From: Mariprofundaceae bacterium
GTDB lineage: Bacteria > Pseudomonadota > Zetaproteobacteria > Mariprofundales > Mariprofundaceae
Assembly (NCBI GenBank): GCA_030950585.1
Contig: JAUZRG010000204.1
Span: 1-37,926 of the forward strand
Direction of reading: 5' to 3'
Length of the DNA: 37,926 bases
A program made the translations under genes and the position numbers. The notes beneath the pieces were generated by a model. That model saw nothing but the letters and a program-made list of their open reading frames with translations. It did not search any database and was not told the DNA's origin. How positions within the stretch are numbered: the stretch's first letter is position 1; each line of letters begins with the position of its first letter. Positions 1 through 37,926 of the stretch are shown one piece after another.

Positions 1-30
1 ATCCTTAACTTTGGTGTGTTGAACGTTTGA

Positions 31-312
31 AAAATTGAGTCACATGATTTGCCTGAACTGAAGGCAAAGGCTTTGCGCTGCCCCAAGCTGAAAAAAACGT
101 TATTCTTGGCATAGGAAAGTCGATAGCGGGAGGAGCTGCTCAATGTAAGTTCCTTGCTATATCTCCCACCATATTCTCCAGACTTTTAACCCAATAGAAC
201 AATACTGGGCTGTAATGAAATCTAATATCAAAAAATACGTAGAAAATTCAAGTGCATTCAAGATGCCATTGATCATATTTTAAAAAATACTAAACGCCAC
301 TTTAATACCTAA
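31..312 (+). pseudogene. Decayed IS630-family transposase remnant
   Basis: A short stretch encodes the C-terminal signature of IS630/Tc1-type DDE transposases, LYLPPYSPDF followed by NPIEQYWAVMK, and then a Lys-rich tail ending at a stop at 310-312. The reading frame is broken. One extra T in the run at 184-187 separates PDF from NPIE. One base is missing in the A-run near 242-246, after which the frame reads IQDAIDHILKNTKRH. Two in-frame stops lie upstream near 112 and 124. No N-terminal helix-turn-helix region is visible, and neither end of an element can be assigned. It is a dead fragment. Its family is clear from the PPYSPDxNPIE motif; the exact IS is not determinable here. Confidence 0.7.
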
Positions 313-370
313 ACTACTATATAAACTACTATATATTGCGATAAATAATGTACATCCTGTGATGTATCAC

Positions 371-410
371 GCCCCTATATTTTTATGTTTGTATTCAAAA
401 ATATAGGGGC
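371..410. repeat. 14-bp perfect hairpin beyond the epsilon-paralogue gene
   Basis: The arm gcccctatattttt (371-384) is perfectly repeated in inverse orientation at 397-410, with a 12-nt loop. It lies 26 bp past the stop of the leftward atpC-like gene, so it may end or stabilise that transcript. There is no T-run after the stem on the minus strand, so it is not a textbook Rho-independent terminator. It could also be an end of the mobile element whose transposase debris lies beside it. Confidence 0.55.
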
Positions 411-436
411 TAATATCACGATGTCATGGTGATGGC

Positions 437-862
437 CTATTTGATAAATTTATTTGCACTTTTCACAACAGTAAAACGAGCAATAGCTATTTCTAAGGCG
501 ATGAGTGCTTGATGTGAATTTGCGGGTGAAGCATGATGAAAATGATCCTTCGCATGCTGTACTGCTTGGCTAGCTTGAGTAATATCAAGCTGTTCAGAGC
601 GTTCCACGGCATCTGCTAGTATGGTAATAGCATCAGGTTGAATCTCCATGAATCCACCTAAAACGACGATATGCTCATGTTTTATGTCGGGACAATGGCA
701 ATCAGGAAGGCAGTCGATACGCACAATACCAGGGCGTAAAATTGCGAGTAGCGGTGCATGTCCTTGATAAATTTTCAGCTCCCCATTCGTCGTAGAGCCA
801 ACAAGTGAGCATGCTTTAGCGCGATAAATTTCCTTTTCAGCAGTCGTAATTAATATTTTCAT
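437..862 (-). CDS. Second ATP synthase epsilon subunit (AtpC paralogue) with Cys/His insertion
   Basis: This is a 141-residue homologue of the F1 epsilon subunit. It has the N-terminal beta-sandwich (TAEKEIYRAKA, GELKIYQGHAPLL, GGFMEIQPDAITILAD) and a shortened helical C-terminus. The ordinary atpC of this genome is at 25689-26099, so this is an extra copy. Relative to it, the loop after the conserved LRPG is about seven residues longer and holds CLPDCHCPDIKHEH, three Cys and three His within 14 residues; the normal copy has no such cluster. The start is taken at the ATG at 862 because GGGAGGTG lies 8-9 nt upstream; a GTG at 865 is possible. It is the last gene of a leftward run of metal-handling genes, 15 bp after the membrane protein. 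Fold membership is solid. A role in metal binding or in an ATP synthase is inference. Confidence 0.85.
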   Translation of the reverse strand: MKILITTAEKEIYRAKACSLVGSTTNGELKIYQGHAPLLAILRPGIVRIDCLPDCHCPDIKHEHIVVLGGFMEIQPDAITILADAVERSEQLDITQASQAVQHAKDHFHHASPANSHQALIALEIAIARFTVVKSANKFIK

Positions 863-877
863 CACCCATCACCTCCC

Positions 878-1510
878 TTACTGAAGCTTTTCCATAACAA
901 AAAACATATTGAATGGTTTTTTCTTTGAAAATCCGATTGATTCGAGCATCAAGACACCTAACAAAGCAATCATTGATCCTAAAAGTAGACCTACCGCAGG
1001 CCCGAATAACCACATAACACTCGCTTCAGCAGCTTGTGGCCCTAGCTCTACTGTACGAAAACCCATCAAAATCCATGCAGGTGGATATAGCACAGATCCC
1101 AATCCCAGTGTCCAGCCAAATACTTTTTTCCAGCAATCCTTCAAAGATGTAAATGCCGTGATCAATAATAATACAGCAGCCAAAACACCAAGACCCATAA
1201 AGTGAATATGGCCGCGTAATAGACGTTGCATCGCGTCTTTTGCCAATGAACCCGAATGTGAGTGTTGTTCTCCTGCTGCATGGCTATGCTCAGCATGCTT
1301 GTTGCCTGCATGATGCCCCATATCCATTTGACTCATATCTAAGTTATTCATCATGTTTTCTGTATGGGCTTTCTTTTGAGCGGCTTCAGCAGCTTCAAAT
1401 GCACCATGTAGTTTTTCATGATGTGTGGCCATATAAGCCGCCCACAACGCTCCCATAACCAAGGCGAGTAGAGCTAAAATAAGACCATGACGAATACTTT
1501 CAATGTTCAT
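878..1510 (-). CDS. Four-helix membrane protein with His/Met-rich loop
   Basis: A 210-residue protein that I do not assign to a named family. A first membrane helix spans about residues 9-29. A hydrophilic segment (about 30-95) follows, rich in His and Met (MSQMDMGHHAG, HAEHSHAAGEQHSHS) and typical of Cu/Ag or Zn handling. Three more helices lie near 100-120, 130-152 and 165-190. The loop between helices 1 and 2 is probably periplasmic. The start ATG overlaps the end of the preceding gene by 11 bp, which suggests translational coupling to the periplasmic His-rich protein. Lying between that protein and the AtpC paralogue, downstream of CusA, it is probably part of a copper/silver resistance operon. 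That role is inferred from composition and neighbours. Confidence 0.75.
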   Translation of the reverse strand: MNIESIRHGLILALLALVMGALWAAYMATHHEKLHGAFEAAEAAQKKAHTENMMNNLDMSQMDMGHHAGNKHAEHSHAAGEQHSHSGSLAKDAMQRLLRGHIHFMGLGVLAAVLLLITAFTSLKDCWKKVFGWTLGLGSVLYPPAWILMGFRTVELGPQAAEASVMWLFGPAVGLLLGSMIALLGVLMLESIGFSKKKPFNMFFVMEKLQ

Positions 1511-2006
1511 GGCTTACACCTTGTTCATGTGCATGGGTACTTTTCTTTTCTGGGTAATACACGCCGCCTGAATGCTTCACACCATCTGATGTTTTAAAAA
1601 GAATTATGAGTTGGTGTTGTCCTTCATGGCCAAGATCATAGCCTGCCATGTACCAGTCGCCCATTTTCATAAGCATCTTGGATTCAGCCTTATTGTTGGG
1701 GTGAACAACCTTTGAATTTATGCTTAAATCACCAAGGACGTGGCCATCCTTTTCAACTTTAATCATGACATTATGTGTGCCACCGTGCTGCATACCTTCT
1801 TTGACCTTCATGGCATGAAAGCTAACTTGAAAACCATCAATGTCTTTTTTGACCAAAAACATGCCTGTCATTTGACCCATATCGCTTTGCTGCGATTTAG
1901 CTTGCATGTTGTGATGTTCGCCACCGTGTTGGTGTGCGTCAGCCGCAAATACACTCGGCACTGATGTGATGGCTAGTAATGCAGCCAAAATAATAGTTTT
2001 TTTCAT
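1500..2006 (-). CDS. Periplasmic His/Met-rich protein, FixH/YtkA-like
   Basis: A 168-residue protein with a clear Sec signal peptide (MKKTIILAALLAITSVPSVFAAD, cut after about residue 21). The mature N-terminus is metal-binding in character (HQHGGEHHNMQ). A single beta-rich domain follows with a pattern like YtkA/FixH domains (SKMLMKMGDWYMAGYDLG, GQHQLIILF), and the tail is His-rich (HAHEQGVSHEH). AAGGAA stands at normal distance before the ATG. A 141-bp gap separates it from the upstream lipoprotein, so it may have its own promoter. Family assignment is tentative. Copper or silver binding in the periplasm is inferred from composition and from lying just downstream of CusA. Confidence 0.75.
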   Translation of the reverse strand: MKKTIILAALLAITSVPSVFAADAHQHGGEHHNMQAKSQQSDMGQMTGMFLVKKDIDGFQVSFHAMKVKEGMQHGGTHNVMIKVEKDGHVLGDLSINSKVVHPNNKAESKMLMKMGDWYMAGYDLGHEGQHQLIILFKTSDGVKHSGGVYYPEKKSTHAHEQGVSHEH

Positions 2007-2147
2007 ATGATTATTCCTTGTTATATATAGTAGTAATTAAGGTATAGAAAATCTGCCATGCTACACCAACATAGATTCCCATTTGCAGGGGAAAGACAAA
2101 AAACACTTTGACACTTGAGTGATGATACGATTTATATTTTCTTATCT

Positions 2148-2294
2148 TTAATGCTTGTGTTCTAAAATATAGGGCGAACTTACGGTGTCCGTATTCTCAT
2201 TGCCTGTATGCTCCCAACCTTTTCCATCATGCATATTACAGCCAGCTAACCAATTGGTGCTTACAAGAAAAAAGACAATCATTATTTTTTTCAT
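2148..2294 (-). CDS. Small lipoprotein coupled to cusA
   Basis: A 48-residue protein with a lipoprotein signal, MKKIMIVFFLVSTNWLAGC, in which LAGC is the lipobox and Cys19 the lipidated residue. The mature part is only about 30 residues, polar, with a Met-His-Asp start and an EHKH end. Its ATG overlaps the cusA stop as ATGA (2291-2294), so translation is probably coupled. A longer in-frame extension towards 2450 runs inside cusA in another frame and is not the real start. Very short lipoproteins next to RND metal pumps are common, but I know no function for this one. Metal binding through the His residues is a guess. Confidence 0.75.
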   Translation of the reverse strand: MKKIMIVFFLVSTNWLAGCNMHDGKGWEHTGNENTDTVSSPYILEHKH

Positions 2295-5200
2295 GTTAAT
2301 TCCTCTGTTCTGTATTTTTCTTTCCATTGCAGTACCAAACCGTAAATCACGGGAAGTACCAGCAAGCTCAATAAGGTGGCTGTGATCATGCCACCAATCA
2401 TGGGTGCAGCGATGCGTTGCATGACATCGGAACCCGTGCCACTGCCCCACATAATGGGGATAAGGCCAGCAACCACCGCTGTGGCCGTCATGGCAATGGG
2501 TCGCACACGTTGGGTAGTGCCTGATTGCACAGCATGTATGATTTCATCCACTGTCAGTTTTCTGGTTTCTGTGAGTTTCTCTCTGGATTTTGCAATTGAT
2601 TGATCAATAAAGGTCATGACCAACACGCCAATTTCCGCAGAGACTCCAGCCAAGGCGATAAAACCAACCGATACGGCCACACTCATGTTATAATCCAAAT
2701 ACCACACCAACCAAAAGCCACCGATCAAGGCAAAAGGAATGGATAACATCACCACTAACGGTGCGGTAAAATTTCTAAAATTGAAAAACAACAATAAGAA
2801 GATGGTCAATAAGGTGATGGGAACAACTACACGTAAGCGGGCTTCTGCTCGTTCCATATATTCAAATTGACCTGACCATACCAAAGAGTAACCCGCAGGT
2901 ATGTTGACGTTTGCTTCCACCTGTTTTTTAGCTTGCGCCACATAACCACCAATATCGCTGGTTTTAATGTCCACATAAATCCATGCGTTGGGCGTGGCAT
3001 TTTCTGTTTTTACCACAGGTGGGCCACGGCGAAGTTTTAAATCGCTCACCAAAGATAAGGGGATTTGCGCCCCTGTCGGGGTGGGAATCAAGACACGTTT
3101 TAAGGTCTGCATATTGTCACGTAATTCTCGTGGGTAACGAATGTTGATGGGGTAACGCTCTAAGCCTTCAACGGTTTCACTCACATTCATGCCACCAATG
3201 GCGGATTGAATCACATCTTGAATATCACCTACCGTTAAACCATAGCGTGCGGCTTCAGCGCGTTTAATATCAAAATCAAGGTAATACCCACCTGCGGCTT
3301 TATCAGCGAAAGCTGAAAGGGTATCAGGCAGTTGTTTTAAAGTTTGCTCAATATCACCCGCAACTTTCTCTAAAACTTTTAAGTCTGAACCTGATACTTT
3401 AATGCCAATCGGAGTTTTAATACCTGTGGATAACATATCAATCCGTGTTTTGATGGGATAGGTCCACGCATTCGCTAAACCAGGAAATTTAATGGCATCA
3501 TCCATTTCAGCCATCAAGGCTTTGGTGGTTTTGTTGGGGTCAGGCCACTCCTCTTTGGGTTTTAAACGAATGGTCGTTTCCAGCATGGCCAAGGGTGCAG
3601 GATCTGTGGCTGTTTCAGCACGCCCAACTTTACCAAAGACATGATGCACCTCAGGGAAGGTTTTCAATATTTTATCGGTTTGCTGCAAGAGTTCTTTGGC
3701 TTTGGTGATAGAAATACCGGGGTAAGTGGTTGGCATATACAAAATATCGCCTTCATCCAAAGGAGGCATAAACTCTGAGCCTGTATGCATGATAGGATAG
3801 GCTGTTGCTCCAAGTAGAAGTAGTGCAATCACTAAAGTGATCGAACGCCAGCGCATGGCAAAAGCAAGCAAGGGGCGGTGCAAGCGTTTTAAGCACACAT
3901 TTAAAAAGTTATGCTCTTCACTGGGTATTTTACCTCGAATAAGTAAACCCATCAACACAGGAACCAAGGTCACTGCCAACAGTGCAGCCGCTGCCATCGC
4001 ATAGGTTTTGGTAAAAGCCAAGGGGGCAAACAAACGCCCTTCTTGGGCTTGTAAGGTAAAGACAGGCAAAAAGGACACGGTGATAATGACCAAACTAAAA
4101 AACAAGGCTGGCCCTACTTCTTGAGATGCGTTCAAAATAGCATGCCATCGTTCTTTGCTACTGGCATTTTCCCTCAGTCTTTCCAAGTGTTTATGCGCAT
4201 TTTCAATCATCACAATGGCACCATCAATCATGGCACCAATGGCAATGGCAATGCCACCTAAACTCATGATATTTGCCGATAATCCTTGCCAGTTCATAAT
4301 CATAAAGGCGATCAAAATACCAATGGGTAAACTAATGATGGCCACCAAGGCACTGCGCACATGCATTAAAAAGATCAAGCAAATGATGGCCACAACAATG
4401 GATTCTTCGATGAGTTTTTCAGCCAAGTTGTCCACAGCACGTTCAATCAAATCACCGCGATCATAGACAGGCACGATTTCCACACCTTGCGGTAGACCTT
4501 TTTTAAGCTGTGCTAGTTTTTCACGTACACGCTCAATGGTTGCCATCGCATTTTCACCAAAGCGCATGATGATAATGCCACCAGCCACTTCACCTTCACC
4601 ATTTAAGTCAACTAAGCCACGACGTAGTTCAGGCCCTAAGTGAATATTGGCAATTTGTTTTAAATAAATGGGCGTTCCCAAGTCATCAGCACCCACAGGA
4701 ATCATTCTCAAATCATTTAAGCTTTGGATATAACCCAAGCCACGCACCATGTATTCGGTTTCACCCATTTCGATTAAACGTCCGCCCACATTGTTGTTGG
4801 AACGCTGAATAGCATGTTTTATTTTGGCTAAGGGGATATTGTATGCGAGTAAGGCATCGGGATTAAGTTCCACTTGATATTGTTTCACAAAACCACCAAT
4901 GGAGGCCACTTCTGAAACCCCTTCCACGGTTTGCAAGGGATAGCGCAAATACCAATCTTGCATGGAGCGTAATTGGGCTAGGTCATGTCGTCCTGTTTTA
5001 TCAACCAAGGCATACTCATAAACCCAACCCACACCTGTGGCATCTGGGCCTAAAGTCGGTGATACGCCTGTGGGCAAGCGATCAGCGGCATAATTGAGGT
5101 ATTCTAAAACCCTTGTACGCGCCCAATACATATCGGTACCATCTTTAAAGATCACATAAACCATTGAAAAACCAAAGAAAGAATAACCGCGCACAACTTT

Positions 5201-5437
5201 AGTATTGGGCACAGAAAGCATGGCAGTGGTCAGAGGATAGGTAATTTGATCTTCCACCACTTGCGGTGCTTGGCCAGCATATTTAGTAAACACAATGACT
5301 TGGACATCAGATAAATCAGGAATGGCATCAAGTGGCGTGTTTTTCATGGCTTGAAAGCCTGCAAAGGAAATCAATAAGGTGGCAATGAGCACCAAGAATC
5401 GATTCTGTATCGAAATAGCAATCAGTGAGTGAATCAT
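2291..5437 (-). CDS. cusA: CusA-type Cu(I)/Ag(I) RND efflux transporter
   Basis: A 1048-residue inner-membrane RND pump of the heavy-metal efflux family, normal length for CusA/CzcA. It drives periplasmic and cytoplasmic metal out through CusB and CusC using the proton gradient. The fourth transmembrane segment reads AIGAMIDGAIVMIENAHKHL, the pattern of the monovalent-cation (Cu/Ag) pumps rather than the divalent CzcA type. The Met-containing periplasmic stretches match E. coli CusA (LDEGDILYMPTTYPG; RIDMLSTGIKTPIGIKVSG), where methionines relay Cu(I). Twelve helices are expected and hydrophobic blocks fit this. The gene lies 142 bp after cusB, with several hairpins between them, and overlaps the next lipoprotein gene by 4 bp. 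Substrate specificity is inferred from these motifs and the Met-rich partners. Confidence 0.95.
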   Translation of the reverse strand: MIHSLIAISIQNRFLVLIATLLISFAGFQAMKNTPLDAIPDLSDVQVIVFTKYAGQAPQVVEDQITYPLTTAMLSVPNTKVVRGYSFFGFSMVYVIFKDGTDMYWARTRVLEYLNYAADRLPTGVSPTLGPDATGVGWVYEYALVDKTGRHDLAQLRSMQDWYLRYPLQTVEGVSEVASIGGFVKQYQVELNPDALLAYNIPLAKIKHAIQRSNNNVGGRLIEMGETEYMVRGLGYIQSLNDLRMIPVGADDLGTPIYLKQIANIHLGPELRRGLVDLNGEGEVAGGIIIMRFGENAMATIERVREKLAQLKKGLPQGVEIVPVYDRGDLIERAVDNLAEKLIEESIVVAIICLIFLMHVRSALVAIISLPIGILIAFMIMNWQGLSANIMSLGGIAIAIGAMIDGAIVMIENAHKHLERLRENASSKERWHAILNASQEVGPALFFSLVIITVSFLPVFTLQAQEGRLFAPLAFTKTYAMAAAALLAVTLVPVLMGLLIRGKIPSEEHNFLNVCLKRLHRPLLAFAMRWRSITLVIALLLLGATAYPIMHTGSEFMPPLDEGDILYMPTTYPGISITKAKELLQQTDKILKTFPEVHHVFGKVGRAETATDPAPLAMLETTIRLKPKEEWPDPNKTTKALMAEMDDAIKFPGLANAWTYPIKTRIDMLSTGIKTPIGIKVSGSDLKVLEKVAGDIEQTLKQLPDTLSAFADKAAGGYYLDFDIKRAEAARYGLTVGDIQDVIQSAIGGMNVSETVEGLERYPINIRYPRELRDNMQTLKRVLIPTPTGAQIPLSLVSDLKLRRGPPVVKTENATPNAWIYVDIKTSDIGGYVAQAKKQVEANVNIPAGYSLVWSGQFEYMERAEARLRVVVPITLLTIFLLLFFNFRNFTAPLVVMLSIPFALIGGFWLVWYLDYNMSVAVSVGFIALAGVSAEIGVLVMTFIDQSIAKSREKLTETRKLTVDEIIHAVQSGTTQRVRPIAMTATAVVAGLIPIMWGSGTGSDVMQRIAAPMIGGMITATLLSLLVLPVIYGLVLQWKEKYRTEELT

Positions 5438-5465
5438 GAGATTTTAACCGAAGGTAAAAAGACAT

Positions 5466-5555
5466 CTTCTTTTAAAAAGAAGTGAGGGATGTTTTCTAAA
5501 AGATTTTTCTTGTTTGAAAAATCTTCCCTAGTTCCTCTTTGCCAAAGAGGGGAAC
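5466..5555. repeat. Three consecutive hairpins between cusB and cusA
   Basis: The 142-bp gap holds three inverted repeats in a row. The first is cttctttt/aaaaagaag at 5466-5482. The second is agatttttc/gaaaaatct at 5501-5524 with a 6-nt loop. The third is gttcctcttt/aaagaggggaac at 5531-5555, with a 2-nt bulge. On the coding (minus) strand the second stem is followed by TTTTAG, a weak terminator look. They may set relative levels of CusB and CusA by attenuation or mRNA protection. Function is inferred. Confidence 0.5.
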
Positions 5556-5579
5556 TGTTATGAGTGCGTAAATAGGTAT

Positions 5580-7172
5580 TCATTTGCTGCCTTCCATCTT
5601 CATGTCGTCCATCTTTATGTCGTCCATCTGCATATCATCCATCTGCATGTCGTCCATCTTCATGCCGTCCATCTGCATGCCGTCCATCTTCATGCCGTCC
5701 ATCTGCATATCGTCCATTTTCATGTCGTCCATCTTCATGTCGTCCATCTGCATGGATGGCTTCGATTTGATTTGCTGTGCTTCCAACATTTTAGCTGTTG
5801 CTTCTTTGAGTTTTGATTCAGAATCAATCAAAAACTGACTCGATGTGACCACAATTTCTCCAGCCTTTAAGCCTTCGATAATTTGTGCTTCACCTTCAGA
5901 GTCGACACCTACCACGACTTTACGTGGTTCATACTTGCCTTTTTCTCGCTGAACAAAGACTTGCTCTTGTTCACCTGTGCGCACAATGGCTTCGGAAGGA
6001 ACCACAATGGCATGAAGCTGGCGACCTGCTTGTACAGTCACTTTGGCAAACATTTCAGGCTTGAGTTGAAGATCAGAGTTATCAAATTCCAAGCGCATTT
6101 TCACAGTGCGTGTTTTAGCTTCGAGGTAAGGATAAATATAACTGACAATACCTGTAAATTTCTTACCCAATATACCAGAGACCGTCATGACTGCTGTATC
6201 ACCTTCTTTGACCCAAGGTAAGTCATCTTCGTAAAGATCGACAATGACCCAGACATGGCTTAAATCTGCGATCATGTATAATTCTGTATCGGGTGTAATA
6301 CGTTGACCATCTCGCGCACCGATATTGATCACAATGCCATCAAAGGGTGAATGAATATGAATGGCTTTTGGTACGCGACCACGTTGGCGAATATCCCTGA
6401 GTTGGTGGGCAGGGACATCCAGTAATTTCAGGCGTTGTAAGGATGTTTGCAATAAGCGTTTTGCACCGTCACGAATATCAGGGAAAGGACTGTCTTTAAA
6501 AATTTTCCAATTGTTTAAAGCCAATAAATATTCTTCGCCACTGGCAACGAGTTGTGGTGAATAAATGGCTAACAACATATCTCCCTTAGACACTTTATCG
6601 CCTGTTTTTTGCACAAACAGCTCTTCAATCCATCCATCTATTTTAGGGTGAAGGCGTGTGACTCGTTGCTCATCGTAGGTGACACGGCCGATGGTATGCA
6701 CATCCCTAGAAATATTTTTTGTCACTGCTTTAGTGGTGCGCACCCCAATGTTTTGAATGACTGTGGCATTGATGCGCACAGTACCAGTAGGCGAGTTACT
6801 GTTGTCACTCCCTTCTGCATATACAGGAATATAATCCATGCCCATATTGTCTTTGGCTGGTATAGGTGAGGTGACGGCTGGGTTCATAGGGTTACGATAA
6901 AATAGCACCTTTTTTTCTACTTTGGCTTCAGCACATATGGGTAAATAATTCATACCCATTTCATCTTTGCTAAATACAGGTGAAGTGATGGCTGGATTCA
7001 TAGGGTTACGCCAACTCAAGGCTTGTGAACCATCAGGGCATGGGCCATCAGCTTTGGCGGTTTTTTCTGTGCTTGAAGATGAGGGTGATAACCATTGTGA
7101 GGCAAAATAACCGATGACTAGCCCACCTATCAGCATACTTATCGCACCGATAGTTAATTTTAAATTATTCAT
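5580..7172 (-). CDS. cusB: CusB-type periplasmic adaptor with two metal-binding motifs and Met/Asp repeat tail
   Basis: The membrane-fusion subunit linking CusA to CusC. After an N-terminal membrane anchor (about residues 5-27) come two copies of the heavy-metal-binding motif seen in CusB-like adaptors, WRNPMNPAITSPVFSKDEMG and YRNPMNPAVTSPIPAKDNMG. The usual lipoyl/hairpin and beta-barrel regions follow (HSPFDGIVINIGARDGQ; TGEQEQVFVQREKGKYEPR). The last ~57 residues are 11 tandem five-residue units of the type M-(K/Q)-M-D-(D/G), encoded by a 15-bp repeat. The ATG at 7172 (530 aa) is preferred over an upstream TTG at 7184 because GGAGAG precedes it correctly. It overlaps the end of cusC by 8 bp, which indicates coupling. 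Family is certain; the Met tail is an unusual extension. Confidence 0.93.
   Translation of the reverse strand: MNNLKLTIGAISMLIGGLVIGYFASQWLSPSSSSTEKTAKADGPCPDGSQALSWRNPMNPAITSPVFSKDEMGMNYLPICAEAKVEKKVLFYRNPMNPAVTSPIPAKDNMGMDYIPVYAEGSDNSNSPTGTVRINATVIQNIGVRTTKAVTKNISRDVHTIGRVTYDEQRVTRLHPKIDGWIEELFVQKTGDKVSKGDMLLAIYSPQLVASGEEYLLALNNWKIFKDSPFPDIRDGAKRLLQTSLQRLKLLDVPAHQLRDIRQRGRVPKAIHIHSPFDGIVINIGARDGQRITPDTELYMIADLSHVWVIVDLYEDDLPWVKEGDTAVMTVSGILGKKFTGIVSYIYPYLEAKTRTVKMRLEFDNSDLQLKPEMFAKVTVQAGRQLHAIVVPSEAIVRTGEQEQVFVQREKGKYEPRKVVVGVDSEGEAQIIEGLKAGEIVVTSSQFLIDSESKLKEATAKMLEAQQIKSKPSMQMDDMKMDDMKMDDMQMDGMKMDGMQMDGMKMDDMQMDDMQMDDIKMDDMKMEGSK
5589..5753. repeat. 15-bp tandem repeat (11 units) at 3' end of cusB
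   Basis: Eleven consecutive 15-bp units of the form (plus strand) ccatcttcatgtcgt, with small variations, encode MKMDD/MQMDD/MKMDG-type pentapeptides. Only one unit breaks the Met pattern (IKMDD) and the last is MKMEG. Near identity at DNA level suggests recent expansion by slippage or unequal crossover, so the unit number may vary between strains. Confidence 0.9.
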
Positions 7173-8472
7173 GATTCTCTCCAAGGCTTGGTTTTTTACC
7201 CACAGCCTGAGCTAGCTTAGCATAGGCTTGACCTGCTTTTGTATAGTGTTTCCAGTATTGAATATCATGATTAAATTCGATAAGTTGTGCGCGTACTAAG
7301 TTTAAGAAATCCACTTTATTGACTTGGTAACCAGCCAACATCGAGGCGGTGGTTTGCCGTGACTGAGGGATAATCCCCAACTTAAATAACTGCATTTGTT
7401 TTTGAGATGTGTGCAGCTCGGAAACAGCACTATCAATATCAGCATTGATTTGATTAAGTGTGTTTTTCCATTTGAATTCTAATTGGGCTTGCTCTGCATG
7501 GCGTTGATCCAAAGCTTTATCTTGTTTACTATCCGTAAAAATAGGTAAGTTCATACTAAGCATCACACTGGCCATATCAGAACGTGTTTGATTGTTGGCT
7601 GGATTTGTTCCTTGCCTAAAACCATAAGCTGCACTCACCTTAAAGTCTGGGTAATAATCTTTATTGGCGAGATCAATACGTTTGTCTGCTGCATCAATTT
7701 GATGGCCTAAACTTTGCAATTTGGGATGAAACTTTTTAGCCCATTTTTTTAATCGTTCGACTTGGCTGACAGCACGACTCATGTCTGGTAACGGAGATGC
7801 TAACTGAATACTTGTATCTGTATCACGATTTAGAAGTGCATTTAATTGTGCCACCTGAACACGGCGTTCAGAAGTGAGTTTAAACGCTTGTTCTAAAATT
7901 TTACTGAGTTCAAGTTGAGCTAATAAGACATCTTGTTGCAAGCCTGCACCCGTTTTGTATTTGGCTTCAGAAATGCGCACTAAATTACGTAATAAATGTT
8001 GGTTGTTACGTACAATGAATAAGGCTTTATCTAAATAAGCAATATTCCACCAATGGATGCGAACATTTCGTAATAACACCAAACGTAATTCATCACGGTT
8101 GCTGATTGCCACTTTGGCTGTGTCTTTGGCAATCGCCTTTTTTAAATTCAGCTTTCCAGGGTAGGGTAGTTTCTGAGATATAGCCAATTGCATTTGAGTC
8201 ATATTTTCTTGCGTTGGTGAAAAGCTATTCACAGGCAAATTAAGAGCTTTAAAAGAAATAGTCGGATCTGCTAATGTACCCACTTGAGGCGGAATCATCG
8301 CTAAAGCTTGCATATGCTTTTCAGCGGCAAACAACGAGGGGTTTTGTTTTAACACCATTGTTTCTGCTTGTTGTAGACTTAAGGTGGGGCTTTCTTCGAG
8401 ATTGTTGACTGCCCATAATGATGGTGAAATCATCAATAAAGTAGTGAATAAGGCTGTTTTGTACAAAGACAT
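7165..8472 (-). CDS. cusC: CusC/TolC-family outer-membrane efflux protein
   Basis: A 435-residue TolC-superfamily outer-membrane channel, the exit duct of the CusCBA pump. A signal peptide is visible (MSLYKTALFTTLLMISPSLWA). Two TolC-type repeats follow, with helical segments such as LSLQQAETMVLKQNPSL and NPTISF-like strands (LADPTISFKALNLP), then a second helical repeat (LNQINADIDSAVSELHTSQK). The ATG at 8472 is preferred over one at 8487 because AGGAGG lies just upstream of it. No lipobox is seen, unlike E. coli CusC. It is the second gene of the leftward operon and overlaps cusB. TolC family is certain; the Cus assignment rests on its partners. Confidence 0.92.
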   Translation of the reverse strand: MSLYKTALFTTLLMISPSLWAVNNLEESPTLSLQQAETMVLKQNPSLFAAEKHMQALAMIPPQVGTLADPTISFKALNLPVNSFSPTQENMTQMQLAISQKLPYPGKLNLKKAIAKDTAKVAISNRDELRLVLLRNVRIHWWNIAYLDKALFIVRNNQHLLRNLVRISEAKYKTGAGLQQDVLLAQLELSKILEQAFKLTSERRVQVAQLNALLNRDTDTSIQLASPLPDMSRAVSQVERLKKWAKKFHPKLQSLGHQIDAADKRIDLANKDYYPDFKVSAAYGFRQGTNPANNQTRSDMASVMLSMNLPIFTDSKQDKALDQRHAEQAQLEFKWKNTLNQINADIDSAVSELHTSQKQMQLFKLGIIPQSRQTTASMLAGYQVNKVDFLNLVRAQLIEFNHDIQYWKHYTKAGQAYAKLAQAVGKKPSLGENHE

Positions 8473-8562
8473 ACAGACCTCCTGCATTAAAATTCATGTG
8501 CAAAGCCATAAGCAGCACAAACCCAGACTCAGTCGAGCAGGGTCATTAGCAGAAGGTTAAAA

Positions 8563-8997
8563 TTAAAGACGAATACGTTGGGTGGTTGTATATAAAAGGG
8601 TGGAACTTCGTGGTGGCCCTGTTGCTAAGGCAGACGTTAAAGAAACGCTAGCAACAGCATGCAAGGTGACACTTGGCCATGCCAAGATCGCTACATTCAA
8701 GGCTGTTGTATCAAGCGAGGTTTTAATGGTTTGCCACAGTTCATCGGGTTGATCACAATGAGAACAGCTAGGTATTTGTTGTTTTTTTGCCTGAGTATTA
8801 TCTGCTTTTTTGTCACAGTGAGCTGCTGATACAGACATGTCTTTCATCATGGGATTTGCATTGGCTTGGGGAAGCATGTTGCAAAAACCAATCGCTATCA
8901 ATTGCAGCATAAACAAGCCCACGATGAGGCGCGCTAATGAGAATGTTGACCTTTGAAGCGAAAGCATATCCCGAAGTGTTATCTCTTTTTTTTTCAT
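8563..8997 (-). CDS. Small membrane-anchored protein with Cys pair leading the cus operon
   Basis: About 144 residues. One hydrophobic N-terminal segment (RLIVGLFMLQLIAIGFCNML) acts as a signal or anchor. The exported part contains AAHCDKK and a CSHCDQPDEL motif, so two spaced Cys residues that could bind metal, and a second hydrophobic stretch lies in the C-terminal third. Proteins of this general layout (DUF2946-like) often precede cusC-type genes, but I assign the family only tentatively. The ATG at 8997 is used; a TTG at 9003 is less likely. Its Shine-Dalgarno is weak, and the terminator of the ompA-like operon sits only 11 bp upstream, so transcription may start very close or come from readthrough. 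Confidence 0.65.
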   Translation of the reverse strand: MKKKEITLRDMLSLQRSTFSLARLIVGLFMLQLIAIGFCNMLPQANANPMMKDMSVSAAHCDKKADNTQAKKQQIPSCSHCDQPDELWQTIKTSLDTTALNVAILAWPSVTLHAVASVSLTSALATGPPRSSTLLYTTTQRIRL

Positions 8998-9007
8998 TAG
9001 CAAGCAT

Positions 9008-9041
9008 AAAAAAAGAGCTCAGTATGCATGCTGAGCTCTTT
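9008..9041 (-). terminator. Rho-independent terminator of the ompA-like operon
   Basis: An 11-bp perfect stem aaagagctcag/ctgagctcttt (9012-9022 and 9031-9041) with an 8-nt loop is followed on the minus strand by seven T residues. It lies 24 bp after the stop of the OmpA-like gene, so it ends that transcript just ahead of the cus operon. Confidence 0.88.
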
Positions 9042-9064
9042 AAGGTGTTACAACGTACAGTGCT

Positions 9065-9721
9065 TTACTTGATGATATTAAACATCACACGACGGTTTTT
9101 GGCTTTGCCTTCCGCAGTGTTGTTGCTGGCAATCGGTTGGCTTTCGCCATAACCTTTAGAAGTCAAAGTGCTTGGGTCAATACCGTGTTTCACTAAGTAT
9201 GCCATCACTTGTTTGGCACGTTTGTTGGATAGTGCCAAGTTATTAGCATCGCTGCCATCACTATCGGTATGTGCTGCCACTTGAAGGTTTACGGACTTAG
9301 GATATGCTTTTAACTTTTTAACCACACCATCTAAAATAAGTTTAGAATTCATGGTTAACTCAGCACTAGAGGTATGGAAGTTCACCCCTTCCACTTTAAG
9401 TTTAGGTGGAGTAACCACAACAGGTGCAGGTTTACAGTTTATGGCAGAAAGTGATTTAGATTTTTTGGCAGAAGCCAACGCACTGGCAAGAAGTTCAGGT
9501 GTTTCCACTTGATGCATGCCTTCTTCAATTTCATGTGCAGCCCAATACATATTGGTCACCGCAGACGCGAGTTGGGCAGGAGCACAGTTTTCAGCATTGG
9601 CAGCACGAGCATCTGCAATGGCTGCTTTAACATTTTTTAATTCACTGTGATTGGTGTGAAGAGGAACTTCAGCACAAGAGGCAAGTAGTAATAATACGCC
9701 ACAACTAAGGATAACTCTCAT
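9065..9721 (-). CDS. OmpA-family peptidoglycan-associated lipoprotein
   Basis: A 218-residue protein. Its signal peptide ends in LLASC, so Cys16 is probably lipidated and anchors it in the outer membrane. Residues about 17-100 are mostly helical. The C-terminal OmpA/Pal domain (about 108-218) has the expected AAHTDSDGSDANNLALSNKR core, with the Asp and Arg that bind diaminopimelate in this family, and GYGESQPIASN. It probably tethers the outer membrane to the cell wall. The start overlaps the stop of the upstream 84-residue gene as TAATG, so the two form an operon closed by a strong terminator. There is no beta-barrel domain, so it is not a true OmpA porin. Confidence 0.9.
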   Translation of the reverse strand: MRVILSCGVLLLLASCAEVPLHTNHSELKNVKAAIADARAANAENCAPAQLASAVTNMYWAAHEIEEGMHQVETPELLASALASAKKSKSLSAINCKPAPVVVTPPKLKVEGVNFHTSSAELTMNSKLILDGVVKKLKAYPKSVNLQVAAHTDSDGSDANNLALSNKRAKQVMAYLVKHGIDPSTLTSKGYGESQPIASNNTAEGKAKNRRVMFNIIK

Positions 9722-9975
9722 TATTGTCCACCTGCTTTGGCTGCACTTTCTTCAGCCATTGTCATAAATTGGCGTGCTGCCATGACATCGTGTTGACCTA
9801 TTTCATTGACTGCAACATTGGCTAATTTTCTTGCTAAATGTGCATGATAACTGTTGTTGCCTTTTACTTGCGCATAAATTTCTTTTGACCGTTCTTCTAC
9901 GCTTGCTGCGGAAGCTGCAAAGGGTGCAAAGAAAATAAATGATGCCATTAGGCATAAAAATATAATGCGTAACAT
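9721..9975 (-). CDS. Small secreted helical protein upstream of the OmpA-like lipoprotein
   Basis: 84 residues. A Sec signal peptide (MLRIIFLCLMASFIFFAPFAASA) is followed by about 60 mostly helical residues (AHLARKLANVAVNEIG; AARQFMTMAEESAAKAGGQ). The size and the partner resemble small DUF4398-like proteins found beside OmpA-type lipoproteins, but I do not recognise the family with certainty. The ATG at 9975 has a strong GGAGGAG site 8 nt upstream, so the longer frame to 10050 is rejected. It overlaps the next gene by one base (TAATG). A joint envelope role is inferred from the operon. Confidence 0.75.
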   Translation of the reverse strand: MLRIIFLCLMASFIFFAPFAASAASVEERSKEIYAQVKGNNSYHAHLARKLANVAVNEIGQHDVMAARQFMTMAEESAAKAGGQ

Positions 9976-10103
9976 TGATAACTCCTCCTTCTTAAAGTCG
10001 TTGCAGCTTAGGAAAAGCTTATTTATTGTCAATGAAAAGCATGGATGCAAGTATCAGAAAAAAATGTCTTTTGTGTGTTTGGAAATGGGATAGGGTGATG
10101 TAG

Positions 10104-10734
10104 ATGAAATACCTTGGTATTGAAAATGTGACGGTCAAGGTGGGATCAAAAGCTTTGATCTCTGATATTCATTTTAGGCTATATCCGGGAGAGATATGTG
10201 CATTGCTTGGCCCCTTCTGGCGCAGGCAAGAGCACGCTCATTAAAGCCATGTTATCCATGACTAAGTTAGAAGGTAAGGTTCATTTACCCCAACAAAAAT
10301 ACCCGATTGCATATGTGCCCCAAGATGATGCCGTGCACTTGAGTTTAACGGTGATGCAAGCCCTTGATTATGCCTGCCAACTTCGTTGCAAAGTCTTATC
10401 AAAGCTTAATAGCCTTAAATATATTGAGGCTATTGCCAAGGAAGTGGGCTTGAATGAACGCCTAGATCTTCGGATAAAAAGTCTTTCTGGCGGTCAGCGT
10501 AAGCGGGTGTCCGTTGCCTTGGAAATGCTGACCAAGCCCACATTCATGATCTTAGATGAACCTACTTCAGGTCTTGATCCCGGCATGGAGGCACAGTTGA
10601 TGCAGCTGTTTGCTAGTATTGCAAAGCAATATAAAATATTATTTTTTCACCGCAAAGATAAGCAAAGCCTGTGGTATATGGAGCTTGAAAACAGCTTAAG
10701 GAAAGTGAAAGGTGATAAGGATAAGAAGTTTTAA
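10104..10734 (+). pseudogene. Frameshifted, truncated ABC transporter ATPase
   Basis: From the ATG at 10104 the frame reads a typical start (MKYLGIENVTVKVG, then LYPGEICALLGP) and is then shifted by one extra C in the CCCC run at 10210-10213. The next frame continues with the Walker A (PSGAGKSTLIKAM), the Q-loop (YVPQDDAVHLSLTV), the signature (LSGGQRKRVSVALEML) and Walker B/D-loop (FMILDEPTSGLDPG). The wording resembles ABCG-like or FHA-domain export ATPases. After FASIAKQ the expected H-loop is missing and the sequence turns into an unrelated tail ending at 10734. No permease part is present. Two defects make a functional product unlikely, although the first could be a sequencing error. Confidence 0.8.
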
Positions 10735-11684
10735 TCCATCAACCAACGAACATGAAAGCCAAAGCTAAAATCTGCGGTCGTGTATTGGGTGATATTTTCG
10801 CTAAAGCTTAAAGTATAGAGCGCGGATTCACCTTGTATGCGCAGGCCAAAGTTCATGATCCAAGGGTTTTGTTCTAAAACATACAACTGGGATTGATAGG
10901 GTGAACTACCGCCTTGAATTTGAACTAAGACGCTGTAATGCTTGCCAAAGTCACGGCCTAAGGTCGCTGAAGCACGCACATAATGTTGATATTGCATCGA
11001 GCCTTCAGATTTCGCTCCTGTATAAATAGCGCGCAGTTCGCTGTGGGCAAAATAATCATCACCATGCCAAGAAAAAACAGTGCCTAGCGAAAAGTCTGCT
11101 TTGCCTGATGACCAACCGCGTGTTTTAGATGATGTGGGTAATTTAGCTGAAGCCAATAGGGCAATGGCGACACTGTTTTTTTTGTATACTTGCGATTGAA
11201 TCTCAAGGCTTATATTACCCATTTCCCAACGGTTTTCTGCTGACCATTGCGGCTTTAAATAGTAAGCCATCTGATTTTTAGGGCGAAACTCTCGGCCATT
11301 ATTGGGTAAGCCAGCCAAGCGATGATAATTGTTTAAAAAGCCATCCAACACCCCATTGTAAGGGCGATATAATGGTATGCGCAGGCTCACAATATGCTTT
11401 GGGCTAAGTTGTCTACGCACATGAAGAATGGGTACATAAAGTTCTGTATCCACTAAAAAACGACCATTTGGAACCGCATCAAACATATTTAAGCTGGCAT
11501 AGTGCTGTTCAAGCTCGATGCTATTGCCCATATCAAAAGCCGAAACGGGAATAGGATTGAAAAAACGCATCATGATGGGATGAAGCTGCTGGCTAGCGAG
11601 TGGCGCGCGCATACTGGCAGAAGCGGCAAAAGCGGTGTGAGACATGAAAAAGAAAGATAAGCATAAGAAAAAGATTGGACGCAT
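10731..11684 (-). CDS. DUF3187-like outer-membrane beta-barrel protein
   Basis: 317 residues with a signal peptide (FFLCLSFFFMSHTAFAAS). The mature part is all beta in character, with alternating hydrophobic strands and a C-terminal aromatic-rich end (ADFSFGFHVRWLMD) like an outer-membrane barrel signal. The RIPLYRPYNGVLDGFLNNYH and LAGLPNNGRE region looks like the DUF3187 family, proteins of unknown role. It is transcribed away from the SCO1-like gene and convergent with the broken ABC ATPase, overlapping its tail by 4 bp. Location is well supported; family is moderately supported; function is unknown. Confidence 0.7.
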   Translation of the reverse strand: MRPIFFLCLSFFFMSHTAFAASASMRAPLASQQLHPIMMRFFNPIPVSAFDMGNSIELEQHYASLNMFDAVPNGRFLVDTELYVPILHVRRQLSPKHIVSLRIPLYRPYNGVLDGFLNNYHRLAGLPNNGREFRPKNQMAYYLKPQWSAENRWEMGNISLEIQSQVYKKNSVAIALLASAKLPTSSKTRGWSSGKADFSLGTVFSWHGDDYFAHSELRAIYTGAKSEGSMQYQHYVRASATLGRDFGKHYSVLVQIQGGSSPYQSQLYVLEQNPWIMNFGLRIQGESALYTLSFSENITQYTTADFSFGFHVRWLMD

Positions 11685-11769
11685 AGCGACGTATCATAGG
11701 TGAGGATGCGTCTTTTGTCGGTCTTTTTTCTTATTCTAGGTTATGTTGTGCCCCGCATGCGGAGGATTT

Positions 11770-12363
11770 ATGTCTAAAAAGAATATCTTACTTGTGATTG
11801 CCAATGTGCTGGTAGCCACTTTTTTATTGTTATGGTGGATGGGTATGCAAAACGAAACACCCAGTCCAACGTCGAGCCAAACACGTTCAGAACAAGCGGT
11901 TGTATTCTCTCTTCAGCATGATCAAAGCCCTGTGACTGAATCCATTTTTACCGATAAAATAGGTTTATTATTGGTGGGTTATATGCATTGTGAAGATGGT
12001 TGCCCAAATCTGTTATTGCATATGCGTGATATATTTAAGCGATTGAATGAAGATGAACGCGCCATGATAAAAGCAGCCTTTGTGAATCTCGATCCGACTA
12101 AATCCGCCGCAGAAGTGGCAAAAACAGCACGTTTTTTCAATCCTAATATATTGGGCTTAAGCGGTGATGAAGCTTCTTTAGAAGCACTGACCAAAAGCTT
12201 GGCGCTGGATGGAAATCTGCAACAATTTCAAGCAGAACACCCACACCGTTTGTTTTTACTCAATGCTCGTGGTGAAGTGACTGCAAGCTTGTCTTCTAAA
12301 AACACCATTGATGAGATGATGACGGCTGTGCGTGCGGGATTACTGGAAATGGAATCGTTTTAG
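11770..12363 (+). CDS. SCO1/SenC-family copper chaperone-like thioredoxin-fold protein
   Basis: 197 residues. An N-terminal membrane anchor (NILLVIANVLVATFLLLWWM) precedes a thioredoxin-like periplasmic domain. The SCO copper motif CxxxC appears as MHCEDGCPNLL, and a later His in EHPHRLFLLN matches the third copper ligand region of SCO proteins. FVNLDPTKSAAEVAKTARFF fits the conserved VDPxRDT segment. SCO proteins deliver Cu(I) to cytochrome oxidase CuA or act as thiol reductases. The ATG at 11770 follows GGAGGATTT and is preferred over the ATG at 11743. No oxidase genes are in the window, and the gene stands alone, diverging from the DUF3187-like gene. Confidence 0.85.
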   Translation: MSKKNILLVIANVLVATFLLLWWMGMQNETPSPTSSQTRSEQAVVFSLQHDQSPVTESIFTDKIGLLLVGYMHCEDGCPNLLLHMRDIFKRLNEDERAMIKAAFVNLDPTKSAAEVAKTARFFNPNILGLSGDEASLEALTKSLALDGNLQQFQAEHPHRLFLLNARGEVTASLSSKNTIDEMMTAVRAGLLEMESF

Positions 12364-12502
12364 TCAATAACAATCCTTTGCCAAACTCAGGAATCATAGG
12401 ATGAGTGTTGTACAGCGAATCGCATACTTAAACGCTATCTTCCTAAAGTGTTATTTAGGCGATACCAGCCCTTGTTCATGTTAGTTTTTGATACTGTTTT
12501 TC

Positions 12503-12523
12503 CTTCTTCTTAAAAAGAAGAAG
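12503..12523. repeat. 9-bp hairpin downstream of the SCO1-like gene
   Basis: A perfect inverted repeat cttcttctt/aagaagaag with a 3-nt loop. It resembles the first hairpin of the cusB-cusA gap. No T-run follows on the plus strand, so a terminator function is weak; it may be a small transcript-end stem. Confidence 0.45.
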
Positions 12524-12583
12524 CCGTTTAAATATGATCAAACCTTGCTTGTAGGAGTCGGTATACTGAGTCGTCAATTGGAA

Positions 12584-12985
12584 ATGATTCTTTTGCTCAT
12601 GATTGTGGGTATATCTGCCTATTTGCTTTTTTCAGATGATACCGAGGTGCAAGAAAAGGGGATGAAAGAGCCTGCTTATGTGGCGAAAAAGTCTGAACCC
12701 TTAGCTCAGCCCTTAGCTCTCGTAGACTCAGTTTCAAGGTTTAAGTCGGACATTGCATTTGTTGAAGCTCCTGTACTGGTATCTCCTGATAAAGTTCCGC
12801 TTAAAGCGGTGAATAGTGATGTGCCAGAGTCAGCCTTTCTCGCCACAACCACAATACCTAAATCACTGATTATTAAAGAATTAAAGGTTTTACCATCATC
12901 GACTATTCGTTGTAATCTCGGTATGAAAGTTCCGCTTGTGGTTATCAATATGGATCAGGATTCCGTCCTCTTGTTTTTTTCATAA
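12584..12985 (+). CDS. Hypothetical membrane-anchored protein (doubtful)
   Basis: An open frame of 133 residues. It starts with a hydrophobic segment (MILLLMIVGISAYLLF), as expected for a signal anchor, followed by a polar exported part without recognisable motifs apart from one Cys near the end. A longer version from 12488 would run through a hairpin and is not favoured. The Shine-Dalgarno is weak (TTGGAA). It could be a small envelope protein or the remnant of a larger gene, since the end (QDSVLLFFS) looks like an abrupt stop. No function can be suggested. Confidence 0.35.
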   Translation: MILLLMIVGISAYLLFSDDTEVQEKGMKEPAYVAKKSEPLAQPLALVDSVSRFKSDIAFVEAPVLVSPDKVPLKAVNSDVPESAFLATTTIPKSLIIKELKVLPSSTIRCNLGMKVPLVVINMDQDSVLLFFS

Positions 12986-13151
12986 CCATGAAACAGCACT
13001 CCTCTAAATAAATCGCAAAAAAAGCTGTTTTATATAACTTTTTCCACGCAATAAAGCATGGTACGAAACACCCTAAATCATAAAAAAAATCACCTTCAAA
13101 AAAGACTAAAGACAATAGAACGGAAGCCGATCTCGATATTGACCCCGACTC

Positions 13152-13563
13152 TTACTGCTTATTAAGAATAATTTGTGAATGATCGTCCGTAGTCACAAAA
13201 GCAGTTGGTCTTTCTTCGCCCTGCCCTTGGCGAATCATGATACGCTGTGAATCTAATAAATTGTAAATCATGGGTAAAGAACGCGCCTCTTTGCCCTCTA
13301 AGCTTAAAATCAAATTCAACTGCATCGGCGTTTTCTTTGCATCAGTTGTCCATGATGCTTTACCAGCCTTCTCACCCAAATTCACTGGTTTCCCTTCTTT
13401 AATCAACACGACATCACCATTTTTCTTAAAGGTGAAACCACCCTTAACGCCCGTACTATCAATACCCTGCCATGTACCCCACCAAGCGCGTATCCAGATC
13501 AGATGCCACCGCATTCTGAGCACCAACAAAGAACATCAGACATGCCAATAAAAATATTTTCAA
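13152..13563 (-). pseudogene. Small secreted protein split by one frameshift
   Basis: A TTG start at 13563, with GGTGGAGG correctly spaced upstream, opens a signal peptide (LKIFLLACLMFFVGAQNAVA) followed by SDLDTRLVG. The frame then ends, while the next frame continues naturally as TWQGIDSTGVKGGFTFKKNG and on to the stop at 13152. Removing one base from the CCCC run at 13477-13480 (GGGG on the coding strand) joins both parts into about 136 residues. The core, with TWQG and KKNGDVVL, looks like a small lipocalin-like or copper-resistance-type beta domain found in exported stress proteins, but I do not name it. Either a recent inactivating mutation or a sequencing indel explains it; nothing else in it is damaged. 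Confidence 0.7.
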
Positions 13564-13688
13564 AACAAACCTCCACCTACTAAGATAATATGAGAAAACC
13601 CTCCATATAAAGTATGGTGCAAGCATTTTTAAAAAGATGCAAATCAAGCTAAAAATGACTTTAACTTAAAATTCCATGCAATATCACA

Positions 13689-14354
13689 TCATTTAATAAT
13701 ATCTACTTTCTCCATATCTTTGACAGCATACAGCTTAGCGGGTCGGTGCGAGCCTGTGCGCAACGTTTCACCTGTTTCTTCAATGTTTTCCAGTGCCAAA
13801 ACCCACTTTCTAAAATTACGTTTATCAATTTCAGCTTGTAATATAATTTCATACACCTCTTGCAAGGCACTTAAGGTGAATTGCTGAGGCATGAGCTGAA
13901 AAGCAATGGTGGAATAATCCAACTTAGCAACCAAACGTTGATGGGCCGTTTTAATCATCTCATCATGATCAAAAGCCAAGTCAGGCAAGGTATCCATTGC
14001 AAACCAATCGGCTTCAGCCGCATCACTACTGGCTTGCACATGCAGATGTTCGGATGCAATCAAGGCAAAGTAGGCAACGGTAATCACTCGCTCACGCGGG
14101 TCGCGATTGGGCTCACCATAAGTATAGAGTTGCTCAAGGTAGACATCACGAACCCCTGTTTCTTCTGCCAATTCTCGCTTGGCGGCATCATCAATGGATT
14201 CATCCATATTTACAAAGCCACCCGGAAGTGCCCACGAACCTTGAAAGGGGGGTTCTTTTCTTTTAATCAACAATAGTTTCAACTGTTTTTCACGGATACT
14301 AAATATAATAATATCTGTGGTCACAGAGGGATGAGGGTATTCATATGTATACAT
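13689..14354 (-). CDS. nrtR: NrtR-type Nudix transcriptional regulator of NAD metabolism
   Basis: 221 residues with an N-terminal Nudix domain (about 8-140) and a C-terminal winged-helix region (about 150-215; FTLSALQEVYEIILQAEI, DKRNFRKWV), the layout of NrtR repressors, which sense ADP-ribose. The Nudix box GFVNMDESIDDAAKRELAEE followed by TGV fits the catalytic consensus exactly, so enzyme activity may remain; many NrtR regulators have a degenerate box. It lies 2 bp after nadV in the same direction, so it is co-transcribed with the NAD salvage genes it probably controls. A plain Nudix hydrolase is the alternative, but the wing region and neighbours favour a regulator. Confidence 0.85.
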   Translation of the reverse strand: MYTYEYPHPSVTTDIIIFSIREKQLKLLLIKRKEPPFQGSWALPGGFVNMDESIDDAAKRELAEETGVRDVYLEQLYTYGEPNRDPRERVITVAYFALIASEHLHVQASSDAAEADWFAMDTLPDLAFDHDEMIKTAHQRLVAKLDYSTIAFQLMPQQFTLSALQEVYEIILQAEIDKRNFRKWVLALENIEETGETLRTGSHRPAKLYAVKDMEKVDIIK

Positions 14355-14356
14355 GT

Positions 14357-15733
14357 TTAAATGCTCACTCGTGCCCGTTGGCGAATATTTGTAAAATTCT
14401 CTTTTAACAAAACCTCACCATCACAAAACACTTCCCGAAGTAAATCATCCCCCGCTTCTGCTTCTGCAACAGTGTGATATTGACCTTGCCTTTGAATTAA
14501 TTTTAAACGTCCCTTTTTCGAAGCTTTGCCTTGATCTGTCATCGGCTGCTTAAACACATCACGCGCTTGACCATTCACAACGACTTGAGAACATTTAAAG
14601 GCAAACTTTTGCGTATCACGGTGTAGCTTCTGCAACAAGCCACCCCCCATACCAAAAGAAATATTATTGGCAGACCATTGATGTTCTTGAATATGTTGTA
14701 AAATGTCTTGTGTCATTTCATAATCAATACCATCACCTTGAATCACACGCACTTGAGGTGGCAGCTCAAAAAAGCCTTGTGCATTCAAAGACCGTCCAAA
14801 TTTTTGACCTAAAATATTTAAGATATTAAGCACGACCTCAGGCGGATAACCAGAGTCAGGGCGCACAACCAGCGTACCGTCACGCTGTAAGATACGCTCA
14901 CGCAACTTTTCACCCCATAGAGATTCACAAGCGGCATACACATCATAAGAATCACTCACCACTGCGACCAAGCCTGTTGGGTACTGTTCCAACATATTGG
15001 CATAAGCATCTAATTCACCCGCACGTCCCCAAGAAGTCATTGTGGAATGTTCTGAAGCAGGAATAGAAAAGCCTGCCATCGCTTCAGCATAATATTTTTG
15101 CGCCAGTAAGCAGCCAACTAAGGTATCCGAACCTTTAAAGTTAATGAGATGAGCAGCCCCACCCACAGCCGCAGATTCCACTGAACTCACCCCACGAAAA
15201 CCAAAATCATGCAATTTAAAATCAATGGCATCGGGGTCACCGCTTTCTCGCAATGCTTTTAAAATGAGTTTTTTCATTTCTCTGGATAAAGTCGCCACAG
15301 TAGAGCCATACCAAACTTGCACCAAGAGTGTTTCCAAGTAATTAGTCAACCAATAACAAGCAGGGTCTGTATTCTCCACCGTCATTAAAACATGGTGTGT
15401 TGGTACCACCGATCCTTCAGGCACAGCCTGAATAGACACAGGTAAACGACCACCATGCTGATGCAAGATATACTCCCAACCTTCACGATAAAAAAGACTA
15501 TCATCACCAAAATGAGCGGCACAAAAAGTTGCAGCTTCCTCAATCTTTTGCTGTGTGACCACCACACCGCTTAAATAGTGCTGTAGATAATAGTTCAAAC
15601 CAAAAAAAACAACCTCATCAAACTTTCCACCCCGTGATTCAAAATAAGAATACACCTTTTCTGTTTTGGGAGGATATTGACGGTAATGCGAAGCCTTGTA
15701 ACTATCGGTCAGTAATAAAATATTATCAAACAT
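14357..15733 (-). CDS. nadV: Nicotinamide phosphoribosyltransferase
   Basis: 458 residues, normal length for bacterial NadV/NAMPT. It makes NMN from nicotinamide and PRPP, the first step of the two-step NAD salvage route. Family segments include LLTDSYKASHYRQYPP near the start, FGFRGVSSVESAAVGGAAHL, SEHSTMTSWG, VSDSYDVY, VVRPDSGYPPEVV and NISFGMGGGLLQ. These hold the phosphoribosyl-binding and catalytic residues typical of the family. AAGGAG precedes the ATG. It is followed by nrtR after 2 bp and preceded by the gene for the next enzyme of the pathway. An inverted-repeat element occupies the 142-bp gap upstream, so its promoter, if separate, lies inside that repeat. Confidence 0.95.
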   Translation of the reverse strand: MFDNILLLTDSYKASHYRQYPPKTEKVYSYFESRGGKFDEVVFFGLNYYLQHYLSGVVVTQQKIEEAATFCAAHFGDDSLFYREGWEYILHQHGGRLPVSIQAVPEGSVVPTHHVLMTVENTDPACYWLTNYLETLLVQVWYGSTVATLSREMKKLILKALRESGDPDAIDFKLHDFGFRGVSSVESAAVGGAAHLINFKGSDTLVGCLLAQKYYAEAMAGFSIPASEHSTMTSWGRAGELDAYANMLEQYPTGLVAVVSDSYDVYAACESLWGEKLRERILQRDGTLVVRPDSGYPPEVVLNILNILGQKFGRSLNAQGFFELPPQVRVIQGDGIDYEMTQDILQHIQEHQWSANNISFGMGGGLLQKLHRDTQKFAFKCSQVVVNGQARDVFKQPMTDQGKASKKGRLKLIQRQGQYHTVAEAEAGDDLLREVFCDGEVLLKENFTNIRQRARVSI

Positions 15734-15752
15734 ATGTTTCTCCTTGGGATTC

Positions 15753-15916
15753 TATACCCATCACACCTCAAGATGCAGGATTTCAGCAAGTCGAGAAGCG
15801 TCCATGTTCGAGGCTTAAAAGCGCAGTGTTAGTCACTCTAAGCCAAGCTTTTGTAACGAAGAGCTGATTTTCCTCCTAAGCTCTGAAACCTGCATCTTGA
15901 AGTGGGATGGGTATAT
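15753..15916. repeat. 164-bp inverted-repeat element (MITE/REP-like) between nadV and nadM
   Basis: The left arm (15753-15786, tatacccatcacacctcaag...) is matched in inverse orientation by the right arm (15882-15916), with two mismatches and one indel over about 35 bp. The middle, about 95 bp, has no gene. The layout is that of a small palindromic mobile repeat without its own transposase. The right arm is translated as the last 13 residues of the NMN adenylyltransferase and provides its stop codon region. The left arm ends 20 bp before the nadV start. Confidence 0.8.
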
Positions 15917-16790
15917 AATAAGCGATAAGTTGCTGATAAAGCATGGCATGATCATCAGCAAAATTAATTTGATCTAAATGTTCTAAGCTATGCCATGCCA
16001 ATTGTTCTAAATGATTAGCGGCTTTAAATGAGGTATAGTCACACCATGTCGTATAGAAAAAAGTAATTAACTGCTGATCGGGTGTTTGTCGCCAATCTTT
16101 GATTCTAAAATGACCCACTAACTTTAAATCATCTTTAGATTGGTAAGCTGTTTCTGCATAAAGCTCACGCCGTGCAGCCAATTCAGTGGTTTCATCACCC
16201 GCATCGACAAAACCACCAGGGAAACACCAACGCTTTGGCTCATGTTTTTTATAACCCAGTAAAACCCATGTTCGACCTTCATATTGACACAAAAGGGCAA
16301 TATCAACTGTCATATAAAATGTGGAATATTTGGCTTGTGTGGCATACACAACACCATGCCTAAAATCATGACTATCTAATGGCTTATCTCGCACCTTTTG
16401 ACGCAAACCTTGACCATTATGCTGTTCGATTTGTGCCACATGATGTACGGAAAACTGACCATAGTAATGGGATGAAAAAGAATCTCTTCCTGCATATAAG
16501 ATCACCGATTCAAAAATGGTATGTGCCTGAATCAAAGCATCAAGATGTGCTGACCACACACGATCAGAGGCGGTATCATTTAACCCCAGTATCGTCGCTT
16601 GGGGGTAATACTTCTCCAGCATCATCCGCCGACTATCAAAATCCATCGGATGATCACGACTTGCAGGAAAAACATGTACCCCCACAACAATAATAAGCTG
16701 ATCAGCTTGATTGGCCACATCAAGCAAATGACGATGACCTTCATGTAAATCAGGTACTTGGAAGCGTCCAATAACAACCGATGTCTGCAT
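15876..16790 (-). CDS. nadM: Bifunctional NMN adenylyltransferase / Nudix hydrolase
   Basis: 304 residues. The N-terminal nucleotidyltransferase domain (about 1-165) begins VVIGRFQVPDLHEGHRHLL, with the HxGH active site as HEGH and the later family segment VHVFPASRDHPM. The C-terminal Nudix domain (about 180-290) has PGGFVDAGDETTELAARREL. The enzyme converts NMN and ATP to NAD; the Nudix half is thought to cleave ADP-ribose-like compounds. The Nudix box deviates: spacing from Gly to the first Glu is one residue longer and REUxEE reads RELYAE. The last 13 residues (YIPIPLQDAGFRA) come from the adjacent inverted repeat, so the original C-terminus has been replaced or extended. It is the first gene of the nadM-nadV-nrtR cluster. 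Confidence 0.92.
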   Translation of the reverse strand: MQTSVVIGRFQVPDLHEGHRHLLDVANQADQLIIVVGVHVFPASRDHPMDFDSRRMMLEKYYPQATILGLNDTASDRVWSAHLDALIQAHTIFESVILYAGRDSFSSHYYGQFSVHHVAQIEQHNGQGLRQKVRDKPLDSHDFRHGVVYATQAKYSTFYMTVDIALLCQYEGRTWVLLGYKKHEPKRWCFPGGFVDAGDETTELAARRELYAETAYQSKDDLKLVGHFRIKDWRQTPDQQLITFFYTTWCDYTSFKAANHLEQLAWHSLEHLDQINFADDHAMLYQQLIAYYIPIPLQDAGFRA

Positions 16791-16804
16791 GACAACCCCT
16801 TAAA

Positions 16805-16844
16805 AGTGTATCCTATACACTAACAATAGTGTTGTTTTAACACT
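16805..16844. promoter_or_regulatory. Two tandem 17-bp palindromes, candidate NrtR operators
   Basis: Site 1 is AGTGTAT-CCT-ATACACT (16805-16821), a perfect palindrome. Site 2 is AGTGTTG-TTT-TAACACT (16828-16844), with one mismatch. Both share the AGTGT/ACACT outer arms and their centres are 23 bp apart, about two helical turns. They start 15 bp upstream of the nadM start codon. Binding by the co-localised NrtR-like protein is inferred. They could equally affect the divergent hydrolase gene at 16913. Confidence 0.65.
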
Positions 16845-16912
16845 ATGTCAAATAAACATGATGAAAACACATTGTTTTCGACTTTTTCAACGCTTATTGC
16901 CAAGCTTCTGCT

Positions 16913-18670
16913 ATGAAAATGTTTTTGATCTTAAGCTTTTTTTTGATGATTCCTAGCCAAACACAAGCCGATGCCCTGCTTGGTATTTATTATGGAAACC
17001 AAGGATGGGACATGAAAAGCGTGCGCGACATCGAAACATGGCAAGGTAAAAAACATGCCGTCGTAAAATTATTTACCGATTGGAGCCCAGCCAATAAAGC
17101 CAATTTATTTGAGCACCAACTACCCGCAGTTTGGAACAATGGCAGCATCCCTATCATTAATTGGGAACTTTATACTGATGCAAACACGTCTAAAAACATC
17201 TTAGCACAAGTCGCCCAAGGTCATCATGATCGTTATTTAGAAAGCTGGATGCGTAAGCTCAAACGCTTCTTGGCAGGCAAGGATAATCTTTATGGCAATC
17301 AAGATGATCGGCGTGTTTACTTACAATTCGCCCATGAAATGAACAGTGATTGGTATTTATGGAGTGATGACCCCATTAACTATGTGAAAACATGGCGTTA
17401 TTTACATCAAAAGTTCACCAGCCAAGGCTTTGATGCCAGCCACGTCCAATGGGTGTGGTGCGTCAATAATATTGATAAAAGCGATGCCAAGGCAGAGTCA
17501 TATTACCCCGGTGATGCCTATGTTGATTGGGTAGGCATCAATGGTTATAATTGGGGTGAACAAGGCAAGGCTCACCACTGGGAAAGCGTTGAAGATGTTT
17601 TTGAAAAGATGCGTCAACGCATGCTGAAATTCAAAAAACCAATGCTGATCAGTGAGGTGGGAAGCTCATCTCATGTGAACGGTGGTCACTCTTTAACCAA
17701 GAAATCAGTATGGATTCAATCTTTTTTTAACTATGTACAACAACATGATATTGGCATGGTCATCTGGTTCAATGAAGACAAAGATTCAGACTGGGGCATT
17801 TATGCAGGTAAATATGGCACAGCAAAAGATCAACAACACCGTTATTATTACCAAACTTACCGTGATGCTATCGCCAATTCAAAACTCTTAAGTGCAAATG
17901 CCAACCACCCCCGCCTTCTCTCTGACGAGAATTTCAAAGGCGTGCGCCAACAAAGCACCGAAACAGTCAACTTGGATGTCGTCGCCAAACAAAACACATC
18001 GATGATTCGCAGCAAATCCTTAGCAAAAACCTTGATCATGCCAAGTGTAGACACAGATCCCTACGTTGAACTTCAGCTACACCATAAAAAGAACTGGCAT
18101 GGCGGTTATTGCGCCACAGCCGAACTGATATCCCATGCCCAAGTCAATGATTGGCAAATAGAATTGGCACTGACAGGGCCATTAATGGGGGTATGGGCAG
18201 CTCAGTTTCAAAGCAAGAAAGATTTTCGGGTGAAAATTTGGCCCAATGAATGGAATACCACCCTCCTTAAAGGTGAGCGCGTTCAATTTGAGTTCTGTGC
18301 ACAGGGTCAATTGAAAGATGTGGTTATTGCACAATTGCAAAGCCGTCCTTTTCAATGGAAATCTTATTATGATTTACCACCCCTACAAATCAAACAAACA
18401 TTCACATCCATTTGGAAGGGTGGTTATTGTGTTGAATTTCATTTAAAAAACACCAGCCAACAAACGGTTCGCTGGAAAAAATTACACTTTCGTTTCGCCA
18501 ATAGTCGCTTAAAGTCGCATTGGAACGGCAAGTTTCTTGCCAACCAAAACCATCTGAATATTCAATCTGAAGCATGGAATCAAGACATCAAAGCAGACCA
18601 AAAGAAAGACTTAGGTTTCTGCGCGGATGGCATCAACCAAATTCTATTGGATAAAGTCGTTTTTTATTAG
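16913..18670 (+). CDS. Secreted GH26-like glycoside hydrolase with two CBM2-like domains
   Basis: 585 residues with a short signal peptide (MFLILSFFLMIPSQTQA). The catalytic TIM-barrel domain spans about residues 22-330. YLQFAHEMNSDWYLW (acid/base Glu142) and PMLISEVGSS (nucleophile Glu248) match the two catalytic glutamates of clan GH-A, GH26-like endo-mannanase or related enzymes, and VDWVGINGYNWG also fits. Two C-terminal beta domains (about 383-465 and 490-575) repeat the same plan, each with WxGGYC, a WN pair and a closing F-C, as in CBM2-type cellulose/chitin-binding modules. Signal and binding modules imply secretion. The substrate could be mannan, beta-glucan or an exopolysaccharide made by the cell itself. 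The Shine-Dalgarno is weak. Confidence 0.8.
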   Translation: MKMFLILSFFLMIPSQTQADALLGIYYGNQGWDMKSVRDIETWQGKKHAVVKLFTDWSPANKANLFEHQLPAVWNNGSIPIINWELYTDANTSKNILAQVAQGHHDRYLESWMRKLKRFLAGKDNLYGNQDDRRVYLQFAHEMNSDWYLWSDDPINYVKTWRYLHQKFTSQGFDASHVQWVWCVNNIDKSDAKAESYYPGDAYVDWVGINGYNWGEQGKAHHWESVEDVFEKMRQRMLKFKKPMLISEVGSSSHVNGGHSLTKKSVWIQSFFNYVQQHDIGMVIWFNEDKDSDWGIYAGKYGTAKDQQHRYYYQTYRDAIANSKLLSANANHPRLLSDENFKGVRQQSTETVNLDVVAKQNTSMIRSKSLAKTLIMPSVDTDPYVELQLHHKKNWHGGYCATAELISHAQVNDWQIELALTGPLMGVWAAQFQSKKDFRVKIWPNEWNTTLLKGERVQFEFCAQGQLKDVVIAQLQSRPFQWKSYYDLPPLQIKQTFTSIWKGGYCVEFHLKNTSQQTVRWKKLHFRFANSRLKSHWNGKFLANQNHLNIQSEAWNQDIKADQKKDLGFCADGINQILLDKVVFY

Positions 18671-18834
18671 CTTCTGCTATCACTGTTGCTATCACTATTA
18701 CGCTCGCTATGACGATCACCATGATGAGATGCAGGGCCTGAATGACCACTTGTGAAACCACTGTTTTTAGGAAGATCGAGAAGACAACCTGAAACAAACA
18801 ATAAAACGGCTATGCCTAACGCTACTTTTATCAT
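18667..18834 (-). CDS. Small lipoprotein with Ser/His-rich polar tail
   Basis: A 55-residue frame with AAGGTAGG before its ATG at 18834. The signal MIKVALGIAVLLFVSGC ends in a lipobox (VSGC, Cys17). The rest is polar and low-complexity: Gly/Ser/His-rich (SGHSGPASHHGDRHS) and then a Ser-Asp-Asn repeat (SDSNSDSRS). Its stop overlaps the stop of the convergent hydrolase gene. The lipobox, start site and length are convincing for an expressed small envelope lipoprotein. No function is known to me. Confidence 0.7.
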   Translation of the reverse strand: MIKVALGIAVLLFVSGCLLDLPKNSGFTSGHSGPASHHGDRHSERNSDSNSDSRS

Positions 18835-18948
18835 ATTTACCTACCTTATAAAGGTTATTTGAATACTAAAAACAAGAACACTTTCTACACAACGGCCTTG
18901 TGCTTAAAGCCAAAAGATCACTTCTCGCACAAAGCACAGCCATAAAGC

Positions 18949-19236
18949 TTAATCTTCTACTTTAGCTGTCCATGTTTGCAAGGCATCAATAATTTGCTTG
19001 GCTTGCTTGGCACTGGAAATATTAAATTTAGAACGCGCAATATATTCACCATCACGCTTTTGATAACGACGAATAATATATTTGTCTGCGCCATAACATT
19101 CATTCTTTTTATCCCAGCCTTGATAACGAAACATAATGGTCGTCCACGCGCCTTTGCTCAAGACCACCTTATCCAATTGCTTCGTGGTTAAAATGCCATC
19201 TTCTTCATAATCAACGCTTAAATCATCAGGGGTCAT
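18949..19236 (-). CDS. Conserved hypothetical protein, possibly PC4-like fold
   Basis: 95 residues, cytoplasmic, without signal or membrane segment. The sequence alternates short strands and polar residues and ends in a helix (SSAKQAKQIIDALQTW). The stretch DKYIIRRYQKRDGEYIARSK loosely recalls the PC4/p15-type single-strand DNA-binding fold, but this is weak. The start at 19236 is chosen because GGAGATAAAC lies right before it, rather than the ATG at 19248 inside that Shine-Dalgarno. It diverges from gatC, with 116 bp between them. Likely a real gene; function unknown. Confidence 0.7.
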   Translation of the reverse strand: MTPDDLSVDYEEDGILTTKQLDKVVLSKGAWTTIMFRYQGWDKKNECYGADKYIIRRYQKRDGEYIARSKFNISSAKQAKQIIDALQTWTAKVED

Positions 19237-19325
19237 GTTTATCTCCATTTATGGTTTTTGCCTTCAGTAAATAGGCTACTTTTCTTTTATATGGCAGGAA
19301 ACTGGTATCAAGCTGGCTTGAAGTC

Positions 19326-19345
19326 TAGGCTGCGCCTATTTTTTT
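19326..19345 (+). promoter_or_regulatory. Attenuator-like mini-hairpin before gatC
   Basis: A 5-bp stem taggc/gccta with a 3-nt loop (19326-19338) is followed at once by seven T residues (19339-19345) and then the GGGGG ribosome site of gatC. It looks like a weak intrinsic terminator in the leader. The stem is short, so chance is possible. Confidence 0.35.
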
Positions 19346-19352
19346 GGGGGTA

Positions 19353-19634
19353 ATGATGGATATTGATGTTCATAAAATTGCACGTCTCGCCCGAATTCGG
19401 TTGACCGATGACGAAGCAACAACACTTGGCCCACAGCTGGTGAGTATCATTGGCTATGTTGAGTCACTGCAAGCTGTCGATACAGAAAATGTACCGACAA
19501 CAGCACACCCACATGATATTTTTATGCCATTGCGTGACGACACTGTGACCAATAGCGATAACCGTGAGGCATTACAAGCCAGCGCACCTGCTCTTGATTC
19601 TGGCCTTTATACTGTTCCCAAGGTGATTGAATAA
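19353..19634 (+). CDS. gatC: Glutamyl/aspartyl-tRNA amidotransferase subunit C
   Basis: 93 residues, the usual GatC length. It stabilises the GatA-GatB pair, which converts Glu-tRNA(Gln) and/or Asp-tRNA(Asn) to the amide form. The family pattern is clear: [18 protein letters not shown] at the N-terminus, [19 protein letters not shown] in the middle and LRDDTV followed by YTVPKVIE at the end. The start is one of two adjacent ATGs (19353 or 19356) after a run of G. The stop overlaps the gatA start as TAATG. Its presence implies that at least one of GlnRS or AsnRS is missing in this organism. Confidence 0.95.
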
Positions 19635-21094
19635 TGCCTTTTTCAAACTTAGAAGAACTTCAACAACGCATGCAAAGCGGTGAAAGCAATGCTGTTGCCA
19701 TTGCACGTTCCTATATGATGCGCATTCAAGAACAAAATGCCAACATCAATGCCTTTGTGCATTTGGATCAAGATTCAGTGATTGCCCAAGCCCAAGCTTC
19801 CGATGAACACCGCAAACAACATGGCGCACGCCTTCTTGAAGGTTTGCCCATTGCCATCAAAGATATTTTTTGCACCCGTGGTGAAAACACCACCTGTTGC
19901 TCCAATATCCTAAAAGGTTTTGTGCCTGCTTATGATGCAGAAGTCATTCGCCGCTTGCGTGAAGCTGGTGCGGTTTTATTGGGTAAAACCAATATGGATG
20001 AATTTGCGATGGGATCATCCAATGAAACCTCTGCCTTTGGGCCTGTGAAAAACCCTTGGGACACCGACCGCATTCCGGGTGGATCTTCTGGTGGTTCGGC
20101 TGCGGCTGTCGCTGCTGGTTTCGCACCTGCGGCATTGGGAACGGATACGGGTGGATCTATTCGTCAGCCTGCATCGCTATGTGGTCTTGTTGGTCTTAAA
20201 CCGACCTACGGCAGTATTTCTCGTCGTGGTATTATTGCCTTTGCTTCCTCTTTGGATCAAGCAGGGCCGATGACCCGAACTGTTACGGATAACGCACGCC
20301 TCATGTCAGTCATGGCGGGTCAAGATGCAGGTGATTCCACCTCCATGCCTGTACCCCATGCCAACACATGGTTGGATGCTTGTGGCAAAACCGATATGAA
20401 AGGCCTCAAAATTGGCCGTCCTAAAGAATACTTCATCGAAGGCATTGATCCCGAAGTTCGTCAACGAATCGAAGATGCCTTGGCACAATGCGAAGCTTTA
20501 GGTGCTGAAATTGTTGATATTTCATTGCCGCATACCAAGCATGCTACCGCTGCTTATTATGTGATTGCACCTTCAGAAGCATCCGCGAATTTATCGCGTT
20601 ATGATGGCGTTCGCTATGGTCACCGCACGGAAGACCCTGCGAATTTAGACGATCTTTACAGCATTTCACGCGATGAAGGTTTTGGTGAAGAAGTGAAACG
20701 TCGTATTCTGACAGGTGCGTTTGCGCTATCCTCAGGTTACTACGAAGCGTATTATACCAAAGCACAAAAAGTTCGCACCTTGATTCGCCAAGACTTTGAA
20801 AAAGCATTTGAGCAAGTGGATATTATCGCCACACCCGCCAGCCCAATCACAGCCTTTAAAATTGGCGAAAAAACAAATGATCCTTTAACCATGTATCTGG
20901 CTGATATTTTCACGATTGCACTCAACCTTGCTGGTCTACCCGGCATGTCTCAACCTTGTGGCCTTGCCAACGGTCTACCTGTTGGTTTGCAGTGGATCGC
21001 CCCTGCATGGCAAGAAGGCACCATTTACAATGCCGCATCAGCCTATGAATCCGCCACCACATGGCACACACAAACACCGGAGGTGAAGTCATGA
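19634..21094 (+). CDS. gatA: Glutamyl/aspartyl-tRNA amidotransferase subunit A
   Basis: 486 residues, full length. It is the amidase subunit that releases ammonia from glutamine. The amidase signature is complete: PIAIKDIF holds the catalytic Lys, [20 protein letters not shown] the cis-Ser region, and [20 protein letters not shown] the nucleophile Ser. [19 protein letters not shown] is typical for GatA. It starts by overlapping gatC and ends by overlapping gatB as ATGA, so the three subunits are tightly coupled and made in equal amounts. Confidence 0.97.
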
Positions 21095-22524
21095 GCTGGG
21101 AAGTTGTGATTGGCCTAGAGGTCCATGCTCAAGTAAATACCAACACCAAAGCTTTTTGTGGTTGCTCCACAACTTTTGGTGCCACACCCAATACCCAAAC
21201 ATGCCCTGTTTGCCTTGGTATGCCGGGTCAATTGCCTGTCTTAAACCGTGAAGTCGCACGTAAAGTTGCTCTCACAGGTATGGCGATTGAAGGCAATATC
21301 AATGCCTTATCCAAGTTTGATCGTAAAAACTATTTCTATCCTGATTTGCCAAAAGGATATCAAATCACGCAGTTGTTTTTACCGATTGTGCAAAAGGGAC
21401 TCGTGCATATTCAAGATAAGCACGGCAATGAAAAAAGCGTGCGTATTCATCAAATCCACATCGAAGAAGATGCAGGTAAAAGCATGCATGAGAACAGTGA
21501 ATTTGTTTCGCATATCGACTTAAACCGTTCAGGCATTCCTTTGATGGAAATCGTCTCTGAACCTGATATGTATAGTGCCGATGAAGCCGTAGCTTACCTT
21601 AAATCGTTACATCAACTGTTGAAGTTTTTGAATACCTCCAACGCTGACATGGAAAAAGGCCAGTTTCGTTGTGATGCCAATGTTTCTGTGCGTCGAAAAG
21701 GCGAGCCTCTTGGTACCCGTGCAGAAATCAAAAACATCAACTCTTTCCGTTTTGTCAAACAAGCCATTGAATATGAAACCCAACGTCAAATTGAGTTGAT
21801 TGAAGATGGCGGCACAGTGGTTCAAGAAACCCGCTTATGGGATAGTGTGAAAAACGAAAGTCGCTCCATGCGTGGTAAAGAAGAAGCGCATGACTATCGT
21901 TATTTTCCAGAGCCTGATTTGCCACCCCTTAAATTAAGTGATGAAGAACTCGCAGAAATTCGTGCTTCTATGCCAGAACTACCGCATCAAATGCATACCC
22001 GCTTTGTATCTGATTATGGTTTATCCCATTATGATGCTGAAGTCTTAAGCACCAGCCGTGATTTGGCCGCTTATTACGAAGCTTTGGTTCAAGCACACCC
22101 TAAAGATCCCAAACAGGCTGCTAACTGGTTGGCCAATGAACTTTTGGCACGCCTCAAAGAAATCAATACTGAGATTGCCGATAGTCCTGTTTCTGCCAGT
22201 GATTTAGCATCATTATTAGCACGTATTTCTGATAACACTATTTCTGGTAAAATCGCCAAAGATGTATTGGATGACATGCTGAAAAGTGGTGATGCCGTTG
22301 ATGCGATCATTGAACGCAAAGGCCTCAAGCAAATCACTGATAGCAGTGCCATTGATGATATGATTCAAGGTGTAATGGATGCCAATCCCGCTCAACTCGA
22401 ACAATATCGCGGTGGTAAAGATCGACTATTTGGTTTCTTTGTCGGACAAGTCATGAAAGTGACCAAAGGCAAAGCTAATCCTAAGATGGTAAATCAGCGT
22501 TTGAAGGAAATGTTGAAAGGTTAA
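21091..22524 (+). CDS. gatB: Glutamyl/aspartyl-tRNA amidotransferase subunit B
   Basis: 477 residues. It binds the mischarged tRNA, phosphorylates the acyl group with ATP and completes amidation. [13 protein letters not shown] at the start, the CGC...CPVCLGMPG zinc-type cysteines, [24 protein letters not shown] and [15 protein letters not shown] are all present. The C-terminal YqeY-like tail domain (about 410-477; [29 protein letters not shown]) is intact. The ATG at 21091 has GGAGGTGAAG in front and is preferred over 21061. Confidence 0.97.
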
Positions 22525-22531
22525 ATGCTTT

Positions 22532-22595
22532 TGCTGGGATTCACACGGTCATCATCTACCCACAACAAGGAAGGTATTGCCCAAGAATCCCAGCA
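22532..22595. repeat. Long-loop inverted repeat after gatB
   Basis: tgctgggattc (22532-22542) is perfectly matched by gaatcccagca (22585-22595), an 11-bp stem with a 42-nt spacer. It begins 8 bp after the gatB stop. There is no T-run after it, so it is probably a transcript-end stem or a small palindromic repeat rather than a classic terminator. Confidence 0.55.
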
Positions 22596-22653
22596 TCATT
22601 AAAGACAACATCAGCAAAGTTTTTTTCAGAAGCGAACAATATAGGAGAGTATA

Positions 22654-23364
22654 ATAAAAATTATATCTTGGAACTGTCAAGGCGCATTCAGAAAAAAGTT
22701 TTCTACCTTGGACTCTATTAATGCCGATATTTTTATCATACAAGAATGTGAAGATCCAGAAAGAACACCTCATAAAGCATACCAAGAATGGGTTGGCGAT
22801 TACTTATGGGTAGGTACAAACAAAAATAAAGGCATCGGCATATTTGTAAAGAACGGTTATTCAATAGAATCACTGGACTGGAACCCAGAACAGCTAGAAC
22901 TATTTCTACCATGCAGAATCAATAATCATTTTAATCTAATAGGCGTATGGACTAAACAAGCCAACTCTCCAACTTTTGAATATATTGGACAATTTTGGAA
23001 ATACCTTCAAAGATTCAAAATGAATATGGCACAGAATAAATGTCTTATTATTGGGGATTTTAACAGCAATAGTATTTGGAACTTATGGGATCGCTGGTGG
23101 AACCATAGCGATGTTGTTAAAGAACTTCACGATATAGAGATTAACAGCCTATATCACCAGCAACATCAAGAAGAGCAAGGGAAAGAGTCATTAGCGACAC
23201 TTTTTATGCATCGAAAAATTGATAGGCCTTATCACATAGATTACATGTTTGCTGATAAATATTTTTTATCCAAAGTAACAAACCTAAATGTTGGTGAGCC
23301 TAAAGTATGGTTGCAGCATAGTGATCATATGCCGCTTATCGCTTCCTTTAATATTCACCCGTAA
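22654..23364 (+). CDS. Endonuclease/exonuclease/phosphatase-family protein with abnormal start
   Basis: About 236 residues. The EEP fold is clear: KIISWNCQGAFR at the N-terminus holds the Asn, FIIQECED the metal-binding Glu, LIIGDFNSNSIW the catalytic Asp-Asn, and the end has HIDYMFAD and WLQHSDHMPL with the Ser-Asp-His triad. It may cut DNA or RNA or act as a phosphatase. No ATG, GTG or TTG precedes KIISWN after the in-frame TAG at 22642-22644. The best start is an ATA at 22654, placed 6 nt after AGGAG. Either ATA is used at low level or an ATG has mutated. The next in-frame start, a TTG at 22708, would lose the conserved Asn. Confidence 0.8.
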   Translation: MKIISWNCQGAFRKKFSTLDSINADIFIIQECEDPERTPHKAYQEWVGDYLWVGTNKNKGIGIFVKNGYSIESLDWNPEQLELFLPCRINNHFNLIGVWTKQANSPTFEYIGQFWKYLQRFKMNMAQNKCLIIGDFNSNSIWNLWDRWWNHSDVVKELHDIEINSLYHQQHQEEQGKESLATLFMHRKIDRPYHIDYMFADKYFLSKVTNLNVGEPKVWLQHSDHMPLIASFNIHP

Positions 23365-23424
23365 CATCAAGTAGCTTCACAAAGAAAGAGCCCCTCGCTT
23401 CAAACCTTTAAAACTCAAGCAATA

Positions 23425-23694
23425 TTAATACTTCTCATAATGTCCGCCAATTGCAAAAATATAGATATAATCATGATTATACTTATAAACCACACGGTCT
23501 TTCTGACTAAGGCGACGAGACCATAAGCCCGAAAGATTATGTTGTAGTGGCTCTAGTTTTCCTGTGCCTACACTTGGATCATGACGAAGCATTTCTTTTA
23601 ATAAGCGGCAAAGCACCTTGTGCAACTTTTTGTCTTTCAACCTAAGAGCTTCATATGCAGCCCACGTATTGCCTTCAAAGACCAGTGATCTCAC
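23425..23694 (-). CDS. YoeB/Txe-family toxin
   Basis: 89 residues, a ribosome-dependent mRNA interferase of the RelE/ParE superfamily. It has the family end LSGLWSRRLSQKDRVVYKY and FAIGGHYEKY, where the basic residues and the C-terminal His-Tyr match the YoeB active site. It overlaps the antitoxin gene by 20 bp, so the pair is co-translated in the usual antitoxin-first order. It looks intact. Inhibition of translation when unneutralised is family knowledge. Confidence 0.9.
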   Translation of the reverse strand: MRSLVFEGNTWAAYEALRLKDKKLHKVLCRLLKEMLRHDPSVGTGKLEPLQHNLSGLWSRRLSQKDRVVYKYNHDYIYIFAIGGHYEKY

Positions 23695-23947
23695 TCAGTT
23701 CTCCAGCAGTCGGTTGATAACCTTTATTTTTTGCATTGCTCTCAGCAGATGCGGCAATTTGTTTCATCAGCTCACTATTTTGCAAAATATATAATGTTTC
23801 TTGCTCACGCTCCCAGTCATCAGCACTTAAAACAACAAAATCTTCTCCGCTTCTTCGCGTCACTTTTAATGGCAAATGATTCGTCACCACCTGCTCAACA
23901 AAGCTTTTTAAATTCTCTCTAAACTTATTCACACTAATACTGTTCAT
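23675..23947 (-). CDS. YefM/Phd-family antitoxin
   Basis: 90 residues. The N-terminal Phd/YefM DNA-binding half (MNSISVNKFRENLKSFVEQV; PLKVTRRSGEDFVVLSADDW) is followed by a helical toxin-binding tail (LYILQNSELMKQIAAS; TAGELSEITGL). The ATG at 23947 follows AGGTGATATCA and is preferred over an upstream in-frame ATG at 23956. It neutralises the YoeB-like toxin and probably represses its own promoter through the inverted repeat at 23962-23983. Confidence 0.9.
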   Translation of the reverse strand: MNSISVNKFRENLKSFVEQVVTNHLPLKVTRRSGEDFVVLSADDWEREQETLYILQNSELMKQIAASAESNAKNKGYQPTAGELSEITGL

Positions 23948-23961
23948 TGATATCACCTAAA

Positions 23962-23983
23962 GTACGGTACTGTAATGCCGTAC
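23962..23983. promoter_or_regulatory. Candidate toxin-antitoxin operator
   Basis: GTACGG (23962-23967) and CCGTAC (23978-23983) form an inverted repeat with a 10-bp spacer just upstream of the antitoxin ribosome site. The position suits autoregulation by the YefM-like protein. Binding is inferred from position only. Confidence 0.5.
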
Positions 23984-24029
23984 ATAATAGAAATTTACAT
24001 GAAGTTAGTCAATAAAAAGAGCGATGTTT

Positions 24030-24347
24030 TCACACCATTCTCTTCACCCTATCCCCCAACTCAAACCCTGATAAAATCATCAATGCACCTGCCAAAACTT
24101 GCCATGTTAACACTTCACCGTTGAGCTGATTTTCTAAAAGAAACGCACAAATCGGGGTCAATAATGTCAACAGTGCCACCTGTGTGGCATCCACCTTGCT
24201 CAATACAAAATAATACAGAGAAAATCCCAGAAAAGACCCTAATAAAGCAAGGTAAGTAATCGAAGTCCATGTGCGTGTTGATATATGATCGGGAATATCT
24301 GCACCGCTGATCAACCATCTAATAATAAATAGAGGAGCAGCAAAGAC
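24030..24347 (-). pseudogene. 5'-truncated EamA/DMT-family transporter
   Basis: Only the C-terminal half of a ten-helix EamA-type exporter is present: APLFIIRWLISG at its edge, then TSITYLALLGSFLGFSLYYF, VALLTLLTPICAFLLE and WQVLAGALMILSGFEL, i.e. about four helices ending at 24030. Upstream of 24347 the frame loses similarity, and no start with a ribosome site is visible. It is therefore a fragment, not a short functional gene. It lies tail-on to the toxin-antitoxin pair. Confidence 0.65.
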
Positions 24348-24478
24348 ACAATCACACTGGAAAGATAAATCTCATGATAATTGACATTTTCACTTTGTAT
24401 TTTCATGCTATGAAATGAGTCACCAATGACGACACATTATGCTTATAATTTATATTTTCATTAAAGGAATAGGGATTG

Positions 24479-25489
24479 ATGACAACAACAGAAACGACAA
24501 GAGAAAATCAAAAGGAAAACGATCAACCACAAGGCACGCTAGACCTCATTCGAGATCAAATGCTCAAAGAGTGTGAGTCCATGGGGCGGCATAGCATGGC
24601 AGAAGGTGTCTCCATACCTTCTCATGTCTTTTACACCTTAGAAGCATTTCGCTTAGAACGAATACAGCAAATTGAAAGCAATACACGCCTGATGCAGTCC
24701 GAAAGCCTTGATATACGGCAACTGAGCACAACACATGATCAGCTAAGCCGTGCTGTCGCACCTGCAAAGCCACGTACCATTTTATTGCTTGATCCTCTTT
24801 TTCGAGAGGAAAGCATGTTTTCTTGGTTAGGTCCTGTGGCATTATTAAGACGAATGATGTTTGTCTCTGTATTCTTTTTAGTAGGCTTTATCACAGTTGC
24901 TCTCTCGCCAGATGTTAACACAACAGGCGGTGACATTCTCAATCAAAATGGCTTACCATTACTTGTCAACCTACTCTTCTTTGTTTTTGCGGCAGGGATG
25001 GGAGCATCCTTTGCTGCACTCTTTACAGCCCATAGTTTTATTGCCAATTATACTTTTGACCCTAAGTTTGAAGCATCTTACTGGATTCGTTTTGTGGTTG
25101 GTATTATTGCTGGTATTATCTTAGCTAGTCTTATTCCTCTCGAAGGAGGATCTGCTAGTTTTGCCAAACCATCCTTAGCGATGCTCGGCGGATTTTCTGC
25201 GGCTTTGGTTTATCGTATTCTCAACAAAATGGTCACCACCGTTGAAGCCTTTGTACGCGGTGATGTTCGTGATGAAATCAATAGCGTGGCAAAGGAAGCC
25301 AAAGCTAGAGCTGATGAAGAAGCCTCTCAAAACCGTGTTAAAATGGCTTCCAACCTCATTCAAGTACAAAAACAACTTGGTGCAGGAGCTTCATCTGAAG
25401 AAATTCAAAATACCTTAGATAGAATCATGAACGATATTGTTCCAATTGATCGCGTTGAACTGCCTAGGTCTAAAACAGAAAACAGCTAA
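24479..25489 (+). CDS. Four-helix membrane protein of unknown function
   Basis: 336 residues. A polar N-terminal part (about 1-115), rich in Gln/Glu and with helical segments, precedes four predicted membrane helices (LLRRMMFVSVFFLVGFITVA; LLVNLLFFVFAAGMGASFAA; WIRFVVGIIAGIILASLIP; LAMLGGFSAALVYRIL). A charged, probably coiled C-terminal cytoplasmic tail follows (EINSVAKEAKARADEEASQN). No family is recognised. AGGAAT precedes the ATG at 24479 and a possible -10 element (TATAAT) lies at 24444-24449. A strong terminator follows at 25495. It is a single-gene unit convergent with the atp operon. Confidence 0.8.
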   Translation: MTTTETTRENQKENDQPQGTLDLIRDQMLKECESMGRHSMAEGVSIPSHVFYTLEAFRLERIQQIESNTRLMQSESLDIRQLSTTHDQLSRAVAPAKPRTILLLDPLFREESMFSWLGPVALLRRMMFVSVFFLVGFITVALSPDVNTTGGDILNQNGLPLLVNLLFFVFAAGMGASFAALFTAHSFIANYTFDPKFEASYWIRFVVGIIAGIILASLIPLEGGSASFAKPSLAMLGGFSAALVYRILNKMVTTVEAFVRGDVRDEINSVAKEAKARADEEASQNRVKMASNLIQVQKQLGAGASSEEIQNTLDRIMNDIVPIDRVELPRSKTENS

Positions 25490-25494
25490 AACCT

Positions 25495-25526
25495 CTGTAG
25501 CTTGTTCAAAAACAAGCTACAGTTTT
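25495..25526 (+). terminator. Rho-independent terminator of the membrane-protein gene
   Basis: A perfect 12-bp stem ctgtagcttgtt/aacaagctacag with a CAAA tetraloop is followed by TTTT. It starts 6 bp after the stop at 25489. Confidence 0.85.
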
Positions 25527-25636
25527 AACGCAATAACTTTATAAGTATGTCAGAGTAAACATGTATCCTTGCAAGTTAAACATCCGATAAAATCATAAAA
25601 GCGATGTGTAAGATCAGTTTATTTGTTATTAAGAGC

Positions 25637-25666
25637 AAAAAAAGGCTACCCAAGGGTAGCCTTTTT
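25637..25666. terminator. Bidirectional terminator closing the atp operon
   Basis: The stem ggctaccc/gggtagcc (25644-25651, 25654-25661) is flanked by seven A on one side and five T on the other, so it can work in both directions. On the minus strand it lies 22 bp past the atpC stop and ends the atp operon. Confidence 0.88.
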
Positions 25667-25688
25667 AAATCATCGCTTTAAAAGAAAA

Positions 25689-26099
25689 TTATTTTCTACG
25701 TTTGCGTAACAACTTCAGACGAGCTGTCATCATGGCCAGTTCAGCTTCAGCCATAGCCAAATCAGAACCAGCTTGCTGTGAATTAACAGCTTCTTCTGCA
25801 CGACGTTGTGCAGCAACAATTTCAGCTTCATCCATATCAGCAGCACGTTCTGCAGTATCTGCAAGTATGGTTACCTTATGAGGTTGAACTTCGATAAAAC
25901 CACCAGAAATAAAGACTTCCTCTTCATTTTCACCGTTTATAATACGTAATTCACCAGGCTTTAATGCACTTAGTAAAGGCGAGTGACGAGGTAAAATACC
26001 TAATTCACCAGCTGCACCAGGCACAACCAGCATGGTTGCTTCACCTCGGTATACTTCACGCTCTGCCGTTGCGACCAATATTTCCATGCTAGTAGCCAT
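25689..26099 (-). CDS. atpC: ATP synthase F1 subunit epsilon
   Basis: 136 residues. It couples rotor movement to catalysis and can inhibit ATP hydrolysis. The N-terminal sandwich contains ILVATAEREVYRGEATMLVV, GELGILPRHSPLLSALKPGE and GGFIEVQPHKVTILADTAER. The C-terminal helical pair (residues about 92-136; AQRRAEEAVNSQ, ARLKLLRKRRK) is complete, unlike the shortened end of the paralogue at 437-862. It is the last gene of the operon, 5 bp after atpD. Confidence 0.97.
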   Translation of the reverse strand: MATSMEILVATAEREVYRGEATMLVVPGAAGELGILPRHSPLLSALKPGELRIINGENEEEVFISGGFIEVQPHKVTILADTAERAADMDEAEIVAAQRRAEEAVNSQQAGSDLAMAEAELAMMTARLKLLRKRRK

Positions 26100-26104
26100 A
26101 ATAA

Positions 26105-27505
<1,401 letters not shown>

Positions 27506-28363
27506 CTATGCCGCTGCTGCACCGGCACAAATTTCGGCCAGTTCCTGTGTAATAGCAGCTTGACGTGCTTTGTTGTATGTAATTTGTAAATCTGCCACAA
27601 TATCTTTGGCATTATCTGTAGCACTTTTCATGGCTACCATTCGTGCGGATTGCTCACATGCTTTGTTTTCCAACACAGCATGATACACAATAGATTCAAC
27701 ATAACGTCTCATCAAACCATCAAGCACAACCTTACTATCAGGTTCATATAAATAATCCCAATAACCAGTATGCTCTTGTTCTGGTTCAGCACATGGAAGT
27801 AGACACAATTCAGTGGGTGTCTGAGTCATGGTATTCACAAACTTGCTATATACCAAACGAACTTCGTCGTAATGACCACTTAGAAATTTTTCCATCGCTA
27901 AGTTGACAACACCAAGGATCTCCACCAATTCAGGTTGATCTTTAATCTCTTCAACACTACCTGCAATCTTTGTTCCAAAACGACGCATGAACTGAGAAGC
28001 ACGACGACCAATATTGATCATCTCAACTTCAGTCTTATCATCCACAGAACGCATACTAGAAATGGCTTTTTTCAATGTGTTGGTATTTAAGCCACCACAT
28101 AAGCCTTTGTCAGTAGAAATCACTAAATAACCAACACGCTTAACTTCGTCACGTTTAACCAAGAAAGCATGCTTGTATTCAGGATGTGCTTGCATCAAGT
28201 TACCCACAATAGTGTGAATACCTTCAGCATATGAGCGTGATTCTGTTACTGCACTTTGTGCTTTACGCATTTTGCTTGCAGCAACCATCTCCATCGCTTT
28301 GGTAATTTTAGCGGTGTTTTGTGTCGCTTTAATTTGATTACGTATTTCTTTAGCAGATGCCAT
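27506..28363 (-). CDS. atpG: ATP synthase F1 subunit gamma
   Basis: 285 residues, the central shaft. The N-terminal helix (KEIRNQIKATQNTAKITKAM, then MVAASKMRKAQ) and the C-terminal helix (RMVAMKSATDNAKDIVADLQ, ending NKARQAAITQELAEICAGAA) are the conserved coiled-coil parts. ISTDKGLCGGLNTN marks the Rossmann-like middle. It lies 11 bp after atpA and before atpD, the standard order. Confidence 0.97.
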   Translation of the reverse strand: MASAKEIRNQIKATQNTAKITKAMEMVAASKMRKAQSAVTESRSYAEGIHTIVGNLMQAHPEYKHAFLVKRDEVKRVGYLVISTDKGLCGGLNTNTLKKAISSMRSVDDKTEVEMINIGRRASQFMRRFGTKIAGSVEEIKDQPELVEILGVVNLAMEKFLSGHYDEVRLVYSKFVNTMTQTPTELCLLPCAEPEQEHTGYWDYLYEPDSKVVLDGLMRRYVESIVYHAVLENKACEQSARMVAMKSATDNAKDIVADLQITYNKARQAAITQELAEICAGAAAA

Positions 28364-28374
28364 ATCGGATCTCC

Positions 28375-29916
28375 TTAATACGTACCGGTTGCTTTGAAGT
28401 TCGCTGTTGCTTTTTCCAAGCCATCAGTTACTTCAGCAGACAACGCGGGTTTTGCATTTAAGCCATTCACTAAATCAGCACAGTTAGAGTTCAAATAAGA
28501 CAAGTACGCTTTTTCGTATGAAGAAATCTTAGATACCTCAATATCATCAAGGTCACCATTATTCAATGCATACAAAGTAGCTGTCATTTCTGCCACTGTT
28601 TGTGGTGAGTTTTCATCTTGTTTAAGAACTTCAACACCACGTTTACCACGTTCGATTTGCTTACGTGTTGCTTCATCAAGATCAGAAGCAAACTGAGCAA
28701 ATGCCGCTAGTTCACGGTATTGTGCAAGGTCAAGACGAAGACCACCGCCAACTTTCTTCATGGCTTTAGTTTGTGCAGCACCACCCACACGAGAAACAGA
28801 AAGACCAGCGTTAATCGCAGGACGTTGACCCGCATTGAACAATGAGGTTTCAAGGAAGATCTGACCATCTGTAATAGAAATCACGTTGGTAGGAACGAAT
28901 GCAGAAACATCGCCTTCTTGTGTTTCAATGATTGGAAGAGCTGTTAATGAACCAGTCTTACCTTTAACCGCACCCTTGGTAAATTCTTCAACATAAATTT
29001 CATTAACACGAGATGCGCGTTCTAGTAAACGAGAATGAATATAGAAAACATCACCTGGATATGCTTCACGGCCTGGAGGACGACGAAGAATCAAGGATAC
29101 TTGGCGATAAGCCCAAGCTTGTTTTGTTAGGTCATCATAAATGATTAATGCATCTTGGCCACGGTCACGGAAGTATTCGCCCATGGTGCAACCTGCATAA
29201 GGTGCAATAAATTGTAGCGCAGCAGATTCAGAAGCACTCGCTGCAACAACGATCGTGTGATCAAGTGCATCATGTTCTTTTAGCGTGCGGACAATATTAG
29301 CAACAGTAGAAGCTTTTTGGCCAATCGCAACATAAACACATGTTACGCCAGTACCTTTTTGGTTGATGATCGTATCAATTGCAATTGCTGTTTTACCAGT
29401 TTGACGATCACCAATGATAAGTTCACGTTGACCGCGACCCACAGGAACCATTGCATCGATAGATTTAATGCCTGTTTGAAGAGGCTCATCAACAGATTTA
29501 CGCTCAATCACACCTGGTGCAATTTTTTCAACAGCGTCAAATCCGTCATTTTCAACAGGACCTTTACCATCAATTGGTTGACCCAAAGCATTAAGAACAC
29601 GACCTTTTAAGCCTTCGCCAACGGGTACTTCAAAAATACGTCCAGTACACTTGACTTCGTCGCCTTCGCGTAAGTGGGTGTATTCACCAAAAATGGTTGC
29701 ACCAACACTATCTTGTTCAAGGTTCAAAACCATTCCTAGTGTATCACCAGGAAATTCAAGCATCTCACCAGCCATTGCGCCGGCAAGTCCATGAATTAGT
29801 GCTACGCCATCACCTACCGAGATTAAACGGCCGACATTGGCATCACTAGCACTGGCCTCGAAGCCTTTAATTTGTTCCTTAATAATGGAACTAATTTCTG
29901 CTGTATCCAGTTTCAT
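28375..29916 (-). CDS. atpA: ATP synthase F1 subunit alpha
   Basis: 513 residues, the regulatory nucleotide-binding subunit. Walker A is [35 protein letters not shown] and [20 protein letters not shown] are family hallmarks, and [10 protein letters not shown] and the [18 protein letters not shown] segment with the catalytic Arg are present. The N-terminal segment that contacts subunit delta ([17 protein letters not shown]) is normal. Confidence 0.98.
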
Positions 29917-29939
29917 ATTCTCGTGTCCTCTTGTGCCGG

Positions 29940-30461
29940 TCAGGCTGCCAATGTGCGTCGAAGGCTATCTAAACGCCCACGTACGGAGTGGTCAATCTGG
30001 CGATCACCAATATTTAAAATCAAACCACCAACAATGGAGCTATCTGCTTGCACATTAAGCTCTACCTTTTTGCCAATGCCTTGACTGACTACATTTTGTA
30101 ATTGTGTTTTAAGTTCATCTGTAAGATCTGTTGCGACTGTCACGTCTACCATAACAGTTGCTTTTGCTTCACGAACCATTTGCTGAAACATCTCATTAAT
30201 GCGAAACAACAACGACGCTTTGTTCCGTTGACATAGCAACGTCACCAAGCGTTTAGTTGAATCTTCTTTTGTTTCAGAAATACGACATAAAACATCAGCA
30301 CGATCTTCAGCTGACACCTGTGTGTTGATCATAAATGCTTTAGCATCATCATTTTCCGCAACCACGGCCAATGCTGACATATCGTCTGATAAGTCAACAT
30401 TTTCCTGACTGAGTTCAAACAATGCACATGCATAACGCCGTGCTATTGTAGTTTCACTCAT
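29940..30461 (-). CDS. atpH: ATP synthase F1 subunit delta
   Basis: 173 residues, part of the peripheral stalk that joins b subunits to the top of alpha. The N-terminal helical bundle starts [17 protein letters not shown], and the C-terminal end holds [20 protein letters not shown] followed by [10 protein letters not shown], the best-conserved part of delta. Its start overlaps the atpF stop by 4 bp (ATGA), so both stalk parts are coupled. Confidence 0.96.
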
Positions 30462-30937
30462 GCTGCAACGCCTTGATCAATTACTTTTTGAATCAATGCA
30501 TTGTGTTTCGATGCATCTAATTCTGATTCCACAATACGTTCAGCAGCCAGCATGGCTAAGCTTGCAACTTCTTGTTGTAGAGCTTGGCGCAAACGCTGTT
30601 CTTCACCAGCGGCTTCGTCTTGTGCATTTTGAACGATCAAAGCTGACTCTTGACGTGCTTTGTTGGTTGCTTCTTCAGCAACTTCTAAAGCACGGCGTTC
30701 TGCAGCAGCAACAATTTCTACAGCTCTTTGCTTCGCAGCATCCAACTGTACTTTGACTTCGGCCTCAGCCTCAGCTTGTGCATTTTGACCAGCTTCTGCA
30801 GCTGCTAGACCATCAGCAATTTTCGTGGTGCGAGATTCCATCGCATCATTCAATGGCTGATATAGCAACTTAGACATCAAAATGACCATAGTAATAAAAA
30901 TGACCATTTGGGCAATTAATGTTAAATCTAAGCTCAT
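30458..30937 (-). CDS. atpF: ATP synthase F0 subunit b
   Basis: 159 residues. One N-terminal membrane helix (LTLIAQMVIFITMVILMSKL) is followed by a long, Ala/Glu/Gln-rich coiled coil (residues about 35-150; VKVQLDAAKQRAVEIVAAAE and beyond), as expected for the peripheral stalk. PLNDAMESRTTKIADGLAAA matches the membrane-proximal region of b. Only one b gene is present, so a b2 homodimer is expected. Confidence 0.95.
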   Translation of the reverse strand: MSLDLTLIAQMVIFITMVILMSKLLYQPLNDAMESRTTKIADGLAAAEAGQNAQAEAEAEVKVQLDAAKQRAVEIVAAAERRALEVAEEATNKARQESALIVQNAQDEAAGEEQRLRQALQQEVASLAMLAAERIVESELDASKHNALIQKVIDQGVAA

Positions 30938-30981
30938 ATCCTTACCTCTTCTGGTTTCTTGTATTCAGTATTAGGTTTCAA

Positions 30982-31236
30982 CTAGCCCAAAAATGGGTTA
31001 GCGAACAAGAACCAAAGAGCGAATGCCATGATGATGAACGGGAAAGATTCCATTAGGCCAGCAAAGATGAACATGTTGAACATAAGTTGTGGGCGCATTT
31101 CTGGTTGGCGAGAGATGCCTTCCAAAGTTTTGGAACAAATCAAGCCCCAGCCAATAGCTGAACCCAAGCCAGCAGCGGCAAGAATAACGCCGACTGAAAT
31201 AGCTGTAGCAGCGGTGATGATTGTGGTTGGATCCAT
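30982..31236 (-). CDS. atpE: ATP synthase F0 subunit c
   Basis: 84 residues, a two-helix hairpin that forms the rotor ring. The polar loop reads EGISRQPEMRPQL. The ion-carrying acid is Glu59 in FAGLMESFPFIIM. At the position of the Na+-binding Gln of Na+-type c subunits this protein has Trp (GSAIGWGLI), so it is expected to be proton-driven; this is inferred from alignment by eye. A 44-bp gap to atpF and 48-bp gap from atpB could allow higher expression of c, which is needed in many copies. Confidence 0.96.
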   Translation of the reverse strand: MDPTTIITAATAISVGVILAAAGLGSAIGWGLICSKTLEGISRQPEMRPQLMFNMFIFAGLMESFPFIIMAFALWFLFANPFLG

Positions 31237-31284
31237 GATGATACTCCTCGGTTATAAATTAAAATTAAAAATATCGCGGTGCGA

Positions 31285-32142
31285 TTAGTGTTCTACTGGT
31301 TGGTGTGCAATTGATAAATACACCACAGTAAGAATCATGAAAATAAAGGCTTGTAGTAAACCAATAAATAGATGGAAAAATGACCAGCCAAGACCGACAA
31401 AGAAACCGACGGCCATGCCCATTGCGCCACTACCTAGTAATAGTGAAGCAATAAGTAAGAAGATCACTTCGCCTGCAAACATATTACCAAATAAACGGAA
31501 AGAAAGACTTAATGGTTTAGCAATTTCTTCAACCAATTTCAAAGTTAAGTTAACAGGAATAATCAATACACCTAAAAACTTCACAAGAGGGTTAGAGCTA
31601 ACAAGTAATAAACTGGCAAAGGGTTCAAAAACGAGCTCTTTACAAAAATGAACAGGTTTCAATTTAAACTCATAATATAAGACCAATGCAAACACAGAAA
31701 GTGCCATCGCAGCTGGTAAGTTTAAATCATTGGTAGGAACAGGACGGAAATGCGGTGCGCCTAAGGCGTGTGCAATCGAGCCAAGTAAGTGAGCTGGTAA
31801 AATATCAACGCAGTTACATAATAAAATAAACACAAAGACGGTGAGAGCCAGTGGGGCAATCATCGGATTGTGAACAGGAAAATTATCTTTCACGGTTGTG
31901 TTAACAAAATCGACTACACTTTCAACAAAGTTTTGCGTACCCGTTGGCGCGCCAGCAACAATGTTACCACGTAGCCAAAGTGAAAAACCAACCATCAATG
32001 CGGCAATTGATAATGTGACAATGACTGTATCTAAATGGATTTGCATGAATGCATTAGATTCATCTATTTTGTAGACCCAGTATTCAAGATGATTTGCAAT
32101 ACTGTCTTCATGAGCTGTTCCGTGAGATACTGTCTCAGACAC
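31285..32142 (-). CDS. atpB: ATP synthase F0 subunit a
   Basis: 285 residues, the proton channel half of F0. About five to six membrane helices are visible. PLSLSFRLFGNMFAGEVIFL holds the essential Arg next to the c-ring. PVNLTLKLVEEIAKPLSLSF and the C-terminal GLLQAFIFMILTVVYLSIA fit the family. The soluble N-terminus is somewhat long (about 35 residues with EDSIANHLEYWVY) but within the usual range. Confidence 0.97.
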   Translation of the reverse strand: MSETVSHGTAHEDSIANHLEYWVYKIDESNAFMQIHLDTVIVTLSIAALMVGFSLWLRGNIVAGAPTGTQNFVESVVDFVNTTVKDNFPVHNPMIAPLALTVFVFILLCNCVDILPAHLLGSIAHALGAPHFRPVPTNDLNLPAAMALSVFALVLYYEFKLKPVHFCKELVFEPFASLLLVSSNPLVKFLGVLIIPVNLTLKLVEEIAKPLSLSFRLFGNMFAGEVIFLLIASLLLGSGAMGMAVGFFVGLGWSFFHLFIGLLQAFIFMILTVVYLSIAHQPVEH

Positions 32143-32164
32143 CTGAATCCTCCATGTAATTTTC

Positions 32165-32533
32165 TTAGTTTCTTAATGATGCGGCCGCACTATAGGCAAA
32201 CAATATAAAATACGCAACTGCAAGACCTGCCGCCACTGAGAGAAGATGTAGACCTAAACTATTGGCGATAATCAAGAAAACTATCAAAGCTACAAAACGT
32301 TTTGCGGCACCAAATAGGAGCTGCTTTTGCCCTTGCTCTGCATCATCTGTGTTCATCGTTCTGATTTGACGAAACATTAACCACTGATTCAGCAACATAA
32401 AACACACACCGCAGAGCACGCCAAGCCCTATATTCACACCCTTAAAATATGTCACCAAAAGACTCACCAAAAAACCACCAGCCAAAATAACCAATAGCAA
32501 TGGCTTCTGCTGTTCATCAAACTCTTCTGTCAT
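32165..32533 (-). CDS. atpI: ATP synthase protein I-like
   Basis: 122 residues with four predicted helices (LLLVILAGGFLVSLLVTYF; LGVLCGVCFMLLNQW; RFVALIVFLIIANSL; HLLSVAAGLAVAYFILF). The family is diverse and helps c-ring assembly; identity rests on position as first gene of the atp operon and on topology. The Shine-Dalgarno is AGGTGAATAAAGCAC before the ATG. Only 47 bp lie between the upstream GDH stop and this start, with an AT-rich TATATAAG that may be a -10 element; no terminator is seen between them. Confidence 0.85.
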   Translation of the reverse strand: MTEEFDEQQKPLLLVILAGGFLVSLLVTYFKGVNIGLGVLCGVCFMLLNQWLMFRQIRTMNTDDAEQGQKQLLFGAAKRFVALIVFLIIANSLGLHLLSVAAGLAVAYFILFAYSAAASLRN

Positions 32534-32580
32534 GTGCTTTATTCACCTATGCCTATTCTACTTATATAATATGAGAATCT

Positions 32581-35500
32581 TTAAGATTCCTGAATCAATT
32601 GTTCAAAATAACCGAGCATTAAAATCAAATGCATTTGTGGCATCGGTTCATCATCAATGGCGGCAACTTGCTGCCAATACGGATGTTGAGACCATCTCTC
32701 TTGAGCCACAATCATGAAGTCATCGCTTTCCACCGCTTGCAATGCTTGCACCGCCTTGCGACGCAATACATTGAGTCGCTGCAACCAGTTACAACGCAAC
32801 GTATGTGCATCTGTATCTGACCAATCCTTAGAAAATAAGGCTTTCTCTAAAGTTTCAAAAGGCAAAACTTTTAAGCAAGCATGATTTATCCGAAGCCAAG
32901 CTGGCAACGTTTCGCCTTTTTGCAAACTTAAAGAAAGCGGAACAGCACTTTGAATCAACTGTGATATACATTGAAAATGTTTCACCGTTTCAGTTTCTAA
33001 GCCTGATAATGACGCTTCACCCAGAAGGTTCATGAGTAAAGAACTACATTTATTATTCACGTCTACCATGCTTCTCGAATAACGATATGCACGTAAAAAA
33101 TCGCGCTGTTTCTGGATGGTTGAAGCACATAATTTTTGAGACAATGAACATGAAAGCAAGTGCCTTGCAAAGGTTAATAGCCACTGTTGGCACTGCCTTT
33201 GAAGTAATAAAGCAACATCCAAGTTTCTAACTTCTTGCCAAATACGAGTCTGCAATACAGCCATATCTAAAAGCTGATGCGCCAATAGTAAAGCCCAAAC
33301 AGCTTCATCAACACGACAAGATGTGAAGCGTTGCAACTCATGTACTGAACATAATCCGCACTCATTGAGCACCTTATTCACGGCTTGCGTCGCAACAATT
33401 TGCGTTGCCAAAGCATGTTTAACAATGTTGCTAGCGTAGTTTTCTTGCAAATAGGATGGAAAGTACGAATGAAGCAACGCAGGGTAAAAGCAATGTTTTT
33501 CATCAAAATGGCTCAAACACAAGTCATGATACAAACGGTTTTTCTCATGCCCCATCAACACCGCCAACTGTGGCCTTAACTTCATCTTATCATCTTGTGC
33601 AATGCAGGCATCCACACGCATATCTAAGCGTTTTTCTTTTAATAAGGTTGCACGCAATTGCTGCACAGATGACAGGTTTATTTTCACATCTAGTTCTGCC
33701 AAGCTAAGTAATTTTGATTGTGCTTGGTTATCATCTAAACATAGCTGCACCACATCTTCGCCAACTTGATGTAAAACCAAGTCACGCTGTGCTTCTTCCA
33801 AGGGGTCTTGATCAATGAGAATTTTAATATTGACCTCATGATCCGACATATCCACACCGGCTGAATTATCAATCGCATCACTACTCATCAAGCCACCATG
33901 CTGACTATATTCCAAGCGAGCTTGCTGACTAAAACCAAGGTTTCCACCCTCACAAACCAAACGACAGCGCAAATCAGAACCATTCACACGCACACTATTG
34001 TTCACAGGATCATGCACACTCTCATGACTTTGATCACTGGCTTTGACATAAGTACCAATACCGCCATTAAAAAGCACATCGACTTTTGCACACAAGATAG
34101 CTTGAATCAAAGCTTCACCCGTCATCACCTCAGCATCATCAATGGCCAAGGACTGTTGTACTTCCAAAGACAAGGGAATGGCCTTGGCTGAACGTAAAAA
34201 CACGCCACCACCCTGACTGATACAAGCCGTATCATATTGATCCCAACCTACCACAGCATCAAACAAACGTTGCCGCTCTTGTCGTGAACCTTGAATATCA
34301 GGATTGGGATCTAAAAAAATATGTTTGTGATTGAAGGCGGCAAACAAGCGCAACGGCGACTGACAAAGCAAACCATTGCCAAAAACATCTCCCCCCATAT
34401 CACCAATACCCACCACACCAAGCGGCTCACTGGGTAGTATCTGAAGACGAGCGCACAAATGCTGCGCACATACCCAAGCACCACGCGCTGTGATGCCATA
34501 AGCCTTATGATCATAGCCATGACTTCCACCACTCGCAAAAGCATCACCCAACCAAAAGTTCTTTCGCAAGGACTCTGCATTGGCAGCATCAGAAAAACTG
34601 GCTGTTCCCTTATCAGCGGCGACCACCAAATAAGCATCGTTGGCATCCTCAGGTGGAATATACATCTGAGTTGTATTCGAAACTTGATCAACGGAAAGAT
34701 CGGTTAACGACAACAACGTGCGAATAAATAAACAATATTGCTCTTTAACAAAAGCAGCATCAGGGTGACCACGCACAATAAAACCACCCTTTGCACCCGT
34801 GGGTACAATCACACCATTTTTTAAGACCTGTGTTGCCATCAGCTCTAAAACTTCAGTACGAAAGTCCGCAGCACGATCCGAATAACGAATACCGCCCCGT
34901 GCCACCGCGCCACCACGTAAATGAACACCTTCTAAATGAACACCATGCACAAAGATTTCACGATAAGGTTTAGGTTGTGGGGCGAAACTTAATTGCTGCG
35001 TATTCACCTTAATGGCAATCGGCTCACCACATTGGCGTATAAAAACATTGGTTCGCACACTGGCTTGAGCCAACTCAAGCAAAGCCCGAAACCAACGGTC
35101 TTCAGAAAGCTGGCCAATATGCATTAACTCATCTTCAAAACGAGACACAGCCTCAAGCAAAGAAGGCTTGTGCGCTTGATGTGTCATTTTAAACACTTGA
35201 AACAATGCAGCAGATGCACGGGGGTAAGCCAACATAATATGCGTCAAGCCCAATGGTGCAGCACTTTCAACCAACTGAATTAAATGATTACGCAAACAAA
35301 TTAATGCTGCCACTTCATCAATACTCATCCGCGCACTGACCACGAGTGCATTTAATAAATCATTATCTTCGTCTTGATTGATCACACATTGAAGTGCTTT
35401 TTTTACACGCAAAAGATCCTCAGCTCCAACTGTGCAAGTTTTATCTGTTAACACACGTATGCTGCTAAGATAAATTTGATTACCTTGATATTCAAAATCA

Positions 35501-37074
35501 ACCACAGCCTCTTGCTGAGCCTGTAAACCTAAGTTTTGTACACACACCACCAACTCACCCAACAACAAAGGACGCAGTGAGAAGAAATGACACTCAAGCC
35601 ATTTTTGATGCAGTACTTGCACTTGAGTGCGTCTATCTTGCACCAGCTTTTCACATGACTGCATATCACCCAAAAACTGTTCTGGTTCAAAATAATGTTG
35701 ATATACCAACGGCATGCGGTTTAACTGTTCAAAACTTTGCGGAATATCGAGATTACGGGACTCTTTCATCATCAAGTCACGCACACGATCTTTCCAAAAA
35801 TAGACACAGTTTTGCACAGCGGCATGTAACAATGAGACCTCTGGCATCTCACCAGAGCAACTCATCAACAAAATCTGCCGAGATTCAACACTATCATCAT
35901 GGTGATGGGCATGAACCGTCACACCGAAGCCTTGGATACACACCAACATACTTTTCAAAACATTTGGTCCATATCGCCCCGTTTCCAAAGCAAGTAATAA
36001 AAACCAAATATCACCGCCAAAAGCAGGTCTGAAACAACTCAAATGTAATTTAGCAGCATCTGTCATGCGTACAATTTTTTCTAAGGAGGTTAATAACTCA
36101 CGCACATTCACCGTCAATAAAAAGGGCTTGGGTAAACGATCAAATAGAATACGTACTTCTCTTCGATAAAAAGCCGAAAGACGAAACGATGAATGCATGT
36201 GAATTTTCTGCCAAATGTCGGACAGACGCGGTAAGTTATGAGCATTCACATGACGCGCACTGCGCGTAAAACGACCCAACAAGATAAGCTGGTGCAATAA
36301 GCCATCTTCACGCCAAGTTGCCCGCACGACTTCATAGCCCCATAAGCTATATAAATGTGTCTGTGCGCATGTCAGGTGTAACCAGCTTAAACCAAGTTCC
36401 TCGCTCTCAGCAAGGCCTTCAACTTCTTCCAGTAAACCAGGGGCGATATGATTCAGAGCTGTGCGATGATTCAATAAACCAAGTGACTTCCAGTGGCTTG
36501 AAATACCAATAAAAACATATTGATCTTCGCTCATCCAACGCAACAATTCGGCATCTTGTGCCGTCTCTTTTTCTAATTTTTGCGCGACCACATCCACGAG
36601 TGTTTTCATTTGATCAAAATCTTGCACCGAGACGTGTACAGCTTGTAGAATAGCTTGAAAATCATTGAGAAAACGATGAATATCTTCAACCACAGAAACC
36701 GATAAATGAATCGTGATTAACATCAAATTATTTTCAACATGTTGCGTCGGGTTTTGAATCTCCAACGCACAAGAATTTTCATGACAATCCATCGACATCA
36801 CCATGGTTTGCAATGACAATGGGCGTATTTCATGACAAGATAAATAACGTCGAATCGCATCTAAGTAAAAAGCCTGATCTGGACAGCGAATCGCAATCAC
36901 ATGTCGATGATATTGATGATTGCTGACTCGTCGATGGTTAAAACAAACCACATCTTCTTGGCTCAACAAGGCTGCCCCTTGCTGAACAAGAATCGCAAAA
37001 AGGCGTGGAGACCAAGGTTCCTCTTGCGTTGTATTCTTTAATAACTGGATGAGTTGTGATCGTAGTGGGCGCAT
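32581..37074 (-). CDS. Large NAD-specific glutamate dehydrogenase
   Basis: 1497 residues, the size of the 160-180 kDa bacterial GDH group. It converts glutamate to 2-oxoglutarate with NAD, usually in the catabolic direction. A long N-terminal regulatory part (about 1-690) with ACT-like regions precedes the catalytic core: HLRGGAVARGGIRYSDRAAD, VPTGAKGGFIVRGHPDAAFV with the catalytic Lys, GIGDMGGDVFGNG of the NAD domain, and CEGGNLGFSQQARLEYS followed by DAIDNSAGVDMSDHEVNIKI. A helical C-terminal part follows to the stop. It is encoded just upstream of atpI in the same direction. The Shine-Dalgarno before the ATG at 37074 is weak. No truncation is seen. Confidence 0.95.
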   Translation of the reverse strand: MRPLRSQLIQLLKNTTQEEPWSPRLFAILVQQGAALLSQEDVVCFNHRRVSNHQYHRHVIAIRCPDQAFYLDAIRRYLSCHEIRPLSLQTMVMSMDCHENSCALEIQNPTQHVENNLMLITIHLSVSVVEDIHRFLNDFQAILQAVHVSVQDFDQMKTLVDVVAQKLEKETAQDAELLRWMSEDQYVFIGISSHWKSLGLLNHRTALNHIAPGLLEEVEGLAESEELGLSWLHLTCAQTHLYSLWGYEVVRATWREDGLLHQLILLGRFTRSARHVNAHNLPRLSDIWQKIHMHSSFRLSAFYRREVRILFDRLPKPFLLTVNVRELLTSLEKIVRMTDAAKLHLSCFRPAFGGDIWFLLLALETGRYGPNVLKSMLVCIQGFGVTVHAHHHDDSVESRQILLMSCSGEMPEVSLLHAAVQNCVYFWKDRVRDLMMKESRNLDIPQSFEQLNRMPLVYQHYFEPEQFLGDMQSCEKLVQDRRTQVQVLHQKWLECHFFSLRPLLLGELVVCVQNLGLQAQQEAVVDFEYQGNQIYLSSIRVLTDKTCTVGAEDLLRVKKALQCVINQDEDNDLLNALVVSARMSIDEVAALICLRNHLIQLVESAAPLGLTHIMLAYPRASAALFQVFKMTHQAHKPSLLEAVSRFEDELMHIGQLSEDRWFRALLELAQASVRTNVFIRQCGEPIAIKVNTQQLSFAPQPKPYREIFVHGVHLEGVHLRGGAVARGGIRYSDRAADFRTEVLELMATQVLKNGVIVPTGAKGGFIVRGHPDAAFVKEQYCLFIRTLLSLTDLSVDQVSNTTQMYIPPEDANDAYLVVAADKGTASFSDAANAESLRKNFWLGDAFASGGSHGYDHKAYGITARGAWVCAQHLCARLQILPSEPLGVVGIGDMGGDVFGNGLLCQSPLRLFAAFNHKHIFLDPNPDIQGSRQERQRLFDAVVGWDQYDTACISQGGGVFLRSAKAIPLSLEVQQSLAIDDAEVMTGEALIQAILCAKVDVLFNGGIGTYVKASDQSHESVHDPVNNSVRVNGSDLRCRLVCEGGNLGFSQQARLEYSQHGGLMSSDAIDNSAGVDMSDHEVNIKILIDQDPLEEAQRDLVLHQVGEDVVQLCLDDNQAQSKLLSLAELDVKINLSSVQQLRATLLKEKRLDMRVDACIAQDDKMKLRPQLAVLMGHEKNRLYHDLCLSHFDEKHCFYPALLHSYFPSYLQENYASNIVKHALATQIVATQAVNKVLNECGLCSVHELQRFTSCRVDEAVWALLLAHQLLDMAVLQTRIWQEVRNLDVALLLQRQCQQWLLTFARHLLSCSLSQKLCASTIQKQRDFLRAYRYSRSMVDVNNKCSSLLMNLLGEASLSGLETETVKHFQCISQLIQSAVPLSLSLQKGETLPAWLRINHACLKVLPFETLEKALFSKDWSDTDAHTLRCNWLQRLNVLRRKAVQALQAVESDDFMIVAQERWSQHPYWQQVAAIDDEPMPQMHLILMLGYFEQLIQES

Positions 37075-37092
37075 GGCCTGAGCATAAACAGA

Positions 37093-37344
37093 CTATCCCT
37101 GAGTCACAAGCTCTAAAGGTGAATCAAATAAACAACTTGCCACCTCACTCATATTGTCTGCACTATCAACCGCTTGAACTGAAAATCCTTCAACAGCATA
37201 GGTGGGTAAACTACCATGCCACTGCCAATTGCCTTTTTTATCAACAGCGATATAGGCCAGCATCTCTTGATCCATACTGATATAAATATGACTAAATGCC
37301 TCGGCATGGCCAGAAAGTTGAACGCGATCTCCTTCTTGAGTATC
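37093..37344 (-). pseudogene. C-terminal fragment of an Ig-like repeat protein
   Basis: The frame VQLSGHAEAFSHIYISMDQE, then AYIAVDKKGNWQWHGSLP and VQAVDSADNMSEVAS, has the pattern of Ig-like beta-sandwich modules in exported or LysM-type proteins. It is open back to an in-frame TAA at 37345-37347, with ATG at 37275 as the only start inside it (60 residues). The beta-sandwich begins before this ATG, so the piece looks like the end of a longer gene cut by that stop (VTWFK precedes the stop in the same frame). It ends 18 bp before the GDH start. A functional 60-residue protein cannot be excluded. Confidence 0.5.
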
Positions 37345-37773
37345 TTATTTAAACCATGTTACCTGAGTTTTTTTAGGACTCATCGTATCTAGAGCTTAGC
37401 CGAAAAGGTACATAGAGCTTACTCGGCTCAAGAAATTCACCTTCCAAATTTAGCCGCATTTCTTTTTCGTGGCATAACTTGTGATAAAACCATCACTATT
37501 AGCTCAGTTTTCAATGAAGAAACAGGCTCTTATTTGCCTTGAGCGTCATCAAGACGGTTCTCTCCTGTCTAGTCACGGAAGACATCACCTTGCTTTAGGC
37601 AGCTTGTTGCAGGCGCTGTCGAATTTTGACCATTCGGGCGAAGTTGTAATCCATCACTTTTTCCGTCATTTCCTGACGAACGTTTTCAAGATCCCTTCGA
37701 ACATTGCGCCCAAAATTGTAGCAGAATTTCACACAGAACATCAATGACTCAACCTAGGCTGTCGAAATCTACC
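37345..37773. other. Low-coding, eroded stretch
   Basis: About 430 bp without a convincing gene. The minus strand has a 48-residue frame at 37595-37741 (basic, helical: NFGRNVRRDLENVRQ; NFARMVKIRQRLQQAA) that could be the end of a transposase, but no family motif proves it. A 28-residue frame lies at 37373-37459. The plus-strand frame at 37481-37747 lacks a ribosome site. I read the stretch as remains of former genes. Confidence 0.4.
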
Positions 37774-37926
37774 TTATTCGCCCACATTTAAAGATCCCAT
37801 CTTTTGGCTATAAAACTCAGTTCTTTTTCTTCGTATAGTATAAGGTATATTTTCTTCATCCCACGCTTGCAAGTCATGATGGCGGACTAATGACAATGAT
37901 TGCTGAAAACTGCTTTCACTCCTTTT
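37774..37926 (-). CDS. 3' end of an unknown gene leaving the window
   Basis: On the minus strand a frame open from the window edge ends at the TAA at 37774-37776. It encodes about 50 residues of mixed charge (QQSLSLVRHHDLQAWDEENI, RRKRTEFYSQKMG) with plausible composition for a cytoplasmic or DNA-related protein. No family is recognised. The N-terminal part lies outside the window, so neither length nor function can be stated. It could be a true C-terminus or more of the eroded material to its left. Confidence 0.4.
   Translation of the reverse strand, partial: KRSESSFQQSLSLVRHHDLQAWDEENIPYTIRRKRTEFYSQKMGSLNVGE

Follow-up and report, generated by a model that had tools for sequence, protein, structure and literature searches.

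Zetaproteobacteria carry a family of solitary ("orphan") paralogues of the F1 epsilon subunit (AtpC), and the copy studied here ends a copper/silver efflux cluster in a Mariprofundaceae bacterium. By alignment, phylogeny and selection, the orphan epsilons are a real, conserved subfamily that is undescribed in the openly licensed texts searched. Their gene neighbourhoods indicate that the pairing with copper genes is one branch of a wider pattern, in which an orphan epsilon is linked to stress and substrate-level-ATP clusters. The window (the whole stretch of DNA that was analysed, 37,926 nucleotides) contains both the orphan gene and the canonical atpC of the same genome, and the coordinates of the features are collected in Table 1.

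Table 1. Features of the window that are discussed in the text
Feature	Position	Strand	Basis or remark
Strong hairpin just 3' of the epsilon gene	371..411	-	predicted folding energy of the region -30.9 kcal/mol, z=-5.6
Orphan AtpC/epsilon paralogue, 141 aa	440..862	-	stop codon 437-439; AlphaFold2 mean pLDDT 93.6; Foldseek 1aqt TM 0.82
C-terminal two-helix domain, residues 94-138	449..583	-	AlphaFold2 secondary structure
Extended hairpin loop, residues 51-64, CLPDCHCPDIKHEH; Cys51, 55, 57 and His56, 62, 64	671..712	-	coordinates calculated from the start at 862
Region of the orphan gene's ribosome-binding site, AAGGGAGGTGATGG	866..884	-	sequence
Membrane protein that has a segment rich in His and Met; homologues encoded close to orphans L039 and L057	878..1510	-	Pfam, NCBIfam: no match
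Exported His/Met-rich protein	1500..2006	-	28-29% identical homologue directly before epsilon in L038/L039
CusA/CzcA family RND heavy-metal efflux pump	2291..5437	-	TIGR00914, 1270.6 bits
CusB-like periplasmic adaptor with Met/Asp repeat tail	5580..7184	-	profile matches and reading of the repeats
CusC-like outer-membrane efflux protein	7165..8487	-	profile match
Canonical atpC within the atp operon, for comparison	25689..26099	-	ORF and profile match

Judged from its sequence, the window gene is a complete AtpC paralogue that is intact and selectively maintained. The protein matched the N-terminal beta-sandwich profile PF02823 with E=1.6e-19 and the family model TIGR01216 with 90.8 bits (cut-off 67.25), while the match to PF00401 did not reach 1e-3, a threshold that the canonical copy likewise missed. 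The best Foldseek match of the AlphaFold2 model was E. coli epsilon (1aqt). The ATG start gives the protein of 141 aa, and an alternative GTG start at 865 would give 142 aa. The Shine-Dalgarno sequence is near-perfect (AAGGGAGGTGATG), and 12-15 bp separate the start of the gene from the end of the one before it. The hairpin behind the gene is a possible transcript end; it has no T-run, so it is no classical terminator, and the terminator scan did not detect it. Pseudogene status of the gene was ruled out by dN/dS and its intact structure. Just past the epsilon gene, the contig end (1-300) holds a frameshifted, decayed transposase remnant, which from its motif we take to be IS630-like.

The epsilon gene had been predicted to end a cus-type cluster and to be a second copy beside a normal atpC in the atp operon, and both claims held. 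The cluster runs CusC-CusB-CusA, a small lipoprotein-like ORF, the exported His/Met-rich protein, the membrane protein and epsilon, and its pump, adaptor and outer-membrane protein were identified by profile. The tail of the CusB-like adaptor (5593-5754, minus strand, at the 3' end of the gene) is encoded by about 11 tandem 15-bp repeats with units such as M-x-M-D-D/G, and this Met/Asp-rich tail is possibly a copper-binding extension. Farther along the window, an ABC-transporter ATPase-like ORF of 178 aa (10198-10734) looks truncated and adjoins a gene for a DUF3187 protein (10731-11684). The atp operon lies 25 kb from the orphan epsilon on the same contig. The whole genome has two epsilon genes only, the canonical one and the orphan, and a single F-ATPase; a third PF00006 match reads as Rho. 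The orphan copy thus sits in the cus-type cluster and not next to atpD, and no F-ATPase genes were seen beside the orphan loci of other genomes (L038-L062).

The most distinctive feature of the orphan protein is the extended hairpin loop. From the turn after LRPG to the GG of the return strand, the window protein has a spacer of 23 residues with three Cys. The same spacer comprises 21-29 residues in the orphan relatives (23 in most) and 16-17 in canonical zetaproteobacterial AtpC. An orphan-type loop was defined by a spacer of at least 21 residues and at least two Cys, and the window protein has both. The original prediction of a loop about seven residues longer (23 versus 16) and rich in Cys and His was therefore confirmed, with residue numbers that were higher by one because they had been counted from the GTG start. 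The insertion also proved to be conserved among the homologues. The long loop is universal in the orphan clade, and at least two loop Cys are present in 23/26 orphans compared with 0/17 canonical copies (Fisher p=1.4e-8, calculated on the automatically scored 22/26 versus 0/17). The first loop Cys, which opens the hairpin (C51 column), occurs in 23 of the 26 aligned orphans. The number and spacing of the loop Cys vary among orphans: L051 and L061 have one and L059 has none, so a single metal-sensing mechanism cannot serve the whole family. The copper-linked loops have a C-x3-C plus a third Cys in common, and their ligands would suit either Cu(I)/Ag(I) binding or disulfide formation. Four members of the PPK2/phosphoketolase (XFP) branch (L041, L042, L044 and L046) have the form C-x5-C-x2-C-H, which recalls a metal or thiol site; in these iron oxidisers, iron is a possible ligand.

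The C-terminal helical part, which had been predicted to be shortened, turned out to be of full length. The window protein has 53 residues after LADxxER, compared with 51-53 in canonical AtpC and 49-60 in the orphans, and AlphaFold2 predicted the two helices at residues 94-109 and 113-138, with confidence that is high to about residue 130. Five His at residues 103-117 (512-556; HAKDHFHH...H) surround the turn between these helices, and this cluster is absent from relatives. Of the positions fixed in canonical copies, whether in the sandwich or in either helix, orphans keep most, and near-invariant across both groups are H35, P37, L38, L39, G45, G69, G70, E73, Q75, L82-D84, R88, L123 and A128. 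Residues common to both groups may partly reflect the fold and not contacts. Among the positions that orphans keep are those of E. coli His38 and Leu42, which we take to touch gamma. Three C-terminal residues that are fixed in canonical copies, R99, E120 and Q127 (E. coli numbering), are altered in many orphans, and the brake may accordingly work differently in these proteins or not at all.

A scan of 84,980 species genomes yielded 25 further orphan loci (L038-L062), all in Zetaproteobacteria or in MAGs that group with them; the more distant matches whose neighbours were read were normal atp operons. Together with L012 the orphan set comprised 26 copies, or 27 sequences with the window gene. 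About 25 of the 78 Zetaproteobacteria genomes carry at least one orphan, and one MAG has three. Within the class, orphans scored 165-238 bits against the family profile and most canonical copies 97-145 bits, and among the matches listed for 398 Pseudomonadota genomes no protein from outside the class exceeded 120 bits. Spread on plasmids was rejected as an explanation, as tblastn against 72,556 plasmid records returned only AtpC of <60% identity (24-43% in the matches listed). In the maximum-likelihood tree all orphans, including the window gene, formed one clade (support 100/99) beside canonical zetaproteobacterial AtpC, and the orphans therefore probably arose by duplication within or before the class. 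Pairwise omega was 0.06-0.17 in all computable pairs but one, and values of about 0.1 indicate that the orphan genes are under purifying selection and maintained. Outside the Zetaproteobacteria, a second PF02823 match was found in 28 sampled genomes, and most of the copies checked lie in N-type or duplicate atp operons. Five such second copies have no adjoining atp genes, two of which (L147, L169) gave no clean epsilon ORF by simple ORF calling. Solitary AtpC genes outside any atp operon were seen in other Pseudomonadota (L168, L170, L172).

The neighbours of the orphans were read by a simple ORF procedure from loci that are mostly MAG contigs, a few of which end next to the gene, and contexts inside one clade are not independent events. 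Four orphans are linked to copper genes (the window gene, L038, L039 and L040) and form one supported sub-clade (97/93). In L038 and L039 the order is MCO-CopB-FixH-like-epsilon-Cu-ATPase, with a multicopper oxidase (TIGR01480), a CopB-like protein, a His/Met-rich protein and a Cu-ATPase (TIGR01511) as neighbours, and epsilon overlaps the upstream copper gene by a few bp; in L040, Cu-ATPases lie just downstream of epsilon. The nearest sisters of this sub-clade are linked to other genes. L045 and L051 lie near an ECF sigma factor, an ArsP permease and a cytochrome c'-like protein, to which L051 adds ACR3 and ArsR, and L059, the arsenic-linked member whose loop has no Cys, lies near ACR3, ArsR and an ArsJ-associated GAPDH.

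A second clade of 14 includes orphans with PPK2, with phosphoketolase/acetate kinase, or with MarC, ion channel and RND genes. In L041, L044, L047, L057 and L050 the next gene downstream of the orphan is a PPK2 (TIGR03709 subfamily), and in L054 one lies 2.2 kb away; in L041 and L057, no more than about 13 bp lie between the epsilon stop and the PPK2 start. Two of these PPK2 genes, each right downstream of an intact orphan epsilon, are frameshifted or partly deleted, namely the frameshifted one of L041 (1085-1900) and the broken one of L050 (7959-8520); a second, intact PPK2 is present in the L041 genome (G034). Phosphoketolase or acetate kinase genes are near the orphans of L050, L053 and L054, and in L056 epsilon lies between the two (XFP-epsilon-AckA) with spacings of about 4 and 10 bp. 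Phosphoketolase was found in 11 of the 78 zetaproteobacterial genomes, ten of which also have an orphan epsilon (Fisher p=2e-5, with genomes treated as unrelated). MarC, ion channel and RND genes are near L043, L046 and L048. For several orphans, e.g., L042, L048, L061 and L062, no stress or energy gene stands out among the neighbours. The prediction of a copper-responsive variant thus survived in part: the pairing of epsilon with copper genes recurs in other genomes and is real in one sub-clade, but the arsenic, PPK2, phosphoketolase/acetate kinase and MarC/RND contexts of the sisters mean that a response to copper cannot be the family-wide role.

The best explanation, to which we assign a probability of roughly 0.4, is that the orphan is an exchangeable epsilon, made together with stress or substrate-level-ATP operons, that would replace AtpC on F1 and reset the brake on hydrolysis, with the Cys loop as a putative metal or thiol sensor. 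The epsilon fold, with sandwich and helix positions kept, favours exchange with AtpC on F1, and the Cys-bearing loops and the many placements with metal-resistance or emergency-energy genes suggest that cells may swap the brake of the ATP synthase according to stress. When the operon is switched on, the orphan epsilon would compete with canonical AtpC for the gamma/beta site on F1; once bound, it would alter the strength of the restraint on ATP hydrolysis. The loop would serve as input and the two C-terminal helices as output, so that Cu(I)/Ag(I) binding or oxidation at the Cys loop would relay the stress to the brake at the C-terminus. In the copper branch, F1 might be kept from burning ATP while copper disables respiration, and in the PPK2/XFP branch the orphan might set whether ATP derived from polyphosphate or acetyl phosphate is allowed to run F1Fo in reverse. 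Somewhat doubtful is a broader version, in which Zetaproteobacteria keep a set of exchangeable epsilons, one for every stress or substrate-level-ATP operon, all bearing metal- or thiol-sensing loops of their own, and the active operon re-programs the brake on the rotor of the one ATP synthase. To our knowledge, control of a bacterial F1Fo by subunit exchange has not been described, and epsilon is regarded as an unchanging component present in one copy. If the reading is correct, stress sensing would be coupled directly to the ATP synthase through epsilons that belong to copper, arsenic, polyphosphate and acetyl-phosphate clusters. Such epsilons would also offer, in organisms that subsist on the low energy yield of iron oxidation, natural variants with which to address the unsettled role of the epsilon C-terminal domain. 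Whether hydrolysis would rise or fall cannot be read from the sequence: the epsilon C-terminal domain is described as a restraint on the ATPase in several bacteria, but in B. subtilis it enhances ATPase activity and ATP-driven pumping (PMC6692558), and epsilon as such is often said to restrain hydrolysis (PMC5436830, PMC10010621).

Two rival explanations, both unlikely and to a similar degree, concern what the loop does and where the protein acts. The loop might be a thiol switch and not a metal sensor, with a disulfide that would form under oxidative or metal stress and change the epsilon brake, by analogy with chloroplast gamma, in which the disulfide of an inserted loop is a precedent. The loop holds two or three Cys in most members, with a fixed one where the hairpin begins and a further one several residues later, and this pattern is alike in metal and non-metal contexts. 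However, the shared Cys arrangement of the copper branch, together with the three loop His of the window protein, looks more like a metal site, and the members with a single loop Cys or none argue against a disulfide. Alternatively, the epsilon fold may have been recruited away from F1 as a cytosolic metal or thiol binder that serves the resistance cluster as a metal buffer, chaperone or sensor. The solitary gene, its Cys/His loop, its position in a metal cluster and the His cluster between the C-terminal helices of the window copy would all suit such a role, but the retention of most canonical-fixed positions and of both helices under purifying selection speaks against it, and many sisters lie near ATP-producing enzymes and not metal genes.

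It is considerably less probable that the orphan is a passenger, i.e., a duplicated atpC carried on resistance islands with no stress-specific role. Its patchy spread through the class, the decayed transposase adjoining the window gene, the varied contexts and the broken PPK2 partners are consistent with this, but omega of about 0.1, a Cys loop conserved in orphans and missing from the canonical copy, and the recurrent tight spacing or overlap with neighbours argue against it. Least probable by far is an origin from another rotary ATPase operon, of the N type, of which the gene would be a remnant. The class does have N-ATPases whose operons include an epsilon gene (L145, L146), and the N-type order is beta-epsilon-X-X-a-c-b/delta-alpha-gamma (PMC11738941). 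The window protein, however, matches TIGR01216 and not the N-type epsilon model TIGR03166, and its genome has no N-ATPase alpha or beta. This origin was ruled out by the profile and the genome search, and the tree, which held no N-type rows, agreed in placing the gene beside canonical zetaproteobacterial AtpC.

The orphan epsilon was compared with the closest known systems; no description of an orphan epsilon, or of an epsilon with XFP, PPK2 or copper clusters, was found in the openly licensed literature. The orphan resembles the F1 epsilon (TIGR01216; 1AQT) in fold, conserved residues and the two C-terminal helices, and differs in its place outside the atp operon, in being a second genomic copy, in the seven additional loop residues with Cys and in the altered C-terminal residues. 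Paracoccus zeta, mitochondrial IF1 and cyanobacterial AtpTheta are F1 regulators with folds unrelated to epsilon, and the likeness lies in the proposed control of ATP hydrolysis by a separately encoded protein; we know of none among them that is a paralogue that would replace epsilon. Chloroplast gamma is a rotor subunit whose inserted loop likewise bears paired Cys, but the orphan's loop lies in epsilon, so that it is not of the gamma type, and its thiol chemistry is putative. Regulation of F1 by zeta and epsilon is treated in PMC8039183. The solitary AtpC of L168, L170 and L172 also represent a second atpC away from the atp operon; unlike the orphan clade, they have neither loop extension nor loop Cys, and no obvious metal or ATP-enzyme neighbours. 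The second Foldseek match of the window model was the integrative model 9a4b of an AbrB-ATPE pair, in which an epsilon-type subunit is modelled in contact with a transcription regulator.

N-type ATPases likewise bring a second epsilon into a genome, but the orphan has no accompanying alpha, beta and c genes, and the profile scores exclude the N type. N-type operons were seen to adjoin phosphoketolase (L145), PPK2 (L146) and acetate kinase (L153). Together with the orphan epsilons, they make two kinds of rotary-ATPase module that lie beside enzymes making ATP without respiration, and a general link between N-ATPases and substrate-level ATP enzymes is possible.
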